DNA of 64,000 nucleotides from a bacterium (GTDB lineage Bacteria > Myxococcota_A > Bradymonadia > UBA7976 > UBA1532). Location of the stretch: the NCBI GenBank assembly GCA_030426085.1, contig JAUHYW010000021.1:62001-126000 (forward strand). The letters are read 5' to 3'. Below are positions 1 to 64,000 of this stretch, piece after piece; within the stretch, counting starts at the first letter, position 1; every line of letters starts with the position of its first letter. The notes under the pieces are model-generated. The model was not told the origin of the DNA. It did no database searches and worked only from the letters and a program-made list of their open reading frames with translations. Both the position numbers and the translations under genes were made by a program.

Positions 1-37
1 CGGCGAGGCTGTCGCGGACTTCGATGCGGAGCGCCAT
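1..37 (-). CDS. Possible 5' end of a gene leaving the window
   Basis: A minus-strand ATG at 35-37 opens a frame that stays open to the window edge and reads MALRIEVRDSLA. It would be divergent from the LOG-family gene, leaving about 138 bases between the two starts. Only 12 codons are visible, so no family can be assigned, and chance openness is quite possible in DNA this GC-rich. Confidence 0.25.
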   Translation of the reverse strand, partial: MALRIEVRDSLA

Positions 38-175
38 GCACACCTCGGTGGCTCTGCGGTCGGCGGTTCGGGGGCCGCAGCTTCGATACCCCAGGCGGGG
101 GCCGCGTTGCTCCGGGGCGTCGGGTCGGGGCCGAGCGGGGTGACAGGCGGGCGGGGCGTCGGTAGTCTGCCGGCC

Positions 176-757
<582 letters not shown>

Positions 758-1646
758 GCCGCCGGCCGCCCTGCGCGGCATCCGTCCTCACCGCGCGCCA
801 CCGCCCACCCCCTCGCCCCGGCGATCCCGACCCGCGCCGCGGGCCGGATCATGCCCTCGCCGGCCCTGCTCACTGGCGGCCGCCGATCCGCCATCCCCCT
901 CACCGGCGATCCTCGACGGGCGACCGCCGCGAGATCGCCCCGCCGGGGCCCCGCACCGTGGGCGCCGGGCACGCGCCCCCCCCCGGTCGGGGCGATCGCG
1001 GTGGAGCAGCCCCCCGAGATCAGCCTGCCGGGGCCCGAGGCGGTGGACGTCGTCGCCCCGCCCCCCCCCCCCTCGACGGCGATCGTGATGGACGCCCACC
1101 GCATCCCGCGCCGCCGGACGCGACCTGCGGCTGCGCGCCGCCCGGCACGAAGACCGGCCGGGGGCCCCCTCGGGTAGCCGACGCCGTCAGGATCGGCCCT
1201 CGGCGGACCTGCCGGTCAGCGAGCAGGCCCTCGAACCCGCACCCGGCGGGGGTCAGCGGCGCCGACGCGGCGTGGATCATGCCCTCGACGCCGATCCCAG
1301 AGCCCCCGGCCCACCGCCCACCGCCCCCGGGCGCCGATCTCGTCGTCGTCGCCCACCGCCGACCCCCGCCACGGGCCGATCCGAGAGGCCGCGCTGCACC
1401 CTCGACCGCCTCGCCGGACCGATCCTGGCGTCCTCGCCCACCGCCCATCGCGGCGCCCATCGGGACAGGCGGGTCGGGCGATCTGCGCTGGTCGAGCGCG
1501 GGCGGTGGCCCCCGGGCGTCGGCGATGACCCCTGCTCCTGGCAGGACACCTCGATCTCCGGTCGCCGATGACTCTGGTCCATCCCGCGAGATTTGCGCAA
1601 TCGATGGCCTCCTGCCAAACTGCCGACGGCAACCCAGGAGGCAGTC
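758..1646. other. 890-base GC-rich stretch without a convincing gene
   Basis: All frames here are open because stop codons are rare, but their translations are Arg/Pro/Gly-rich and show no domain or start signal. Visible structure: a run of 9 C at 976-984, a run of 12 C at 1061-1072, and a 14-base direct repeat GGATCATGCCCTCG at 846-859 and 1274-1287. The last 60 bases are less GC-rich and lead into the Shine-Dalgarno sequence of the kinase. It may be a degraded gene or plain spacer. Confidence 0.5.
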
Positions 1647-3262
1647 TTGGATCGGGATCCACTCATCGGTCGGGCCCTCGGCGGCCGCTATCGACTGGAG
1701 AAGATCATCGGGCGCGGGGGATTCGGCATCGTCTACCGGGCGCGTCACATCACCCTCGACCGACCAGTGGCGGTCAAGCTCAATCTACACATCCATCGGC
1801 CGCGGATGAGCGCGCGCTTCAAGCGAGAAGCGAAGGCGATGGCCCGGCTCCAACACCCACGATGTGTCACGCTGCTCGACTATGGCGAAGAGGACGGCCT
1901 GACATACATGGTTCAGGAGTTCGTGGATGGCACACCGCTGAGTCGTGAGCTCAGGGGGCGCAGCGGCCTGCCGACCGACCGGGCCCTGCGCATCGTGGAC
2001 GGTGTCCTGACGGCACTCTGGCTGCGCACAACGTCGGCGTCGTGCACCGCGACATCAAGCCGGGCAATATCATGCTCGTCGCCGACCACCGCGACGAAGA
2101 CGTGCGCGTCCTCGACTTCGGGATCGCCAAGATCTTCGACGCCGACGACGACCCCACCCAGCTCACCGTGAGCGGGCGGGCGATCGGGACCCCTTCGTAC
2201 ATGTCTCCCGAGCAGGTCCGGGGCAAGGTCGCCGGTCCGGCGACTGACATCTATTCGGCCGGCGTGTTGCTCTTCCATCTTCTCACCGGGCACAAGCCGT
2301 TCATCGGTGAATCGGTCTTCGATATCTACCGCCAGCACCTCGAAGACGAGCCGGACACCGGGCGCCACGCCATCCCCGAGCCGCTCGCGAAGGTGATCCG
2401 TCGGGCCATGGCCAAGGACCCGGAGGCGCGTTTCTCGAGCGCGTCGGGTATGCGGACCGCCCTCGCCCTCGCAGCGCAGATCGCCAACGTGCCCGTCCAC
2501 GCCATCCACCAGGGAGCCGACACCGTCGAGAGCGGCCCGCCGATCGCGCTCGTCGACGAGATCTCCGACGTCAGCGACGCCGCGCCTGCCGAGCGACCGC
2601 CACAGCCCGAGGCCACGCACCGGGGGCTCGCCATCGTCGGCGCACTCATCGCTCTCGCCGTCCTGCTGTTCGCCCTGCCATGGCGCGGGCCCGCCATACC
2701 ATCCACCGCTGCGACCACGGCTGTCATCGCCAACGCCGCCGGGCCGAGGGATGCCCGCCCGCCGGTCCCCCTCGACCACGACACCGCTCCTCCGATGCCG
2801 GATACCGGCCCGGACACCGGGGCGCCCGACGCCGAAGCCGACGCCGTCGTCGATGCACGTCCGCTGCGGACTCGATCACGTCGGCCGCGAGCCCGCCCGA
2901 AACGGCGGGTCGAGCGTCCTCAGTGGCGGCAGGAGATCGAGCGGGCTCGGGACGCGAAGCGTACGTTTCGATACCGGGAGGCCGAGTCGCGGCTGAACAA
3001 GGCCCACGCGCTGGCACCGGCTGAGCTACTGCCCCTCCTGGAGCTCGGCAAGCTCTATCTGGGGCAGAAACGATTCCGATTGGCCGAGTCCGTGTTCATG
3101 CAGGCGCGGGAGAGACACCCCCGGCATGAGGAGACGCTGTTCCTCCTGGCCCGAGCCAAGAACGCTCGGGGGACCGACACCTACCTGTACCTCTATCGAC
3201 AGGAGTTCCCGGGCGGGCGGTTCGCCGACGAGGTCGCGCGGCTGCTCGCGCCCGGCGGATGA
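1647..3262 (+). pseudogene. Ser/Thr protein kinase with TM and TPR region, frameshifted
   Basis: The kinase reads in two frames. From a TTG at 1647, five bases after AGGAGG (1636-1641), the first frame encodes the N-lobe: GRGGFG loop and AVKLN lysine. Near 2016-2021 the match jumps to the frame beginning AAHNVGVVHRDIKPGN, then DFGIAK and GTPSYMSPEQ. Adding one base there restores the whole kinase, so one base seems lost. The C-terminal part has a transmembrane helix (about 2625-2685), a Pro/Asp-rich linker, a basic stretch and a TPR-like helical region. Known relatives are membrane-anchored Hanks-type kinases with extracytoplasmic sensor regions. A real pseudogene and a base-call error look the same here. 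It ends one base from the convergent helicase stop. Confidence 0.8.
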
Positions 3263-3263
3263 C

Positions 3264-6200
3264 TCAACCCGGATCGACAGACCTCAGCAAACGCTGAATC
3301 CGCTCCCGCTCCCCCGGGGTCAGGCGCGCGTCGTGCCCGGACGGGCGCCGCTGTATCAGCACCCGCAGCGCCGACAGCCACGCCAGCTCATCGGTCTCGG
3401 CCGGGCGCCCGACCGCGGCCGGATCGGCATCGGCGAGCCGCAGCGCGCGGTCCCAGTCACCGGCCAGGCGCCACTGGCGATAGGCGTCGGCCGGCATGCC
3501 GGCGCGCTCGAACGCCCCCGCCGCGTCCGCGTGCCGCTCGCGGGCCGCGTGCAGCTTCGCGGTGATGGCCGGCGCCTCGGGGGCGATCCCCGCCGCGACC
3601 GCCTCGGCCCCGCCGAGGTCATCTGCGGACAGCAACGTCTCGACGCCTCGACACCGAAGGCGGCGCACCTCGGCCGCGACGTCGCCCCGAAAGCCGGTCA
3701 GAGGCAGCCATGGCCCGATGTCGGCGCGCCGAGCATTGGCGCCGTCCGGCCGCTCGGCCAGAGCGCGGATCTGCCCCCGGAGCCGTTGATGCACCGGCGC
3801 CAGCGACGCCCGAATCCACTCGCCCTCGCCCCCGAGCGCGAGGGTGGCCTCGAACAGCTCGACCGGTGAGGCCGCGCGCTCGGCCGTCCACTCGTCCAGC
3901 GCGTCAGCGGCCGCCCGGTGACCGGGGGCCTCCATCTCCCCCACCGTCGCGTGCATCGCCGCGACGACGTCAACCCGGTTCACCCGCTCGGGCAGGCCAT
4001 CGACCAACAGCCGGGCCCCCGTGGCCAGCAGCGTGAGACGGGCGGCTCGGCGCAGATCTGCCGACGCCACCCCGTTGGGCAGCGACGGGTCCCCCAGCAG
4101 CAGCGCCGCTTGACTCGCCCGGCGCCAGGCCCTGCGGGGGTTGCTCTCGACGAGCGCGCGGGCGTCGTCCATGCGCCGCCGCACGCGATCTTCGGGCAGG
4201 ATGTCGGCGTCGGTGAAGTGTTCGAGCAGATCCTGCGGATCGCACGGCACGGGATCACCCAGCAGCGTCCGGCTCGCGTGATGCGCGTCGTGGTCGGCCG
4301 CGACATCGAGGAAGGCCAGGGTCTCGGTGGCCCGGCTGAGCGCCACCCGGAACTGGTCGATGCGAGTGCGCACCGCCTGCGCGAACGGACCGTGGGTCTG
4401 GTCCCGAGCCTCGCGCAAGGTCGCGCGCATGAAGCCGCCGGGATCGATCACGACGACCGACTGATACTCCAGCCCCTTGGCCTCGGCGGGGGTGCGGACC
4501 GCGTCGTGCAACTCGACCGGCAACCAACCGGGACGCTCGGCCCGAGGCGAGAGCAGGATGAGGCCCGGGTCGTCGGCGTCGTCCAGGTCCGCGATGAGCT
4601 CCCGCGCCGCTGCCGTGGTCGACGCGTCGACGTGGTACAGGAACGCTTCCGCGTGCTGGCCACGCTCATCCCGAGACTGCTTCGTGGGGCGATGCCGCTT
4701 CGCGAGGGTCCCATACATCTCTGATGCCCGCTGCACGACGGCGGCGATGCGCGCCGGGCTGCGCAGGTTCTCCTCCAGCCGGAAGTCCCGCGGCGGGTGC
4801 AGCTTGTCGGTGACCAGGTTCGACAGCGGCCCCCAATCGAAGCCCGAGGGGCGTACGGTCTGGCCATCGTCCCCCGCCACCAGCAGCCAGGGGGCGTGGC
4901 CCCGCGCCCGCCCGATGGCGCGGCACAGCTCCACGACCACCGCCGCGTCGAGCAGGGTCAGGTCCTGCACCTCGTCGACGACGATCCGGTCGAAGGCCTC
5001 GTAGCCCGGCGGCAGCTCATCGGCCCGCAGCCGCTCGATGGCCGCGGCGGCTGCCACCAGCTCGGGGAAGACCCGGGCCGGCGCGTCCCCGGTGAGTCGA
5101 GCCAGCGCGCGCGCTGCGTCCCGGGCCATGGACCGCTGAACTTCCCGCCCCCGCAGGGCGATGGTCGCCTCTTCACTCAAGCGAGGGAGGCCATCGCGCA
5201 CTTCGACGCCCTCGGCGCCGGGCACCGCTCGCCCCACCAACATCGCCCGCACCTCGGCGAAGAGGGCCGCCTCGTGCCCCTGCCAGCCACCGAGGTCGAA
5301 CGCCGGGCCCAGCGCTCTGAAGAAGCGCCGTCGGCTCTCGGGCAGGCGGATGCGGACCGGGTCGCTGCCGGTCAGCTCACCGAGCAGAGTGACGTGGTCC
5401 AGCGTCTCGACGCCTACGCCGACCGGAGCGAAGACCGCGAAGCGCTGCCGGGCCACCGAGACCAGCTCACGAGACCACGACAGGTAGAGCACCCGCTGAT
5501 CGGCCCGGGTCTCGAGCGCCCGCCACAGCACCGTCGTCTTGCCCGACCCCGGGCGGCCCTGAACGAAGCGAACCGGATCGCTGGCTTCGATGAAGCGCAC
5601 CTGATCGACCGTCCACGGTGGGCCGATGTAGGCGTCGTCCTCGACCTCGGCCGGACCGACCCTCAGATAGTCATCCCAGCCCCCCGCAGCGAGCGGCTTG
5701 TGATCGTCGTGATGCCGCACCGCGCGCACGAAGATGTCGCCCGCCTCGCCGCCGAGCGCCTTGACCGGCCGATGACCCTGCTCGGTCCACCACAGGTAAT
5801 ACTGCATGCCGTTGTTGCCGCCGAAGGCCGTGCGCCGCCAGCCGCGGTTGTCCGGATCGGCGCAGCCCTTGGTGTGGGACGTGACGCCGTGGGCCGCGAG
5901 GTGGGCCAGCCGCAAGCTCAACGATCGGGCAAAGCGGGGCCGTCTCTGGATGCCATTCAGGACGTCGCCGTGGACGAAGACGCGCCGCCCATCGGGCTCG
6001 AAACGCAAGGACGCGAGCGGCGTGGGCGGGTCTGAGCGGAACTCGAGCGCCGGCTCTGGTTCGGGCTCCGGCTCGACCGCGAGCGGCGCGCTCGGCGCCT
6101 CAGCCCGCTCGACACCGAAGTGTCGGGCCAGGATCCGCTGCTCGGCGCCGTCGAGCGCATAGTCTGCATCACCCACCCGCCCCCCGGGCTTGTGGAGTCG

Positions 6201-6278
6201 CTGCCGCGCCGCCTTCTTCACGTCGGCGGTCTTGAGACCGTACTTGCGCGCGAACTGTGCGATCGTCTTGCTGGCCAT
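3264..6278 (-). CDS. UvrD/Rep-like superfamily 1 helicase with extra N- and C-terminal regions
   Basis: A 1004-residue ATPase with the SF1 motif series: Walker A GRPGSGKTT near residue 240, Walker B IVVDEVQDL near 431, GDDGQT (motif III), EENLRSP (motif IV), EAKGLEYQSVVV (motif V) and RVALSRATE (motif VI, near 643). SF1A members move 3'-5' on DNA or RNA. The first 55 residues (KYGLKTADVKKAARQRL) resemble a small helical nucleic-acid-binding domain such as IF2-N; this is followed by an acidic Glu/Pro linker and a domain of unknown type up to about 230. The last 330 residues look like helical repeats. It is not a canonical UvrD, Rep or PcrA. It has its own promoter but lies downstream, on the same strand, of the ARPP/TROVE pair. 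Confidence 0.85.
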   Translation of the reverse strand: MASKTIAQFARKYGLKTADVKKAARQRLHKPGGRVGDADYALDGAEQRILARHFGVERAEAPSAPLAVEPEPEPEPALEFRSDPPTPLASLRFEPDGRRVFVHGDVLNGIQRRPRFARSLSLRLAHLAAHGVTSHTKGCADPDNRGWRRTAFGGNNGMQYYLWWTEQGHRPVKALGGEAGDIFVRAVRHHDDHKPLAAGGWDDYLRVGPAEVEDDAYIGPPWTVDQVRFIEASDPVRFVQGRPGSGKTTVLWRALETRADQRVLYLSWSRELVSVARQRFAVFAPVGVGVETLDHVTLLGELTGSDPVRIRLPESRRRFFRALGPAFDLGGWQGHEAALFAEVRAMLVGRAVPGAEGVEVRDGLPRLSEEATIALRGREVQRSMARDAARALARLTGDAPARVFPELVAAAAAIERLRADELPPGYEAFDRIVVDEVQDLTLLDAAVVVELCRAIGRARGHAPWLLVAGDDGQTVRPSGFDWGPLSNLVTDKLHPPRDFRLEENLRSPARIAAVVQRASEMYGTLAKRHRPTKQSRDERGQHAEAFLYHVDASTTAAARELIADLDDADDPGLILLSPRAERPGWLPVELHDAVRTPAEAKGLEYQSVVVIDPGGFMRATLREARDQTHGPFAQAVRTRIDQFRVALSRATETLAFLDVAADHDAHHASRTLLGDPVPCDPQDLLEHFTDADILPEDRVRRRMDDARALVESNPRRAWRRASQAALLLGDPSLPNGVASADLRRAARLTLLATGARLLVDGLPERVNRVDVVAAMHATVGEMEAPGHRAAADALDEWTAERAASPVELFEATLALGGEGEWIRASLAPVHQRLRGQIRALAERPDGANARRADIGPWLPLTGFRGDVAAEVRRLRCRGVETLLSADDLGGAEAVAAGIAPEAPAITAKLHAARERHADAAGAFERAGMPADAYRQWRLAGDWDRALRLADADPAAVGRPAETDELAWLSALRVLIQRRPSGHDARLTPGERERIQRLLRSVDPG

Positions 6279-6300
6279 ACCCTGCCCATCTCATCGAGGT

Positions 6301-6314
6301 CTCGGACATCCGAG
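6301..6314. promoter_or_regulatory. Perfect palindrome in the helicase leader
   Basis: CTCGGACATCCGAG is a perfect dyad with 6-base arms. It overlaps the end of the putative -10 element and lies 23 bases before the helicase start, a position suited to repression. Function is inferred from position and symmetry only. Confidence 0.4.
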
Positions 6315-6341
6315 TATGCTCATATGTCATATGCGAAACAA
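6313..6341 (-). promoter_or_regulatory. Candidate sigma70-type promoter of the helicase gene
   Basis: On the minus strand TTGTTT (6341-6336), a 17-base spacer and CATACT (6318-6313) precede the helicase start. The surrounding 60 bases are strikingly AT-rich for this window. The spacer holds two tandem CATATG palindromes (within 6321-6333), which could be an operator. Confidence 0.45.
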
Positions 6342-6389
6342 GCCGTGGAGCATGACCCGCAATAACAGTGGGGGGCCGGGCCCCGCGCC

Positions 6390-7544
6390 TCACCGGCGAA
6401 ACTCGGGCGCCAGCATCCACCCCAGCTCGGCGTGCTTCAGCGCCCGGCAGAGCTGCTCCAGCGTCTGGCCCCGGGCCGCGGCGGCGGCGGGCAGGTGCCA
6501 TTGATGGCGCGCCAGATGGCGCAGCAGGAACCCGCGCCGGCGCTGGCCCCGCGTCACCCGATAGGTCTTGAGATACTCGACCGTGCCATCGTCCCGCACG
6601 ATGGCTTCGCCGATGTGATGCGCGTCGCCGGGCCCGTCGCTCCGAAAGCCGGTGTCGAACCGCACCAGATCGAGGGGCCCCATGCGATACGCCCGCTCGC
6701 TGACGAGCGGCCGACCCAGGAGCCCGGCGGCCAGCCCCGCCTCGACCCGGGCCCAGGCGGCGCGGGCGTCGGCGAGGGCGACGCCGAGGGTGTTCCAGTC
6801 GGTGACCGCCGCGGCGTCGAGCGTCACCGGCGCGGGCGAGGCGCCGGGGGCGTAGCGGGCGCTCCAGGCGAGCATCGGGCCGTAGAAGTCGTCGACCAGC
6901 GCCCGGTGAAGGCGGCGGTAGTCATCGGGGTGGCTCACCACGGTCGCCGAGGCGAACTGCCCGCCGACGAAGATGAGCACCCCGCACTGGCCTTCGTGGA
7001 TCTCGAAGAGCCGCAGCGCCCCGTCGAGGTCGGGCAGCGCGTAGCCCGGCGTGACCCACTCGGCGCGCGGCGTCAGGCCCCGGCGCAGGACCCGCTGGCT
7101 GTAGTGCTCCCAGGCGATGTCGGGGCCGCCGAAGTAGAGGCTGAGGAAGCCTTCCATCGCGACGTGCAGCGGCAGCAGGCGCAGGCGGCTCTGGGGGCCG
7201 CGCTGCTCGCGCTTGATCATCCGATGGTGCACCTGGAAGAGCCGCGGCGGGTGCTTCGAGCGGCGGGCGCCGCCGTCGAGCATCGTCTCGCCGAGCACGT
7301 CGGCGCCGTCCTTCGTCCAGCCGACGACGAGCCCGTGGGGCACGTAGCCCCCGTATATGGCCTTGTTCGGCGCGCCGGGGCGCCCGCCGGTGTCGACGAG
7401 GGCCAGGGGGCCGTCGGTGCGCCGCAGGCCGAGGCGCAGGTCGCCCCGGGGCGCGCGGCGGATGAGGGGCACGAGGCGCACCCGGCCCCAGACCTGGGCC
7501 ACCTGCGGTTCGAGGCCCTTCAGGCTCAGCGCGTCGAGGCTCAT
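6390..7544 (-). CDS. ARPP-like protein of unknown function, partner of the TROVE-like gene
   Basis: A 384-residue soluble protein beginning MSLDALSLKGLEPQ. Its ATG (7542-7544) overlaps the upstream TGA as ATGA, which fixes the start and implies coupled translation with the TROVE-like protein. The opening pattern (VAQVWGRVRLVPLIRR) and the central FEIHEGQCGVLIFVGGQFAS stretch recall the ARPP-2 group, a domain family I remember as co-occurring with vWA/TROVE proteins in conflict-type gene neighbourhoods; that link is from memory, not a search. No enzyme motif, signal peptide or membrane segment is visible. The C-terminal 60 residues are helical and Arg-rich, compatible with RNA binding. Confidence 0.7.
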   Translation of the reverse strand: MSLDALSLKGLEPQVAQVWGRVRLVPLIRRAPRGDLRLGLRRTDGPLALVDTGGRPGAPNKAIYGGYVPHGLVVGWTKDGADVLGETMLDGGARRSKHPPRLFQVHHRMIKREQRGPQSRLRLLPLHVAMEGFLSLYFGGPDIAWEHYSQRVLRRGLTPRAEWVTPGYALPDLDGALRLFEIHEGQCGVLIFVGGQFASATVVSHPDDYRRLHRALVDDFYGPMLAWSARYAPGASPAPVTLDAAAVTDWNTLGVALADARAAWARVEAGLAAGLLGRPLVSERAYRMGPLDLVRFDTGFRSDGPGDAHHIGEAIVRDDGTVEYLKTYRVTRGQRRRGFLLRHLARHQWHLPAAAAARGQTLEQLCRALKHAELGWMLAPEFRR

Positions 7545-9022
7545 CGGTCGGCTCTCTTCTCTCGCCAGCGGTCGATCATGCGCCGGGCGCGGGCGTCGAG
7601 CCACGCCGTGAAGGCGGCGAGGTCGTCGGCGCCGTCGACGAAGCGGGCCAGCCGCAGGGCGAGGGGCAGATCGTCGGCGGTGCGCACGCCGACGGTGGTG
7701 ATGTGCGGGCCGAGCGCGCGGGGGCTGTAGGTCTCGGGGTCGAAGACGGGGTTGAGGTGGATGACCGGGGCGGTGGCGCCGAGGCGGCTGCGGGCGACGC
7801 GCACGACCTCGTCGGCCGAGCCGGGGCCGACGTTCTCGTAGCCGTCGCTGATGATGAAGACGGCGTCGGGCCGGCCGGCGAGGGCCACGATCAGCGGGCG
7901 GGCGAGGTCGGTCTGGCCGAAGGGGGCGACGCCGAGGGGCACATGATCCTCGGAGAGCGGGGGCGTCGTCCAGTGGGCCGAGTAGCGGTCGCCGTGGCGG
8001 GCGGCGGCGGCGCGCAGGGCCTGCTCGACGGCGAGGCCAACGGCCAGCGGGCGGTCGCGCTTCTCGCGGCTGCCCCGGGTCGAGCGGCTGCGGTCGACGA
8101 CGGCGGCGATCGATCCCAGGCGGGGCAGGCGGGCGGCGATGCGGGCGGCAGCGGCGGCCATCGGGGCGGCGAAGTCGGGGCGCTCCTCGGGCGGGCGGGA
8201 CAGGCCGAAGAGCACGAGCCGGGTCAGATCCATACGGGCGAGATCCAGGCGCTCCAGCTCGGCGCCGGCCGCCCGGGCGCTGGCCTCGATCCGCTCGCGC
8301 TCGCGGCGGGTCATGCGCTGCTCGATGCCTTCGAGGAACTGCTTGCGCTTCATGCCGTGGTGGGCGGCGAGGCCCTCGGCGACGGTCATCGGCAGGTCGA
8401 AGATCTTGCGCTTGTCGTAGTGGGCCTGACGCCAGGTCTCGAGCAGCGGGTTGTCGAACGGCGCCTCACCCCGGCGGTCGGCGGCGGCGCGGTACAGGAT
8501 CCGGCCGATCTCGCCCGGCGGCGCGAGGTGGGTGTGGCGGGTGGCCGCCTTGAGGCCGCTGCGGTACTTGAGCGCGTCGAAGGCCAGATCGCGGCCGGCG
8601 AGCCAGGTGCGCACGGTGGCCCGGGCCCGGCGGTTGTTGATCCGCGAGGCGCGCAGGCGGCGGAAGAGCTTGTAGACCCGGGGCGGGGGCAGCTCGGCGA
8701 GGGCGGCGGCGATGAGCTCGCCCTCGGCGGCGCGGGCGGCGGCGTCATCGGGGGATCCCGCGGCGAGCAGGCCGTGCACGATCATCGCCCGGGAGAAGTC
8801 GTTGAGCCCGGCGGCGAGGCACAGCGCGTAGAGCCGGCGGTGGTTGCCCCGCACGTAGTCGTGCAGGAACGCGATCGAGACCGCCTGCTCGCCGCGCTCG
8901 GCGTAGTACTCGGCCTGCCCGGTGCAGGCGAAGCCCGAGGTGACGAAGGCGGCGATGTCTTCCCGGTCGACGCGGGCCCGGCGGGCGGCGGCGTCTTCGG
9001 CGGGCGCGGGCTGGGGGGTCAT
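7541..9022 (-). CDS. TROVE/Ro60-like protein with C-terminal vWA domain
   Basis: A 493-residue protein. The first 300 residues are a helical-repeat array with many basic residues, as in the TROVE ring of Ro60, which binds misfolded and Y RNAs. The rest is a von Willebrand A domain with a MIDAS start DRSRST near residue 310 and the later IISDGYEN strand. Bacterial Ro60 homologues (Rsr) act with Y RNA and exonucleases in RNA quality control. The start at MTPQPAP is chosen because the 22 upstream in-frame codons are not protein-like; no strong Shine-Dalgarno is seen. It is translationally coupled to the ARPP-like gene. The 125 bases upstream (9023-9147) contain no visible gene but could hold a promoter or a small RNA. 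Confidence 0.8.
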   Translation of the reverse strand: MTPQPAPAEDAAARRARVDREDIAAFVTSGFACTGQAEYYAERGEQAVSIAFLHDYVRGNHRRLYALCLAAGLNDFSRAMIVHGLLAAGSPDDAAARAAEGELIAAALAELPPPRVYKLFRRLRASRINNRRARATVRTWLAGRDLAFDALKYRSGLKAATRHTHLAPPGEIGRILYRAAADRRGEAPFDNPLLETWRQAHYDKRKIFDLPMTVAEGLAAHHGMKRKQFLEGIEQRMTRRERERIEASARAAGAELERLDLARMDLTRLVLFGLSRPPEERPDFAAPMAAAAARIAARLPRLGSIAAVVDRSRSTRGSREKRDRPLAVGLAVEQALRAAAARHGDRYSAHWTTPPLSEDHVPLGVAPFGQTDLARPLIVALAGRPDAVFIISDGYENVGPGSADEVVRVARSRLGATAPVIHLNPVFDPETYSPRALGPHITTVGVRTADDLPLALRLARFVDGADDLAAFTAWLDARARRMIDRWREKRADR

Positions 9023-9147
9023 GGCGGCTCGGGTCGATGGTGTGCGATCGCCGGGGAGATGGGCCGCGATGGAATGGCTCACGTCCAAGGTAAGATTCGG
9101 GAATCGCAGTGGAGCCCCACCGGCGACCGCGGCCCCAGTCTACCGCA

Positions 9148-10905
9148 TCACAGGCCGTACCACAGCTTCAGCGCGGTCACCGCCACCACGCCGCAGGCGA
9201 GCTGCACCGGCACCCCCATCTTGAGGAAGTCGACGAAGCGGTAGCCGCCGGGGCCGTAGACCATCATGTTGGTCTGGTAGCCCAGGGGCGTGGCCAGCGA
9301 GAGCGAGGCCGAGATCGAGGTGGCCAGCACGAACGGGCGGGGGTCGAGGCCGGCGTCTCCGGCCACGGCGAGCGCGATGGGCAGCAGGAGGGCGGCGGCG
9401 GCGGTGTTGGTGATCAGCTCGGTGAGCAGCATGCCGGTGGCGTAGATCAGGGCCAGCAGCAGCACCGGGCCCAGGTCGCCGGCCAGCCCGGTGACGGCGT
9501 GGGCGATGGTGGCGGCGACGCCGGTGTGCTCGACCGCCCGGCCCAGCCCGAGAGCGGCGGCGACGACCACCAGCACCGAGATGTCGATGGCCCGGCGGGC
9601 CGAGCCGAACGTGAGGCAGCCGCCGATCACCGCGATCATCGCCCCGAGCACCGCGGCGCTGGCCAGCGGCATGATCCCGGCGGCGGCCAGCGCGATGACC
9701 CCGCCCATGCACAGCAGCGCCAGCCACGCCCGGCCGTGCCGGGGGCGGGTCGCGTGGGACACCTCGCTGACGAGGTAGAAGTCGGCCGAGTCGCGGAAGG
9801 TGCGGGCGAAGCCGGGGGTGGCCTGCAAGAGCAGCGTGTCGCCGTGGATCAGGCTGATGTCGCCCAGCTTCTGATCGAGCTGCCCCCCGTGGCGGTGCAC
9901 CGCGACGACGGCGGCGTTGTAGGCCCCGCGGAAGTTGGCTTCGCGGATGGAGACCCCGACCAGCGGCGATCCCCGGCTGATCACCGCCTCGTGCAGCACC
10001 CAATCGGTCTCGGAGTCGACCTCGGTCGGGGCCAGCCCCCGCCGCCGCTGCAGCTCGACGATGGTGTCGAGCACCCCGGCGAAGGTCAGCCGGTCGCCCG
10101 CTTCGAGCACCTGGGCCGGGCCCACCGGGGCGATGACGGTCGAGTCCCGCTCGAGGCGCACGAGGAAGAGCCCGGCGAGGTGACGCAGGCCGGCTTCCTC
10201 GACGGTCACCCCGGCCAGCGGCGACTCGGCGGTGATGCGCAGGTCGGTGGTGTACTCCCGGCGCAGCTCGGCGTCGTCCGGCGAGCCCTCGGCGTCCGGG
10301 CTGCGCAGGATGCGGCCGGCCAGCCACCACGTCAGCGGCAGGCCGATCAGGGCCACCGGGATCCCGATCGGAGCCAGTTCGAAGACCCCCAGGCCGGGCA
10401 TGCCCCGGGCGACGAGGGCGCCGTCGACGACGAGGTGGGTCGCGGTGCCGAACAGGGTGCAGGTGCCCCCGAGGACGGCGGCGTAGGACAGCGGCAGCAG
10501 CACCTCCCGGGGCGAGCGGCGGGCGTGGCGGGCCCAGGACGAGGCGATGGGCATCAGCATCGCGACGATGGGGGTGTTGTTGAGGAAGGCGCTCAGCGGG
10601 GTGGTCACCAGCGTCAGCCGGCGGCGGGCCCGGGCGGCGGTGCGCACCCCCGACAGCAGGCGCTCGGCGGGCCGGTCGAGGGCGCCGGTCTCGCGCACCG
10701 CCGCGGTCAGCACGTACAGCCCGCCGAGCGCGATGACCGCCGGGTTGGCGAAGCCGGCAAACGCCGCCGTCGGGTCGAGCACCCCGGTCGCGAGCAGCAC
10801 GGTCAGCCCGCCCATCAGCACCCCTTCGGACGGGTAGCGGTCGGTGACCAGCAGGCCGAAGACGGCGACGACGGTGGCGACGGTGATCCAGGCGTCGAGC
10901 GGCAA
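9148..10905 (-). CDS. SLC13/ArsB-type transporter with two RCK-C (TrkA-C) domains
   Basis: A 585-residue integral inner-membrane protein. Hydrophobic helices at about 1-210 and 410-585 flank two TrkA-C type cytosolic domains at about 225-300 and 310-395. The repeats FLNNTPIVAMLMP and LITNTAAAALLLP are the paired re-entrant signatures of the DASS/SLC13 and ArsB/NhaD superfamily. Members move dicarboxylates, sulfate or other anions with sodium; the substrate cannot be told. The start is a TTG (10905-10903) giving MPLDAWITVATVV, preceded by GGAGGAG with a short spacer; longer in-frame extensions run into the divergent TPR gene and are rejected. It shares a 102-base divergent promoter region with the TPR gene. 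Confidence 0.88.
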   Translation of the reverse strand: MPLDAWITVATVVAVFGLLVTDRYPSEGVLMGGLTVLLATGVLDPTAAFAGFANPAVIALGGLYVLTAAVRETGALDRPAERLLSGVRTAARARRRLTLVTTPLSAFLNNTPIVAMLMPIASSWARHARRSPREVLLPLSYAAVLGGTCTLFGTATHLVVDGALVARGMPGLGVFELAPIGIPVALIGLPLTWWLAGRILRSPDAEGSPDDAELRREYTTDLRITAESPLAGVTVEEAGLRHLAGLFLVRLERDSTVIAPVGPAQVLEAGDRLTFAGVLDTIVELQRRRGLAPTEVDSETDWVLHEAVISRGSPLVGVSIREANFRGAYNAAVVAVHRHGGQLDQKLGDISLIHGDTLLLQATPGFARTFRDSADFYLVSEVSHATRPRHGRAWLALLCMGGVIALAAAGIMPLASAAVLGAMIAVIGGCLTFGSARRAIDISVLVVVAAALGLGRAVEHTGVAATIAHAVTGLAGDLGPVLLLALIYATGMLLTELITNTAAAALLLPIALAVAGDAGLDPRPFVLATSISASLSLATPLGYQTNMMVYGPGGYRFVDFLKMGVPVQLACGVVAVTALKLWYGL

Positions 10906-11007
10906 GGGCTCCTCCGGTTCGGGGTCGGCGCCCCGATCGGACGCGGCGGCGGTGGCAATCGTCGCTTGCAGGGGCCATGATTGCGAGCACACCGGAGAGG
11001 AGGCGCG

Positions 11008-11721
11008 ATGAGCAGTTCGTCCGGCACGCCGCCCGAGTGGGCGGTCGAGCTCCACATGGCCCAGCAGGCGTTGCAGCGCGGGGCGTCCGACGAGGCGCTG
11101 CCCCGATTCGAGAAGGCCGTCAGCGGCGCCCGCAAAGCGCGGTCGATCGAGGGAGAGATGACCGCCTGCGCCGGGCTGGCGATGGCGCTGTTCGGCCTGG
11201 GGCGGCCCCAGCCGGCGGTGACCCCGGCGCGGCGGGCCGCCGAGCTGGCCGAGCAGATGGGGCAGAAGGCCGAGGCGACGCTCTTCCGGGCGCTGGTGCA
11301 GCGGCTGGAGCAGGACGGCGGCGAGCAGGCGAAGTCGCCGTGGTTCGCGGCGCTGACCGCGGGGCAGGCCAGGCTGGAGAAGGGCGACATCGAGGCGGCG
11401 CTGCCCGAGCTGCAGCAGGCGATCACGCTGGCGCAGGCGGCCGACGCCCGGGGGGCCGAGGCCACCGCGTGCAGCCTGGTGGCGCAGTCGTACCTGGCGC
11501 TCCAGCAGCCGCAGGACGCGCTGCCCCCGGTGCGCCGGGCCATCGCCCTGGCCCACGAGCTGGGGCAGGCGGACGCGATCGAGACGTTCGGCAAGCTCGA
11601 GCAGGCGGCGCTGACCGCCATCGAGCGGCTGGGCAAGCTGGACGGCATGCTCGACGAGGTGACCGAGGCCGCCGAGCAGGCCGCCGCCGACCTGGAAGAC
11701 GTCGGCGACGATACGGACTGA
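11008..11721 (+). CDS. Tetratricopeptide-repeat protein
   Basis: A 237-residue cytosolic protein made almost wholly of TPR-like helix pairs, with repeated units of the type A-LPRFEKAVSGAR, LPELQQAITLAQ and LPPVRRAIALAH, and an acidic C-terminal tail. TPR proteins scaffold other proteins; no partner is identifiable. The ATG follows GAGAGGAGG at good distance. It sits 151 bases before the haem operon on the same strand and could be co-transcribed with it, but the palindromes in the gap suggest separate control. Confidence 0.8.
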   Translation: MSSSSGTPPEWAVELHMAQQALQRGASDEALPRFEKAVSGARKARSIEGEMTACAGLAMALFGLGRPQPAVTPARRAAELAEQMGQKAEATLFRALVQRLEQDGGEQAKSPWFAALTAGQARLEKGDIEAALPELQQAITLAQAADARGAEATACSLVAQSYLALQQPQDALPPVRRAIALAHELGQADAIETFGKLEQAALTAIERLGKLDGMLDEVTEAAEQAAADLEDVGDDTD

Positions 11722-11768
11722 GGCGCGCGGCACCGGCGCACCGGCGCGTAACGGCGGGCGGATGCAGG

Positions 11769-11805
11769 GTCACCCTCGGGTGACGACAGCGGTGACCGGG
11801 TGACC
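11769..11805. promoter_or_regulatory. Cluster of GGTGAC half-sites before the cytochrome operon
   Basis: A dyad GTCACCC-TC-GGGTGAC (11769-11784) is followed by two direct copies, GGTGACC (11791-11797) and GGGTGACC (11798-11805), all in one orientation with the right arm. They lie 68-104 bases before the first cytochrome start. Such spacing fits an operator for a dimeric regulator; it could also be a weak terminator of the TPR gene. Confidence 0.4.
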
Positions 11806-11872
11806 GCCCGAGCCCGCCCCGCCGGGCCCGGCGGCGGTCCGCCTCCGCCCCTCCCGGCGGCATCGAAGTTGC

Positions 11873-13777
11873 GTGCGTCGCCGGCCGATGCCGCCCCCGT
11901 CAGCTCCACCCGAAGTCCCCTCATCACCCGGCGGCCGGCTGCTCGGGCTCCTGGCGCTGGCGCTGCTGTGCGCCTGCGGTGAGGCCGAGCCGCTCGACGG
12001 GCGGCCGTCGTCGATCCACCCCGCGGGCTTCGCCGACGATCACCGGGCGCCGCTGCGGGCGGCCGGGTGGGATCCCGGGCCGTGTTACGACTGCCACACG
12101 CCCGACGAGGGGCCGGGCGCCTGCCGCGCGTGCCACCCCGACGGGGCCGACGCGTGCGACGTATGCCACGCCGAGCCCGACCCGCCCCACCGGGCGCACC
12201 TCGACTTCGACTGCGTCACCTGCCACCCGGTGCCCGCCGCGCGGGCCACGCCGGGGCACATCGAGGATCGCCCGGAGGACGTGCGCTTCACCGGCCGCGC
12301 CCGGGGATCGGATGGGATCCCGACCTACGCCGAGGGACGCTGCGCCGACACCGCGTGCCACGCCGGGCCGGGCGCTGCCTCCCCCACCCCGGCGTGGGGC
12401 GGCCCGCTGAGCGGGGGGTGCGGCGCGTGCCATGGCATGCCGCCGGCCGATCACCCCCGCGATCGCTGCGATCGATGCCACGGCGCGGTGGTCGACGCCG
12501 ATGGGCGCATCGTCGAGCCGGCGTTGCACCTCGACGGGCGGGTCCAGGCGGTGGACTGGCGGGCCCTGCCCTGCGACGGCTGCCACGGGGACGGATCGGC
12601 CGCCCCGCCGCCGGCGCTCGACGGGCGGAGCGATATCGACGCGCGGGGCGTGGGGGCCCACCGGGCGCACCTCGCGCCGATGACGGGGGCGGCGGTGGCG
12701 TGCGAGACGTGCCACGTCGTGCCCGCCCGCAACGACGCCCCGGGCCACGTCGACGACGACACGCCGGGGGCCGAGGTGATCTTCTCGGGGCGGGCCGGCG
12801 AGGGCGCCCGCTATCGGGGCGGGCAATGCGCCGACACCGCCTGCCACGGGCCCGACCGCCCGAGCTGGACCGGCGACGCGCCCTGCGGGACGTGCCATGG
12901 CGTGCCGCCGGCGGGCCACCCCGCGGGCGACTGCGCCCGGTGCCACGTCGTCGCCGCGCCGGGCGGGGGCTTCGCCGCGCCGGCCGAGCACGTCGACGGG
13001 CGGCTGGACGTGCTCGATCTGGGGCTCGACGACTGCGATCGATGCCATGGGGCGGGCGGCCGGGTGGCCCTCGGTGGATCCCATGGGCCCCATGCCCGAT
13101 ATGACTGCGCCACATGCCACCGCGCGGTGCGGGTGATCGCGGCCCACCTGGACGGTGATCCGGCCGTCGACCGCCCGGGCTGGAGCGCCGGCACCTGCGC
13201 CGATGATAGCTGCCACGGCGACGGGCGGCCGGAATGGGGCGTGCCCGACTCGGTCTCCGGGTGCGACGCGTGCCACGGCCAGCCGCCGCCCGATCACAGC
13301 GTCGGCGACTGCCTCGACTGCCACCCGCCCGCCGACGACCCGCGCCACGTCGACGGGCGGGTCGACGTCACCCTGCCCGACGGCTGCGAGAGCTGCCACG
13401 GCCAGCCCGACTCGGGCGCCCACCGGGCCCACGCCGCGCCGGGCTCGACCGCCGGGGCCGACTGCGCCGACTGCCACCCGGTGCCCGAGACGGTCGACAC
13501 GCCGGGCCACCTGGGGCCGCCGCCGGCCGACGTCGTCCTGCGGGCCGGGGTCTACGCCGAGGGGCGCTGCGCCGATACGACGTGCCACGCCGGGCCCGGC
13601 GCCGCCCGGCCCGCGCCGCTGTGGATCGATGGGCGGGTGCGCTGCGGCGACTGCCACGCCATCCCCCCGCCGGGGCACCTGATCGGGCCGTGTGATCAGT
13701 GTCATTCGGCGGTGGCCGAGGGCTACGAGATCCACGACCCCGCGCGCCACGCCGACGGCCGGGTGGACTTCCGATGA
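11873..13777 (+). CDS. Multihaem c-type cytochrome lipoprotein with 18 CxxCH and 4 CX4CH motifs
   Basis: A 634-residue exported protein. A short hydrophobic signal ends LLALALLCAC, a likely lipobox. It carries 18 CxxCH motifs plus four CX4CH motifs (CADTACH twice, CADDSCH, CADTTCH). The CX4CH motifs open a repeating module that continues with CGxCHGxPPxxH and CxxCH, the pattern of the CxxxxCH/CxxCH cytochromes of metal-reducing deltaproteobacteria. It is the first of five overlapping genes and probably sits on the outer membrane as an electron relay. The start is uncertain: GTG 11873 gives an Arg-rich n-region, ATG 11888 is the alternative, and neither has a clear Shine-Dalgarno. Whether the CX4CH sites bind haem is not settled by sequence. 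Confidence 0.85.
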   Translation: MRRRPMPPPSAPPEVPSSPGGRLLGLLALALLCACGEAEPLDGRPSSIHPAGFADDHRAPLRAAGWDPGPCYDCHTPDEGPGACRACHPDGADACDVCHAEPDPPHRAHLDFDCVTCHPVPAARATPGHIEDRPEDVRFTGRARGSDGIPTYAEGRCADTACHAGPGAASPTPAWGGPLSGGCGACHGMPPADHPRDRCDRCHGAVVDADGRIVEPALHLDGRVQAVDWRALPCDGCHGDGSAAPPPALDGRSDIDARGVGAHRAHLAPMTGAAVACETCHVVPARNDAPGHVDDDTPGAEVIFSGRAGEGARYRGGQCADTACHGPDRPSWTGDAPCGTCHGVPPAGHPAGDCARCHVVAAPGGGFAAPAEHVDGRLDVLDLGLDDCDRCHGAGGRVALGGSHGPHARYDCATCHRAVRVIAAHLDGDPAVDRPGWSAGTCADDSCHGDGRPEWGVPDSVSGCDACHGQPPPDHSVGDCLDCHPPADDPRHVDGRVDVTLPDGCESCHGQPDSGAHRAHAAPGSTAGADCADCHPVPETVDTPGHLGPPPADVVLRAGVYAEGRCADTTCHAGPGAARPAPLWIDGRVRCGDCHAIPPPGHLIGPCDQCHSAVAEGYEIHDPARHADGRVDFR

Positions 13778-15009
13778 TCGCCCGCCTCACCCTCGTATTG
13801 GGGCTGCTCGCGGCCCCGGCCGGCGCCCGGCCGGTCGATCCCGATCCCCCGCCCCGGATCTCGGCCCGCAGCAGCATCGTCATGCGGCTCGACCCCCGCG
13901 CGCCCCAGGATCCGCGGGGCACGGTGGGCATCGGGCTCTTCCGGGTGCTGGCCCGGGACGGCTACGACGCCGAGGTGTCGGGCTGGATCGGGCACGCGCC
14001 ACACGCGCCGGGGCGGGACGACGCGGTGGTCTCGGGCGACGTGAGCACGCTGCGGGTCCGGGCGCCGCTGGGGCCGGCGTGGGTCGAGGCCGGCCGCCAC
14101 TGGACGCGGATCGGCGGGCAGCGGCTGACCGGGCTCGACGGGATCACCGCCGGGCTCGCGGTGGGTGACCGGCTCGACGTCGCGCTGCGGGCCGGCCTGG
14201 GGCTGCCGCTGGCAGGCGACGCGTTCGGCTCGGCGATCGAGGCCGGGGGCGAGGCCCGCATGCGCTTCGACGGCGGCTTCGCCACGCTCGGGGTGGTGAG
14301 CGCCCACGCCGACGACACGCCCGATCGCACCCGGTGGACGGCGTCCGGGGGCTACGCGGCGGGCGACCTCTTCAACGCCCGGGGCGCGGTGACCGCCGAC
14401 GTGATCGAGCGGGCCGTGGTCGACGCCCGGCTCGAGCTGGCGGCCCACCCGGTCGAGGCGCTGCGCCTGCGGGGCTACGGGCGCTACGCCCGGATCGAGG
14501 CGCTGCTGCCGCCCGGCGATCTGCTCGCCGCGTTCGCGCCCGATCCCCGGGGCGAGCTGGGCGCGCTGGCCGAGTGGTCGCCCGATGCCCGCTGGCGGCT
14601 GCGGCTGGACGGGGCCTGGGCCGGCGTGCGCGCGGCCGATTACGGCGCCCGCTGGCGGGCCGGCGTGGAGTGGCTGCCCCGGCCGGGCGTGTGGGCCACG
14701 GTCGAAGGGACCGCCCGCGTCGAGCGCCACGGGCGCAGCGGCATGCTGCGGGTGGCTGGGCGCTGGCCGGTGCGGGGCACGCTGTTCGCCACGGTCGAGG
14801 CGCTGGGCGACCTCGAGATCCCGAGCGGCGAGGCGGCCCGCCCCGGCGGCGTCGGCCGGCTGGGGCTGGGCTTCGAGCCATGGGACGGCTGGCTGATGTA
14901 CGGGGCGCTGGAGGGCGCCCGCACGCCCCGCTGGCCGGAGCGGCTGGGCGGGGTCGTGGTGGTCGAGTACGCGCTGGGGGCCCCGGTCCGCTGGGGAGGT
15001 GGGCCGTGA
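13774..15009 (+). CDS. Outer-membrane beta-barrel of the cytochrome conduit
   Basis: A 411-residue protein with a signal peptide (MIARLTLVLGLLAAPAGA) and then alternating polar/hydrophobic strands rich in Gly, Arg, aromatic and Ala residues (RLRLDGAWAGVRAADYGARW, VWATVEGTARV, LFATVEALGDLEI). It ends in a strand-like VVVVEYALGAPVRW. It has no cysteine-haem motif. The ATG overlaps the previous stop as ATGA, and the stop overlaps the next gene as GTGA. By context it plays the part of MtrB/OmbB-type porins, which sheathe a cytochrome across the outer membrane; the family assignment rests on composition and neighbours, not on a recognised motif. Confidence 0.7.
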   Translation: MIARLTLVLGLLAAPAGARPVDPDPPPRISARSSIVMRLDPRAPQDPRGTVGIGLFRVLARDGYDAEVSGWIGHAPHAPGRDDAVVSGDVSTLRVRAPLGPAWVEAGRHWTRIGGQRLTGLDGITAGLAVGDRLDVALRAGLGLPLAGDAFGSAIEAGGEARMRFDGGFATLGVVSAHADDTPDRTRWTASGGYAAGDLFNARGAVTADVIERAVVDARLELAAHPVEALRLRGYGRYARIEALLPPGDLLAAFAPDPRGELGALAEWSPDARWRLRLDGAWAGVRAADYGARWRAGVEWLPRPGVWATVEGTARVERHGRSGMLRVAGRWPVRGTLFATVEALGDLEIPSGEAARPGGVGRLGLGFEPWDGWLMYGALEGARTPRWPERLGGVVVVEYALGAPVRWGGGP

Positions 15010-16040
15010 CGCGGGGTGGGATCGCGCTCGGGCTCGTGGCCCTGGCGGTCGCCGGCTGCACGGGCGACGTGAAGGCCCCGGCCGAGGCCACGGTGAGCCA
15101 CGTGGCCCACGCCCGGGCCGGGGTGCATTGCAGCCGATGCCACGCGGGCATCACCGAGGCGTCGACGGCCGCCGGGACCCACCTACCGGGCGACGACGCC
15201 TGCGCCGCGTGCCACGCCGAGGCCCACCCGGGGCAGGCGGACCGGGTATGCACCGGGTGCCACATCGACCCCGATATCACCGCGACGCTCGACGCGATGG
15301 GGGCCGCGCTCGTCTTCGATCACCGGGGGCACCTCGATCGCATGAAGGCCGACTGCGTCGCCTGCCACCGGGGCACCGTCGACCCGGGGCACGGCACCAT
15401 CCCGGCGATGAGCGACTGCGCCGGCTGCCACGACGACTGGCTCCAGGGGCTCGACTGCAAGCGATGCCACGTATCGCTGGTGGCGTATCCCATCGAGCCC
15501 ATCAGCCACCAGGCGCACGCGGCGGACTTCGCCCGGCGCCACGGCCTGGAGGCCATGGCCGGCGGCGACCGCTGCGCGCAGTGTCACGGGCAGTCGTTCT
15601 GCGCCGAGTGTCATGACGGGCGGATCCCGCTGACCGCCGCCGATCGCTGGCCCGATCGGCCCGACCGGGGCTTCATCCACCGGCCGGGCTACCTCGAGCG
15701 CCACGCGTTCGAGGCCCGCCTCGAGGGGCCCACCTGCGTCGGCTGCCACGGCGTCGAGCAGTGCCGGGCGTGCCACGCCGACGCCGGCCGCGGGCCGGGG
15801 GGCCTGTCCCCTCACCCGCCGGGCTGGGCCTCGCCCGGGGCCGGGCCCAACCGCCACGCCGACGCCGCCCGCCGCGATCTGCTCGACTGCGCGAGCTGCC
15901 ACAGCGGGGCCGGCGCGGAGATCTGCGTGACCTGCCACGCGGTCGGTCGGCCCGGCGGATCGCCCCACGGCGGGCGACGGCCGGCGGGCGACCCCCGGCG
16001 GGATCGCCCGTGCACCCCCTGCCACGGAGGCCCCCGATGA
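15006..16040 (+). CDS. 13-haem c-type cytochrome lipoprotein
   Basis: A 344-residue protein starting at a GTG that overlaps the barrel stop (GTGA). The signal ends VALAVAGC, a good lipobox, so it is predicted to be lipid-anchored. Thirteen CxxCH motifs follow, from CSRCH near residue 40 to CTPCH five residues before the end, with extra His residues (SHVAH, FDHRGH, ISHQAH) suited as distal ligands. By its place directly after the barrel gene it is the best candidate for the cytochrome inserted in, or docked to, the barrel, as MtrA or OmaB are; it has more haems than the ten of MtrA. Overlaps the next gene by ATGA. Confidence 0.85.
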   Translation: MTRGGIALGLVALAVAGCTGDVKAPAEATVSHVAHARAGVHCSRCHAGITEASTAAGTHLPGDDACAACHAEAHPGQADRVCTGCHIDPDITATLDAMGAALVFDHRGHLDRMKADCVACHRGTVDPGHGTIPAMSDCAGCHDDWLQGLDCKRCHVSLVAYPIEPISHQAHAADFARRHGLEAMAGGDRCAQCHGQSFCAECHDGRIPLTAADRWPDRPDRGFIHRPGYLERHAFEARLEGPTCVGCHGVEQCRACHADAGRGPGGLSPHPPGWASPGAGPNRHADAARRDLLDCASCHSGAGAEICVTCHAVGRPGGSPHGGRRPAGDPRRDRPCTPCHGGPR

Positions 16041-17986
16041 GCCCCCGGGCCCACCGCATCGTACGCCGGCTGCTGCTCGCCGGGGGGATCGCCCTGGCCG
16101 TGGGCCTCGTGCCGGCCATCATGACCTGGGACTACATCCAGAACGACCCCGACTTCTGCACCTCGTGCCACATCATGGACGACGCCTACGAGCGGTGGGC
16201 GGACAGCCCGCACGCCCAGGTGAACTGCCACACCTGCCACCCGGGCGATCTGGCGAGCAACCTGCACCAGCTCTGGGTGCAACTCACCGACCGGCCGACC
16301 GAGGTGGAGAAGCACGCGGTGGTGCCGGCGGACATCTGCGGGCAATGCCACCTCGGCGAAGACAGCCGGTGGCCGGTCGTGGGGCAGACCGCGGGGCACG
16401 CGCTGCACTACGGCGAGCACGAGATCGAGTGCGTCGAGTGCCACGCGCCCGCGATCCACGAGTTCATCCCCACCGACCAGATGTGCCAGAAGTGCCACCC
16501 CAGCGAGGTCGTGGGGCTGAGCGCGATGCAGCGCTTGCACTGCGGGAGCTGCCACGCCTTCCTCGCCGCGCCCGAGCGGGGCATCGTGCCCGACGACGCC
16601 CGCTGCGCCGAGTGCCACGGGGCCGACGGCAGCGCGCCGCGGGCCTCGGCGTGGCACCCCGATCTGGACTGCGCCGGCTGCCACCCGGTGCATGATGATC
16701 CGGCCTCGGTCGCCGCCGATCCGGGCGTCGAGCACCGCCGGGGGCGGGCCCTGCCGTGCACCGGCTGCCACGCCGACGCCGCCGCGCTCGACATGCCGCC
16801 GGGCCACGGCTGCGCCGACTGCCACGAGCCCCACGGGGGCGGCTTCGAAGAGGCGGTCTGCCGCGACTGCCACCGGCCGGTCGCCGCGCAGCAGCCGCCC
16901 CGGGATCACCACGCCTGCGCCGACTGCCACCCGCCGCACGCCCCCGACGTGAGGCCCGCCGACCGCTGCGCCGACTGCCACCGGGGCGACGAGGTCCTGG
17001 CCGCGGGCACCCCGGTCGAGGCCCACCGGGCGTGCGAGAGCTGCCACCAGCCGCACGAGGCGGGCCCGCCGGATGGGCCGGCCTGCGCCCCGTGCCATAC
17101 GAAGCAGAGCCGGCAGGCGGCGGTGGCCGGCGTCGAGGCCCACCGGCAGTGCGCCGGCTGCCACGCGGTGCACGCCCCGGCGTCGGTGCGAGCCTGCGGG
17201 GGCTGCCACCCCGATCAGCGACAGGCCACCGCCGAGGCGCCCCGGGCGCACCGCAACTGCGCGACGTGCCATCCGCTGCACGGCAGCCCCCGGTCGGGCG
17301 TGGGCCCGTGCCGGGGGTGCCACGTCGAGCAGGCCCGCGCCGCCGATCGCCAGCCGCCGGAGCACGGCCGCTGCGCCGACTGCCACCCGCCCCACCGACC
17401 GACGCGGCCCACCGAGGCGGTCTGCGCCGAGTGCCACGCCGGCCAGCGCGCGGCCGTCGCCGCCGAGCCGCCGGCCCACCAGCGCTGCGGGACCTGCCAC
17501 GCGTGGCACGCCCCCGGCTTGCGGGCCGACGACGGCACCTGCGCCGGGTGCCATGCGGCGCAGGCGGCCGGGCGACCCGGGGCGCCCTTCGGCGAGATCC
17601 ATCAAGGCTGCGGCGGGTGCCACCCGGGGCATGGGACCCGGGCGGCTCATGACTGCGCCGGGTGCCATGTGCCCGCCGCCCGGGCCGTCTCGGGCGCGAT
17701 CCCGGCTCACAGCGACTGCGAGAGCTGCCATGGCTCGACCCATCAACCACAGGCGGGCGACCGGCGGGCGTGCGTCGACTGCCACGGTGATCCCACCGGC
17801 GTCGGCCTGCACCGCCTCGACGCCCACCGGGCGTGCGTCGACTGCCACGGCGGGCACCGCCCGCAGATCCCCGGGGCCGCCGCCTGCACCGGCTGCCACC
17901 CCCCCGAGAAGATCCAGCGACATCCGGCCGCCGCGCGGGGGGCGCAGAGCTGCCATGGATGTCACTCGTTCCGGAGGAACCGATGA
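16037..17986 (+). CDS. 30-haem NapC/NirT-like membrane-anchored cytochrome with tandem dihaem repeats
   Basis: A 649-residue protein with 30 CxxCH motifs. Residues 1-40 are an Arg-rich start and one membrane anchor ([17 protein letters not shown]) followed by [18 protein letters not shown] and NCHTCHPG, the NapC/NirT/CymA quinol-dehydrogenase pattern; its tetrahaem head covers roughly the first 140 residues. Six more haems link this to a long tail (about 256-635) of ten dihaem repeats of 36-40 residues, each AHRxCxxCHxxH then CxxCH. NapC-type heads take electrons from quinol in the inner membrane; the tail could carry them across the periplasm. Start and stop overlap both neighbours by ATGA. 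The family normally has 4 haems and about 200 residues, so this is a large extension. Confidence 0.85.
16802..17940 (+). repeat. Ten tandem dihaem repeats inside the 30-haem cytochrome
   Basis: Each unit encodes about 36-40 residues with two CxxCH motifs. The first is framed by His on both sides (for example [39 protein letters not shown]); the second lies about 10-15 residues later and is usually followed by a Gln/Ala/Arg-rich linker. The units are diverged at the DNA level, so the array is old rather than a recent slippage product. Confidence 0.8.
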
Positions 17987-20145
17987 GAGACCGATACTCG
18001 ATGGGCGCGATCGCGCTCGCGTGCTGCGCGGCGTTGCTCGCGTGCGAGGGCCCCGCGGGGCCGATGGGCGCGACGGGGGACGCCGGCCCGGCCGGGCCCC
18101 AGGGCGATCCGGGGCCCGCCGGTGAGGCGGGGCCCCAGGGCGAGGAGGGCCCCCAGGGGGATCCCGGCGAGCGGGGCCCCGAGGGCGCCCCCGGGGAGGA
18201 CGGCGACGAGGGTGAGCAGGGCCCGGCCGGCGAGGAGGGGCCCCAGGGCGAGGCGGGCCCCGAGGGTCCGGCCGGTCCGCCCGGTGAGGACGGCGAAGAC
18301 GGCCGGGACGGGTCGGACGGACGCAGCGGCTTCTACACCGATCCCGATCTGGTGGTCACCCCGACCGCCGTCGGGCTCGACGGCATGGGCCACGCCACGG
18401 TGGTCTTCACCCTGAGCGACGGCGTCGGGCGCCCGCTCGACGTGGATGGGCTGTTCACCCGGGGCCCGGTGGATCTGGCGTTCACCCTGGCCGCGGCCAC
18501 CGAGGACGGTTGGCACAGCTACATCGTGCGCGAGGCGGCCGCGGGGGACGTCGTGGTCGAGCAGGCCACGTCCGAGAGCGACGGCGCGCTCGAGATGCTG
18601 GCGTTCGGCGAGTACGCCTACACCTACGAGACCGCGGCCCCCGACGACGCGTCGCTCGACGCGGTGCACCGGGTCTCGATCGGCGCCCGCCGCACGCAGG
18701 ACGACGGCTTCCGGGTCGGTCACTCGGCCTCGCTCGACTTCGTGCCCACCGACGACGGCCCGCCGATCGTGCCCGACGACGCCCTCACCGATCGCTGCAA
18801 CCAGTGCCATCAAGGCATCGAGGGCCACGGCGGCCGGTGGACCGGGCTCGACGCCTGCGTCACCTGCCACACCCGGCAGACGACCGACCCCGAGAGCGGC
18901 AACACGGTGCAGATGGCGGTGATGCTGCACAAGATCCACCAGGGCGCGGGGCTGCCCAGCGTGCAGGCCGGCGAGCCGTATCGCATCATCGGCTATCGAG
19001 GCTCGGTGCACGACTACTCGGACGTGCACCTGCCCCGGCCGGCGAGCGACTGCCAGGCGTGCCACGGGCCCGATGCCGTGGCGTGGCCCGGGGCGACCGA
19101 CTCCGCCTGCGCCGCCTGCCACGACCGGACCGCTTTCTTCGCGCCGACCCCGCCGGGCTACGTGGCCCACCCGGGCGGCGTGCGCCCGCCGGACGACGCC
19201 AACTGCGTGGTGTGCCACCCCAAGAGCGGGGGGCTGTCGGGGGTCGCCGACGTGCACCGCGCGCCGACGCTCGACCCCGCGCTGGGGCGGGTCGGCCTGC
19301 GCTTCGTCATCGACGGGGTCGAGGGCGCGGCCCCCGGCGCGGCGCCCACGGTGCGCTTCCGGGTGCTCGACGACGCCGATGATCCGGTGGCGCTCGACGC
19401 CCTCGACAGCCTCGAGATCACCCTCGCCGGGCCCACCGGCGGGATCACATGGAGCCACACCACCCGCGACGTGCACCTGTCGGCCGAGGTCGACGGCGCG
19501 GGGCATGTCATCGAGCTGGATGGCATGGTGCCGGCCGACGCGACCGGCTCGGTGGCGGTGGGCATGGCCGGCTATCGCTACCTGCCCTATGGCGCCGAGC
19601 GGGCGGCCTCCATCGGGCGGGAGAACGGGGGCAACCCGGTGGTCTACGCCGCGCTGGACGACGGCCCGGCCGATCCGGTGCCCCAGGCCACCAGCGACGC
19701 CCGGTGCGACGCGTGCCACGGCGACGTCGCGGCCCACGGCACCTTCCGCACCGCGCTGCCCTACTGCCAGCTCTGCCACCACCGCGAGGCCACCGACGCC
19801 GCCCGCCGCCCGCCGGAGGCCGGGCCCCCGGCCAGCGTCGACCTGGGGCCGATGGTGCACCGCATCCACGCCGGGGCGACGCTGGCCACGCCGGTCGTGT
19901 ACTACGGCTTCGGCAATACGGCCCATGACTTCGGCGAGGTGCACTACCCCGGCGATCTGGCCCGGTGCGACGGCTGCCACACCGGCGATCGCTGGACCCG
20001 CCCCTCCACCGCGGCCTGCGTGAGCTGCCACGACGCGGACGCCGCCCGGGCCCACGCCGCGCTCGAGACGAGCGCCGAGGGCGTCGAGGCGTGCGCCGTC
20101 TGCCATGGCCCCGATCGGGAGTACGCCGTCGAGGCGGTGCACTGA
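17983..20145 (+). CDS. OmcA/MtrC-type decahaem lipoprotein with collagen-like stalk
   Basis: A 720-residue protein whose ATG overlaps the previous stop (ATGA). The signal ends AALLAC, with the lipidated Cys at residue 21. Residues 23-115 are 31 unbroken Gly-X-Y triplets rich in Glu, Asp, Pro and Gln. Then come a beta-rich domain (about 117-265), five CxxCH motifs (about 271-415), a second beta domain (about 425-570) and five more CxxCH motifs to residue 715. This beta-pentahaem-beta-pentahaem order is that of OmcA/MtrC cell-surface metal reductases. The collagen-like part would form a rod lifting the decahaem head off the outer membrane. It is the last gene of the operon and the most likely terminal reductase. 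Confidence 0.9.
18049..18327 (+). repeat. Collagen-like Gly-X-Y coding repeat (31 triplets)
   Basis: The stretch encodes 31 uninterrupted G-X-Y triplets directly after the lipobox cysteine, dominated by GPA, GPQ, GED, GEE and GDP. The charged X and Y positions fit bacterial collagens, which form stable triple helices without hydroxyproline. The implied trimer would bring three decahaem heads together. Confidence 0.9.
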
Positions 20146-20221
20146 TCGAGGCGGCGCGCTGACCGGGGCGTCGACGACGGCCCCCTGACGTGGTAGCGAT
20201 CGATCGACCGGGGAGGTGAGG

Positions 20222-22126
20222 TTGATCGATCTGCTGATCGTCCTGGGCTTCGTCGTCTACGCCGTGGGCTCGGGGCTCGCGGCTCGCAAGGACGCGTCGC
20301 AGGGACCCGAGGAGTACTTCCTGGCCGGGCGCTCGATGCCCGGGTGGAAGGCCGGGCTGTCGATGACGGCCACCCAATACGCGGCCGATACGCCGCTGGT
20401 GGTCACCGGCATGATCGCCACCGCGGGCGTCTTCGCGCTGTGGCGCTTCTGGGTCTACAGCCTGGCGTTCTTGCTGATGGGCTTCCTGCTCGCGCCGGCC
20501 TGGCGCCGCTCGGCGATACTGACCGACGCCGAGCTGTGCGAGAAGCGCTACACCGGCCGGGCGGCCGAGGTGCTGCGCTACGTCAAGGCGTTCTACTTCG
20601 GCACCCTCTTCAACTGCATCGTGCTGGCCTTCGTGCTGCTGGCGGCGACCCGCATCACCGAGCCCTTCCTGCCATGGCACGAGTGGCTGCCCGGCGGCGC
20701 CCTCTCGCCGCTGGCCTCGGTCGTCGAGTGGGTCGGCAAGCCGCTGACGGCGGTCGGCCTCGACGCACCCGATGTCTGGACCCGCTCGGCGGCCAACCTG
20801 CTCTCGATCCTGGTCATCGTGGGCTTCACCGCGCTGTATTCGACCACCGGCGGGCTGCGATCGGTGATGAACACCGACGCGGTGCAGGTGATCCTGGCCT
20901 TCATCGCGACCGGCATCTACGCCTGGGTCATCGTGAAGGCCGTCGGCGGGCTCGACGGGCTGCCCGAGCGGCTGTCGGCGCTGTACGGCGAGACCCGCAT
21001 GCAGGAGATGCTGAGCTTCTCACCGATAGAAGGCGCCGACGCGGCGGCGACGGTGCTGGGGCTGCTCGGCATCCAATGGTTCGCCCAGCTCAACAGCGAC
21101 GGCACCGGCTACCTGGCCCAGCGATCGATGGCCTGCCGATCGGACCGGGACGCCCGGGTCGCGGCGGTGATCTTCACCTACGCCCAGAGCGTGCTGCGCA
21201 CGCTGCTGTGGCTGCCGATCGTCGTGGGGCTGATGATCCTGTACCCCGCCGACACCGCGGTGACGTCCGAGGCGGCGACCGCGGCCCGGGAGGGCATCTT
21301 CGTGATCGGCGTGGCCGAGCACCTGCCGACGGGCGCCCTGGGGCTGATGCTGGTGGGCCTGCTCGCGGCGCTGGCGTCGACGGTCGACACCCACCTCAAC
21401 TGGGGGTCGAGCTATTGGACGAATGACTTCTACGACCGCCTGTGGTGCCAGCGCATCAAGCAACAGCCGGCCGACAAGCGCACGCTGGTGCGGGTGGCCC
21501 GGCTGGCGAACATCCTCATCCTGGTGCTGGCGCTGGGGGTGATGACCCAGCTCGGATCGATCCAGACAGCGTGGAAGACGAGCCTGCTCTTCGGGGCCGG
21601 CATGGGGGTGCCGCTGCTGCTGCGCTGGCTGTGGCATCGGCAGAACGCGTGGGGCGAGCTGGTGCCCATCGCGGCGTCGCTGGTGATCGCCCCGCTGCTC
21701 TTGTGGCTGCTGCCGGGGGACGAGCACGACGCGCTGCGGCTCATCCTGATGACCGCCATCGCCACCGTGGGATCGGTCGCCGCCTCGCTGCTGACCCCGG
21801 CGGTGCCGGCCGAGCGGCTGGACGCGTTCTTCGTCAAGGTCCGCCCGCCCGGCTTCTGGGGCCCGGTCGCCCGCCGCTGCGGGCGGGATCCGGCGGACGG
21901 TCGGCGGGCGTTCGGCCGGGGCATGGCGGCGACCTTCGCCGCGGCGGGCAGCGTCTTCGCGATGATCGTCGGCGGCGGGACGTGGATCCTCAGCGCGCCG
22001 GCGCCCTTCGGCCTGAGCTCGGGGCTGTGGGCCGGTCTCTGTCTGGTGGTCGCCGTCGGGCTCATCCCGGTCTGGTATCGGCTGGGCCGGGGCGAAGACG
22101 AGCCGGCGCAGGAGGCGGCCGGCTGA
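20222..22126 (+). CDS. Sodium:solute symporter family protein
   Basis: A 634-residue inner-membrane protein of the SSS family (SLC5-like) with about 13 hydrophobic helices. Recognisable are the N-terminal EEYFLAGRSMPGW segment, the ALYSTTGGLRSVMNTDAVQ signature and STVDTHLNWGSSYWTNDFY. Members couple sodium import to uptake of sugars, organic acids, amino acids or vitamins; the substrate is not evident. TTG 20222 is preferred because GGAGGTGA (20212-20219) lies just upstream, whereas the in-frame GTG at 20216 falls inside it. The stop overlaps the GH15 start (TGATG), so the two are translationally coupled. It lies 76 bases after the haem operon, perhaps in the same transcript. Confidence 0.9.
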   Translation: MIDLLIVLGFVVYAVGSGLAARKDASQGPEEYFLAGRSMPGWKAGLSMTATQYAADTPLVVTGMIATAGVFALWRFWVYSLAFLLMGFLLAPAWRRSAILTDAELCEKRYTGRAAEVLRYVKAFYFGTLFNCIVLAFVLLAATRITEPFLPWHEWLPGGALSPLASVVEWVGKPLTAVGLDAPDVWTRSAANLLSILVIVGFTALYSTTGGLRSVMNTDAVQVILAFIATGIYAWVIVKAVGGLDGLPERLSALYGETRMQEMLSFSPIEGADAAATVLGLLGIQWFAQLNSDGTGYLAQRSMACRSDRDARVAAVIFTYAQSVLRTLLWLPIVVGLMILYPADTAVTSEAATAAREGIFVIGVAEHLPTGALGLMLVGLLAALASTVDTHLNWGSSYWTNDFYDRLWCQRIKQQPADKRTLVRVARLANILILVLALGVMTQLGSIQTAWKTSLLFGAGMGVPLLLRWLWHRQNAWGELVPIAASLVIAPLLLWLLPGDEHDALRLILMTAIATVGSVAASLLTPAVPAERLDAFFVKVRPPGFWGPVARRCGRDPADGRRAFGRGMAATFAAAGSVFAMIVGGGTWILSAPAPFGLSSGLWAGLCLVVAVGLIPVWYRLGRGEDEPAQEAAG

Positions 22127-23832
22127 TGACCGAGGCGGGGTTGGATCACGGGCTGGTGAGCAACGGCCGGGTGCTGGCGCTGATCGGGCCCGACGGCGGG
22201 GTGGCGTGGTCCTGCGCGCCGCGGTTCGACAGCCCGGCGCTCTTCTGCGGGCTGCTCGATCCGGCGCGGGGCGGGCGCTTCGTGATCGAGGTCGAGGGGC
22301 AGACCGAGGTCCGTCAGGCGTACCACCGGGACAGCCTCGCGCTGCGCACCACGCTCGTCGGGCGGGCGGGCGCGGTGGCCGTGGACGACGTGTGCCCGCT
22401 CGACGACAGCCCCCGGCTCATCCGGTGGGTGTCGGTGATCGAGGGCGCGCCCCGGGTGCGGGTGATCTTCGATCCCCGGCCGGACTACGGGCGGAGCCCG
22501 ACGCGAGCGAAGCCCTCGGGCGATGGCTGGCTCGTCGGCGACGTCGCGCTGCGGATCGAGGGCGATGGCGTCGACGTCGAGGCGGTCACCAGCGGCGGCT
22601 GGTGGCGGCTGGATCGCCCGCTGGGGCTGGTGCTCGATCGGCGGCCGGCGTCGACGGTGGGGCTGCCGGCCGCAGTGGCCGTCGAGCACGCGAACCGGAC
22701 GTGGCGCGGCTGGCTCGACGGGCTGTCGGTGGGGTCGGATCCCATCGCCCGTCGCTCGGCGCTGACGCTGGCGGCGCTGGTCTATCGGCCGACGGGGGCG
22801 ATGATCGCCGCCGCGACGACCTCGGTGCCCGAAGCCATCGGCGAGCCGCGCAACTGGGACTATCGCTATTGCTGGGTCCGCGACGGCGCCTTCGCCGCCG
22901 AAGCTCTGCTGCGCCTGGGTGATCGGGCGGCGGCGCGCGCGCTCCTGACCTTCCTGTGGCGGGCCATCGGTGACGGGCCGGTCCAGCCGCTGTATCGGGT
23001 CGACGGTGATCGCTCCATCCCCGAAGAGACCCTGCCCCATCTGGCCGGCTTCGCCGACACCGGCCCGGTGCGCATCGGCAACGCGGCGGCGGGGCAGATC
23101 CAGCACGATACGCACGGGCAGATCGTGTGGCTGGCCGAGCGCATCGTGGCGGCCGGCGGCGCCCTCGATCGGGCGATGCTGCCCTGGCTGTGGGCCCGGG
23201 TCGAGGCGGCGGCGGCGGTGCGGGGCGTGCCCGACGCCGGGATCTGGGAGTTCCGCGATCGGCCGGGGCAGTACACCTTCAGCCACCTGTGGTGCTGGGT
23301 CGCGCTCGATCGGGGGGCGAAGCTGGCGGCGGCGGTGGGCGAGGCCAAGCGAGCCGGCATGTGGGCCGCGATCGCCGCCGCCCAGCGGGAGGCGATGCTG
23401 GCGGCGGCCACCTCGGCCGGCTTCTTCGCCCAGACGCTCGATGGGACCGACGTGGACGCCAGCAGCCTCGCGGTGGCCCCGATGGGGCTGGTCGATCCGG
23501 CCGATCCCCGCTATCGGGCGACGATCGACCGCTGCGAAGCGGCGCTGCTGGTCGACGGCCTGATGAAGCGCTACGTGGCCCGGGACGACTTCGGCGCGAC
23601 GACGAGCACCTTCAGCCTGTGCACGCTGTGGTGGATCGAGGCGCTGGCCGCGAGCGGGCAGACCCAGCGGGCTCGGGATGCCTTCTCGGACTTCCTGAGC
23701 CATGGCAACCCGCACGGGCTCTTCTCGGAAGACATCGATCCGAAGACCGGCCGCCTGCTGGGCAACTTCCCCCAGGCGTACACCCACATCGGCATCCTGA
23801 ATGTCATGCACGCGCTGGGATCGCCGGGGTGA
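22126..23832 (+). CDS. Glycoside hydrolase family 15 protein
   Basis: A 568-residue cytosolic enzyme of the GH15 glucoamylase/trehalase group. The N-terminal beta-rich half (about 1-200) precedes an (alpha/alpha)6 barrel carrying the hallmark EPRNWDYRYCWVRD near residues 245-258, GQIQHDTHGQ and the GIWEFRD element expected to supply the catalytic general acid. GH15 enzymes hydrolyse alpha-glucosidic bonds; some bacterial and archaeal members of this soluble subgroup are trehalases. No signal peptide is seen, so the substrate is presumably intracellular. Coupling to the symporter through TGATG suggests they act on the same sugar, but this is inference. Confidence 0.9.
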   Translation: MTEAGLDHGLVSNGRVLALIGPDGGVAWSCAPRFDSPALFCGLLDPARGGRFVIEVEGQTEVRQAYHRDSLALRTTLVGRAGAVAVDDVCPLDDSPRLIRWVSVIEGAPRVRVIFDPRPDYGRSPTRAKPSGDGWLVGDVALRIEGDGVDVEAVTSGGWWRLDRPLGLVLDRRPASTVGLPAAVAVEHANRTWRGWLDGLSVGSDPIARRSALTLAALVYRPTGAMIAAATTSVPEAIGEPRNWDYRYCWVRDGAFAAEALLRLGDRAAARALLTFLWRAIGDGPVQPLYRVDGDRSIPEETLPHLAGFADTGPVRIGNAAAGQIQHDTHGQIVWLAERIVAAGGALDRAMLPWLWARVEAAAAVRGVPDAGIWEFRDRPGQYTFSHLWCWVALDRGAKLAAAVGEAKRAGMWAAIAAAQREAMLAAATSAGFFAQTLDGTDVDASSLAVAPMGLVDPADPRYRATIDRCEAALLVDGLMKRYVARDDFGATTSTFSLCTLWWIEALAASGQTQRARDAFSDFLSHGNPHGLFSEDIDPKTGRLLGNFPQAYTHIGILNVMHALGSPG

Positions 23833-23834
23833 CC

Positions 23835-23865
23835 GCCCGCGGGGATGACTGCCCGCGGGGATGAC
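23835..23865. repeat. Tandem 15-base duplication between convergent genes
   Basis: GCCCGCGGGGATGAC occurs at 23835-23849 and again at 23851-23865, filling the 41-base gap between the GH15 gene and the convergent propeller lipoprotein gene. The GC-rich GCCCGCGGGG core is partly self-complementary, but no T-run follows, so a terminator role is weak. Confidence 0.6.
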
Positions 23866-23873
23866 ACCACTCG

Positions 23874-25166
23874 CTACTGCGGCAGCAGCGGCAGGCCGGC
23901 GATCCCCACCTCGAAGCGCTCGAGGCCCCGCGAGTCGGGATCGGTGAAGCCGGGGATCGCGAGCAGGGCGATGTAGAGGGTCGTCGCGCCGTACTCGTCG
24001 GCGCCGAACGCGACGTTGGCGAAGACCTGCCCCTCGTCGGCCACCAGGAAGACGGTGCCCTCGCTCTCCCCGGCGGGGAAGACGACCACCGCGCTGCGCT
24101 CGAGCTGGAAGTTCTCCTGCCAGTCGGCCACCACGTACAGGTTGCCGTCGACGTCGAGCGCCAGCCCGTCCCCGAACAGCGCGATGCCTTCGGCGAGCGG
24201 CTGGCGGGTCTCGAAGTCATCCAGCTCGATGACATAGACCCCCGCGATCTCGGCGTCGATGTCCACCCGGCCCACGTGACCGCAGAGGATGCCGGTGTTC
24301 TCGGTGGCGACGTACATCTGCGCGCCGTCGGCCGAGACGGCGAGGCCGTTGGGGCCGCCCTCGGTGACGAGGTCGAAGCTGTGGATCCGCACGTCGCCGG
24401 TGGCCGGGTCGAGGCGGATGATCTCGCCCCGGCAGGGGTCGGTCAGGTAGACCCGCCCGTCGTGGTCGACCGCGACGTAGTTCGGGCCTTCGAGCGGCTC
24501 GCCGTCGACCATGTCGAGCACGCCCTCGTAGGCCCCGTCGGGCGCGATGCGCACCATGCGGTCGCCCTCGATGTCGACGCCCCAGATGTCGCCCGCAGCG
24601 TCGAAGGCGAAGCCCCACAGCCGCTCGATGCCCGGGTCGACGGTCCGCCGGGAGACGGTGCCGTCGGGCGCGACGTGCAGCAGGCCGCCCGGGGCGCCGA
24701 GGAAGAGGCCGCCCGATCCGAAGGCGAGGTCTTCGGTGCTCTCGAGGTTGCCGGTGTAGCCCTCGGCTTCGAGGAAGGCGTGCACGTCGCCGAACGGCTC
24801 GGCCCGCAAGGGCTCGGCGAGGGTGCCCCGAACCTGGATCATGAGCGCGGGGAGTTCGGGGGCGTCGGTGACGGCGACCGAGATGAGGTTGTCGACCGGG
24901 GCCACGCCCAGGGTCCACGGGAGGGCGACGGTGCCGTCGGGGCCGCTGCGCACGTCGGTCACGACGCCGCCGCCACGCAGGACGGTGACGGTGAGCGGGG
25001 TGTCGGGCGCGGTGACGTCCACCACCACGTCGGCCAGCGGCTGGCCGGCGGGCGCCTCGTCGGGGGCCGGGCTGACCAGGGCCGGGGCGGTGACGGCGGG
25101 CGGGGGATCACTGTCGTCGCAGGCGAACAGGATCAGCGCGGGGATCAGCGGCAGGATGCGGCGCAT
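23874..25166 (-). CDS. Six-bladed beta-propeller lipoprotein (SMP-30/NHL-like)
   Basis: A 430-residue exported protein. The signal MRRILPLIPALILFAC ends in a lipobox. An Ig-like segment follows (about 35-120), then a propeller with recurring blades such as GLLHVAPDGTVSRR, DIWGVDIEGDRMVRIAPDG, YVAVDHDGRVYLTDP and GLAVSADGAQMYVATENTG. This resembles SMP-30/gluconolactonase/NHL propellers, which may be lactonases or pure binding scaffolds; no metal-site signature is certain. The ATG at 25166 follows a GGAGA and excludes a 23-codon extension. It lies 44 bases after chorismate mutase on the same strand and may be in its operon without sharing its function. Confidence 0.8.
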   Translation of the reverse strand: MRRILPLIPALILFACDDSDPPPAVTAPALVSPAPDEAPAGQPLADVVVDVTAPDTPLTVTVLRGGGVVTDVRSGPDGTVALPWTLGVAPVDNLISVAVTDAPELPALMIQVRGTLAEPLRAEPFGDVHAFLEAEGYTGNLESTEDLAFGSGGLFLGAPGGLLHVAPDGTVSRRTVDPGIERLWGFAFDAAGDIWGVDIEGDRMVRIAPDGAYEGVLDMVDGEPLEGPNYVAVDHDGRVYLTDPCRGEIIRLDPATGDVRIHSFDLVTEGGPNGLAVSADGAQMYVATENTGILCGHVGRVDIDAEIAGVYVIELDDFETRQPLAEGIALFGDGLALDVDGNLYVVADWQENFQLERSAVVVFPAGESEGTVFLVADEGQVFANVAFGADEYGATTLYIALLAIPGFTDPDSRGLERFEVGIAGLPLLPQ

Positions 25167-25210
25167 GGCGGGTCTCCTCGGGCCGACGCGGCCAGAGGGC
25201 GCACCATACG

Positions 25211-25480
25211 TCAGTCGGCCCGCGCCTGCACCCATCGACTGGCGGTGAAGAGGGCCTGCCAGACGAGCGCGATCAGCTCGGGCGGCGCGGCGCCGGTCGC
25301 GGAGAGGCGGGCGACGATCTCCGCTTCGCGGGCGGGATCCCGGCCGGCGCAGCCCCGGGTGGCCTTGGCCTTCCCCAGCGCCTCGGCGATCTCGAGGCGC
25401 TGGGCGACGAGGCCCACGAGGCGGTCGTCGATGGCGTCGATCCGGCGGCGCAGGGCCTCGATGTCGGCCTCGCCGCTCAT
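25211..25480 (-). CDS. aroQ: Chorismate mutase, AroQ type
   Basis: An 89-residue all-helical protein with the AroQ pattern: EALRRRIDAIDDRLVGLVAQRL, then the catalytic lysine in GKAKATRG, and R-AREAEIVARL. It rearranges chorismate to prephenate in the cytosol. Length and motifs match stand-alone AroQ or the mutase domain of PheA/TyrA, but no dehydratase or dehydrogenase domain is attached. The ATG overlaps the stop of the U32-family gene (ATGA, 25477-25480), so the two are translated together. Because prephenate is reported to be needed for RNA hydroxylation by U32-family proteins, it may serve RNA modification here rather than amino-acid synthesis. Confidence 0.9.
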   Translation of the reverse strand: MSGEADIEALRRRIDAIDDRLVGLVAQRLEIAEALGKAKATRGCAGRDPAREAEIVARLSATGAAPPELIALVWQALFTASRWVQARAD

Positions 25481-28113
25481 CGGCCGGTCCGCGTCGTGCC
25501 CCGGGTCACCCCGAACTGCTCGTGCACCCGCAGCCGCTCGACGAGCGCGGCCGGGCTCAGCTCGCCGGCGAGCAGCGCCCGGTAGCCGACGAGCACCCGC
25601 AGGGCCTCCGCGGTGGTCTCGCGCACGAACTCCACCCGGAAGCGGCGCACGCCGGCGTCGAGCAGGCGGGGCACCAGCCCGGCGGCGCTCTGGGCCTGGG
25701 CGTTGTAGACCGTGTTGCGGCAGCCGGGGTCGACGATGACCGGGTGCACGTGGCCCCGATGGTCGCGCAGGCCGATCTCGTGGGTGGCGCAGGGCTGGCC
25801 GCAGCTCCGGATGTCGCGCCCGTTGCTGAGCAGGTGGGCGTAGACGCAGTGCTCGGTGTGGAAGGTCGGGATGTGGTGGTGCACGGTCACCGCGACGCGC
25901 CCGGCGGGGGCCCGATCGAGCAGCGCGAAGAGCTGGGCCGCGTCGAGGTCGTGGGCCGCGGTCAGCGTCTCGAGGCCCAGGCCGAAGAGATGATCAGCGG
26001 TCAGGGCGTTGGTGACGTTGAGCGAGAAGTCGCCGTGTACGATCGGGCGGGGCGCGTCGGGCTCGCCCAGGCCCTCGGCGAAGTGCACCACCGCGCCCCA
26101 ATGGCGCACGAGCACGCCGTCGGGCGCCAGCCGGGCGATGCGGCGGTCGAAGCCCTCTTCCCCGGGCTTCTGCACCCGGGGGGTGGCGACGTGCACGGTG
26201 AGCCCGGCGGCGCGGGCCCGCTCGACGGCGGCGGTGAGGCCGGCCCGCTCCATCCAGTCCAGCTCGACCTCGGGCAGCCCGGCGGCCAGCACGGCGTCGA
26301 GGTGGGCGTCGGTGCGGCACAGCGGGATCACGGCCGGCGTGATGTCGGACGGGGCGTCGCCGCGGCGGATCGTCTGCGCCCGCAGCCGGGGCAGCGCCGG
26401 CTCGGGGTCGACGGCGCGGGCCGCGCCCTGCTCGATGCGCGGCAGGAGCGTATCGACGAGGGCCCGCCGCAGGCGCTTGAGGGCCGAGACCGGCAGGTGC
26501 AGGCCGTCGGCGAGGCCGGCGACGTCGAGATCGAACAGGGTGAACGGGGTGCCGCCGAGCCCGCCCAGCTTGCTCTCGAGCAGCGCCCGATCGAGGCCCC
26601 GCCCGCGCGCCGGGGCGAGGTCGATCTCGCTCTCGACGGCGGCTCGATGACCCGCGGCCCGGCCCTCGAGCCGCAGCGGCCCGCCGCGCCGCCCGCCCAC
26701 CACGAGGCGCAGCGGGATCCGGCCGTCGATCCGACTCTCGATCAGCTTGCGGGCCCGCCGCTCGATGCGCGGGTCGCCCGTCAACCAGATGCGCTGCCCC
26801 GGCGCCACCCGGCTCAGGTCGGGTCCCGGTCGGCCGAACCCGAGCCGCCAGCGGCCCTCGCCCAACGCCTCGGCGGTGAAGATCGGGCCGCCCGGCTCGG
26901 CGGAGTCGGCCGGATCGCCCGCGTCGAAGACGACGCCCATGCCCGGCCGGGGGTCCGGCACGCGGGCCCGGGGTCCGGTGTTGTCGGCCTGCGATCCGCC
27001 GAGCAGCGTGAGGGCCGCGGCGCGCTGGCCGGCGGGCTCGGCCCTCCCCTGCCCCAGCGCGAGGCCGCCGCTGCGCACGCGTCCGTCGGGGTGAGGCTCG
27101 ACGATCACCGCGTCGCCGTCGACGCGCGCCACCCGGCCGAGCAGCGCGCCCCGGTGCTTGGGGAACCGCCCCTCGACGAGGTGCTGGTGGTCGGCGCCGC
27201 CCAGGAACCCGTCGGAGAAGCCCCGGCTGTAGATGATCTCCAGCTCGGCGAGATCGGCGGCGACCCGAGCCTCGTCGGCCGCGGTCGGGCCCCCGGGCCG
27301 GAGCAGCGCGTCGATCCACCGGCGGTAGGCCTCGACCGTGGCCACGACGTAGGCCGGGCCCTTGTAGCGGCCTTCGATCTTGAGGGTGCAGACGCCGTGC
27401 TCGATCAGGGCGGGCAGCGCCCGGAAGCCGGCCAGATCGCGGGGGCTGAGCAGGTAGCGGATCTCGCCGAGCGGGCGGGTCTCGCCGTCGACGACGAGGT
27501 CGTAGGGCATGCGGCACGACTGAGCGCACTGCCCGCGGTTGGCCGATCGGCCGCCCCACGCCTCGCTGGTGAGGCATTGCCCGCTCCACGACATGCACAG
27601 CGCGCCGTGCACGAAGACCTCGGTCTCCAACTCGGGATCGGCGGCGGCGATTCTGCCGATCTCGCGGACCGACAGCTCGCGGGGCAGCACGATGCGCCCG
27701 ACGCCGAGGCCCCGGGCGAAGCGGGCGCCTTCGACGCTGCTGATGGTCATCTGGGTGCTGGCGTGCAACTCGAGGTCGGGGCAGATCGACCGGGCGATGC
27801 GCGCGACGGCCGGATCCTGCACGATGAGCGCGTCGACCCCGGCCTCGGCGCAGGCTCGGACGAGAGCCTCGACGGTGGGCAGCTCGTCTTCGAAGACCAG
27901 GGTGTTGAGGGTGACGTAGGCCCGGGCGCCGGCCCGGTGGCACTCGGCGACGACGTCGGGCAGCGTGTGGCTGTCAATGCTCTCGGCCCGGGCGCGGGCG
28001 TTGAAGCCGTCGGCGAGGCCGAAGTAGACCGCGTCGGCGCCGGCGGCGAGGGCCGCGCGCAGGCTGCGCCGATCTCCGGCGGGGGCGAGGACTTCGGGGC
28101 GGTGGGGGGTCAT
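25477..28113 (-). CDS. U32 peptidase-family protein, probable RNA hydroxylase (RlhA/TrhP-like)
   Basis: An 878-residue cytosolic protein. The N-terminal third has the U32 pattern: LAPAGDRRSLRAAL, GADAVYFGL, and EVFVHGALCMSWSGQC near 165-180 followed by CAQSCR. The remainder matches the DUF3656-containing long form, with a second TIM-barrel-like part and a C-terminal Cys cluster (HCVYAH, RDIRSCGQPC, VDPGCRN). Relatives RlhA and TrhP are iron-sulfur proteins that hydroxylate C2501 of 23S rRNA or U34 of tRNA; the old name collagenase/peptidase is likely misleading. At 878 residues it is longer than RlhA (about 650). It overlaps chorismate mutase by ATGA, which supports a prephenate-dependent hydroxylase. 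Confidence 0.85.
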   Translation of the reverse strand: MTPHRPEVLAPAGDRRSLRAALAAGADAVYFGLADGFNARARAESIDSHTLPDVVAECHRAGARAYVTLNTLVFEDELPTVEALVRACAEAGVDALIVQDPAVARIARSICPDLELHASTQMTISSVEGARFARGLGVGRIVLPRELSVREIGRIAAADPELETEVFVHGALCMSWSGQCLTSEAWGGRSANRGQCAQSCRMPYDLVVDGETRPLGEIRYLLSPRDLAGFRALPALIEHGVCTLKIEGRYKGPAYVVATVEAYRRWIDALLRPGGPTAADEARVAADLAELEIIYSRGFSDGFLGGADHQHLVEGRFPKHRGALLGRVARVDGDAVIVEPHPDGRVRSGGLALGQGRAEPAGQRAAALTLLGGSQADNTGPRARVPDPRPGMGVVFDAGDPADSAEPGGPIFTAEALGEGRWRLGFGRPGPDLSRVAPGQRIWLTGDPRIERRARKLIESRIDGRIPLRLVVGGRRGGPLRLEGRAAGHRAAVESEIDLAPARGRGLDRALLESKLGGLGGTPFTLFDLDVAGLADGLHLPVSALKRLRRALVDTLLPRIEQGAARAVDPEPALPRLRAQTIRRGDAPSDITPAVIPLCRTDAHLDAVLAAGLPEVELDWMERAGLTAAVERARAAGLTVHVATPRVQKPGEEGFDRRIARLAPDGVLVRHWGAVVHFAEGLGEPDAPRPIVHGDFSLNVTNALTADHLFGLGLETLTAAHDLDAAQLFALLDRAPAGRVAVTVHHHIPTFHTEHCVYAHLLSNGRDIRSCGQPCATHEIGLRDHRGHVHPVIVDPGCRNTVYNAQAQSAAGLVPRLLDAGVRRFRVEFVRETTAEALRVLVGYRALLAGELSPAALVERLRVHEQFGVTRGTTRTGR

Positions 28114-28203
28114 GGGCGATCTCGGGGCGGTGCGATCGCCGGCACCATAGCCGGTCGGCTGCGCGAGATCAGCCGCCGTCTGCGGGTGTGAGCCAGACCG
28201 AGG

Positions 28204-28806
28204 TCAGTTGCTCTGGCCCGGGTACCAGTGCAGCGCCTCGGCGTGGTCGCGCAGCTTCTTGCGGGCTCGGTGCACCCGGGTCTTGACCGCGGGCATCGAG
28301 ATGCCCGCCTCCTCGGCCACCGCCCGCACCGGCTCCTGGTCGACGTAGCGCATCACGAAGAGGTCGTAGTCCCCGTCCCGGCCATCGCGCAGGAAGTCGT
28401 CCACCATCTGCAGGAGCTGCCGATCGGCCGCGGTGCGATCGGGGCTGGGGCCCGGCGCCGGGCGGTCGAACTCGAGCGCGTCGCCCACCGGCACCAGCCG
28501 CTTCTCACGGCGATGGCGCAGCCGCGCCGCGTTGATGACGATGCGGGCCATCCACGAGCCGAACCGGGCCTCCGAGCGGAACTGAGCGATGTGCCGCAGC
28601 ACCTGCACGCAGCTCTCCTGAGTCGCCTCCTGGGCCCGGTGCACGTCGCGGGTGTACTTGAGGGCGAGGCGGAACATCGCCTGATAGTGGCGGGCGATGA
28701 GGGTCTCGAGTGCCTCTCCATCCCCGTTCTTGGCGCGCCGCACGAGGGCGCGCTCCTCACTCAGAGACATCTTCTTCTGGCTGGCGGCGGCGGCGCGGGT
28801 GGCCAT
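28204..28806 (-). CDS. ECF-type sigma factor
   Basis: A 200-residue sigma70-family regulator. Region 2 spans about 15-100 (LVRRAKNGDGEALETLIARHY, RAQEATQESC, FRSEARFGSWMARIVINAAR) and region 4 about 130-190 (DLFVMRYVDQEPVRAVAEEAGISMPAVKTRVHRARKKL). The length and lack of regions 1 and 3 fit group 4 (ECF) factors, which direct RNA polymerase to stress or envelope regulons. No anti-sigma gene is adjacent. The ATG at 28806 follows GAGAGGAG; longer in-frame starts run through the promoter. A perfect sigma54 promoter lies upstream, suggesting a cascade. Confidence 0.92.
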   Translation of the reverse strand: MATRAAAASQKKMSLSEERALVRRAKNGDGEALETLIARHYQAMFRLALKYTRDVHRAQEATQESCVQVLRHIAQFRSEARFGSWMARIVINAARLRHRREKRLVPVGDALEFDRPAPGPSPDRTAADRQLLQMVDDFLRDGRDGDYDLFVMRYVDQEPVRAVAEEAGISMPAVKTRVHRARKKLRDHAEALHWYPGQSN

Positions 28807-28873
28807 GGCGGGCTCCTCTCGGGACGACTTTTTGCTCGGGGTGGACCGGTTCGCGGCTTCGCATCGGCTGTAG

Positions 28874-28889
28874 AGCAAGGGTGGTGCCA
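28874..28889 (-). promoter_or_regulatory. Sigma54 (-24/-12) promoter of the ECF sigma gene
   Basis: On the minus strand TGGCAC, five bases (CACCC) and TTGCT match the RpoN consensus TGGCAC-N5-TTGCW exactly. The expected start of transcription is about 28862, leaving a leader of roughly 55 bases before the ATG. Control by an enhancer-binding protein encoded elsewhere is implied. Confidence 0.75.
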
Positions 28890-29003
28890 AGAGCCGAAAC
28901 GGCGGCCGGTCGGGGCCGGCGGGGTGAGCGGGCGAATCGGGTCGGGGCATTCCGCCCCATGGGGTATCGGGCCACAGGCGGGAGGGGTCAGAATGCCCCC
29001 GGG

Positions 29004-31562
29004 TCATCCCCTCTCGAGCTGAGCGCGCAGGGTGCGGGCGGGGGTCAGGTGGGGGCGCAGCGCGAGCACCTGACGGATGAGATGGCGGGCTTCGCCGATG
29101 CGCCCCTGCTCGTGGCGCAGGCGGGCGAGGCTGAAGAGCACGTTGGGTCGCTCGGGGACCAGCGCGGCGGCTCGGGTCCACAGCGCGTCGGCCTCGGCCC
29201 TGCGATCGGAGACGTACAGCTCGAGCGCGGCCCGGTTGAGCGCGTCGGCGACCCCCGGCTCGTCGTCGCCGAAGTCGGCGGCCCGGGCGGCGAGCAGGTC
29301 GATCTGGCCCTCCTGGACGAGGGCGTTGATCGCGTCGAGGGCGGGGCTGGACGGGGGCACTTCGACCCGGACCGGCGCCCGGGACGGCGACGACGACCGC
29401 CGGGGCGACGCGCCGGGCCCGGGCGGGGCACCGTCACCGGGATCGAGCCAGTCGGGCATCTGCGATCCGGCCGCGCCCCCGGCGGCGCCCCGCTCACCGG
29501 CCATGCTGCCGGTGTTCGCCCGCGGCGTAGCCCCCGCCGCGGGCGGCGGCCCGCCCGCGGCGAGCATCGCCGTGGGGTCGAAGCCCCCGCTCGTCGGGCG
29601 CGCCCCTTCGGGCGGTGCGTTCGCGGCGGCGCGCTCGAAGGCCCCGCTGACCGGCGTCGCCCCCGACGGCCCGAGCATCGCGGTGGGATCGAACCCCCCG
29701 CTCGCCGGGCCCGCTGACGCTCCGCCCGGCTCCACTGCCGGCGGCGTCGGGCCCCTGCCCGCCGGCGGCGACTCGGCGAACTGCGGGATCTGGGGGCCGG
29801 TGGTACGCATCGAGCCGCTCGTCGACGGGCGCGGGCTGTCGGCGTAGAGGCTCGCCTCGTCGGCGCGCGGTGGCCCGTCCGACGACCGATCGAGGCCCGC
29901 CAGCGCGCCGCCGTTCGGATCGACCCGGCCGGCGACCGACTCGGTCTGGATCACACCGGCGGCCGCGTCACGGCACCAACCGACGAAGCGCGCGGCGTCC
30001 ATCGGGTTGCGGCTGCGCTCGATCAGATCGTTCAAGGCCCGGACGAGCCGCCCCCGAGCGTCGGTGCCGCCCACCGCCATCAGCCGGTCGAGCCGGGCGC
30101 GGATCTTGACCGCCCGGGCGTCGGTGCCCGTCCGGCGGCCGGCGATCACCTCGAGCACCGTGCGCCAGGTGGTCGGCCCCACCAACACCGTCCCCCCCTG
30201 ACGCGCCGCCCGCAGCAGCCCCACGAGCCGGGTCTGATCGACGTAGCCCATGGGCGCGACGGCTTTGAGCAGCTCGTCGATGGCCCGGCGCAGGAGCTGG
30301 TCGAGCGCGTTGCCCGGGTTGGGGATGACCTCGCGCACCGGGGCCAGACGACGCAGGTCGAGCCGGTGCAGGGCCGACGGCGGATCGAGCCGGGCCAGGG
30401 CCCGCACCAGCTCGGCCGGGCGCACGCCCTCGACCCCCGCCCGCAGCCCGAGCAGCGCCGTCAGCGCCGCCAGATCATGCGCGCTCGGCGTGCGCGCCCC
30501 GAGGCCTTCGAGCAGCGACGCCAGCACGAGCATGCGCACTTGATCGAGCGTGTCGTCGGCCTCGTCCTGGCTCAACACCCGGTTCGACAGCTCGGTCCGC
30601 ACGGCGGGCGACAGCGCCGAGAGCGGCCCCACCGGCACCCCGATCGCCCGGCTGAGGGCGTTGGCCAGCACGTCGATCTCGCCCGACCGCTCGCCGCCCG
30701 CCTGGAGCGTGACCTGAGCCGCCCGCCGGAGCTGGGCCATCACCCCGTTGTCGGCCTCGTCGCCCCCCGAACGGGCGAGTTCTTCGAGCCACGCCAGCAC
30801 GCCCTCCCGCCGGCCGTCGTCGGGCACCTGCATGCCGACCTCGACGCTGCGCTGGAGCTGGCTCGGATCGACCCCGTACTCCCCCGCCACGTCGGGCAGG
30901 TGCTGGGTGCCGACCCGCATCACGGTCATGGTCGCGCCGGCCAGCGCGGGGGTCATCGCGCCGCCGAGGGCCCGGTTGAAGTTGGCCGCGGGGTCGATGC
31001 GGGTGACCCGGCCCTGCTCCTCGGCGGCCGGCGTGCGCAGGCGCTCGGCGAGGCCCGAGAGTCGATCGCGCCAGTCGCCGTCGGTGTCGACCCACAGCCC
31101 CGGATCGGGGGCCAGCAGATCGGCTCCGCCCTGATCGAGCAGCGCCTTGCGGGTCACGCTGACGCCCATCTTGTGCAGCGCCTCGAGATCGCCGAGCACC
31201 TCGCCCGGCTCGAACGGCCAGCCGAGCAGGCTGTCGGCCCCGAGCTGCAGCGCCCGCCGCACGTCGTCCCGATGCCACGCCGGGTGGAAGCAGACCACGG
31301 GCCGCCGCCAGCGCTCCTTGATGCGGCAGATCAGCTCGATGGCGGCCTGGGGCTGCTCGGCGAAGTGGATGAGCACCGCGACGCAGCGGGGGTTGGCTTC
31401 GAGGCGGGCGATGGCCGCGTCGACGCTCGCCCCGCCGACCACCGGGATCGGCGGATCGCTGTCGGCGAACCGGCGCTTGACCTCCATCGCCGTCTGCCAG
31501 CCGACCGGCGCGGCGAGGTAATACGGCTGATCACCGGTGTTCTTGGCTGCGCGCTGTCCCAT
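29004..31562 (-). CDS. Large regulatory protein: degenerate receiver-like domain, helical middle, TPR tail
   Basis: An 852-residue protein of no recognised family. The N-terminal 130 residues look like a degenerate receiver fold (ASVDAAIARLEANPRCVAVLI, RWRRPVVCFHPAW, ALQLGADSLLGWPFEPGEVL) lacking the normal acidic phospho-site cluster. A long helical region follows to about 580. A low-complexity Pro/Gly/Ser linker then contains two copies of SGGFDPTAML, and the last 120 residues are TPR-like (ALNRAALELYVSDRRAEADALW, LFSLARLRHEQGRIGEARHL). It is cytosolic with no membrane segment. The start MGQRAAKN is chosen because earlier in-frame codons lie in the divergent promoter region. The linker resembles those of type IV pilus/gliding regulators in Myxococcota, but this is only a resemblance. 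Confidence 0.75.
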   Translation of the reverse strand: MGQRAAKNTGDQPYYLAAPVGWQTAMEVKRRFADSDPPIPVVGGASVDAAIARLEANPRCVAVLIHFAEQPQAAIELICRIKERWRRPVVCFHPAWHRDDVRRALQLGADSLLGWPFEPGEVLGDLEALHKMGVSVTRKALLDQGGADLLAPDPGLWVDTDGDWRDRLSGLAERLRTPAAEEQGRVTRIDPAANFNRALGGAMTPALAGATMTVMRVGTQHLPDVAGEYGVDPSQLQRSVEVGMQVPDDGRREGVLAWLEELARSGGDEADNGVMAQLRRAAQVTLQAGGERSGEIDVLANALSRAIGVPVGPLSALSPAVRTELSNRVLSQDEADDTLDQVRMLVLASLLEGLGARTPSAHDLAALTALLGLRAGVEGVRPAELVRALARLDPPSALHRLDLRRLAPVREVIPNPGNALDQLLRRAIDELLKAVAPMGYVDQTRLVGLLRAARQGGTVLVGPTTWRTVLEVIAGRRTGTDARAVKIRARLDRLMAVGGTDARGRLVRALNDLIERSRNPMDAARFVGWCRDAAAGVIQTESVAGRVDPNGGALAGLDRSSDGPPRADEASLYADSPRPSTSGSMRTTGPQIPQFAESPPAGRGPTPPAVEPGGASAGPASGGFDPTAMLGPSGATPVSGAFERAAANAPPEGARPTSGGFDPTAMLAAGGPPPAAGATPRANTGSMAGERGAAGGAAGSQMPDWLDPGDGAPPGPGASPRRSSSPSRAPVRVEVPPSSPALDAINALVQEGQIDLLAARAADFGDDEPGVADALNRAALELYVSDRRAEADALWTRAAALVPERPNVLFSLARLRHEQGRIGEARHLIRQVLALRPHLTPARTLRAQLERG

Positions 31563-31721
31563 CGGGCACCACCCTGCCCCAGCCCGCCCCGGATTCCAAG
31601 CCGCATCGTGCCCCCGGGAGCCCGGCGTGACCCGGTCTTCACCGCGGGTGACGTCGGGCCCCTCGGCGGTGTACCGTCGACCCACCCTCGCGCCTTCGAT
31701 CCGACCCGGGAGAGACCCCTC

Positions 31722-32693
31722 ATGACCCTCGACGCCCTCCTCGAGACCGCCGTGACCGCGGTGGCCGACGCCGCCCGCGCCTGCCGCCGCATCCAGGCCG
31801 ACCTCGGGTTGGATCCGCTGACCAAGGGCGATCGCTCGCCGGTCACGGTGGCCGACTTCGCCGCCCAGGCGATCGTGTCGATGCGGCTGGCGGCCGCCGA
31901 CGGGGGCATCCCGCTGGTCGGCGAGGAGGACGCGGCGGCCCTGCGCACGCCGGAGGGCGCCGAGCGCCGGGCGCGGGTGTGCGCGGTGGTGGAGGGCGTG
32001 ACCGGGGTCGACGACCCCGAGGTCATCCTGGCCGCGATCGATCGCGGGGTGTACCCCGGGGGCCCCACCGGCCGTCACTGGACGCTCGATCCGATCGACG
32101 GGACCAAGGGCTTCTTGCGGGGCGATCAATACGCCGTCGCCCTGGCGCTGATCGAGGATGGCGCGGTGCGGCTCGGCGTGCTGGGCTGCCCCAACCTGAG
32201 CCACGGTGGCGCCAAGGGGTCGGTGTTCTGGGCGGCGCGCGGGGGCGGGGCCTTCGCCCGGGCGCTCGACGGCGGCGAGGCATCGCCGATAGCGGTGACC
32301 GGCGGGGCCGATCCGGCCGAGGCCCGCTTCTGCGAGTCGGTGGAGGCGGCCCACTCGGCCCACGGCTGGTCGGCCCGGGTCGCCGCCGCGCTGGGGGTGA
32401 CCCGCCCGCCGTATCGCATCGACAGTCAGTGCAAGTACGCCGCCGTGGCTCGAGGCGACGCGCAGATCTACCTGCGCCTGCCCACCCGCAAGGACTACGT
32501 CGAGAAGATCTGGGATCACGCGGCTGGGGCCATCGTGGTCGAAGAGGCCGGCGGGCGGGTGACCGACATCAGCGGCCGGCCGCTCGACTTCTCCCGCGGT
32601 CGGCGCCTGGAGGACAACCGGGGCATCGTCGCGACCAACGGGCGGCTGCACGACGCGGTGCTCGCGGCGATCGAGGGCGCGGGCGATCAGTAG
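31722..32693 (+). CDS. HAL2/CysQ-like 3'(2'),5'-bisphosphate nucleotidase
   Basis: A 323-residue member of the Mg-dependent, Li-sensitive inositol phosphatase superfamily. The metal-binding motifs are all present: GEED (about 66-69), DPIDGTKGF (about 126-134) and WDHAAG (about 265-270). TKGDRSPVTVADFAAQ near residue 35 is typical of the HAL2 branch, which removes the 3' phosphate from PAP, the by-product of sulfate activation. An inositol monophosphatase role is the alternative. The ATG follows GGGAGAGA. It is divergent from the large regulatory gene across 159 bases in which no clear promoter was recognised. Confidence 0.9.
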   Translation: MTLDALLETAVTAVADAARACRRIQADLGLDPLTKGDRSPVTVADFAAQAIVSMRLAAADGGIPLVGEEDAAALRTPEGAERRARVCAVVEGVTGVDDPEVILAAIDRGVYPGGPTGRHWTLDPIDGTKGFLRGDQYAVALALIEDGAVRLGVLGCPNLSHGGAKGSVFWAARGGGAFARALDGGEASPIAVTGGADPAEARFCESVEAAHSAHGWSARVAAALGVTRPPYRIDSQCKYAAVARGDAQIYLRLPTRKDYVEKIWDHAAGAIVVEEAGGRVTDISGRPLDFSRGRRLEDNRGIVATNGRLHDAVLAAIEGAGDQ

Positions 32694-32752
32694 GCGCGGC
32701 GGGCCATCAACCTCGAATCACACTCAAAAGTATCATTACGCAACAGTCCCTA

Positions 32753-32781
32753 TTGCCTCACCCCGCCTCCACCCCTACCAT
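32753..32781 (+). promoter_or_regulatory. Candidate promoter in an AT-rich pocket upstream of the first lipoprotein paralogue
   Basis: TTGCCT (32753-32758), 17 bases, and TACCAT (32776-32781) give a plausible sigma70 pair with 4 of 6 matches each. The surrounding 32705-32810 is markedly AT-rich compared with everything nearby. The leader to the ATG at 32908 would be about 120 bases. Confidence 0.35.
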
Positions 32782-32907
32782 AAATATCGAGCCTAACTAG
32801 AAAAGCCCGGCTCGACGCCAGATCGCCCCGAGAGAGAACCCGCGGTGGAGCAGGGGATACTCCGCCGCACACCGACGGAGGGCAGCTTCGTCGTCGGAAG
32901 GTGACCC

Positions 32908-33636
32908 ATGAATCACACTCGCATCACTTCACTGCTCGCCGCGCTCGCCCTGGCCCTGACGGCCGGCTGCGCCGACGAGTCCACCAGCGCGGGCAGCACG
33001 CCCGACATCCAGAGCCGGGATCTGGCTCAGCTCAGCGCGGGCGGCGGCATCGCCGGCTACGACTTCTACATCGACATCGGCGGCCTCGCGACCCGGGTCG
33101 GCACGCTCATCGTGACCAACGGGGCCTACGACGTCGCTCAGGGCTACTACGACCAGATGGAGTACTGGCGCTGGGATCCCACCGTGCTCGCCGACATCGA
33201 GACCGGCTCGATCAGCGACATCGACGTGGACTTCGTCGGCACCTCGTCGTCGTACAGCGCCACCCTCGTGGGCAACTTCGAGAGCGGCACCGGCACCTGG
33301 ACCGCGTGGGACGTCAACCGGCTGTTCAACCTGAGCAGCACCCCGTCGTGGCAGACCAACAACCCCGGCGCCGGGCGGGTGCTGTACACCATGGAGGCCG
33401 ACGCGTGGGGCGGTGAGGTCGGCAGCATCACCTACTATCTCAAGATGGACTTCACCGCGAGCCTCGGCTACCCCGAGATGTACTGGTACGTGAGCTGGAT
33501 CGACTTCACGCTGTGGGCCGACAGCGAGGCCGGCGACGGTGACTCGGACAGCATCTACGAGGTGCGGCTCACCGACGACTCCGACATGAGCCAGACCTCG
33601 ATCGGGGTCGGCTACGAGCTCAAGACGGTGAAGTGA
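32908..33636 (+). CDS. Lipoprotein of an unrecognised family (first of two paralogues)
   Basis: A 242-residue exported protein. The signal MNHTRITSLLAALALALTAGC ends in a clear lipobox. The mature part is rich in Asp, Tyr, Trp and Ser and looks all-beta. Its closest relative in the window is the protein at 55013-55801; both share YDF-(I/V)D, TNGA/TDGA, DQxE(Y/F)WxWDP, FESGTxxWTA, YYLxMDF and a closing (Y/F)ELKT. No enzyme or binding motif is recognisable. Both copies lie close to a kinase-FGE gene. The ATG follows GGTGACCC at short distance and a hairpin terminator follows the stop. Confidence 0.8.
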   Translation: MNHTRITSLLAALALALTAGCADESTSAGSTPDIQSRDLAQLSAGGGIAGYDFYIDIGGLATRVGTLIVTNGAYDVAQGYYDQMEYWRWDPTVLADIETGSISDIDVDFVGTSSSYSATLVGNFESGTGTWTAWDVNRLFNLSSTPSWQTNNPGAGRVLYTMEADAWGGEVGSITYYLKMDFTASLGYPEMYWYVSWIDFTLWADSEAGDGDSDSIYEVRLTDDSDMSQTSIGVGYELKTVK

Positions 33637-33655
33637 CGGCTCCGCGACGCTGAAC

Positions 33656-33677
33656 GCGGCCCGCTCCGGCGGGCCGC
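33656..33677 (+). terminator. Strong GC hairpin after the lipoprotein gene
   Basis: GCGGCCCGC (33656-33664), loop TCCG and GCGGGCCGC (33669-33677) form a perfect 9-base-pair stem 20 bases after the stop codon. Only a short GCGCGTTTCG tail follows, so termination may need Rho or rely on the stem alone. Confidence 0.6.
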
Positions 33678-33773
33678 GCGCGTTTCGAAGGTACGGCGGC
33701 GGCGTTCTTTACATCGACCCCGAGGCCACGGTACAGCGAGCCCGTCCGCCGCCGTCGCCCACATGGGAGCCCG

Positions 33774-34565
33774 ATGAGCCGCATCGCCAGGCCAGACCCC
33801 GACGTCATCCACGCCCTCGACGATCACTACGACGGCATCCTCACCCGGATGGCGCTGTGCGGGGGCTGGGCCGCCCTGCCCCAGCTCGAGCAGCACCTCG
33901 GTGACCCGTCGGCCGCCCGGGCGCTGGCCACCGAGCTGCAGCGGACCGGCATCGGCCGCCTCGCCCCCCTGCGCTCGGGCGTGGGCGACGGGCTGACCCT
34001 GCGCCTGAGCACCGCCTGGGTGCTCGCCGGGCGGGAGGAGTTCGCCGTCGCGACCCGCCGGGCCGGCATCTACGCCGCCGTGCAGCGCCTCGAGTTCCAC
34101 CACCGCTGGGGCCGCCCGCTGTACTCGCCCCTGTGGCTGGCCCCGCCGCTCATCGCCGACGCCGCGCCGTCCACCGACCGCCTCGAGGCGCTCGAAGAGG
34201 CCATCCTCGGCCTGTTCCGCAGCCCGTACCTCTTCTTCGACTTCCACCCCGAAGGCCCGGCCCTCGCCGTCATCGACGTGCCGTTCCGCCCGGGCGACCT
34301 CTCGGAGGGGCTCGCCGGCCTGCGGGCCTTCGTGCGCCACTTCGGGCGCCCGGTGCCGCTGTGGATCCTGACCGGGTCGGAGGCCCGCCGCGCGACCCGA
34401 GCGGCGTGGTTCGCCGAGACCCCCCGGGTGCCCGACGGGGTCCGGGTCGAGGTGCTCGACCTGGGCAGCGAGCGGTTCTTCGGCCACGACGATCCCGACG
34501 CCGCCCTGCGCCTCGGCGCGGACTTCCGGGCGGTGAGCACTCGCCTCCTCGACCCCACGGTCTGA
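33774..34565 (+). CDS. Hypothetical protein upstream of kinase-FGE gene
   Basis: A 263-residue soluble protein with no recognised family. The first 90 residues are helical and could form a winged-helix-like unit (GGWAALPQLEQHLGDPSAARALATELQ, then RLAPLRSGVGDGLTLRLS). The middle contains aromatic strands (YLFFDFHPEGPALAVIDVPF, VPLWILTGSEARRATRAAWF). There is no signal or membrane segment. It ends 16 bases before the kinase-FGE gene on the same strand, so the two are probably co-transcribed. The ATG lacks a strong Shine-Dalgarno. Confidence 0.7.
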   Translation: MSRIARPDPDVIHALDDHYDGILTRMALCGGWAALPQLEQHLGDPSAARALATELQRTGIGRLAPLRSGVGDGLTLRLSTAWVLAGREEFAVATRRAGIYAAVQRLEFHHRWGRPLYSPLWLAPPLIADAAPSTDRLEALEEAILGLFRSPYLFFDFHPEGPALAVIDVPFRPGDLSEGLAGLRAFVRHFGRPVPLWILTGSEARRATRAAWFAETPRVPDGVRVEVLDLGSERFFGHDDPDAALRLGADFRAVSTRLLDPTV

Positions 34566-34581
34566 CCTGCGAGGCCGACGG

Positions 34582-37041
34582 ATGGGCGACGACGACTCCC
34601 GCACCGCCGGATGGTTCGACAGCCTCGTCGAGCCGGCCGACGAAGCCACCCTCGCCGAGGGCGAATCGACCGGCCCCGGCGTCACCGCCCTGCCCGCCCG
34701 CGGGCCGCGCTCGGCCCGCTACACCGATCTGGGGCTGCTGGCCCGGGGCGGCATGGGCGAGATCCGCCGGGTGCACGACACCCTGCTCGGGCGCCCGGCG
34801 GTGATGAAGATCATGCACCCCCATCTGGCTCTGCGGCGGCGCTCGCGGGCCCGGTTCCTGGCCGAGGTCCGCATCACCGCCCGGCTGCAGCACCCGGGTA
34901 TCGTGCCGGTGCAGGAGGCCGGCGAGCTGAGCGACGGGCGGCTGTGGTTCACCATGAAAGAGGTCGCCGGCCGTACGCTGCACGCCATCGCCGACGAGTT
35001 CCACCGGGCGCTGGACTACGGGGCCGACTCGACCGCCGACGGGTGGAACCTGCGCCGGCTGATCGACGTGCTGCGGCGGGTGGCCCAGACCCTGGCCTAC
35101 GCCCACCGCGAGGGGGTCGTGCACCGGGACATCAAGCCCGAGAACCTGATGGTGGGCGCCTTCGGCGAGGTGATGGTGATGGACTGGGGCATCGCCTACG
35201 ACCGGCGGCGCCCCCCGGACATCGAGCCGGCCGAGGCGGGCGACACCGAGCGAACGGGCGTCGTCGGCACCCCGTCCTACATGGCCCCCGAGCAGGCGCG
35301 GGGGCAGGCCCCGAGCCCCGCGACCGACGTCTATGCGCTCGGCGGGGTGCTGTTCACGCTGCTGACCGGCAGCCGCCCCATCGACACCCGGGGCGACAGC
35401 AAGGCGGTCATCCACACCCGGCCCCGCCCGGTGGCCGACGCCGTGCCCGACCACCTCGAGGTGCCGCCTCCGCTCGCCGAGCTGTGCGACCGCGCGCTGA
35501 GCGCCGACGCGGACCGCCGCCCGGCGGACGCCGGGGTCTTCGAAGCCGCGCTGCGGGCCTGGCTCGACGGTGAGGCCCGGCGGGCCCGGGCCGAGGCGCT
35601 GATCCGATCCGCCCGGGAACTGATGCCCCGCACCGCCGCGCTGCGGGCCCGGGCCGAGACCCAGACCCGGGAAGCCGCCGACCGCCTCGCCCCGGTGGCG
35701 CCCCACGCCCCGATCGCCCAGAAGCGGCCCGGTTGGCAGCTCGAGTCCGAGGCCGAAGCGATCCGCCAGCGCGCTCGGCGGGTCCAGCTCGCGGTGGCCC
35801 AGACGCTGCGTCAGGCGCTGGAGGCCGATCCCGACTCCCGCGAGGCCCGCGAACTGCTGAGCCGCCACTACAGGGAGCAGGTGCTCGACGCCGAGAAGCG
35901 GGGCGACCATCAGGCGGCCGCCGACGCCGCCGAGACGCTGCGGCTGCACGACGAGGCGGGCAACGCCGAGTGGCTGCGAGGGGACGGCGCGCTGACGCTG
36001 GTGACCGATCCGCCCGAGGCCACAGCGACGCTCTTCCGCTTCGTCGAGCGGGACCGCCGCCTGGTGCCGGAGAAGGTGCGCCGGCTGCCGTCGACGCCGA
36101 TCGAGGCGCTGCCGCTGGCCCGGGGCAGCTACGTGATCGTGCTCCAGGCGCCGGGGCGGGCCGACGCGCTGTACCCGGTGCATATCGATCGCAACCGCCA
36201 CTGGCACGGCCGCCCCCCGGACGGCGGGCGGACTCACCCGGTCCTGCTGCCCCCGGCCGACGCGCTCGGCCCCGACGACGTCTACGTGCCGCCCGGCTGG
36301 TGCCGGCTCGGCGGCGATCCCGAAGCGAGCGACCCGTTGCCGGGCCACGAGCGCTGGATCGATGGCTTCGTGATGCGTCGGTTCCCCGTGACCCACGGGG
36401 AGTACATCGACTTCCTCGACGCGCTCGTCGCCGCGGGCGACGAAGCGGCGGCCCTGCAACACATGCCCTCCGGCGGGCCGGCGGGCGCCCTCTACGCCCG
36501 CGACACCGACGGCCGGTTCCACGTGCAGCGCGCCATCGACATCGACTGGACCCCCGACATGCCCGTCATGCGCATCACCTGGCGCTCGGCGGTGGCCTAT
36601 GCCGCGTGGTACGCCGCCCGCACCGCCCAGCCATGGCGACTGCCCGAGGACGTGGAGTGGGAGAAGGCCGCCCGGGGCGCCGACGGCCGGCTGTATCCCA
36701 TGGGCGACTACCTCGACCCCACCTGGGCCTGCATGCTGACCAGCCACGCCGAGCGGCCCCGGCCGGCGGTCATCGGCGAGTTCGGCGGCGATCGCAGCCC
36801 GTATGGCATCGCGTGGCTCGCCGGCAACGCATCCGCGTTCTGTCAGACGCCCTACCGCCGCTTCGGCACCAGCACCGACGCCGAGCCGACCCCCGCCGAC
36901 GACCGGTTCCGCATCGTGCGGGGAGGCTGGTTCGTCGCCCGAGCCCACGCCTGTCGCGCAGCCCAGCGGCTCGCCGTGCGCCCCGACGTGCTGACCCCGA
37001 CCGTCGGCATCCGCCTCGTGCGCAGCCTGCCCCCCGGGTGA
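34582..37041 (+). CDS. Ser/Thr protein kinase fused to FGE-sulfatase domain (copy 1)
   Basis: An 819-residue fusion. Residues about 46-330 are a Hanks-type kinase: RGGMGE loop, AVMKIMHPH lysine, HRDIKPEN catalytic loop (His181), MDWG in place of DFG (Asp201) and SYMAPEQ. A helical/coiled region (330-470) and a PEGA-like beta segment (about 475-550) lead to a formylglycine-generating-enzyme-like domain (about 565-815): WIDGFVMRRFPVTHGEYIDF, WRLPEDVEWEKAARGADGR, SPYGIAWLAGNASAF and FRIVRGGWF. FGE-type domains in such fusions are generally thought to bind or modify partners; the catalytic Cys pair of true FGE is not evident. No membrane segment is seen, so it is cytosolic. Two paralogues lie at 52312 and 55967. 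Confidence 0.92.
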   Translation: MGDDDSRTAGWFDSLVEPADEATLAEGESTGPGVTALPARGPRSARYTDLGLLARGGMGEIRRVHDTLLGRPAVMKIMHPHLALRRRSRARFLAEVRITARLQHPGIVPVQEAGELSDGRLWFTMKEVAGRTLHAIADEFHRALDYGADSTADGWNLRRLIDVLRRVAQTLAYAHREGVVHRDIKPENLMVGAFGEVMVMDWGIAYDRRRPPDIEPAEAGDTERTGVVGTPSYMAPEQARGQAPSPATDVYALGGVLFTLLTGSRPIDTRGDSKAVIHTRPRPVADAVPDHLEVPPPLAELCDRALSADADRRPADAGVFEAALRAWLDGEARRARAEALIRSARELMPRTAALRARAETQTREAADRLAPVAPHAPIAQKRPGWQLESEAEAIRQRARRVQLAVAQTLRQALEADPDSREARELLSRHYREQVLDAEKRGDHQAAADAAETLRLHDEAGNAEWLRGDGALTLVTDPPEATATLFRFVERDRRLVPEKVRRLPSTPIEALPLARGSYVIVLQAPGRADALYPVHIDRNRHWHGRPPDGGRTHPVLLPPADALGPDDVYVPPGWCRLGGDPEASDPLPGHERWIDGFVMRRFPVTHGEYIDFLDALVAAGDEAAALQHMPSGGPAGALYARDTDGRFHVQRAIDIDWTPDMPVMRITWRSAVAYAAWYAARTAQPWRLPEDVEWEKAARGADGRLYPMGDYLDPTWACMLTSHAERPRPAVIGEFGGDRSPYGIAWLAGNASAFCQTPYRRFGTSTDAEPTPADDRFRIVRGGWFVARAHACRAAQRLAVRPDVLTPTVGIRLVRSLPPG

Positions 37042-37058
37042 CGGGCAGGCCCGCCGGA

Positions 37059-37640
37059 TCACTGCTTGGGATCGACCGCGCAGTACCAGCAGTTGCCGCT
37101 GCCGGGGACCAGGCTGATGTCCGACTTCGCCTGCAAGTACAAGGGCTTGGTGCGGTCACCCGAGATCGAACTCGGCGGGCCGCTCGTCGACGCCGCCTTG
37201 TGATACTCGAGGCCATCGGAGCGCACGATGAGCACGCCGAGCAGATCCCCGGTCTTGCTCCACGAGCCGGCCGAGTACTGCCCTTCGTACATCTCGAAGA
37301 TGGCCTGATCGCTGCCCAGCGACTTCACCAGCTTGCCCGACCAGGTGCCCATCCCATAGACGGTCGCCGACGGGGGCGAGCCGCTCGTCACCTCGACCCC
37401 GGCGTCGAAGACCACGTCGTTGCTCGACGACGGGGTCCAGTCGACGTGCACCGCGTTCTTGCCCCAGCCGCTCAGCGGCTCATCGCCCCCGGTCGTGGCG
37501 AACGCCTGATAGATGTGACCCAGGCTGCCGCCGGTCGGGCTGAGCACCTCCCGGTCGACCACTTTGCCGGCCCACTCGGGATCCACCTCGAAGTGCCAGA
37601 ACGGCAGGATCCCCGAGTCCTTGCTGCTCGCGTCGGCCAT
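37059..37640 (-). CDS. Hypothetical beta-rich cytosolic protein
   Basis: A 193-residue protein starting MADASSKDSGILPFWHFEVD, with the ATG (37640) well placed after GGAGGAGAGAG. It is rich in Gly, Ser, Trp and Tyr, apparently all-beta, with no signal peptide and no recognised domain. A short CWYC pair near the C-terminus (NCWYCAVDPKQ) could bind metal or form a disulfide. It converges on the kinase-FGE gene with only 17 bases between stops and shares a 209-base divergent control region with the SGNH lipoprotein gene. Confidence 0.75.
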   Translation of the reverse strand: MADASSKDSGILPFWHFEVDPEWAGKVVDREVLSPTGGSLGHIYQAFATTGGDEPLSGWGKNAVHVDWTPSSSNDVVFDAGVEVTSGSPPSATVYGMGTWSGKLVKSLGSDQAIFEMYEGQYSAGSWSKTGDLLGVLIVRSDGLEYHKAASTSGPPSSISGDRTKPLYLQAKSDISLVPGSGNCWYCAVDPKQ

Positions 37641-37737
37641 CTCTCTCTCCTCCGTGTCGCCGATGTGTTCGCGCGGCCCGCGAGTCGGTCCGCAGGGGCA
37701 CTGTAGAGGCTCGGATACACGATTGCATCTGTCTGTA

Positions 37738-37760
37738 GACGGCTGAACCGTTGAACCGTC
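37738..37760. promoter_or_regulatory. Imperfect 23-base palindrome in a divergent control region
   Basis: GACGGCTGAAC-C-GTTGAACCGTC has 9 of 11 paired positions. It lies about 98 bases from one gene start (37640) and 90 from the other (37850), so a dimeric regulator bound here could control both. No protein is assigned. Confidence 0.4.
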
Positions 37761-37849
37761 TCCGGGAAGGCGCCGGCCCTCGATCGTGCGAAGATGCCGG
37801 CCCGCCCGTTGCACCGACGGGTCGCGTGATCCCGACCTCGGAGACGACG

Positions 37850-39385
37850 ATGCGCCCCGATCCGCCGAACGGGCTGTCCACCGCGCTGGCGCTGCTGCTC
37901 CTGTTGCTCGGCGGATGCGCCGAGCCCACCGACGAGCCCGACGGCGGGCCGTCGGTGGACGACGGCCCGTCGGCCGTCGACGGTACGCCGGGCGACGCGG
38001 CCCCCGGCGACGCCGCCCGGCCGATGACAACCGACATGGGATCCTCGCCGCCCGATGCCGGGCCCGACAGCGCCCCCGACACCTCTCCCCTTGAGCGGCC
38101 GGATGCCATGCCGGATACCATGCCGGATGCCATGCCGGATACGATCGAGGCCCCGGTGGGCGACGCGATGGTCCTCCCCCGGCCCGACGCCGCCCCCGCC
38201 CCCGAAGGGCCGACCCCCTACCCCGCCGATCGGGCGCAGTCGCCGCTGACCCCGTGGGTCGTCGACACGCTCCGGGGCATCGCCGACGCCGCGCCGCGGG
38301 CGCCGGACGTCTTCGCCAAGATCGGTGACTCGGTCACCGTCAGCCGCAGCTTCATGCGCTGCTTCGCCACCGACGACCTCCAGCTCGACGGCCGGGACCA
38401 CCTGTGGCCCACCATCGAGCGCTTCCGCATGGGCGACGCCGGCGGCACCGACCCCTACCGCCGCGAGAGCAGCGCCGCGACGGTCGGGTGGAGCGTCTTC
38501 CACGCTCTGCGGGGCGACCCCGCGCCGCTCGAGGTCGAGCTGGAGCTGCTCGATCCCCGGTTCGCGGTGGTGATGTTCGGCACCAACGACATCCAGAACC
38601 GGGACATCGACGGCTATGCCATCCAGCTCTGGGATCTGATCGACCGGGTCATCGACAGCGGCACCATCCCCATCATGTCGACGGTGATGCCCCGGGACGA
38701 CGACCCCGACGCCGACGCCCTCGTGCCCCGCTACAACGCGGTCGTGCGGGCCATCGCCCAGGGGCGCCAGGTGCCGCTCGTCGACCTCCACCGGCTGCTC
38801 GCTGCACTGCCCGACCACGGGCTCGGGCCCGACCGGCTGCACCCCAGCGCAGCGCCCACCGGCGCCTGCGATCTGAGCCCCGACGGGCTGCTGTACGGCT
38901 ACAACATCCGCAACCTGCTCACGATCACCGCGCTCGACCGCGCCCGCCGGGCGCTCGAGCCGGGCGAGGCGGCGCCCGATCCGCCGCACCCCCGCCCGGC
39001 CGCCACCGGGGGGGTGGCCGATCCCATCGTCATCGATCGCCTGCCCTTCACCGATCTGCGCGACACCCGCGACTCACCCCATCGGGCCCTCGACGCCTAC
39101 CCCGGCTGCGACGCGCCCCAGGACGAGTCGGGGCCCGAGTTCGTCTACGCCCTGCGCCTCGATCGGCCGACCATCGTGCGGGCCCGGGTCTTCGACCGGG
39201 GCGACGACGACATCGACCTGCACCTGCTCGCCGATCCCGTCGGGGCCGGGGCCTGCCTCGACCGGGCCCACCGGACGATCGAGGCCAGCCTCGGGCCGGG
39301 CACGTGGTACTTCGTGCTCGACACCTACGTCGACGGCGGCACCGAGCGCAGCGGCCCGTTCCTCTTCACCCTCATCGAGGGCTGA
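37850..39385 (+). CDS. SGNH-hydrolase lipoprotein with PPC-like C-terminal domain
   Basis: A 511-residue exported protein. The signal ends LLLLLLGGC, a good lipobox, followed by an Asp/Pro/Gly-rich linker of about 100 residues. The SGNH/GDSL core follows: FAKIGDSVTVS (block I Ser), VMFGTNDIQ (block III Gly-Thr-Asn-Asp) and GPDRLHPS (block V Asp-x-x-His). The last 90 residues (FVYALRLDRPTIVRARVFD, DIDLHLLAD, GTWYFVLDTYVDGG) resemble a bacterial pre-peptidase C-terminal domain. Members hydrolyse esters or deacetylate glycans at the cell surface. The start at 37850 drops 33 in-frame codons that do not look coding. Confidence 0.85.
   Translation: MRPDPPNGLSTALALLLLLLGGCAEPTDEPDGGPSVDDGPSAVDGTPGDAAPGDAARPMTTDMGSSPPDAGPDSAPDTSPLERPDAMPDTMPDAMPDTIEAPVGDAMVLPRPDAAPAPEGPTPYPADRAQSPLTPWVVDTLRGIADAAPRAPDVFAKIGDSVTVSRSFMRCFATDDLQLDGRDHLWPTIERFRMGDAGGTDPYRRESSAATVGWSVFHALRGDPAPLEVELELLDPRFAVVMFGTNDIQNRDIDGYAIQLWDLIDRVIDSGTIPIMSTVMPRDDDPDADALVPRYNAVVRAIAQGRQVPLVDLHRLLAALPDHGLGPDRLHPSAAPTGACDLSPDGLLYGYNIRNLLTITALDRARRALEPGEAAPDPPHPRPAATGGVADPIVIDRLPFTDLRDTRDSPHRALDAYPGCDAPQDESGPEFVYALRLDRPTIVRARVFDRGDDDIDLHLLADPVGAGACLDRAHRTIEASLGPGTWYFVLDTYVDGGTERSGPFLFTLIEG
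38096..38143 (+). repeat. 12-base tandem repeat in the lipoprotein linker
   Basis: About four units of ATGCCGGATRCC, the first diverged, encode alternating Met-Pro-Asp-Ala and Met-Pro-Asp-Thr in the SGNH lipoprotein linker. The units are nearly identical, which suggests recent slippage; changes by whole units would keep the frame and alter linker length only. Confidence 0.85.
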
Positions 39386-39496
39386 GCCGCGGGTCCGGCG
39401 GCGCTCGGACGCATTGACGACAGGCACCGGGCGGGGTTGAATGCGTCCGGGTCGACCTCGTCGGCGGCCGCGCACGAACACAGGGGAAGAAGAGCC

Positions 39497-40642
39497 GTGG
39501 ATCACACCATGCACCGCATCGTCCGCCCGCTTCAGCCATCCCGCCGCGCCCGCCGCGCTCCGCTCCTCGCCCTCCCACTCGCCGCGCTGCTCGCCGCGCC
39601 CGGCGTCGCCTCGGCCGACACCGCCCACGCCTGGCAGGGCAGCCGCCAGGTCGTCAAGGTCGACCACCTGCGCCCGGCGATGAAGAGCGGCGAAGGCTAC
39701 GGCGAGAAGTACACCTTCAACGCCGACTTCGACGGGGGCGGCAGCTTCTATTTCTCGTTGACCATCAGCAACCTCGGCCTGGGCGACGGCAAGATGGAGG
39801 CCAAGGGCCGGCTGACGGTGGGCGGGGAGAAGTTCACCTGGAAGAAGAACCTCGACGACGACGAGTGGTCCTCGGGCAAGCCGGGCTTCGACGTGAAGGC
39901 CGGGCCGGCCCGCATCTCGGGCACCCCCACCAACCTCGTGATGACCGCCAAGGCCAACGGGGCCGAGGTCGAGCTGACCTTCACCCCCATCGCCAACCCC
40001 TGGCGCCCCCGCGACGGCAAGGTCCGCTGGGGCGACGAGGGCGTCTCGGACTACACCGTCTTCCCGCTGATGAAGGTCGAGGGCCGCTACAAGAAGACCG
40101 GTGGTGACTGGGCCCCGCTCGCCGGCCGGGGCTACGGCACCCACAGCTGGAGCAGCGTCGCACCCTACGAAGCCATGCGCTGGGCCCTCGAGCTGCGGGG
40201 CATCGACGGCGACAAGACGATCTACATGCGCGAGCTGGGCGCCGCCGAGGACTTCGGCAAGGCCCGCATCCCCTACCTGCTCGTCACCCGGGGCAACGAG
40301 GTGCTCTTCGAGTCGTTCGACTACGAGATGAAGCCCACCGCGACGCTGACCGACGAGAAGCACGACAACCGCTACGTGGTGCCCGAGGCCTTCATCCTGA
40401 TCGGCAAGGACGCCTCCGACCCCAAGCGGCTCATCCGGGGCAAGGTCACCAAGAAGAAGCTGCGCAAGCGGCGCGAGCCGCTGAAGAAGATGAACGCGGC
40501 GGTGCGGGCGGTCGCCAGCCAGTACAGCGAGCCGGTGTCCTACGATTACGACGTGGACGTGCTCATCGAGGTCAAGGTCGGCGCCGAGACCGAGCAGATC
40601 CGGGCGGTGGGGCGCTACGAGGTGCATCACCTCAACAAGTGA
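39497..40642 (+). CDS. Secreted protein, possibly lipocalin-like (AttH/CrtC/Svf1 type)
   Basis: A 381-residue protein with an Arg-rich signal peptide ending LLAAPGVASA before DTAHAW. The mature part is beta-rich, with repeated strands (KYTFNADFDGGGSFYFSLTI, KMEAKGRLTVGG, ARISGTPTNLVMTAKANG) and a GYGTHSWSSVAPYEAMRWALE motif. The two-halved arrangement recalls lipocalin-like AttH/CrtC or Svf1 proteins that bind carotenoids or other lipids; the fit is weak. GTG 39497 is preferred for the AGGGGAAGAAG just upstream; ATG 39509 is possible. The convergent neighbour is a carotenoid oxygenase, which would suit a lipid-binding role. Confidence 0.65.
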   Translation: MDHTMHRIVRPLQPSRRARRAPLLALPLAALLAAPGVASADTAHAWQGSRQVVKVDHLRPAMKSGEGYGEKYTFNADFDGGGSFYFSLTISNLGLGDGKMEAKGRLTVGGEKFTWKKNLDDDEWSSGKPGFDVKAGPARISGTPTNLVMTAKANGAEVELTFTPIANPWRPRDGKVRWGDEGVSDYTVFPLMKVEGRYKKTGGDWAPLAGRGYGTHSWSSVAPYEAMRWALELRGIDGDKTIYMRELGAAEDFGKARIPYLLVTRGNEVLFESFDYEMKPTATLTDEKHDNRYVVPEAFILIGKDASDPKRLIRGKVTKKKLRKRREPLKKMNAAVRAVASQYSEPVSYDYDVDVLIEVKVGAETEQIRAVGRYEVHHLNK

Positions 40643-40647
40643 CCGCT

Positions 40648-40664
40648 CGGGGGCATCACCCCCG
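40648..40664. terminator. Short hairpin between convergent genes
   Basis: CGGGGG-CATCA-CCCCCG forms a 6-base-pair stem exactly at the junction of two convergent genes, overlapping the carotenoid oxygenase stop codon. No T-run follows on either side. Confidence 0.3.
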
Positions 40665-42029
40665 GGGCGCGAAGCACCCGTGCAGCGCCGGCGGCACATG
40701 GTGCGGATACCACAGCCGGGCCAGCGGCGGCCGGGTCGGATCGGCGCCGTCGAGCACCACCGCCCCCACCCGATCGGCCTCGAAGTCGTGCACCTGGGCC
40801 ATGATCCACACGTCGTCCTCGGCCTCGCCCCGCGGGGCGACGCTCACCTCCCCGCAATGGATGCCATCGCCCAACGCGGCGCGCACGCAGGCGCCCGTCT
40901 CGTGGTCGAAGCGCGCCAGCCGGTTGATGCCGGCGTCGTCCTCGATGATCCAGGTGTAGCGATGGCGGCGGCCGGCGAGCCGAGCGTCCGCCACCGGGAA
41001 GTCGCGCTCCCCGCCGACCAGCTCCTCGACCTCGGCCGACTCGCCGCGCAGCGTCACCCGGGTGAAGCGGGACGGCGGCATGTCGGGCACCTCGCCCCGG
41101 CGCATCGACGCCAGGCTGAACTCGGCGTCGAGATCGAGCCGCGGCATGCGGCACAGGTCGACCACGTAGGCGTCGCCGTCGGCGAAGGCGTTGCCGAAGT
41201 GGAAGCTGTAGAAGGCGGGGATGGTGAACCGCCGCGTCGCCTCGGGCGCCGCGAGGGGCACGACGAACACCTCGGTGCCCTGCTCGGGCCGCCAGACGAG
41301 CGACTCCAGCGGCGAGCGCAGCCCCAGCATGAGCGGCACGACGCGGATGTCGAGCGGGTGCACCATCACGATGACCGCGTCACCGGCGAAGGCGATGTCG
41401 TGCACCAGCACCCGGGGTCCGGGCAGCGGCATCCGGGCGATGCGCGCGCCGCCGCCGGGCTCCAGGCGGTAGACCGACAGGTGACAGACGCGGCCGTACT
41501 CGATCCCGAAGCCATACAGCGCGCCGGACTTCGGATCGACCCGAGAGTGGGCGTGAAAGCTCGGCTGGTCGGGTACCAGCGCCCGGGGCGCGCCGGAGCC
41601 GAGGTGCTCGTCGATGGGGATGGGCAGCCCGCCCTCGGCCAGCGCGAACGTCTCACCCTGCCAGCGCAGCACGTTGATGTTGCGCACCGCCTTGCCCCGC
41701 CCGCCGACCATGCGCCACCACGCCGTGCGGGTCTGCCCCGACGCGTAGAGCGGCCGGCCGGCGGCCCGCTCCTCGGCCAGCTTGGGGCACTCGACGACCG
41801 CGCTGGCCACCTGCGCCCGGCCGTCGGCGATGCGCAGCGCGGTGATGGCGCCGTCGGCGTCGAACCAGTGGCGGTATGGCCGCCCGAACAGCTCGAAGAG
41901 CCCCGGCCCATTGCGCCAGAGCGTACCGGCGAGGCCGTCGGGCAGGGCGCCCTCGACGGTCACCGGCACGAAGCCGCCGGTGGGTTCGACGCTGCGGAAT
42001 GCCCGTCCCAGGGCTTGTGTGGGGGTCAT
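40656..42029 (-). CDS. Carotenoid cleavage oxygenase (RPE65/CCO family)
   Basis: A 457-residue seven-bladed propeller enzyme. The four iron-binding histidines of the family are identifiable in PSFHAHSRVD, VLVHDIAFAG, AFYSFHFGNAF and the closing ALHGCFAPRG, and the N-terminal LAGTLWRNGPGLFELFG is the usual family opening. Members cleave double bonds in carotenoids, apocarotenoids or stilbenes using molecular oxygen and non-haem iron. No signal peptide is seen. The ATG at 42029 is kept because the 13 codons before it lie in the operator region. It is divergent from a TetR regulator that probably controls it. Confidence 0.92.
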   Translation of the reverse strand: MTPTQALGRAFRSVEPTGGFVPVTVEGALPDGLAGTLWRNGPGLFELFGRPYRHWFDADGAITALRIADGRAQVASAVVECPKLAEERAAGRPLYASGQTRTAWWRMVGGRGKAVRNINVLRWQGETFALAEGGLPIPIDEHLGSGAPRALVPDQPSFHAHSRVDPKSGALYGFGIEYGRVCHLSVYRLEPGGGARIARMPLPGPRVLVHDIAFAGDAVIVMVHPLDIRVVPLMLGLRSPLESLVWRPEQGTEVFVVPLAAPEATRRFTIPAFYSFHFGNAFADGDAYVVDLCRMPRLDLDAEFSLASMRRGEVPDMPPSRFTRVTLRGESAEVEELVGGERDFPVADARLAGRRHRYTWIIEDDAGINRLARFDHETGACVRAALGDGIHCGEVSVAPRGEAEDDVWIMAQVHDFEADRVGAVVLDGADPTRPPLARLWYPHHVPPALHGCFAPRG

Positions 42030-42039
42030 GGCGGCTCCG

Positions 42040-42056
42040 ATGTGAACACCTCTTAC
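42040..42056. promoter_or_regulatory. TetR operator candidate, oxygenase side
   Basis: ATGTGAACACCTCTTAC, continuing as ATCG, is itself an imperfect dyad (ATGTGAA against TTACAT). The same pattern occurs inverted at 42101-42117. It lies 10 bases upstream of the oxygenase start codon. Confidence 0.6.
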
Positions 42057-42100
42057 ATCGCCGACCATAGAGCGCCCTTGCGCCCCGCCGCAAGCCCGAA

Positions 42101-42117
42101 GTAAGAAACATTCACAT
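42101..42117. promoter_or_regulatory. TetR operator candidate, regulator side
   Basis: GTAAGAAACATTCACAT is the inverse of the site at 42040-42056: read on the minus strand it is ATGTGAATGTTTCTTAC, identical at 13 of 17 positions. It overlaps the regulator's own start codon, which would suit autorepression. Confidence 0.6.
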
Positions 42118-42784
42118 GGCGCGCGAACGATACCACCACGGCAACCTGCGGCGGGCCCTGCTCGACGCCGCGCTGGCGATCGTCGCCGAGGACGGGGTCT
42201 CGGCGATCACGATGTCGGCGCTGGCCCGCGCGGCCGGGGTATCGTCCGGGGCCCCCTACCGCCACTTCAAGTCCACCGACGCGGTGCTCGTCGCGCTGGC
42301 CGCCGAGGGCTGGGCCCGGCTGCTCGCCGACGAGGAGGCCCGGGTCGACCCCGACGCGCCGCCGCTGGATCAGTTCCGCCAGGCGGGCGTCACGACCGTG
42401 CGGTTCGCGGTGACCCACCCCATCCACTTCCGGCTGATGTTCGGCCCCATCGGCCGCCGCCTCGACGACCCCGATCTGAGCACCCGTCGGGCCGAGGTCG
42501 ACGCCCGCACCGCCGCGCTGGCCGAGGCCGCCCTCACCGGCGACGCCGACCGCGAGACCCGGGTGCTGGCGGCGCAGGCCCAGGTCTACGGCCTCGCCCG
42601 GCTCTTCGTCGACGGGGTGCTGCCGGCGGCGGACGCCGACACCGCCGAGGCCCTGGCCCACGCGGTGACCGGCGTGCTCGGCGAGGGGCTGATCCCCCGC
42701 GAGTCACCCGTTCAGAGCCGCCCCGACGCCCGGAACCAATCCAGCGCGGCGGCCACCCCCGCGTCGGGCGAGCCGGGGTCGTAG
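42116..42784 (+). CDS. TetR-family transcriptional regulator
   Basis: A 222-residue repressor-type protein. The N-terminal helix-turn-helix is clear: RRALLDAALAIVAEDGVSAIT, MSALARAAGVSSGAPYRHFKST. The ligand domain has the TetR WHG-type pattern (AVTHPIHFRLMFGP, AQVYGLARLFVDGVL). The ligand is unknown; given the divergent oxygenase it may be an apocarotenoid or fatty compound. Two inverted operator-like sites lie in the 86-base gap, one over its own start. The last 73 bases of the gene overlap the end of the convergent epimerase gene, so the C-terminal 24 residues are a low-complexity extension. Confidence 0.92.
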   Translation: MARERYHHGNLRRALLDAALAIVAEDGVSAITMSALARAAGVSSGAPYRHFKSTDAVLVALAAEGWARLLADEEARVDPDAPPLDQFRQAGVTTVRFAVTHPIHFRLMFGPIGRRLDDPDLSTRRAEVDARTAALAEAALTGDADRETRVLAAQAQVYGLARLFVDGVLPAADADTAEALAHAVTGVLGEGLIPRESPVQSRPDARNQSSAAATPASGEPGS

Positions 42785-43707
42785 CCCAGCGCCCGGCGGG
42801 CCTTGTCCGAGGTGAAGATGAAGCGGGGGCAGTAGCCCCAGGTGATGGTGTTGCGGTTGACGAGCGGATCGCCCCCGAACAGCTTGCCCCCCAGCTCGCT
42901 GGCCGCGGCGGCGATCGTCGCCAGCCACCGGGGGGCGACGAAGCGGGGCGGCTTCACGCCCGCGGTGGACGCGATGGCCCGGAACATCTCGCCGTAGGAC
43001 CGGTTCTCGCCGCCGAGGATGTACCGCTCACCGGCCGCACCCTTCTGCCACGCGGCGACCATGCCCCGGGCGACCGCCCGGGCGTCGGCGAAGCAGTTGC
43101 GCCCGGTGCTCATGCCCGGCACCCGGCCCCGCACCACGTCGATGATCATCTTGCCCGAGCTGGGGCCCACGTCGTACGGCCCGAACATGAAGCCGGGGTT
43201 GACGACGACCGCGTCGAGCCCCTCGGCGACCGCGGCCCGGACCCGCTCCTCGGCGGCCCGCTTGGTGATGACATAGCCATCGTCCAAGCCATGCTCGGCG
43301 AAGTTGAACGGCGCGGTCTCGTCGCTGGGCGTCACGCCATCGACGCTCAGCCCGACCGTCACCGTGCTCGAGCAGTGGATCAGGCGCCCGGCGGATACCA
43401 TCCGCATGGCATCGATGACATTCTGGGTGCCATCGACGTTGGTCCGCTGCAAGGCCGGCGAGACCCGGCGCTCGATGCTGACCATGGCCGCGCAGTGGAA
43501 CACCGCCTCGGCCCCGTCGAAGGCCCGGGCGAGCGCCTCCCGATCGCCCAGGTCGGCCTCGACCCACTCCAGCTCGAGGTGGTCCAGGTGCCCGGTCTTC
43601 GAAGTCGCCCGCCGGGTACAGCGCACCGCATGCCCCGCCTGCCGCAGCGCCTCGGCGAGGTTGCCCCCCAGAAGCCCGGTCGCGCCGGTCACCGTCACCT
43701 TCGCCAT
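42712..43707 (-). CDS. NAD-dependent epimerase/dehydratase (3beta-HSD/DFR-like)
   Basis: A 331-residue extended short-chain dehydrogenase. It has TGATGLLGGNL at residues 7-17 for NAD(P), the DL-D pair at EADLGD, and the active-site YVITK (YxxxK) with upstream HCSSTVTV supplying the Ser. Members reduce or epimerise sterol, flavonoid or nucleotide-sugar ketones; the dihydroflavonol-reductase/3beta-HSD branch fits best. No membrane segment is obvious. The start MAKVTVTG is the standard family N-terminus, and longer in-frame codons are rejected. Its tail overlaps the convergent TetR gene. Confidence 0.9.
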   Translation of the reverse strand: MAKVTVTGATGLLGGNLAEALRQAGHAVRCTRRATSKTGHLDHLELEWVEADLGDREALARAFDGAEAVFHCAAMVSIERRVSPALQRTNVDGTQNVIDAMRMVSAGRLIHCSSTVTVGLSVDGVTPSDETAPFNFAEHGLDDGYVITKRAAEERVRAAVAEGLDAVVVNPGFMFGPYDVGPSSGKMIIDVVRGRVPGMSTGRNCFADARAVARGMVAAWQKGAAGERYILGGENRSYGEMFRAIASTAGVKPPRFVAPRWLATIAAAASELGGKLFGGDPLVNRNTITWGYCPRFIFTSDKARRALGYDPGSPDAGVAAALDWFRASGRL

Positions 43708-43771
43708 CGTCACGCCTCCCGCGTCGCGGGGCACTCTACGCGGGGCGTGACCGGCGCGAAAGCGGATCGCT

Positions 43772-44893
43772 TCAGCGGATCCGCAAGCGGGCGTGGGCGT
43801 CGACCGCGCCGAACGCCTGCACATCCGCGCCGCCGGGCACGTAGAGCCAGTCGCCGACGACCGCCGCGCCGGTGCCGTGCTTGGGCAGCGGCATGTCATC
43901 CAGGATCCGCCACGTATCGCAGGCCACGTCGTAGACCTCGACCTGGGGGAAGACCCCGCTCGGCCGGGCCGGATCCCCCTCCCCGCCCACCACGTACAGC
44001 CGCCCGTGCCCCCCGGCCGCGGCGACCCCGCCCCGGGACGTCGGCATGTCGGCGCCCCGCCGCCACGCGCCCTGCGCCGGATCGAAGATGTCGACCCGGG
44101 GCACATGGGCCCCGATGCGCGAGTCCCGCCCGCCGGCCACGACGAGCAGGCCATCGACGGCCGCGGCGGCCATGTGATCCCGGGGCGGGCCGGGCAGGTC
44201 GGGCAGGCGGGTCCAGCTCATGTCGGACGGATCGAAGGCGTGCACCGCCGAGATCGCGCTGCCCGCGGCGAAGCCGGCGACCACGTAGATGATCCCGTCG
44301 ATCGCCGCGACCCCCGACGCGCCCCGGTGCCAGCCATCGGGCAGATCGGGCCCCGGGCTCCAGCTCTCGTCGGCCGGATCGTAGACGAAGCTGCGGCCGT
44401 CCTCGGCGAAGAAGCGATCGCGCAGGAAGCCCATCACCCACAGCCGGCCGTCGACGACCACGGCGTTGGCGTGGTGCATCGCGATCGGCAGCGAGGCGAC
44501 CTGCCGCCAGGCGTCCTCTTCCGGATCGTAGGCCGTGACCGTGGGCACGATGCGCCCGCCGCCGTCGAAGCCGCCGATGACGTAGACCTCGCCGCCCAGC
44601 TCGACGACCGCGACCTCCTGGATGGGGCCGCCGATGACCGGCGCCCGATCCTGCCACTCGGGATCCTGCTCGGCGGCGCACGTCGGCGGCGGGCCGCTGT
44701 CGGGCTCGGGCTCCGCGTCGGGCATGGCGTCGGGCTCGGGATCGGGCGCGCCGTCCGGCTCGGGATCGGGGGCCGCGCCGTCGGTCACCGCGCTGTCGGG
44801 CGGCGGCGGCTCGGCGTCGACCTCGGCCGCGCCGTCGTCGCAGGCGGCGAGCAGGCCGCACACGGCCAGGATGATCAACGGTCGGGTGGACAT
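43772..44893 (-). CDS. Kelch-repeat lipoprotein
   Basis: A 373-residue exported protein. The signal MSTRPLIILAVCGLLAAC ends in a lipobox. An Asp/Pro/Glu-rich linker of about 50 residues follows, then six kelch-type blades with recurring patterns such as GEVYVIGGFDGG, GRLWVMGFL, GIIYVVAGFAAG, GLLVVAGGRDSR and GRLYVVGGEGD. Kelch propellers bind proteins or glycans, and some are oxidases; nothing here indicates catalysis. It is 64 bases downstream of the epimerase on the same strand and divergent from the HD-PhyH gene. Confidence 0.88.
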   Translation of the reverse strand: MSTRPLIILAVCGLLAACDDGAAEVDAEPPPPDSAVTDGAAPDPEPDGAPDPEPDAMPDAEPEPDSGPPPTCAAEQDPEWQDRAPVIGGPIQEVAVVELGGEVYVIGGFDGGGRIVPTVTAYDPEEDAWRQVASLPIAMHHANAVVVDGRLWVMGFLRDRFFAEDGRSFVYDPADESWSPGPDLPDGWHRGASGVAAIDGIIYVVAGFAAGSAISAVHAFDPSDMSWTRLPDLPGPPRDHMAAAAVDGLLVVAGGRDSRIGAHVPRVDIFDPAQGAWRRGADMPTSRGGVAAAGGHGRLYVVGGEGDPARPSGVFPQVEVYDVACDTWRILDDMPLPKHGTGAAVVGDWLYVPGGADVQAFGAVDAHARLRIR

Positions 44894-45012
44894 CGGGCCT
44901 CCTTCGCGCGGGAGCGGCGCCGGGCCACGATACACCGACCGCCCGGCCATTCCCCGGTTGCATCGCCGGCCGACCCTGCTCCACCCTGGCCGCACCTGCG
45001 CCGGAGGAGACC

Positions 45013-46398
45013 GTGGCCCTCATCGACAGCGACCCCCGCGCCCCGCTCCCAAAGCGGGTCGACGCGCTCTTCGCGACCCTCGCCGCCGCCGATACGGCGG
45101 GCTACATCGGCGAGCCGGTCTCCCAGCTCGCCCACGCGTTGCAGGCCGCCCACCGGGCCGCCGCCGCCGACGACGAGGCCCTCGCGCTCGCCGCGCTGCT
45201 GCACGACATCGGCCACCTCGCCGACCCCGACGCCCCCCAGATGCAGGGGCTCGGCGCCGCGGATCACGAGCGCATCGGCCGCGCCGTCTGCGACCGCCTC
45301 GGCTTCGCCCCCCGCGTCGGCCGGCTGGTCGAGAGCCACGTCGCGGCCAAGCGCTACCTCGCCCGGCGGGCGGCCTACGACGGCAAGCTCAGCGAGGCCT
45401 CGCGCCGGACGCTCACCTTCCAGGGTGGACCGATGAGCGACGCCGAGGCGGCCGCCTTCGAGGCCGACCCCGACCACAAGGCGATGCTGCGGCTGCGGGC
45501 CTGCGACGAGGCGGCCAAGGACCCCGACGCCGCGGTCCCCGGCCTCGATCACTGGCGGCCCATCGTCGAGCGGCACTTGCAGGCCCAGGCGATCGACGCC
45601 GTGCTCGCCCCGCTGCGCGCGCCGCCCACCGACGCCCAGCTCGCGGCCTGGCGGCGGGATCATCTGCTCGTGCTGCCCGGCCTCCTAGACGGCCGGGGCC
45701 TCGCCGCGCTCGAGGCGTGGACCGCCGACCTGCAAGCCCGGCCCGAGACCCCGGGCAAGTGGATGAAGTACTTCGAGCGGGGCACCGCGGCCCGCCAGCT
45801 CTGCCGGGTGGAGGACTTCGTACCGCATCACGCCGGCTTCGAGGCGCTGCTGTGCGGCCCGCCGCTGATGGCATGGCTGACCCGGCTCATGGGTCAGCCG
45901 GCGTGCCTCTTCAAGGAGAAGATCAACTTCAAGCTGCCCGGCGGGGCCGGCTTCACCGCCCATCAGGACGCCCCGGCCTTCGACGCCTTCGGACACCGCT
46001 ATCACATCACGGTGCTCATCGCCGTCGACCCCCAGACCCGGACCAACGGCGGGCTGGAGTTCAGCGATCCCATCGACGAAGGCACCCTGCTGCCTCAGCG
46101 GAGCGACGGATCGGTGGCCGAAGAGGTCGAGGCCCGGCTGCCGTGGCATCCGCTGGACCTCTCGCCGGGATCGGTGGCGTTCTTCGACAGCTACATCCCC
46201 CACCGATCGGGCCCCAACCGCAGCGACCGGCCCCGGCGGGGGCTGTACGTGACCTACAACCGGGCGGCGGACGGCGATCGACGGGCGGACTACTTCGCCG
46301 ACAAGCGGGCGACCTTCCCCCCCGAGATCGAGCGGGAGCCGGGGGTCGACTACCTGTCGAAGGCGGGGCGCTACAACGTGGGCAACCCCATCCGCTGA
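45013..46398 (+). CDS. HD-domain oxygenase fused to PhyH-type dioxygenase (PhnZ-PhnY-like)
   Basis: A 461-residue fusion. Residues about 40-180 are an HD domain of the PhnZ/TIGR03276 type (AALLHDIGHLADPDAPQ, DHERIGRAVCDRLGF, LVESHVAAKRYL). Residues about 210-450 are a phytanoyl-CoA dioxygenase-like 2-oxoglutarate/Fe(II) enzyme with FTAHQDAPAF (HxD facial triad) and YIPHRSGPNRS (distal His and Arg). In the known PhnY-PhnZ pathway PhnY hydroxylates 2-aminoethylphosphonate and PhnZ splits the C-P bond, giving glycine and phosphate; here both activities would be on one chain, in reverse order. GTG 45013 follows GGAGGAGA. Confidence 0.85.
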   Translation: MALIDSDPRAPLPKRVDALFATLAAADTAGYIGEPVSQLAHALQAAHRAAAADDEALALAALLHDIGHLADPDAPQMQGLGAADHERIGRAVCDRLGFAPRVGRLVESHVAAKRYLARRAAYDGKLSEASRRTLTFQGGPMSDAEAAAFEADPDHKAMLRLRACDEAAKDPDAAVPGLDHWRPIVERHLQAQAIDAVLAPLRAPPTDAQLAAWRRDHLLVLPGLLDGRGLAALEAWTADLQARPETPGKWMKYFERGTAARQLCRVEDFVPHHAGFEALLCGPPLMAWLTRLMGQPACLFKEKINFKLPGGAGFTAHQDAPAFDAFGHRYHITVLIAVDPQTRTNGGLEFSDPIDEGTLLPQRSDGSVAEEVEARLPWHPLDLSPGSVAFFDSYIPHRSGPNRSDRPRRGLYVTYNRAADGDRRADYFADKRATFPPEIEREPGVDYLSKAGRYNVGNPIR

Positions 46399-46402
46399 GC
46401 GC

Positions 46403-47656
46403 TCACTTGCCGCTCGACGCGCCCAGCGCCTGGAGCCGCTCGACCAGATCGACGCCGAAGATCTCCCTGACCTGCTCGACGGTGCCCTTGGCCTTCAGCG
46501 GCAGATCATCCCCCGAGACCCCCGGGGCCCGGCCGTCGATCATCGTCAGCTTCTCGATGCGGCTCTCGGCGATGACCCCGGTGATCATGGGCAGGATCAC
46601 GTCGAACTTCTGCAGCAGGAAGACATCCCGGGCGTGCACCCCGGCCTCGCGCCACGCCTGGGCCATGGTGTCGAGCACCTCGGCCCGGGCCCGCCCGTCC
46701 TCGATGATCGGCGCCGCGTCGGCGCGAGCCTTCTCCTCGGCCGCCTCGCAGGCCGCCTTGGCCGGCTGCACCACGTCGGCCTCGAGCTGCTGCTTGACCT
46801 GCTCGACCCGGGCCTTCTGCACCTCGACCTCGGCCAGCGACTGGGCCACCGCCTGGGCCACGGTGGCCTGCTCCTCGGCGACGAGCGCGCCCCGCTGCGA
46901 CTCGATGTCGGCCAGCCGCTTCGCCGCGTCGGCCCGGGCGATCTCGACCCGGGCCTGGATCTGGGCGGTGACCTCCTTGAGCCGGTTCTCGGCCTGCCGC
47001 ACCAGGGCGTCGGCCCGAGCCCGGGCCTCGGCGATGCGCGACTTGCGGATGATCTCGGCGTTCTTGCGCCGCCCGATCGAGTCCAGGTAGCGCACGTCGT
47101 CCTGCACGTTCTGCACGTTGAGCGTATCGACCACGAGGCCGAGGTTGTTCATGTCGGCCTCGGCCTGCTCGACCAGCCGCTCGGCGAACTTGATCTTGTC
47201 CTCGTTGACCTCTTCGGGGGTCATCGTGGCCAGGACCCCGCGCAACGCGCCTTCGAGCGTGGCCTTGGCCACCCGGATGATGTCCGGCCGCCCCCGCCCC
47301 AGGAAGCGCTCGATGGCCTGATTGAGCACCGGCTCCTGCCCGGCGACCTTGACGTTGGCCACCGCGTGCACGTTGAGCGGCACCCCGCCCTTGCTGTAGG
47401 CGCCGGTCGCGCCCAGCTCGATGATCATGTTGGTCAGGTCGATGCGATCGACCCGCTCGAGCAGCGGGATGCGGATGCCCCGCCCGCCTTTGATCAGGCG
47501 ATAGCCCACGGTGCGGTTGCCCAGGCGGCGGGCCCGGCCGGAGAAGATGAGCACCTCGTTGGGCGCGCAGATGTAGATCAGCTTGCGCAGGCTCAGGACG
47601 CCGAGGGCGCCGATGACCGCGAGGACCGCTGCGATGACGATGATGGCTTCGGGCAT
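46403..47656 (-). CDS. Flotillin/SPFH-domain protein (second in operon)
   Basis: A 417-residue membrane-associated protein. An N-terminal hydrophobic helix (IIVIAAVLAVIGALGVLSL) is followed by the SPFH/PHB domain (IYICAPNEVLIFSGRARRLG, GRGIRIPLLERVDRIDL) and a long Ala/Glu/Arg-rich coiled coil (about 200-330), ending in a flotillin C-domain. Flotillins oligomerise in functional membrane microdomains. The ATG lies 13 bases after the paralogous flotillin gene and the two form an operon with NfeD. Closest to YqiK/FloT-type proteins; which one cannot be told. Confidence 0.92.
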   Translation of the reverse strand: MPEAIIVIAAVLAVIGALGVLSLRKLIYICAPNEVLIFSGRARRLGNRTVGYRLIKGGRGIRIPLLERVDRIDLTNMIIELGATGAYSKGGVPLNVHAVANVKVAGQEPVLNQAIERFLGRGRPDIIRVAKATLEGALRGVLATMTPEEVNEDKIKFAERLVEQAEADMNNLGLVVDTLNVQNVQDDVRYLDSIGRRKNAEIIRKSRIAEARARADALVRQAENRLKEVTAQIQARVEIARADAAKRLADIESQRGALVAEEQATVAQAVAQSLAEVEVQKARVEQVKQQLEADVVQPAKAACEAAEEKARADAAPIIEDGRARAEVLDTMAQAWREAGVHARDVFLLQKFDVILPMITGVIAESRIEKLTMIDGRAPGVSGDDLPLKAKGTVEQVREIFGVDLVERLQALGASSGK

Positions 47657-47669
47657 GGCTCGACTCCTC

Positions 47670-49022
47670 TCAGCCTTCGCGGCCGGTCAGCGGGTTGCGA
47701 TCACTGGCCGGCGTGGGGAACGCCCGCCCCGGGCGCGGCCGTCCGCCGCCCCCGCCCCCGTCACCCTCGGCCGGCGGCGACACCGCCCGGGTCAGCACCT
47801 GGGGCACGTCGATGCCGGTCGTGCGGGCGATGGCCTCGAAGACCGCGTCGAGCATCGCCGGATAGGCCGCGGTGTAGGCCGCGAGCGTCCGGCCGTCGCC
47901 CCCGTCGATGACGTTGAGGTGCTCGACGTGCACCCGCCCCACCGCCTCGGTGGCGGTGGCCAGGATCTTCTCGAGCTGGTCGATGACATAGATCTGCATC
48001 GCCGCGTCGCCCGCCTGGACCCACGAGGCGCGGAGCTGGTCGAGCGCGCCGCGCACCGCCTCACCCCGGGCCCGGATGGTCGCCGCCTCACCCCGGGCGG
48101 AGTAGGCCGCCGCCCGCTTGTTGGCCTCGGCCGGCATGACCTCGTCGATGCGCAGCCGCAGCTCCTCGAGCACGGCCCGCACCCGCTGAAGCTCCTGCTC
48201 GGCGGTGGCCCGCGCCTCGCGGGCGGCGGCGAGGGTGCGCTCCTCGGCCGACTTGACCTCCTGCTCGAGCTCGGCCTGCACCTGGCGCAGGTTGTTCTGC
48301 AAGCGGGCGATGGCCGCGTCGACCTCGTTCTTCTTCACCTCGGCCCGCCCGAGCTGGCCCGCCTCCTCCTCCTCGGCCTCGCGCTGGGCGTCCGACTCGG
48401 CGATCTCGGCGTCCTTGACCACGTTGGCGATGGCCTCGCGGCCGATGCTGTCGAGGTACGAGACGTCGTCGGCGACGTGCTGGATCTTGAGCGTGTCGAG
48501 GTGGATGCCCAGCTTGCGCAGGTCGTCGCTGGAGTCCTCCTGGAGCTGCTGGGCGAACTTCAGCCGGCTCTCGTTGACCTCCTCGGGGGTCAGCTTGGCG
48601 AGCACCTCGCGCAGGTGGCCCTCGAGGGTCTCCTTGGCGACCCGGCGGACCTCGTCGAGGTTCTGGCCCAGGAAGCGCTCGATGGCGTTGCCGATGACCC
48701 CCCGATCGCTGCTGATCTTGACGTTGGCGATGGCGCCCACGTTGAGCGCGATGCCGCCCTTCGAGTAGGCCCCCCGGATCGACAGGGGCACCTCGATGAC
48801 GTTGAGGGTCATGCGATCGACGGTCTCGATGATCGGGAGGCGCCAGCCGCGCCCGCCGAAGACCAGCCGGAAGCCCCGGGTGCTGCCGTCGGAGAGCGCG
48901 TGCTGCCGCCCGGAGAAGATGAGCACTTCGTTGGGCGGGCAGATGTAGAGCAGGCTCTTGGCGATGGCGATGAGCAGCAACAGCCCCACCACCACCGCGA
49001 TCGCGATGTAGACCTCGGTCAT
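47670..49022 (-). CDS. Flotillin/SPFH-domain protein (first in operon)
   Basis: A 450-residue paralogue of the next gene, with the same order: membrane helix (VYIAIAVVVGLLLLIAIA), SPFH domain (LYICPPNEVLIFSGRQHALS, GRGWRLPIIETVDRMTL), coiled coil (about 200-330) and a C-terminal domain. It ends in a Gly-rich, Arg/Pro tail absent from the paralogue. Having two flotillins side by side suggests a hetero-oligomer. It follows the NfeD-like gene by 46 bases, the canonical NfeD-flotillin arrangement, in which NfeD aids flotillin function. Confidence 0.92.
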   Translation of the reverse strand: MTEVYIAIAVVVGLLLLIAIAKSLLYICPPNEVLIFSGRQHALSDGSTRGFRLVFGGRGWRLPIIETVDRMTLNVIEVPLSIRGAYSKGGIALNVGAIANVKISSDRGVIGNAIERFLGQNLDEVRRVAKETLEGHLREVLAKLTPEEVNESRLKFAQQLQEDSSDDLRKLGIHLDTLKIQHVADDVSYLDSIGREAIANVVKDAEIAESDAQREAEEEEAGQLGRAEVKKNEVDAAIARLQNNLRQVQAELEQEVKSAEERTLAAAREARATAEQELQRVRAVLEELRLRIDEVMPAEANKRAAAYSARGEAATIRARGEAVRGALDQLRASWVQAGDAAMQIYVIDQLEKILATATEAVGRVHVEHLNVIDGGDGRTLAAYTAAYPAMLDAVFEAIARTTGIDVPQVLTRAVSPPAEGDGGGGGGRPRPGRAFPTPASDRNPLTGREG

Positions 49023-49068
49023 GACTCCTCCTCTGCCCCCTCGGGGGGCGGTTTGCGCGAACGGGCTG

Positions 49069-49728
49069 TCAGTCTCCCATCAGGGTCTCGCGGCGCACCA
49101 CCCTGGCCTGGGCGCCGAGCATGTCGATGATCACGACGGGCGTGCCGGCGAGCAGCGGCTCGGGCTCGCTGCTCGTGGCGAGCAGATCGATCTCCTCGCC
49201 CCGCACCACGACCCGGATCTTGCCGGTGCCCCCGGGCCGGATCGAGACCCGCACCACCCCCTCGGCCCCCTGATAGTCGTTCAACCCGATGTGACCGTGG
49301 GCCTCGCCCTGCTTGAGCGCCCGCATGGCGTAGGCCATCGCCAGCCCGGCCACCAGCCCGGTGCCCCCCGCGGCGAGGCCGACCACCGGCTCGACGAGGC
49401 TGCCCAGCCAGGTCAGCAGGCCGCCGGTGATGCCGAAGCCGGCGGCGAAGTAGGTCCAGAAACGCAGGCTGAGGAAGGGCAACCAGATGCCTTCGGGATC
49501 GACCCCGTCCAGCGGGCCGCCGTGGGCGACGTCCACCTCGTGATCGAGGTCGTGGTCCACGTCCAGATCGACGTCGCCGTCCAGATCGAGGTCGACGTCG
49601 CCGTCCACGTCCAGATCGACGTCGTGGTCCAGCTCCAGATCGGCGTCGTGATCCCCGATGCCGCCGAGCGCGGACAGCACGATGAGCACGCCGCCGACGA
49701 TACCGGCGATGAGATAGACGCTGAGCAT
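49069..49728 (-). CDS. NfeD-like membrane protein with Asp-rich repeat loop
   Basis: A 219-residue inner-membrane protein: an N-terminal helix (MLSVYLIAGIVGGVLIVLSA), then an acidic loop of about 40 residues built from DVDLD/DVDGD/DVDHD steps, two or three further helices (FWTYFAAGFGITGGLLTW, VVGLAAGGTGLVAGLAMAYA) and a C-terminal OB-fold domain (GAEGVVRVSIRPGGTGKIRV) typical of short NfeD proteins. NfeD partners flotillins in membrane microdomains, and the two downstream genes are flotillins. The acidic loop is unusual for the family and may bind cations. The ATG at 49728 excludes an 11-codon extension into the promoter. Confidence 0.88.
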   Translation of the reverse strand: MLSVYLIAGIVGGVLIVLSALGGIGDHDADLELDHDVDLDVDGDVDLDLDGDVDLDVDHDLDHEVDVAHGGPLDGVDPEGIWLPFLSLRFWTYFAAGFGITGGLLTWLGSLVEPVVGLAAGGTGLVAGLAMAYAMRALKQGEAHGHIGLNDYQGAEGVVRVSIRPGGTGKIRVVVRGEEIDLLATSSEPEPLLAGTPVVIIDMLGAQARVVRRETLMGD

Positions 49729-49811
49729 GGGGGGACGGTAGCAACCCGTAGTCGGGGCCACAAGCGGTTCCCGACCGGGGCGTCAGGGTCGACGCGCTCG
49801 GGCCCCGGGGC

Positions 49812-50363
49812 TCAGCCCCAGCCGCGCAGGCGGGTCTCTTCGGAGCGGTACGAGGCCAGCGACTCGAGCACCACCTCGACCGCCCGCTTCGAGCCCTCGA
49901 AGCCCTCCACCTCGACCGCCTTGTTCTCCAGGGCCTTGTAGTCCTCGAAGAACCGCTGGATCTCGCGGAACATGTGGTTGGGGAGCTGCTCGATGTCGCT
50001 GTAGGTGTTGAACGCGGGATCGGTCACCTGCACCGCGATGATCTTGTCGTCGGCCGCGCCCTCGTCGAGCATGTGCATCACCCCGATGGCCCGGGCCTGC
50101 ATGATGGCGAGGGGCACCACCGGCTCGTTGCCCAGCACCAGCACGTCGAGCGGATCGCCGTCGGGGCAGTACGATCGGGGCACGAAGCCATAATTCGCCG
50201 GATAGATGACCGACGAGTAGAGGATGCGGTCGACCCGCAGCAGCCCCGAGGGCTTGTCCAGCTCGTACTTCACCTTCGAGCCCTTGGGGATCTCGATGAC
50301 GACGTTGAACGCCTCGGCGGCGGTGTCGGGGTTGTTGGGCAGATCGTGCCAGGGATGGGCCAT
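49812..50363 (-). CDS. ppa: Inorganic pyrophosphatase, family I
   Basis: A 183-residue cytosolic enzyme hydrolysing pyrophosphate to phosphate. The family signatures are complete: VVIEIPKGSKVKYELDK (about 21-37), the YPANYGFVP element and the metal-binding DGDPLDVLVL (Asp triad) near residues 67-76, plus DDKIIAV later. Length is as expected for bacterial PPase. The ATG follows CTCGGAGGACACC. It is divergent from the MazG-like gene across 131 bases. The pairing of two pyrophosphate-related genes may be chance. Confidence 0.96.
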   Translation of the reverse strand: MAHPWHDLPNNPDTAAEAFNVVIEIPKGSKVKYELDKPSGLLRVDRILYSSVIYPANYGFVPRSYCPDGDPLDVLVLGNEPVVPLAIMQARAIGVMHMLDEGAADDKIIAVQVTDPAFNTYSDIEQLPNHMFREIQRFFEDYKALENKAVEVEGFEGSKRAVEVVLESLASYRSEETRLRGWG

Positions 50364-50494
50364 GGTGTCCTCCGAGAGCCGCTCCAGAGAGCCGCGCGCG
50401 CCACCAGGACGCCCGAGGCCCCCTCCGGGTTGCGCCGGTTGCCCGGATGGGGCGGCTGGCGTACCGTCCGTCGCGGATCGGACGGGAGGCATCG

Positions 50495-50839
50495 ATGGAG
50501 ACCGAGCGGGACAGCTTCGCGGCCATGCGGGCGGCGGTGCAGGCGTTCCACGACAAGCACGACTTCGCCCACAACGGCGGCGAGGCGCTGCACTACCGGG
50601 TGGCGCTGATGGCCGAAGAGCTGGGCGAGATCTCGGCGGCGATCACCAAGGGGCGGCCGGTCGAAGAGATCGCCGAGGAGTGCGCCGATCTGCTCATCCT
50701 GCTCATCGGCACCGACATCTCGGCCGACTTCGACCTCGGGGCGGCTTTCTGGAAGAAGGTCGCCGCGCTGATGCAGCGCCCGGCGCGCACGGTGCGGGAT
50801 CACGTCCGGGTGTCGGCCAGCTTCGGCGACGAGGGTTGA
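50495..50839 (+). CDS. MazG-like nucleotide pyrophosphohydrolase
   Basis: A 114-residue all-helical protein with the single-domain MazG pattern: ALMAEELGEISAAI followed by EEIAEECADLLILLIG, supplying the EExxE and ExxD magnesium ligands. Such enzymes hydrolyse (d)NTPs to monophosphate and pyrophosphate, clearing damaged or regulatory nucleotides. The ATG at 50495 lies after GGGAGG at good spacing; the longer reading from 50447 lacks any signal. Convergent with the OmpA-like gene, with 18 bases between the stops. Confidence 0.88.
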   Translation: METERDSFAAMRAAVQAFHDKHDFAHNGGEALHYRVALMAEELGEISAAITKGRPVEEIAEECADLLILLIGTDISADFDLGAAFWKKVAALMQRPARTVRDHVRVSASFGDEG

Positions 50840-50857
50840 CCGCGCCGGGGCGCCGGC

Positions 50858-51442
50858 TCAGGGCCGGCTGTCGGCGCTGCCCGGATGCCGGGGCAGGTGG
50901 GCCAGGGCGTAGCCCGCGCCGCCGTCCAGCGGCACGAACCGGATCTCGACCCGCCGGCGGCTGTCGATCCGCAGCGTGATCGGCCCGGTGCGGGCCTCAC
51001 CCAGCGAGCGCACCGCCAGACGCCCCGGCTCGACCCCCTGCTCGACCAGCAGATCGGCCACCCGCAGCGCCCGCTCGCTGGCCAGCATGCGGTTGTCGCC
51101 CGAGAAGCCGACCGGGTCGGAGTAGCCGATGACCTCGACCGCCCGCTCGACGGTCAGCGTCGCGAGGCAGTCGGCGAGCATCGACAGCCGGGTGGTGTCG
51201 GCCGGGCCCGGTTCGGTGCCGCCGGCGTCGAAGTAGATGGTCGTCTCGCCGACGTCGCACGCGGCGTGCAGATCGCCGAGCAGCGCGCTCCGGGCCTCGG
51301 CGACGTGGGCCACGACCGCGCCGGGCAGCCCGTCGTCGGCCTGCCCGAGATCGGGGGTGGCGTGGCTCGAGTCGACGGCCCAGCCGAGGCTCGAGAGGGC
51401 GACGAGGCACGCGGTCAGAGCCATCCGATCACAGCGATGCAT
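50858..51442 (-). CDS. OmpA-like periplasmic protein
   Basis: A 194-residue exported protein with a signal-like start (MHRCDRMALTACLVALSSLGWA). Its main part is an OmpA/MotB-type peptidoglycan-binding domain (about 65-165): TTIYFDAGGTEPGPADTTRL, VEVIGYSDPVGFSGDNRMLASERALRVADLL and VRSLGE. The usual GHTD motif is replaced by GYSDPVG, so peptidoglycan binding may be altered. There is no lipobox and no beta-barrel. An ATG 12 bases upstream (51454) is an alternative start. Followed on the other strand by the MazG-like gene. Confidence 0.8.
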   Translation of the reverse strand: MHRCDRMALTACLVALSSLGWAVDSSHATPDLGQADDGLPGAVVAHVAEARSALLGDLHAACDVGETTIYFDAGGTEPGPADTTRLSMLADCLATLTVERAVEVIGYSDPVGFSGDNRMLASERALRVADLLVEQGVEPGRLAVRSLGEARTGPITLRIDSRRRVEIRFVPLDGGAGYALAHLPRHPGSADSRP

Positions 51443-51484
51443 ATGACACTCCATGACAATCCGTGGCAGTGGGTCGGTCGGGGT

Positions 51485-52075
51485 TCATCGGCGCGAGATG
51501 GGGGCCTGCTCGGCGTCCTGCAAGTGCCCGTCCCCGTCGCGATCGAAGACGAGGCGCAGGCCGTCGGCGACCTCGGCCCGGGTCAGCCGGCCGTCGCCGT
51601 CGCCGTCCCAGCCGCGGTCGAGCTGATCGATGATGACCCCCGCGGTGAACGCCTGGGGGTCGAGGTGCCCGTCCCCGTCGCGATCCCAGCGGGCGATGGT
51701 CTCGGGGTCGGGGTCGCCGGGCAGCCAGGCCCGGGCCGCCTCGAACTCGGCGGCGCTGAGCGTGCCGTCGTCGTCGTGATCCGCCATCTCGAACAGCCCC
51801 CGGGCGAACTCGGCGGGATCGATCAGCGCGTCGCGGTCGACGTCCCACCGGGGCAGGCCGATGCGGGCGGCGACGATCTGGGCGGCGTCGGGTCTGGGTC
51901 TGGCCTCGACGGCGGCCGGCGGCGGTTCGGCCCGGCTCTCGACGGTCGGGGCCGGAGGCAGCGGGGCCAGCGCCGCGCGGTCGGCGGCGGCGGGGGCCGG
52001 GCGGGCGGTGTAGCCGACGACGCAGCCGGCGGCGAGGGCGAGGGCGACGGGGAGCGAGAGCGTGATGGGGTTCAT
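51485..52075 (-). CDS. Secreted EF-hand protein with five calcium-loop motifs
   Basis: A 196-residue exported protein. The N-terminus MNPITLSLPVALALAAGC could be a lipobox signal. A Pro/Ala/Glu-rich linker leads to five EF-hand-like loops: DVDRDALIDPAEF, DHDDDGTLSAAEF, DRDGDGHLDPQAF, DGDGDGRLTRAEV and DRDGDGHLQDAE. The loops have the Dx(D/N)xDG pattern and probably bind calcium in the periplasm or at the surface. It lies 42 bases before the OmpA-like gene on the same strand and has a candidate sigma54 promoter upstream. Confidence 0.85.
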   Translation of the reverse strand: MNPITLSLPVALALAAGCVVGYTARPAPAAADRAALAPLPPAPTVESRAEPPPAAVEARPRPDAAQIVAARIGLPRWDVDRDALIDPAEFARGLFEMADHDDDGTLSAAEFEAARAWLPGDPDPETIARWDRDGDGHLDPQAFTAGVIIDQLDRGWDGDGDGRLTRAEVADGLRLVFDRDGDGHLQDAEQAPISRR

Positions 52076-52111
52076 GGGGGCCTCCGGTGTGCGGGGAACG
52101 CCCCGATCTAC

Positions 52112-52127
52112 AGCAAACCCCGTACCC
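52112..52127 (-). promoter_or_regulatory. Candidate sigma54 promoter of the EF-hand gene
   Basis: On the minus strand GGGTAC, five bases (GGGGT) and TTGCT keep the invariant GG and GC at the right spacing and a full -12 element; the -24 element matches 4 of 6. Distance to the start codon (52075) is normal. Confidence 0.4.
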
Positions 52128-52311
52128 ACCCGCCAGGCCGCATTCCTGCGTCGCGCGCCGGGGCAAAAAGACCCGAGCGGGGGCCCGCCGGGTCCGAAAG
52201 GGTCGCCCGGAGCCCCGCGGGCCGTGGGCTGGAGCACCCACCGGCGCGGGGTCCGAGCCCCGCCGTTGACACGACCCGGGCGACAGGCCAACGTGTGGCC
52301 GGAGGTGTCGA

Positions 52312-54762
52312 ATGGCCGACGACCAGGACGACCTCGGCGCGCTTCTCGATGCGCTCGCGCGCGGTCGCCCGCTCGACGTCGACGTCTTCCAGCGCCTGTT
52401 CCCCCCCGACTTCGCCCACCGCACGCTGACCCGGGTCGAGCAGCTCCGGGCGATGCTCGCCGAGCGGGAGGCGGTCGACCCCCGCTTCGACCCCGGCGAC
52501 ACCCTCATCGACCAGCCCGACGGCGACCCCGACTACCCGCTGCTCACCCCGCTGGGCCAGCACCCGCGCTACGGCCTCGGCGAGCTGCTCGGCGCGGGGG
52601 GCGTGGCCGAGGTGTACGTGGCGCTCGACCGCCGCCTGGGGCGCTCGGTGGCGCTCAAGGCCCTGCGCCCCGAGGTCGGCGAGCAGCGGCGCAACCGCCA
52701 GCGCTTCGTCGCCGAATCCCAGACCACCGCCCGCCTGGCCCACCCGGGCATCATCCCGGTGCACGACGCGGGCAAGCTGGCCGACGGGCGCCTGTTCTTC
52801 ACCATGCGCCGGGTGCAGGGGCGCACGCTGCGGGACGTGGTCGACGCGCTGCGGGACGGCGACCCGATCACCGCCGGTCAGTTCCCCGCGCCCCGGCTGG
52901 TGTCCATCTTCCAGCGGGTGTGCATGACGGTGGCCTACGCCCACGACCAGGGCATCATCCACCGCGACCTCAAGCCGGAGAACATCCTCATCGGCACCTA
53001 CGGCGAGGTCTACGTCGCCGACTGGGGCCTCAGCCGACCGTTCGACGAAGAGGCCGACCCCGAAGACCGCCTGACCCGCGAAGGCGAGGCCATCGGCACG
53101 CTGTACTACATGGCGCCCGAGCAGGCCTGCGGCGAGCTGGAAGACCAGGGCCCGGGCATCGACGTCTGGGCCCTGGGGGTCATCCTCTACGAGCTGTTGA
53201 GCCTCGAGCGCCCGTTCGTCGGGCGATCGATCATCAACCTGGTCTACGTCATCGCGACCGATCCGCCGCGCCCCATCCGCGAGGTGACCCCGCCCGAGCG
53301 GGCGCTGCCCGACGCGCTCGTCGAGCTGATCGACGAGGCGCTGATCAAAGAGGTCGCCGAGCGCACGCTGACCGCCAAGGGCATGGCCGACCGCATCTCG
53401 GCGTGGCTCGACGGGATCGAGGCCGACCGCCGGCGCAAGTCGCAGGCCACCGCCCGGCTCGCCGAGGCCCGGGCCGAGGCCGGCCGGTTCCGCGCGGCGT
53501 ACGCCGAAGCCGAGCAGGCCGACGCCGCCGTGCGCGCCGAGCGGGTGCTGCTGGCGGGCGACGCGCCCGAGAGCGCCCGCATGGCCCTGTGGAGCCGGGC
53601 CCGGCAGAGCGAGCTGGCCCGGCTCGAGGCCGAGCGGCAGCGGGTGGCGGCGATCGACCTCGCGATGCAGGCCATCGAGACCTGGGAGACCGACGAAGCC
53701 CACCAGCTCGTCGCCGATCTGTCCTGGCATCGGGCCGAGGCGCTGCGGCGGCAGGGGGATCCGGTGGCCGCGGTGCCGTTCGAGACGCTCGCCCGACGCC
53801 ACGACCGGGGCCGGCTGGCCGATCGCCTCGCGCCCGGCGGGCGGCTCGAGATCGCGCACGGCGGCGCGGCGATCCGCATCCTGGCTCAGATCCCGATGGG
53901 GCCGCTGCGGGTCGACCGTCCGATCGAGGCCGCCGACGGCCGGCTGCCCACCGGCAGCTACGTGATCGAGGCCCGCGGGGCGGGGCGGCTGGCGGCGCGG
54001 GTGCCGGTGTGCGTGCAGGGCAACGGGATCCACCGGGTGCGGATCCGGCCCCCGGCGGACAGCGTCGGCCCGTCGTGGGTCTACGTGCAGGGGGCGGACG
54101 CCGAGCTCGGCGGTGACCCCGACGCGCCCCGGGCGCTGCCGCCGACCCGGGTGCGGATCGACCCGCTGCTCATCGGGCGCCACCCGATCACCGTCGCCGA
54201 GTACCGGGCATTCCTCGACGCGCTCGCCGAGCGCGACCCCGACGCCGCCGCCCGCCACACGCCCCGGTTCGAGGCCCGGGGCGCCGACGCCGGCCGGCAG
54301 CCCGTGGTCGGCGTCGACCTCGCCGCCGCCCGGGCGTACTGCCGCTGGCGCAGCCTGCGCGACGGGGCCGAGGTGCGGCTGCCGACCGAGCACGAGTGGG
54401 AGTACGCCGCCCGGGGCGCCGACGGGCGCCGGTTCCCGTGGGGCGACGGCTTCGACCCCGCGCTGTGCCGGATGGCCGCCGGATCGGGCGAGGGCCCGGG
54501 TCCGGTGGGCGGGCACCTCCGGGACCGCAGCCCGTTCGGCGTCATCGACCTCGCCGGCCGGGTGCGGGAGTGGACCGCCAGCCCGGCGGACGCCGGCGCG
54601 GGCCGCTTCGTCCTGCGGGGCGGCAGCCACCGCGATCCGGCCCCTGCCTGCCGCGCCGCCGCCCGTCGATTCGCCAACGCCGACACCGCCGACGACGCGA
54701 CGGGCTTCCGCGTCGTGCGCGCCCTGGCCCCGCCGAACGCCGCCGCAGATCGGGCCCGCTGA
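52312..54762 (+). CDS. Ser/Thr protein kinase fused to FGE-sulfatase domain (copy 2)
   Basis: An 816-residue cytosolic fusion. An N-terminal 80-residue extension precedes the kinase (about 85-370): LGAGGVAEVY, VALKALRP, HRDLKPEN, VADWG for DFG, and LYYMAPEQ. A coiled coil rich in Ala, Glu and Arg (about 375-460), a PEGA-like stretch and the FGE-like domain (about 590-810) follow: RIDPLLIGRHPITVAEYRAF, VRLPTEHEWEYAARGADGR, SPFGVIDLAGRVREWT and FVLRGGSHRDPAPACRAAAR. The domain order equals that of the copies at 34582 and 55967. The ATG follows GGAGGTG. The second lipoprotein paralogue lies directly downstream under its own sigma54 promoter. Confidence 0.92.
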   Translation: MADDQDDLGALLDALARGRPLDVDVFQRLFPPDFAHRTLTRVEQLRAMLAEREAVDPRFDPGDTLIDQPDGDPDYPLLTPLGQHPRYGLGELLGAGGVAEVYVALDRRLGRSVALKALRPEVGEQRRNRQRFVAESQTTARLAHPGIIPVHDAGKLADGRLFFTMRRVQGRTLRDVVDALRDGDPITAGQFPAPRLVSIFQRVCMTVAYAHDQGIIHRDLKPENILIGTYGEVYVADWGLSRPFDEEADPEDRLTREGEAIGTLYYMAPEQACGELEDQGPGIDVWALGVILYELLSLERPFVGRSIINLVYVIATDPPRPIREVTPPERALPDALVELIDEALIKEVAERTLTAKGMADRISAWLDGIEADRRRKSQATARLAEARAEAGRFRAAYAEAEQADAAVRAERVLLAGDAPESARMALWSRARQSELARLEAERQRVAAIDLAMQAIETWETDEAHQLVADLSWHRAEALRRQGDPVAAVPFETLARRHDRGRLADRLAPGGRLEIAHGGAAIRILAQIPMGPLRVDRPIEAADGRLPTGSYVIEARGAGRLAARVPVCVQGNGIHRVRIRPPADSVGPSWVYVQGADAELGGDPDAPRALPPTRVRIDPLLIGRHPITVAEYRAFLDALAERDPDAAARHTPRFEARGADAGRQPVVGVDLAAARAYCRWRSLRDGAEVRLPTEHEWEYAARGADGRRFPWGDGFDPALCRMAAGSGEGPGPVGGHLRDRSPFGVIDLAGRVREWTASPADAGAGRFVLRGGSHRDPAPACRAAARRFANADTADDATGFRVVRALAPPNAAADRAR

Positions 54763-54944
54763 CCCGATCGAGCGCCCCGCTGAAACACCGCGCCCCCCTG
54801 CCCGCGCCCCCCTGCCCGCGCACCCCTGCGTGCGCCGCGCGCGCAGGGGGTCATTCGCCCCCCTGACCGGCCCCGCGGCCCGTAATGCCCCGCCTCGTCG
54901 GCCATCGAACCGCCGGAGCCCGCATGGCGCGGTCCCGGCGAACG

Positions 54945-54960
54945 TGGCACGCGCATTGCT
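54945..54960 (+). promoter_or_regulatory. Sigma54 (-24/-12) promoter of the second lipoprotein paralogue
   Basis: TGGCAC, five bases (GCGCA) and TTGCT match the RpoN consensus exactly. Transcription should start near 54972, about 41 bases before the start codon at 55013. It lies in a 250-base gap with no other gene. Confidence 0.75.
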
Positions 54961-55012
54961 TCAGAGTGTTTCACCGTCCACCCGGATGTTGCTGGCCAAA
55001 ACGGAGGTGATG

Positions 55013-55801
55013 ATGTCCTGTGCGAGCCCCAAGCTGTCTCTGATCTCATGGGCGTGTAGCCTGCTCTGCCTCGCCGCGTGCGCGCCGGCGGATCCCATCG
55101 AACCCATCGGCACCCAGCGCGCGGCCCAGCTCAGCGGCGGCCCGGGGGTCAGCGTCTACGACTTCGAGGTCGACGGCGCCCGGGTGGGCGCGGTGCTCGT
55201 CACCGACGGCGCCTTCGGCGGCGGCTACGCCGACCAGTACGAGTTCTGGCTGTGGGATCCGGCCGCGACGGCCGACATCCGCGACGGCGACATCACCGAC
55301 TTCACCATCAAGGTCTCGTGGCGCAGCGACGACTGGGACGCCGCGGCGGCCTCGACCTTCGAGTCGGGCACCAACGGCTGGACCGCCTTCGCCATCCCCC
55401 GGCTCTTCGACCTGCAATCCGAACCGCGCTGGGCCTGGAGCTACGAGCCCTACGAGCGCTACGCCTTCGAGATGGTCGCGCCCGCCTGGGGCGCGGCGCA
55501 GGGGGACATCCGCTACTACCTCGAGATGGACTTCCAGCCGGGCTCCGACATCCCGTCGATGGAGTGGCTGGTGGACGCCGACGACATCAAGACCTACTAC
55601 AGCAGCGAAGACAGCGACGAGGACGCCGACGAGGACAGCGACGAGGGCAACGACGAGGGCGGCGGCAGCAACTGGACCCTGCCCCCCGAGGCCGCCGCCG
55701 ACGCCACCCGGTGGGAGGTCCGCCTCACCGAAGACACCACCCTCACCCGGGTCAGCCTCGCCTGGGCCTACGAGCTGAAGACGACCTACCCGCCGCAGTG
55801 A
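55013..55801 (+). CDS. Lipoprotein of an unrecognised family (second paralogue)
   Basis: A 262-residue exported protein. The signal MSCASPKLSLISWACSLLCLAAC ends in a lipobox. The mature part aligns along its length with the protein at 32908-33636, sharing SVYDFEVDG, TDGAFGGGY-DQYEFWLWDP, FESGTNGWTA, RLFDLQS, AWGAAQGDIRYYLEMDF and AYELKT. It has an additional acidic insert (EDSDEDADEDSDEGNDEG) near residue 205. No known domain is recognised. GGAGGTGA at 55003-55010 favours the second of two adjacent ATGs. It lies between two kinase-FGE genes and is driven by a perfect sigma54 promoter. Confidence 0.82.
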   Translation: MSCASPKLSLISWACSLLCLAACAPADPIEPIGTQRAAQLSGGPGVSVYDFEVDGARVGAVLVTDGAFGGGYADQYEFWLWDPAATADIRDGDITDFTIKVSWRSDDWDAAAASTFESGTNGWTAFAIPRLFDLQSEPRWAWSYEPYERYAFEMVAPAWGAAQGDIRYYLEMDFQPGSDIPSMEWLVDADDIKTYYSSEDSDEDADEDSDEGNDEGGGSNWTLPPEAAADATRWEVRLTEDTTLTRVSLAWAYELKTTYPPQ

Positions 55802-55966
55802 GGGTGCGCGCGGCAGCCTCCGGCCGCGCCCCGACATGCCCCCCCCGCTCGCTCCGATCCCATCCCCATCTCACCTTCATGGCCCAGGCATCACATGGGC
55901 CGCGCCTGCGCGCGGACCCCCCTCGACGCCCACGCCGCCCGAGCCCCCCGATCACCGCGAGCCCCG

Positions 55967-58465
55967 TCAGCCCTGCCAGGCCTCGGCCTCGGCCGCCGTC
56001 AGCGGGCGCACCAGGCGCAGCCCGATCGACGAGAACCGCCGCTCCGGCGGATCGGCATAGCGCGCCGCCGCCCGGGCCCCGGCGCTCGTCGTGCTCCACG
56101 CCGCGCCGCGCACCGCGCGCAGGCCGGGCGCATCCATCGCCGCCGGCTCGACGACCAGTCGATCGGCGACGACCGTCGAACCGCCGGGCAGCCACCGGTT
56201 GACGCACCACGTCCGCACGTTGCCCGCCAGCCCCCGCACCCCGAACGGCCCGGTGTCGTGGGCGTTGGCCCCCACCGGGCGCCGACCGGGCGTCTCGGCG
56301 TCGAAGCTGTCGAGCACCACCGCCCACTGGGGCAGCGCGTGATCGCCCCACGGGCGGAAGCGACCGTCGACGCCGCGGGCGGCCTTCTCCCACTCGAACT
56401 CATCGGGCAGGCGCCACCCGCGGCCGGTGCGGCTCCGCACCCAGCCGGCGAACGCCATCGCCGAGCGCCAATCGACGCGGTTGATGGGCAGCTCGGGGTT
56501 CTGGAAGCGCCCCCCGTCGTGCTCGGCCGGATCGGCCGTCAGCGCCAGGGTGCCATCGGGGAAGCGGTGCAGCAGGCTCGACTGATTGCTCATATCGGCC
56601 GGCTGGGTGTGGGGGGCCAGCGAATCGGCCACCGGGAACCCCTGCCGGGTGGCCACATCGGCCAGGAAGCCCAGCCACTCGCGCACGGTCACCGGATCGC
56701 GCCGCATGACGAAGTCCTCGACCCAGATCCGCCGCCGGGGCGGCGCGTCGGGCGCGAGCGGATCACCCCCGACCACACACCACCCGCCCGGCACCAGGAT
56801 GTCGCCCTCGTCCATGCCATCCACCGGCGGCAGCACCAGCGGGCGGGGCCGGGACTCGCCGGGCCCCAGCCGATGCCAGGTCTCGCCCCGCTCGACCACC
56901 AGCGGCAGGCGCACCGGGTGGTGCCCCTCGGCCCGGGCGAGCAGCAGGTAGCTGCCGTGCTCCACGTCCCACCGGCAGCGAGGCCCGACAGCGCAGTCCC
57001 CCGTCGGCCGGGCGACGAGCCGGCGATCGATCTCGACGAAGCGCATCAGCTCCACCCGAGCGCCGGGCGGGTGCACCTGCACCTCGATGCGCCCCCGGCC
57101 CTCGAGGAAGGGCCGATGTCGGGCCCGGGCGTGCACCGACAGCAGCGCCTCGCCCCGGGCGACCGCCGCCGGGCGCCGCTCGGCCTCGGCCGCGCGGATG
57201 CGATCGACGTAGTGATCGGCCAGCCGCTCGTGGGCCGCGTCCAGATCGGGGTCGAGGTTCAGCGCCGCCCGCAGATCCTGCTTCCAGACCGCCTCGGCCT
57301 GCTCGGCCAGCAGCCGCCGCTCGGCCGCCCGATCCTCCAGGGCCCAGATGGGGCGCCACGCGGCGACCGTCGCGTGCGGCTCGAGGGCCGCCGCCAGCTC
57401 CACCGCCCGCCGGCGATCCTGCTCGGCCTTGAGCCGCAGCGCCACCACGTCCGGCTGGCGGGCGTCGGCCGCCCGGACCCGCGCCAGGGCCCGGGCGTGG
57501 CGCCGCGCCCCATCCAGCCAGGCGTGCAGAGCCTCGGCGAAGACCGCCGCGTCGGCCAGCCGCTCGGCGGGGTCGAAGCGGCGGGCCGCCCGGCACAGCT
57601 CCACCAGCTCGCCCGGCAGGCACTCCGCCCGGGGGCCGGCCCGCTCGAGCACCGTGGGCACCGGCTCGACGCCGTTCAGCGCGGGCCACGGGGGCCCCGT
57701 CTCGTGATCGAAGGGCGCCTTGCCGGCCAGGATCTCCAGCAGCAGCCCGCCCAGGCCCCACAGATCCGTCACCGGCCCGTAGGCCCCCAGCCGGGCCGCC
57801 TGCTCGGGCGCCATGTAGTTCGGCGTGCCGGCGAAGCCCTCGCTCGGCGCGTCCTCCAGCAGATACTCGATCGAAGTCGTCGCCGCGGCGAAGGCCCGGG
57901 CCAGCCCCCAGTCCATCACCTGGACCTCACCGAAGGTCCCGACCATCACGTTGGCCGGCTTGATGTCGCAGTGCACCACCCCCTGCTGGTGAGCGTAGGC
58001 CACCGCCTCCGACAGGCGCAGCAGCACCTCGACGAGCCGGCGCAGGCTGACGCCATCCTCGGTGATCTGCCACCCGTCGGCCCCCTGCGCCGCGTGGAAG
58101 GCCGCCACCACCTGCCCCAGCGTGCGCCCCCGCACCAGGCGCATCGTGAACCACGCCCGCCCGTCGTCCAGCTCGCCCCGATCGTGCACCGGGATGATCG
58201 CCGGGTGCTCCAGCCGGGCGGTGAGCGACGCCTCCCGCTGGAAGCGGGTCAGCGAGCGGGCGTCCGAGCGGGTCGACAGCTTGAGGGCCACGTCGCGTTC
58301 GAGGCGCAGATCGCGCACCCGGTACACCTCGCCCAGCCCGCCCGACGCCAGGTGGTCGCCGAGGGCGTAGCGGGTCGCGATGATCGGCGGCGGAGGCCCG
58401 ACCGGCGGGCGGCCCTCAGCGTGCCCCATCGTGGTGGCCAGCGGATCAGCGTGGGGTGTGTACAC
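55967..58465 (-). CDS. Ser/Thr protein kinase fused to FGE-sulfatase domain (copy 3, non-RD)
   Basis: An 832-residue cytosolic fusion, same order as the copies at 34582 and 52312. The kinase (about 30-320) has ASGGLGEVYRV, VALKLS, YMAPEQ and VMDWG, but its catalytic loop reads VVHCDIKPAN, with Cys replacing the Arg of HRD, so it is a non-RD kinase. A helical stretch, a PEGA-like segment and the FGE-like domain (about 575-825) follow: WVEDFVMRRDPVTVREWLGF, WRLPDEFEWEKAARGVDGR, GPFGVRGLAGNVRTWCVN and LRAVRGAAW. The start is a GTG (58465) placed after GAGGAGCACGCC. Converges on the lipoprotein gene across 165 bases with no clear terminator. Confidence 0.92.
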   Translation of the reverse strand: MYTPHADPLATTMGHAEGRPPVGPPPPIIATRYALGDHLASGGLGEVYRVRDLRLERDVALKLSTRSDARSLTRFQREASLTARLEHPAIIPVHDRGELDDGRAWFTMRLVRGRTLGQVVAAFHAAQGADGWQITEDGVSLRRLVEVLLRLSEAVAYAHQQGVVHCDIKPANVMVGTFGEVQVMDWGLARAFAAATTSIEYLLEDAPSEGFAGTPNYMAPEQAARLGAYGPVTDLWGLGGLLLEILAGKAPFDHETGPPWPALNGVEPVPTVLERAGPRAECLPGELVELCRAARRFDPAERLADAAVFAEALHAWLDGARRHARALARVRAADARQPDVVALRLKAEQDRRRAVELAAALEPHATVAAWRPIWALEDRAAERRLLAEQAEAVWKQDLRAALNLDPDLDAAHERLADHYVDRIRAAEAERRPAAVARGEALLSVHARARHRPFLEGRGRIEVQVHPPGARVELMRFVEIDRRLVARPTGDCAVGPRCRWDVEHGSYLLLARAEGHHPVRLPLVVERGETWHRLGPGESRPRPLVLPPVDGMDEGDILVPGGWCVVGGDPLAPDAPPRRRIWVEDFVMRRDPVTVREWLGFLADVATRQGFPVADSLAPHTQPADMSNQSSLLHRFPDGTLALTADPAEHDGGRFQNPELPINRVDWRSAMAFAGWVRSRTGRGWRLPDEFEWEKAARGVDGRFRPWGDHALPQWAVVLDSFDAETPGRRPVGANAHDTGPFGVRGLAGNVRTWCVNRWLPGGSTVVADRLVVEPAAMDAPGLRAVRGAAWSTTSAGARAAARYADPPERRFSSIGLRLVRPLTAAEAEAWQG

Positions 58466-58482
58466 GGCGTGCTCCTCGGCCC

Positions 58483-58523
58483 GTGACGCTTCGAACGATG
58501 CCCGTCACCGGTGAACCGTGACG
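58483..58523. promoter_or_regulatory. Alternating GTGACG/CGTCAC half-sites in a divergent control region
   Basis: GTGACG (58483-58488), CGTCAC (58503-58508) and GTGACG (58518-58523) alternate in orientation, so the second and third can pair as an inverted repeat around CGGTGAACC. The cluster lies 18 bases upstream of the kinase start and 94 bases before the ABC transporter operon. Confidence 0.35.
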
Positions 58524-58616
58524 CCCGACGACGCGAACCCCTGTCAATCGAATCGACCCCCGGGTAGGCTGCCCCGTCGCCGGAGCGCTCCGGCAGCGAA
58601 ACGAGGTGACGCGCCG

Positions 58617-60569
58617 ATGGACGAACCGGGTCTGCTCAGCCGCGGGCTGCTGATCGCCGCCGTATTGGGGGCCGGCGCGATGCTGCTCATGAACACCTGC
58701 GCCATCGACCGCATCGAGCGGCAGGTCATCGACACCCGCGAGCAGGTCGAGGCCATCGACAAGAAGCTCGACCGCATCATCAGCAGCCGCCCGGCGCGGG
58801 GCCCGGTCGCGGCCACCGGCAGCGGCGACTGCCAGCCCGGCGAGGCGCTCGACGTCGAGGCCGTCGGCTGGGGCGACCGGGCCGCCGCCGTGCGCTGCGT
58901 CGAAGGCGCCGCCGCCGGCGCGCCGCGCACGCTCCAGGAGAAGCCCCGGCCCCAGGGCGACCACTACGTCAACCGGCGCACCCAGCCCCCCAGTTCGATC
59001 AACCGCTACACCACCAACGAGGGCGACGCCCGGCGCATCGCGATGCAGGTGCTCGACTCGCTGATGGCGCTCGACCACGCCGACCCCTCGCAGGTCGTGC
59101 CGGCGCTGGCCGTCGAGTGGTCGATCAGCGACGACCAGCTCAGCTACACCTACCGGCTGCGCCGGGGCGTGCTCTTCGCCGACGGGCGCCCGTTCACCGC
59201 GGCCGACGTCGCCTTCAGCTTCGCGGTGATGCGCGACCCGCAGGTCAAGGCCGACCACCTGCGGGCCTTCTTCGAAGACGTCGAAGCCCTCGAGACCCCC
59301 GACCCGCACACCGTCGTGGTGCGCTACCGCAAGCGCTACTGGGCCGGGATGTACCGGGTCGGCCTCAGCCTGCCCATCCTCAACAAGGGCTGGTACGAAG
59401 AGATGCTGCCCCGCTTCGCCGAGCGCTACGGCGTCGAGACCTTCGCCACCACGCCGGGCACCCCCGGCTTCGGCGAAGTCTTCAACAAGACCCGCTTCCC
59501 CTGCCCCGGCACCGGCCCGTACTACTTCCCCGGCGACCGCTACGAGCCCGACGCCGGCGGCGTCGAGCTGGTCCAGAACCCGTTCTACTGGGGCATCCAG
59601 GTGCACCCCGAGCGGCACAACATGGAGAAGCACCGCTGGATCTACATCAGCGATCCGGTCGCCGCCTTCGAGGAGTTCCGCAAGGGCACCTTCGACGTCA
59701 GCGTCGTCGATCACGCGCAGTGGGAGGGCGAGCTGAAGGACGACCCGACCATCGAGCGCATCGCCGAGCACCACGTCTACGACCACATGGGCCTGGGCCA
59801 CTCGGCGATCACCTGGAACAACCGCGAGCCGCCGTTCGACGACGCCCGGGTGCGGCGGGCGATGGTGCACCTCATCGACCGGGCGTGGATGCTGCGCGAG
59901 ATCGAGCGGGGTCACGGCAACATCGCGGTCGCCAACTCCAAGCGCATCTACCCGACCTACGGCGACCTCGAGCCCCTGCCCTACGACCCCGAGAAGGCCC
60001 GGGCGCTGCTCGCCGAGGCGGGGTGGGCCGACACCGACGGCGACGGGGTGCTCGACAAGGGCGGCGAGCCCTTCCAATTCGAACTCAAGGTCGGCTCGAG
60101 CCGCCCGATCTACACCCAGACCGCCGGGCTGCTCGAAGACGCCTGCAAGAAGGTCGGCATCCGCATGACCCTGCGCACGCTGGAGTGGGCCACGTTCGTG
60201 CAGGACTTCTACGACCGCAACTTCGACGCGGCCATGCTCTACCACTCGTTCAGCGACCCGTTCATCGACAACTACGAGTACTACCACTCGTCGCAGGACA
60301 TCCCCAACGGGGGCAACGCGCCCGGCTGGCACAACGACGAGGCCGACGCCCTGCTCGAAGCCATGCGCACCGAGTTCGACCGCGAGAAGCGGGTCGAGAT
60401 GTTCCACCGCTTCAACCGCATCTTCCAGCAAGAGCAGCCCCGCACGCTGCTGCTCGAGGCCAAGGTCGGGGTGCTGATCAACAAGCGCTTCGAAGACGTC
60501 GAGATCCTGCCGGTGGGCCTGCGGGCCGACCGGTGGTGGGTGAAGCCCGAGAACGTGAAGTACCGGTAG
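58617..60569 (+). CDS. ABC transporter substrate-binding protein, family 5, membrane-anchored
   Basis: A 650-residue periplasmic binding protein of the oligopeptide class. Typical family-5 motifs are present: LAVEWSISDDQLSYTYRLRRG, FADGRPFTAADVAFSF, VRRAMVHLIDR and FDAAMLYHS. Unlike the usual cleaved or lipidated form, the N-terminus is a single hydrophobic helix (LLIAAVLGAGAMLLM) followed by a coiled-coil-like segment (RIERQVIDTREQVEAIDKKL) and about 60 linker residues, so it is probably tethered to the inner membrane. The large size (over 500 mature residues) and the YejE-like partner suggest a peptide or microcin-C-type substrate. The ATG at 58617 drops 33 unlikely codons. First of an operon. 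Confidence 0.9.
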   Translation: MDEPGLLSRGLLIAAVLGAGAMLLMNTCAIDRIERQVIDTREQVEAIDKKLDRIISSRPARGPVAATGSGDCQPGEALDVEAVGWGDRAAAVRCVEGAAAGAPRTLQEKPRPQGDHYVNRRTQPPSSINRYTTNEGDARRIAMQVLDSLMALDHADPSQVVPALAVEWSISDDQLSYTYRLRRGVLFADGRPFTAADVAFSFAVMRDPQVKADHLRAFFEDVEALETPDPHTVVVRYRKRYWAGMYRVGLSLPILNKGWYEEMLPRFAERYGVETFATTPGTPGFGEVFNKTRFPCPGTGPYYFPGDRYEPDAGGVELVQNPFYWGIQVHPERHNMEKHRWIYISDPVAAFEEFRKGTFDVSVVDHAQWEGELKDDPTIERIAEHHVYDHMGLGHSAITWNNREPPFDDARVRRAMVHLIDRAWMLREIERGHGNIAVANSKRIYPTYGDLEPLPYDPEKARALLAEAGWADTDGDGVLDKGGEPFQFELKVGSSRPIYTQTAGLLEDACKKVGIRMTLRTLEWATFVQDFYDRNFDAAMLYHSFSDPFIDNYEYYHSSQDIPNGGNAPGWHNDEADALLEAMRTEFDREKRVEMFHRFNRIFQQEQPRTLLLEAKVGVLINKRFEDVEILPVGLRADRWWVKPENVKYR

Positions 60570-60579
60570 CGCCGACCGC

Positions 60580-62532
60580 ATGAAGGCCTATCTGCTCAAG
60601 CGGCTGCTGGCGACGATCCCGACCCTGTTCGGGATCACGCTGATCACCTTCCTGCTCATCCGCATGGCGCCGGGAGATCCGGTGGCGAGCCGGTTCGACC
60701 TGAGCGGCGGCGGCGGCCCGGGCATGGACGGCGGCGGATCACAGGACGCCGACCGGCTGCAAGACACCGCCCGGGCCAAGAAGCTGCTGCTGGGCATGGT
60801 GCGCCACGACACGACCGCCCACCACTGGCGACCGGGCGACCTCGCCCAGGCCGCCGAGGCCGACGTCGCCCCCCTGCCCGAGCCCACCCGCCTCGGGGCC
60901 TTCGGCGAGTGGCTCCAGGCGGTCGCCGTCGACCCCTCCGGCGACCGCATCTGGGTCGGCGGCCTCGATCGGGTCGTCGTCGCGCTCGACCCCACCGGCG
61001 ACGAGCGGCTGCGCCTCGACGGCCACGAGGCGCCCATCCGCAGCCTCGCCGTGGCCGCCGACGGCACCCTCGCCTCGGCCGACGACGCCGGCCACGTGCG
61101 CCTGTGGCAGCCCGACGGCCGCCCCCGGGCCCACATCGAGACCGGCGCCCCGGCCACCGAAGTGATCTTCCTCGATCCCCAGACGCTCCTGATCGCCGGG
61201 CGGGACGGTGTCATCCGCTCCCACGCCGTCGATGGCACCCCCGGCCCCAGCTACCGGGGCCACATCGGCGCGGTCTACGCCCTCGCCCCCGACGGCCACG
61301 GCGGCTTCTGGTCGGGCGGCGTCGACCGCGTGCTGCGCCGGTGGACCCCCGGCGCCGAGGCCCCGGCGCTGACCGACGAGCGCCACGGGCAGGCCATCAC
61401 CGACATCGCCGTCGCCGGGCAGGCCGTGCTGACCGCCTGCGACGACCGCCGGGTGCGGCTCTTCCCCGCCGACCCCGGCCCCGACCGGCTCGACGGCCCC
61501 CCGGTCGCGCTGGGCGATCCGACCGTCTTCGAAGGCCACTACAAAGGCGTCGGCGCCGTCGCCTTCGACGCCGCCGGCCGCGTCTGGAGCGGCGGCCGGG
61601 ACGAGACCGTGCGCCTGTGGGACGCCGAGACCGGCCGCCAGCTCGCCGAGAGCCCCTACAACCCGGGCCGGGTGCGGGCCCTCGCCCCGCTCGACGGGGG
61701 GGTCATCGCCGTCGGCGACGCCTGGATCGAGGTGCCCCTCGTCACCCAGTACATCGCCTGGCTCGGGCGCACGCTCACCTTCGACTTCGGCCGCTCCTTC
61801 GCCGACGACGAGCCCGTGCTGCGCCTCATCGGCCGGGCGCTGCCCATCACCCTCGGCCTCAACGCCCTGGCCATCGGCATCATCTACCTCGTCTCGATCC
61901 CCATCGGCATCCTCGCCGCGGTGCGCCGGGCCGGCTGGTTCGACAACATCAGCAGCGTGGTGCTCTTCCTGCTGTACTCCATCCCCAACTTCTGGCTGGC
62001 CACCCTGCTGATCATGTTCCTCAGCTCGGAGCGCAACCTGAACATCCTGCCCTCGGCCGGGCTCGCCTCACCGGGCGAAGGCGACCTGAGCTACTTCCCC
62101 TGGCTGTGGGACCGGATCCTGCACCTGGTGCTGCCGGTCACGGTGATGGTCTACGCCGGCTTCGCCAGCCTCTCGCGCTACGTGCGCACCTCGATGCTCG
62201 AGGCGCTGGGGCAGGACTACGTGCGCACCGCCCGGGCCAAGGGCCTGCGCGAGCGGGTCGTCGTGCTCAAGCACGCCTTCCGCAACGCGCTGGTGACCAT
62301 CGTGACCCTGGTGGCCAACCTGCTGCCCCGGCTCTTCGGGGGATCGCTCATCATCGAGGTCATCTTCAGCATCAACGGCATGGGCAAGCTGGCGTTCGAC
62401 TCGATCCTCAGCCGGGACTACCCGGTGATCATGGCGATCACCACCCTCGCCGCGGTGCTCACGCTGCTCGGCATCCTCATCAGCGACCTGCTCTACGGGG
62501 TGGTCGACCCCCGGGTGAAGGTGGACCGATGA
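60580..62532 (+). CDS. Peptide ABC transporter permease (DppB/YejB-like) with inserted WD40-type propeller
   Basis: A 650-residue permease. Residues 1-40 are the normal first helix (YLLKRLLATIPTLFGITLI, then RMAPGDPV). From about 108 to 385 comes a seven-bladed WD40-like propeller, with blades such as IRSLAVAADGTLASADDAGHV, VYALAPDGHGGFWSGGVDRV and GAVAFDAAGRVWSGGRDETV ending RLWDAETG. The permease then resumes at VTQYIAWLGRTLTFDFGRSF and continues through TM2-TM6, including the EAA loop (EALGQDYVRTARAKGLRERV) and the C-terminal LSRDYPVIMA. Ordinary DppB proteins are about 330 residues with a short loop here. By topology the propeller faces the periplasm. Starts 10 bases after the binding-protein gene; overlaps the next by ATGA. 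Confidence 0.92.
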   Translation: MKAYLLKRLLATIPTLFGITLITFLLIRMAPGDPVASRFDLSGGGGPGMDGGGSQDADRLQDTARAKKLLLGMVRHDTTAHHWRPGDLAQAAEADVAPLPEPTRLGAFGEWLQAVAVDPSGDRIWVGGLDRVVVALDPTGDERLRLDGHEAPIRSLAVAADGTLASADDAGHVRLWQPDGRPRAHIETGAPATEVIFLDPQTLLIAGRDGVIRSHAVDGTPGPSYRGHIGAVYALAPDGHGGFWSGGVDRVLRRWTPGAEAPALTDERHGQAITDIAVAGQAVLTACDDRRVRLFPADPGPDRLDGPPVALGDPTVFEGHYKGVGAVAFDAAGRVWSGGRDETVRLWDAETGRQLAESPYNPGRVRALAPLDGGVIAVGDAWIEVPLVTQYIAWLGRTLTFDFGRSFADDEPVLRLIGRALPITLGLNALAIGIIYLVSIPIGILAAVRRAGWFDNISSVVLFLLYSIPNFWLATLLIMFLSSERNLNILPSAGLASPGEGDLSYFPWLWDRILHLVLPVTVMVYAGFASLSRYVRTSMLEALGQDYVRTARAKGLRERVVVLKHAFRNALVTIVTLVANLLPRLFGGSLIIEVIFSINGMGKLAFDSILSRDYPVIMAITTLAAVLTLLGILISDLLYGVVDPRVKVDR

Positions 62533-63680
62533 GCGCGCCGACCCCGCCCGCGCAGCCGGCCGATCCGCCGCCCGGCGAAGACATCGTCGACGCGGTCGCC
62601 CCCGCCCGCCCCTCGCAGAGCTTCGGGGCCCAGGTCTGGCGCGGGCTCAAAAAAGACCCCGCCGGCCTCGTCGGCATGGGCGGCATCGCGCTGCTGCTCG
62701 TCGTGGCGCTGCTCGCCCCGCTGCTGGCCAACGACCGCCCGATCGTCTGCAAGTACGACGGCGACATCAAGTTCCCGGCGGTGGCGACCTACGTCGACAC
62801 CTGGGTGCCCTGGCGCGACCTGCAATTCGCCATCAAAGGCATCCGCATCGGCGACGCGCTGCCGTTCAGCGACTTCGACCCCGACCTCGGCGACCGCACC
62901 TGGAAGGCGGTCGCCGACAGCGCCGAGATGGAGTGGGCGCTGTGGCCGCCCATCCCGTGGAGCCCGCGCCAGTTCGACAAAGAGAACCTCAAGCAGCCGC
63001 CGGGCGAGGCCCACGTCCTCGGCACCGACGACCAGGGGCGGGACGTGCTCGCCCGGCTCATCCACGGATCGGTCGTCGCGGTGCTCGTCGGGGTCGTCTC
63101 GATGGGCATCGCCTGCCTCATCGGCATCACCCTCGGGCTGCTCGCCGGCTACTACGGGGGCAAGGTCGACCTCGTGCTCAGCCGCGTCACCGAGATCGTC
63201 ATCTGTTTCCCGGTGCTCTTCCTGATCATCACCGTGATCGCGTTCCTGCCGCCCTCGGTGCTCAACATCATGATCGTCATCGGGCTCAGACGGTGGACCG
63301 GCATCTTCCGCCTCATCCGGGGCGAGGTCTTCGTCGTGCGCCAGCAGGAGTACGTCACCGCCGCCGAAGCCCTCGGCGTCCCCCCGCGCAGCATCCTGTT
63401 CCGCCACATATTGCCCAACGCCGTCGCCCCGGTCTTCGTCACCGTCGCCTTCGGCATCGCCGGGGCGGTGCTCGTCGAGACCTCGCTGTCGTTCCTCGGC
63501 TTCGGCGACCCCTACGCCCCCTCGTGGGGCGAGGTCGTCATGCAGGGCCGGCGCTACGTCAGCCAGGGCCTGTGGCACCTGACCGTCTTCCCCGGGCTGT
63601 GCATCTTCGCCACCCTCACCGCCTTCAACCTCTTCGGCCAGAGCCTGCGGGACGCCATGGATCCCAAGCTGCGCCGATGA
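62529..63680 (+). CDS. Peptide ABC transporter permease (DppC/YejE-like)
   Basis: A 383-residue inner-membrane permease. The loop after helix 1 is long and of YejE type (LANDRPIVCKYDGDIKFPAV, then WALWPPIPWSP and HVLGTDDQGRDVLARLIHG). Helices 2-6 follow, with the EAA loop QQEYVTAAEALGVPPRSILFR and the closing LSFLGFGDPYAPSWGEVV. It partners the propeller-bearing permease, whose stop it overlaps (ATGA). The ATPase genes are not in the window; they may lie beyond the next gene or elsewhere. Confidence 0.95.
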   Translation: MSAPTPPAQPADPPPGEDIVDAVAPARPSQSFGAQVWRGLKKDPAGLVGMGGIALLLVVALLAPLLANDRPIVCKYDGDIKFPAVATYVDTWVPWRDLQFAIKGIRIGDALPFSDFDPDLGDRTWKAVADSAEMEWALWPPIPWSPRQFDKENLKQPPGEAHVLGTDDQGRDVLARLIHGSVVAVLVGVVSMGIACLIGITLGLLAGYYGGKVDLVLSRVTEIVICFPVLFLIITVIAFLPPSVLNIMIVIGLRRWTGIFRLIRGEVFVVRQQEYVTAAEALGVPPRSILFRHILPNAVAPVFVTVAFGIAGAVLVETSLSFLGFGDPYAPSWGEVVMQGRRYVSQGLWHLTVFPGLCIFATLTAFNLFGQSLRDAMDPKLRR

Positions 63681-64000
63681 CCCCCACCGAGGATCCCATG
63701 AGCGACCGCGCCCGCCCCGAGAAGCCCGCCACCTTCTGGGACAAGCGGGGCGAGGGCCACCCCGGCCCGTGGGACACCATCGTCATCGGCTCGGGCATGG
63801 GCGGCATGACCGCCGCCGCCATGCTCGCCGAGTTCGGCCACAAGGTGCTCGTGCTCGAGCAGCACTACGTGCCCGGCGGCTTCACCCACACCTTCAAGCG
63901 CAAGCGCTGGCAGTGGGACGTCGGGGTGCACGCCATCGGCGAGGTCACCGAGCGCAGCCTGCCCGGCCGCATCCTCGGCCGGCTGACCCAGGGGCAGCTC
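63677..64000 (+). CDS. FAD-dependent oxidoreductase, phytoene-desaturase/retinol-saturase-like (partial)
   Basis: The first 108 codons of a gene cut by the window end. A Rossmann FAD site is clear: TIVIGSGMGGMTAAAMLAEFG, then VLVLEQHYVPGGFTHTF, the usual start of carotene desaturase/retinol saturase-type oxidases. The ATG overlaps the permease stop (ATGA), continuing the coupled chain of the transporter operon; an in-frame ATG at 63698 is possible. Why a redox enzyme follows a peptide transporter is unclear; it could modify the imported compound. Confidence 0.88.
   Translation, partial: MTPTEDPMSDRARPEKPATFWDKRGEGHPGPWDTIVIGSGMGGMTAAAMLAEFGHKVLVLEQHYVPGGFTHTFKRKRWQWDVGVHAIGEVTERSLPGRILGRLTQGQL

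Follow-up and report, generated by a model that had tools for sequence, protein, structure and literature searches.

Five overlapping genes in a 64,000-nucleotide stretch of DNA from a member of the Myxococcota (the whole stretch is here called the window) probably encode a trans-envelope porin-cytochrome electron conduit. Electrons from menaquinol would reach extracellular acceptors through an inner-membrane-anchored cytochrome (gene D), a 13-haem protein seated in a beta-barrel (gene C in gene B) and a surface cytochrome (gene A), with a decahaem protein (gene E) as an accessory; we put the probability of this reading at about 0.8. The features on which it is built were all computed: the gene architecture, the predicted fold of the barrel, the family of gene E, the NrfH-like module of gene D, the conservation of haem ligands and the co-conservation of the genes.

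Architecture of the operon

The five genes lie in the same direction on the + strand between positions 11873 and 20145, and each overlaps the next by four bases, which read ATGA or GTGA at all four junctions. In the order A-B-C-D-E their products contain 22, 0, 13, 30 and 10 haem motifs (75 in sum), at which c-type haems would be attached. A chance origin of these counts is ruled out because shuffled versions of each protein contain on average at most 0.57 CxxCH and reach five at most. Outside the signal peptides all cysteines of genes A, C, D and E fall within haem motifs, and gene B has none at all. Lipoboxes were found in gene A (LCAC), gene C (VAGC) and gene E (LLAC), and in place of a lipobox gene D has a transmembrane helix at its N-terminus. 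A sequence-only reading had already described the five genes, their four-base overlaps and the individual motif counts, and its coordinates, frames and counts proved exact when checked again. One small correction concerns the start of gene A, which is ambiguous (GTG at 11873 or ATG at 11888), and three features went unmentioned in that reading: the lipoboxes, a collagen-like repeat in gene E and the CTSCHIM motif of the first haem of gene D.

Upstream the operon is flanked by the gene of a TPR protein, at a distance of 151 or 166 bases depending on which start of gene A is used, and downstream by that of a sodium:solute symporter, 70 bases away; the cytochrome unit therefore appears to be limited to the five genes. 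All four of the four-base overlaps are retained in the relative L049, and most of them in other relatives.

Conservation across the Myxococcota

The surroundings of gene C homologues were taken across the phylum Myxococcota, with genes called by a custom script, so that gene calls in relatives are approximate, and in many relatives the locus is cut off by the end of a MAG contig. A profile search with a narrow gene C alignment gave matches in MAGs of the same family only. In a maximum-likelihood tree the gene C homologues fall into two clades with 100/100 support, a type-1 clade of 58 loci that includes the window's own and a type-2 sister clade of 18 loci. Among type-1 loci a homologous barrel is encoded directly upstream of gene C in 55 of 58, an A-like cytochrome with CX4CH motifs is found nearby in 50, a D-like protein (19 or more haems) in 28 and an E-like protein in 11, and all five parts occur together in ten loci from several families. 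The sequence-only reading had named a lack of co-conservation anywhere as an outcome that would refute it, and this outcome did not occur. Because some of the type-1 loci had served to build the barrel profile, the 35 loci outside that set (L101-L135) were counted separately, and 33 of them have the barrel directly upstream. The barrels upstream of gene C homologues, those from distant groups included, are related to one another by profile comparison (E between 3.5e-7 and 1.1e-12 over about 300 columns), and a reversed control, run to exclude an artefact of composition, gave E values of 0.15 or worse. Type-2 loci have a barrel upstream of the gene C homologue in 15 of 18; none of the 18 has an A-, D- or E-like gene or any further cytochrome of at least four haems nearby.

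The descending counts within type 1 (55, 50, 28 and 11 of 58) indicate that A-B-C is the core of the conduit and that D and E are added modules; the two-clade pattern sets a conduit core apart from its optional parts. The five-gene path is consequently not obligatory, since D and E are missing from many loci that keep A-B-C. This variability would also suit a different account, which we regard as unlikely, namely that A-B-C forms a conduit and the rest of the cluster is fortuitous, gene D acting on its own in the periplasm as a reductase or electron store and gene E being an unrelated surface protein. D-like proteins that lack the NrfH-like module do exist as lipoproteins or with a different anchor, and in many loci D or E is missing or divergently transcribed. 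However, D- and E-like genes recur beside type-1 gene C and never beside type-2 gene C, all five genes are translationally coupled both in the window and in L049, and family-model scans of genes D and E revealed no recognisable substrate-converting domain.

Within the family of the window the barrel is present in 8 of 13 genomes and was not found in G001, a genome of the same genus, so the operon behaves as a lineage-variable trait. The closest named records that bear the operon are uncultured MAGs of Myxococcota or Myxococcales. Members of the Myxococcota are chiefly familiar as aerobic predators; a porin-cytochrome family conserved across many families of the phylum suggests a wide occurrence of extracellular respiration among them.

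The proposed core conduit: genes A, B and C

Gene B (13774..15009, +) encodes a cysteine-free protein of 411 aa that is predicted to be an outer-membrane beta-barrel. The structure prediction gave a 22-strand barrel with fair confidence (pLDDT 76, pTM 0.70) and only outer-membrane barrels are among the Foldseek matches listed for it; the earlier proposal of a barrel, which a non-barrel model would have undone, is thus upheld at the level of a model. The sequence had no match in Pfam, NCBIfam or PDB, and MtrB, a barrel of about 26 strands, is absent from the 50 Foldseek matches listed. Assignment of gene B to the MtrB family was rejected on both counts, sequence and listed folds.

Gene C (15006..16040, +) encodes a 13-haem lipoprotein of 344 aa with 13 CxxCH motifs, the putative wire inside the barrel. 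From its sequence the probable lipidation site is Cys18 in the VAGC lipobox (15057..15059, +), and a lipobox-like cysteine was found in most homologues. All 13 haem histidines are invariant in 20 sequences from across the phylum, together with ten more histidines. To judge from the alignments, an invariant candidate distal ligand would be available for nearly every haem of genes C and D. Gene C was also considered as a member of the MtrA/DmsE family and this filing was rejected, given its 13 haems and the lack of a match to TIGR03508, the 10-haem model of that family; its profile matches MtrA (6r2q_A) over about 100 positions only (E=3e-6). The AlphaFold model of gene C alone was poor (pLDDT 59).

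Gene A (11873..13777, +, alternative start 11888) encodes a 22-haem lipoprotein of 634 aa with 18 CxxCH and four CX4CH motifs. The first CX4CH motif, CADTACH, lies at 12341..12361 (+) and the others at 12827-12847, 13196-13216 and 13568-13588. Apart from Cys33 and Cys35, both in the signal peptide, every cysteine belongs to a haem motif; Cys35 in the LCAC lipobox (11975..11977, +) is the probable lipidation site, again judged from sequence. The protein matches TIGR01904, a CxxxxCH/CxxCH domain known from Geobacter, in four stretches (60 bits). A published survey of Pcc systems found atypical motifs only in their outer-membrane cytochromes and not in the periplasmic ones (PMC4245776), and gene A is placed outside for this reason; it is likely the outer-membrane or extracellular cytochrome of the core conduit. 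Gene C would then lie inside, within the sheath of gene B.

The added modules: genes D and E

Gene D (16037..17986, +) encodes a cytochrome of 649 aa with 30 CxxCH motifs, in which about 26 additional haems come after an NrfH-like module. The transmembrane anchor and the NrfH-like first haems occupy 16067..16252 (+), where residues 11-72 match NrfH, a structurally solved quinol dehydrogenase (2j7a_C, E=9.9e-6), and the CTSCHIM motif of haem 1 lies at 16157-16177 (+). An N-terminal transmembrane helix and a CxxCHxM first haem are the hallmarks of NapC/NirT/NrfH proteins and gene D has both. Its scores stay below the curated cut-offs for NrfH (TIGR03153, E=2.8e-10, 40.4 bits against 134.2) and NapC (PF03264, 20.8 bits against 24.1), and for this reason the N-terminus is called an NrfH-like module and not NrfH. 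The NapC-like character given to gene D in the sequence-only reading is accordingly borne out as a probable quinol dehydrogenase N-terminus of the NrfH/NapC type. In six gene D homologues the CTSCHxM motif and all 30 haem histidines are invariant, as are 28 other histidines outside CxxCH, which with the methionine of CTSCHIM are likely distal ligands.

Homologues of gene D in the family of the window have the N-terminal NrfH-like module (E from 5.7e-8 to 4.1e-11), and two distant D-like proteins of 33-34 haems (L128 and L132) gave weaker NrfH-like matches. The other D-like proteins have 22-27 haems, are lipoproteins or differently anchored and gave no NrfH-like match. On the simplest reading of this distribution, gene D would have arisen when a quinol dehydrogenase head was added to a periplasmic wire. 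Stacked cytochromes extend by roughly 6-8 Å per haem, so that the 30 haems of gene D would measure 180-240 Å, near the width of a Gram-negative periplasm, and gene D could bridge the periplasm as far as the outer membrane. If so, it would offer a one-protein answer to how electrons cross the periplasm, a problem that research on extracellular electron transfer has yet to settle. A more daring proposal, which we hold tentatively and at somewhat under even odds, is that a single chain oxidises menaquinol, carries electrons across the periplasm over about 26 stacked haems and docks directly onto the barrel. In that case the five genes together would form a self-sufficient circuit from quinol to surface that needs no shuttle, and it would have evolved in the Myxococcota when an NrfH module was fused to a periplasmic wire of older origin.

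Gene E (17983..20145, +) encodes a putative decahaem surface lipoprotein of 720 aa with 10 CxxCH motifs. It scores 306.5 bits against TIGR03507, above the curated cut-off of 209.3, and also matches OmcA (4lmh), as expected of the OmcA/MtrC family to which it had been assigned from the start. At its N-terminus is a collagen-like Gly-X-Y stalk (18046..18330, +; PF01391, E=6e-15). The CX8C disulfide of MtrC is absent from gene E, which has no cysteine outside the haem motifs and signal peptide; that pair is not required by the TIGR03507 model, and in MtrC it controls the use of flavin (PMC9973256). The sequence-only reading had further cast gene E as the OmcA/MtrC head of the conduit. Its family stands, and the role of head shifts, since it is gene A that tracks the barrel across the phylum; as a general rule a barrel-seated gene E was rejected (E-like proteins in 11 of 58 loci against A-like in 50).

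Proposed electron flow and the host

In the proposed mechanism the products would act as a complex. Gene D, anchored in the inner membrane, would oxidise menaquinol at its NrfH-like site, and its roughly 26 extra bis-His haems would conduct the electrons over the periplasm to gene C. The 13-haem wire, sheathed by gene B, would cross the outer membrane and hand electrons to gene A, the 22-haem lipoprotein at the surface. Where present, gene E would act as a second, accessory decahaem reductase that widens contact with acceptors from its collagen-like stalk, and the acceptors may be minerals, humics or other cells.

The same parts could in principle run inward, taking electrons from extracellular donors such as Fe(II), a partner cell or reduced humics, with gene D as a quinone reductase. 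The related mto/pio and PCC3 systems have been proposed to run in that direction and CymA-type proteins are reported to be bidirectional (PMC5566968; PMC6295460), and two haem-copper oxidases in the genome could provide the sink. Against this stand the occurrence of the OmcA/MtrC family, to which gene E belongs, in metal reducers and the role of NrfH as a quinol dehydrogenase; these two relationships favour outward flow and make an inward conduit improbable. We consider it very improbable that the operon serves redox stress, metal detoxification or haem and iron storage at the envelope instead of respiration. Haem-dense proteins may in general serve as electron capacitors, and nothing specific to this locus favours such a use; the barrel, taken with the NrfH-like module, implies a path that starts at the quinone pool and leads through the outer membrane.

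The host genome (10.1 Mb, 95% complete) has three PF01578 matches, which are cytochrome-assembly proteins, and two COX1 proteins, the haem-copper oxidases referred to above. Judging by this gene content, the host is probably a facultative aerobe with the capacity to mature c-haems.

Comparison with known conduits

The general signature of porin-cytochrome systems, a barrel (here a model) beside a multihaem cytochrome gene, is found in the window, and the adjacency recurs in 55 of the 58 type-1 loci. A parallel to genes B and C comes from Anaeromyxobacter, which belongs to the Myxococcota. Its Pcc clusters (Group IV; Shi et al., 2014; PMC4245776) pair a porin-like protein with a periplasmic cytochrome that has 12-14 haems in 338-344 aa, and B-C is likened to them by size, haem count and pairing only. 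Since such a pair was already described there, B-C is probably an extension of the Anaeromyxobacter group, as far as size, haem number and gene order can tell; the Anaeromyxobacter clusters have two genes, with no surface or inner-membrane cytochromes described (PMC4245776), whereas three further cytochromes are encoded here.

The OmbB-OmaB-OmcB, Ext and OetABI systems of Geobacter and syntrophic sulfate reducers share the trimodular plan of periplasmic cytochrome, porin and extracellular lipoprotein cytochrome, and have CX3-15CH motifs in the surface component (PMC4245776, PMC10553843). Compared by plan and haem count, OmaB and OmcB have 8 and 12 haems against 13 and 22 here. With MtrCAB and its associated cymA the operon shares an OmcA/MtrC-family member, gene E, and gene D would be functionally like CymA or NrfH by analogy; however, gene C is unrecognised by the MtrA/DmsE model and gene B has no detected relation to MtrB. 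The view that no operon joins a NapC-like wire, a barrel and an OmcA/MtrC head gave way here, as mtrCAB clusters that include cymA have been reported from almost all groups (PMC8805035), and a single cluster of Rhodoferax ferrireducens combines mtrABC with two cymA (PMC6295460).

The companion view that known systems carry far fewer haems fails against the PCC3 clusters, with medians of 34 and 21 haems and a maximum of 85 in a single protein (PMC5566968). In these clusters, found in neutrophilic iron oxidisers, a porin and an inner-membrane protein lie together with very large cytochromes, both extracellular and periplasmic (He et al., 2017; PMC5566968), and a periplasm-spanning wire was already proposed for them (PMC5566968). 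PCC3 occurs mostly in Proteobacteria, and its inner-membrane part is a five-helix b-type candidate, whereas here an NrfH-type module is fused to the wire. A filing under PCC3 was rejected: no five-helix protein with two WX3HX13H motifs was found among the five genes, and their neighbours encode the TPR protein and the symporter. The central proposal of the sequence-only reading, a path from the quinone pool to the cell surface, outlasts its claims of few haems elsewhere and of uniqueness, as the barrel, the co-conservation, the NrfH-like N-terminus and the OmcA/MtrC score agree with a conduit that could run so.

With NrfH, NapC and CymA gene D has in common the transmembrane anchor and the CTSCHIM first haem; those proteins have about 4-5 haems, against 30 in the single chain of gene D. 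Searches of open-access papers for myxococcal porin-cytochrome clusters and for NapC-fused or periplasm-spanning wires gave no description of this operon and no NapC/NrfH module joined to a wire of such length, which is weak evidence of absence. Wires of this kind are known, and the present version and its conservation throughout the Myxococcota appear to be undescribed. Two features look new: a quinol dehydrogenase joined covalently to a wire of about 26 haems, and the breadth of the porin-cytochrome family in the Myxococcota.

Gene neighbourhood and variant cytochromes

Downstream of the operon lies a sodium:solute symporter gene overlapped by a GH15-type glucoamylase/trehalase-like gene (window 22126-23832), the latter probably having no relation to the operon. 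In many relatives an additional lipoprotein of about 720 aa, with 8 haems and a collagen-like N-terminus, is encoded immediately upstream of A or of the barrel gene B (L047:1685-3850, L051:2467-4665, L054:3117-5285 and further loci of C homologues); it is not part of the five-gene operon in the window, and the same genome has a partial match to it at G000:C61:32112-33164. A distinct 9-haem protein of 400-447 aa immediately precedes a D-like gene (32-34 haems) in several distant families (L064:5161-6363; also L123, L128 and L129). A-like cytochromes adjoining the barrel are larger in some relatives, reaching 1150-1300 aa with 28-34 CxxCH and 2-8 CX4CH motifs (L058:4038-7961; L067:3969-7424).

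A second conduit and its pilus neighbourhood

The genome of the window also holds a second, two-gene conduit at L083 (G000:C20:121500-140000), where positions 7126-9677 encode a barrel of 463 aa and a 13-haem cytochrome of 388 aa that belongs to the sister clade of C. This pair adjoins a PilY1/PilX/minor-pilin cluster, and comparable pilus surroundings were seen again in several related genomes (L072, L074, L079 and L081 being the loci named); this recurrence hints at a connection between the porin-cytochrome pair and type IV pili. When the main text of a survey published in 2026 on PilY1 clusters in myxobacteria (PMC13190605) was searched by term, TfcP was the only cytochrome that came up.

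Follow-up and report, generated by a model that had tools for sequence, protein, structure and literature searches.

An overlapping chorismate mutase–U32 gene pair that likely makes prephenate for RNA hydroxylation in an apparent phenylalanine/tyrosine auxotroph

Why would a bacterium with no detectable enzymes for converting prephenate toward phenylalanine or tyrosine keep a chorismate mutase (CM), and why is its gene joined to one encoding a U32-family protein? This question is raised by two minus-strand genes in the window, the 64,000-nucleotide stretch of DNA analyzed here, which is carried by a draft genome of 10.1 Mb with 95% completeness. The first gene of the pair (positions 25,477–28,113) encodes an 878-residue candidate RNA hydroxylase of the U32 family (RlhA type), and the downstream gene (25,211–25,480) encodes an 89-residue, stand-alone CM of the AroQ type. 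The initial annotation stated that the two genes overlap by ATGA, and this held: both open reading frames lie at these positions on the minus strand, and the overlap (25,477–25,480, minus strand) combines the TGA stop codon of the U32 gene with the ATG start codon of the CM gene. From sequence alone, this arrangement probably reflects translational coupling. We consider it likely, with a probability of roughly 0.83, that the coupled pair makes prephenate for RNA hydroxylation in an apparent auxotroph. What was observed directly, and is described below, is the structure of the two genes, the presence of their key residues, the gene content of the genomes, and the linkage and joint retention of the pair. 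The evidence for the supply line is nevertheless purely genomic, without biochemical or RNA data, and the enzyme activities are inferred. The U32 gene is directly preceded, in the same orientation, by a gene for a sigma-70 family (ECF-like) factor (28,204–29,181, minus strand). Elsewhere in the window, a plus-strand open reading frame of 770 residues (17,833–20,145) has a collagen-like Gly-X-Y stretch with numerous CxxCH motifs after it, and looks like a multihaem cytochrome whose N-terminal region is collagen-like.

In a Pfam search, the U32 protein matched Peptidase_U32 in two stretches, above the cut-off (276 bits, E-value 2.8e-82), as well as DUF3656 (PF12392; residues 442–557, positions 26,443–26,790, minus strand; 56.3 bits against a cut-off of 22.1, E-value 6e-15). 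The DUF3656 domain is typical of RlhA-type U32 members. Among the four E. coli U32 paralogues compared, RlhA gave the best and longest match (32% identity over 599 residues, 216 bits), followed by lower matches to TrhP (154 bits) and UbiU (125 bits). The protein scored below the NCBIfam equivalog cut-offs for TrhP (198.6 versus 534 bits), UbiU (165.3 versus 440 bits), and UbiV (59.1 versus 275 bits), and no solved structure matched it by sequence. Alignment placed the catalytic and Fe–S segment at Glu165, Cys173, Cys180, Cys196, and Cys200 (27,514–27,621, minus strand), each of which is 99% conserved among 130 distinct long U32 proteins. These residues correspond to Glu161, Cys169, Cys176, Cys192, and Cys196 of RlhA and to Glu162, Cys170, Cys177, Cys193, and Cys197 of TrhP. 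Glu162, Cys170, and Cys177 of TrhP, whose RlhA counterparts are Glu161, Cys169, and Cys176, are reportedly essential (PMC6599085). The alignment also revealed a C-terminal cluster of Cys756, Cys771, Cys775, and Cys798 (25,720–25,848, minus strand), which is 96% conserved in the same 130 proteins and in which Cys771 and Cys775 align with Cys611 and Cys614 of RlhA. By sequence, the protein is of the RlhA rather than the TrhP type, with 5-hydroxycytidine (ho5C) at C2501 of 23S rRNA as its inferred product, and the C-terminal cluster may constitute a second metal site.

An alternative is that the U32 protein uses prephenate on a substrate other than C2501: the wobble uridine of a tRNA, a different site in RNA, or, in the manner of UbiUV, a small molecule. 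In its favor, the protein is just 32% identical to E. coli RlhA, TrhP and UbiU are also clear homologs, and the known substrates of the superfamily include tRNA, rRNA, and ubiquinone precursors (PMC6599085, PMC11574389). It is countered by the best match to RlhA over 599 residues, the DUF3656 domain, the C-terminal cysteine cluster, and the scores far under the cut-offs of the TrhP, UbiU, and UbiV models. The balance tips modestly away from this alternative without dismissing it.

The CM protein matched CM_2 in the Pfam search (residues 10–85; 62.5 bits against a cut-off of 27, E-value 4.5e-17), and by sequence it matches known AroQ mutases among the solved structures. It agrees with the E. 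coli CM at all eight positions of the active site (Arg11, Arg28, Lys39, Asp48, Arg51, Glu52, Ser84, and Gln88). Across the 53 distinct U32-linked CMs identified below, Arg11, Arg28, Lys39, Arg51, and Glu52 are invariant and Asp48 is present in 52, while the C-terminal positions Ser84 and Gln88 are variable, in a region where the alignment is less certain. The active-site residues of both proteins are thus intact; catalysis of the conversion of chorismate to prephenate is inferred. As a separate observation, two CM-family proteins that are not linked to U32 (C126 of genome G044, locus L056, and C55 of genome G006, locus L046) lack the Asp48 and Glu52 equivalents by eye and resemble another, CM/PchB-like subgroup.

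The genome contains one CM_2 protein and one U32 (PF01136) protein, and these are the adjoining pair. The count covers CM_2-type mutases; AroH-type mutases were outside the search. The initial annotation had proposed looking for another CM devoted to aromatic synthesis, and no second CM_2-type enzyme exists in the genome. A second such mutase serving amino-acid synthesis is accordingly ruled out, and the enzymes that would act after it are missing in any case. Chorismate synthase was found, but profile searches of this 95% complete genome detected neither prephenate dehydratase (PDT) nor prephenate dehydrogenase (PDH), and a genome of the same genus likewise has chorismate synthase without PDT or PDH. 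A divergent PDT or PDH could escape such a search. CmoA, which turns prephenate into carboxy-SAM for cmo5U, is a known user of prephenate outside amino-acid synthesis; it was also undetected in the window genome. Since PDT, PDH, and CmoA were all undetected, the U32 protein is the only recognized prephenate user in the genome, with PheC-type enzymes outside the search. The gene content suggests that the host is likely a phenylalanine/tyrosine auxotroph. This is plausible because the Bradymonabacteria, cultured auxotrophs of the same phylum, reportedly lack complete pathways for both amino acids (PMC7460792); membership of the window genome in their class is inferred. That the CM is the sole one therefore strengthens the supply-line case, because without detectable PDT or PDH it is not needed for a recognized phenylalanine/tyrosine branch.

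A phylum-level sample of 377 genomes was searched for U32, CM, PDT, and PDH. In the 165 genomes lacking both PDT and PDH, 69 carried both CM and U32, 4 carried U32 alone, 7 carried CM alone, and 85 carried neither (Fisher p = 5e-33), leaving 11 exceptions with one gene alone. No association was found in the 182 PDT-positive genomes, for which the corresponding counts were 40, 1, 137, and 4 (p = 1). When 28 genomes with physically linked pairs were removed from the set without PDT and PDH, the association persisted (41, 4, 7, and 85; p = 5e-23), and co-retention is therefore not merely the joint deletion of neighboring genes. Within the class, auxotrophs that have chorismate synthase showed the same pattern (14, 0, 1, and 18; p = 1.8e-8). 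Judging from gene content, the 18 genomes with neither gene have lost the mutase while still being able to make chorismate.

The lone CM-only genome of the class set, G044, has a strong CmoA match, which is split between two contigs and falls slightly short of the curated cut-off. This brings in another alternative, in which prephenate feeds CmoA or a different small-molecule pathway while the U32 protein acts on something else. CmoA is known to use prephenate, and it is present in genomes G013 and G015 and, without U32, in G044. However, it is undetected in the window genome, and of the 80 genomes searched only 2 have a CmoA match that reaches the family cut-off. It therefore cannot account for the pattern as a whole, and we regard this alternative as very unlikely. 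Retention of CM for CmoA was rejected for the window genome and accepted as the likely explanation of the exception, G044.

The contingency tests take genomes as independent, without correction for phylogeny, and most of the genomes are incomplete metagenome-assembled genomes in which single absences may be artefacts. Co-retention could thus reflect shared ancestry or genome quality, with clades having kept or lost both genes for unrelated reasons. Related genomes do share states, and the within-class test of independent contrasts is underpowered: the chorismate synthase tree of the class offers only two to three well-supported contrasts, each of which is neutral or goes the expected way, and this number is too small to reach significance. 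Nevertheless, all three U32 changes on this tree coincide with CM changes, the fourth CM change being G044, and a single genus contains one genome with both genes (G013) and one with neither (G014). The disappearance of the association in PDT-positive genomes also argues against an ancestry effect. The main argument against pure ancestry is replication, as the CM and U32 pairs in the set without PDT and PDH span 22 family codes by hand count. These findings make the ancestry explanation unlikely.

Physical linkage was analyzed at U32 loci from auxotrophs and prototrophs, together with 80 loci from a scan of a genome collection, by seeking nearby mutase reading frames. In all, 53 distinct CMs were found no more than about 400 nt from a U32 gene, against about 0.03 expected by chance; this expectation is our own estimate, assuming one to three CMs per multi-megabase genome. 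In 31 distinct cases the CM lies downstream on the same strand, in 19 it is divergent and upstream, and in 3 it is convergent and downstream. A −4 overlap, with a possible CM start codon over the U32 TGA, recurs in 27 of the 31 same-strand pairs, all from other genomes. Given this recurrence and the 53 CMs near U32 genes, the ATGA overlap in the window is not a chance event. The divergent, head-to-head pairs occur in one Myxococcota clade and, elsewhere in the U32 tree, at 12 of 18 Planctomycetota loci, which indicates that the association arose more than once or underwent repeated rearrangement. In the family and order of the window genome, 12 of the 16 genomes carry the two genes, which are adjacent in 9 of the 12. 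The only PDT- and PDH-positive genome of this group, G006, has its CM in an aromatic operon and its U32 gene on another contig. Four prototrophs (G291, G338, G367, and G369) have three CMs each, one of which is head-to-head with U32; such an extra, U32-linked CM fits a dedicated supply even where amino-acid synthesis is intact. In many auxotrophs that carry both genes, the two are unlinked, and no CM–U32 fusion was found among the loci examined. The initial annotation held that its proposal would be refuted if this were the only CM in the genome and the adjacency were not conserved. The first half of that statement holds. The second fails, as the adjacency is conserved in the family, across a number of the phylum's families, and, in a different orientation, in Planctomycetota.

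Several individual loci merit description. At L119 (genome G002, about 5,272–7,559), a frameshift or an assembly error divides the U32 gene between two overlapping frames, with a mutase still adjacent, although the mutase match there is short. A Planctomycetota contig (L194, 3,622–4,974) carries three consecutive mutase-like reading frames beside a divergent U32 gene. Cultured Myxococcaceae (L175–L187; Corallococcus, Myxococcus, and relatives) have U32 genes 61–64% identical to that of the window, some with a convergent mutase reading frame immediately downstream, and are possible experimental hosts.

A remaining objection is that the CM serves phenylalanine/tyrosine synthesis through unrecognized, non-homologous downstream enzymes, and that its place beside U32 is incidental. 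Non-homologous routes exist, for example through a PheC-type cyclohexadienyl dehydratase. This explanation is supported by the CM being the sole one in the genome and by the reliance of PDT and PDH absence on profile searches. However, it leaves unexplained why CM tracks U32 just in genomes without PDT and PDH, why the −4 overlap is conserved, and why prototrophs have extra U32-linked CMs; the reported pathway gaps of Bradymonabacteria also speak against it. We consider it unlikely.

The preferred reading is thus that of a dedicated prephenate supply line for RNA hydroxylation, as the initial annotation had proposed; the comparative data support it, and the hydroxylation itself remains inferred. 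The apparent auxotrophy of the host, the joint retention or loss of the two genes, and the RlhA rather than TrhP type of the U32 protein go beyond that proposal. In this model, the two genes would form one translationally coupled unit, whose CM would convert chorismate to prephenate. The RlhA-type protein would use prephenate, presumably directly, as an oxygen donor or essential cosubstrate for RNA hydroxylation, most likely at cytidine C2501 of 23S rRNA, the site of RlhA in E. coli. The apparent auxotroph would keep its CM solely to supply the U32 protein, and channelling of the metabolite between the two proteins is possible. Prephenate is reported to be necessary for RlhA and TrhP (PMC6599085), and in UbiUV chemistry it is the reported hydroxyl source (Ferizhendi et al., PNAS 2024, cited in PMC11574389). 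The 2019 TrhP paper did not exclude an unknown prephenate-derived metabolite as the real requirement, and a 2024 review noted the lack of direct evidence for the U32 reaction. Auxotrophs with CM and U32 but without PDT and PDH are natural experiments on this question, which suggest that the required metabolite is prephenate itself or a derivative that neither of the two missing enzymes makes. Since PDT and PDH are absent, a need for their products, phenylpyruvate or 4-hydroxyphenylpyruvate, is unlikely in these hosts. A bolder reading, which we favor by a narrow margin, is that auxotrophs keep chorismate synthase and CM because prephenate is a dedicated oxygen-donating cosubstrate for RNA hydroxylation, and that the pair, coupled and possibly channelled, came together on several occasions in two or more phyla. 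This would suggest that U32 RNA hydroxylases need prephenate itself and not a product of PDT or PDH. If a mutase is retained for a single modification, RNA hydroxylation would presumably be important for fitness. With only two genes, the pair is also a compact system to reconstitute, and it warns that a CM in a genome does not imply phenylalanine/tyrosine prototrophy.

The prephenate requirement of U32 hydroxylases is already known. No report of a dedicated CM partner of U32 kept by auxotrophs was found in the partial literature searched, where "chorismate mutase" and "peptidase U32" are co-mentioned solely in the TrhP paper; earlier reports cannot be excluded. Among known systems, RlhA (YdcP), the ho5C2501 synthase of E. 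coli 23S rRNA, shares with the window protein the U32 and DUF3656 domains, the equivalents of Glu161, Cys169, and Cys176, and some of the C-terminal cysteines. It differs in length, at 653 residues against 878, the window protein having an extra C-terminal U32-like stretch, and in context, as rlhA is flanked by sutR and yncJ in E. coli while the window gene is coupled to a stand-alone CM. TrhP (YegQ), which acts in the prephenate-dependent hydroxylation of tRNA U34, shares the U32 domain, the essential residues, and, by inference for the window protein, the dependence on prephenate, but it has its own C-terminal domain where the window protein has DUF3656. UbiU and UbiV, which act in anaerobic ubiquinone hydroxylation, belong to the same U32 Fe–S family and use prephenate as oxygen donor (PMC11574389), a feature only inferred for the window protein; they differ in having a small-molecule substrate and in forming a heterodimer of single-domain proteins. 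The AroQ mutases of PheA, TyrA, and the stand-alone type have the fold family and active-site residues in common with the window CM. In contrast to them, the window CM is neither fused nor linked to PDT, PDH, or DAHP synthase, is linked to U32, and occurs without a recognized aromatic amino-acid branch.
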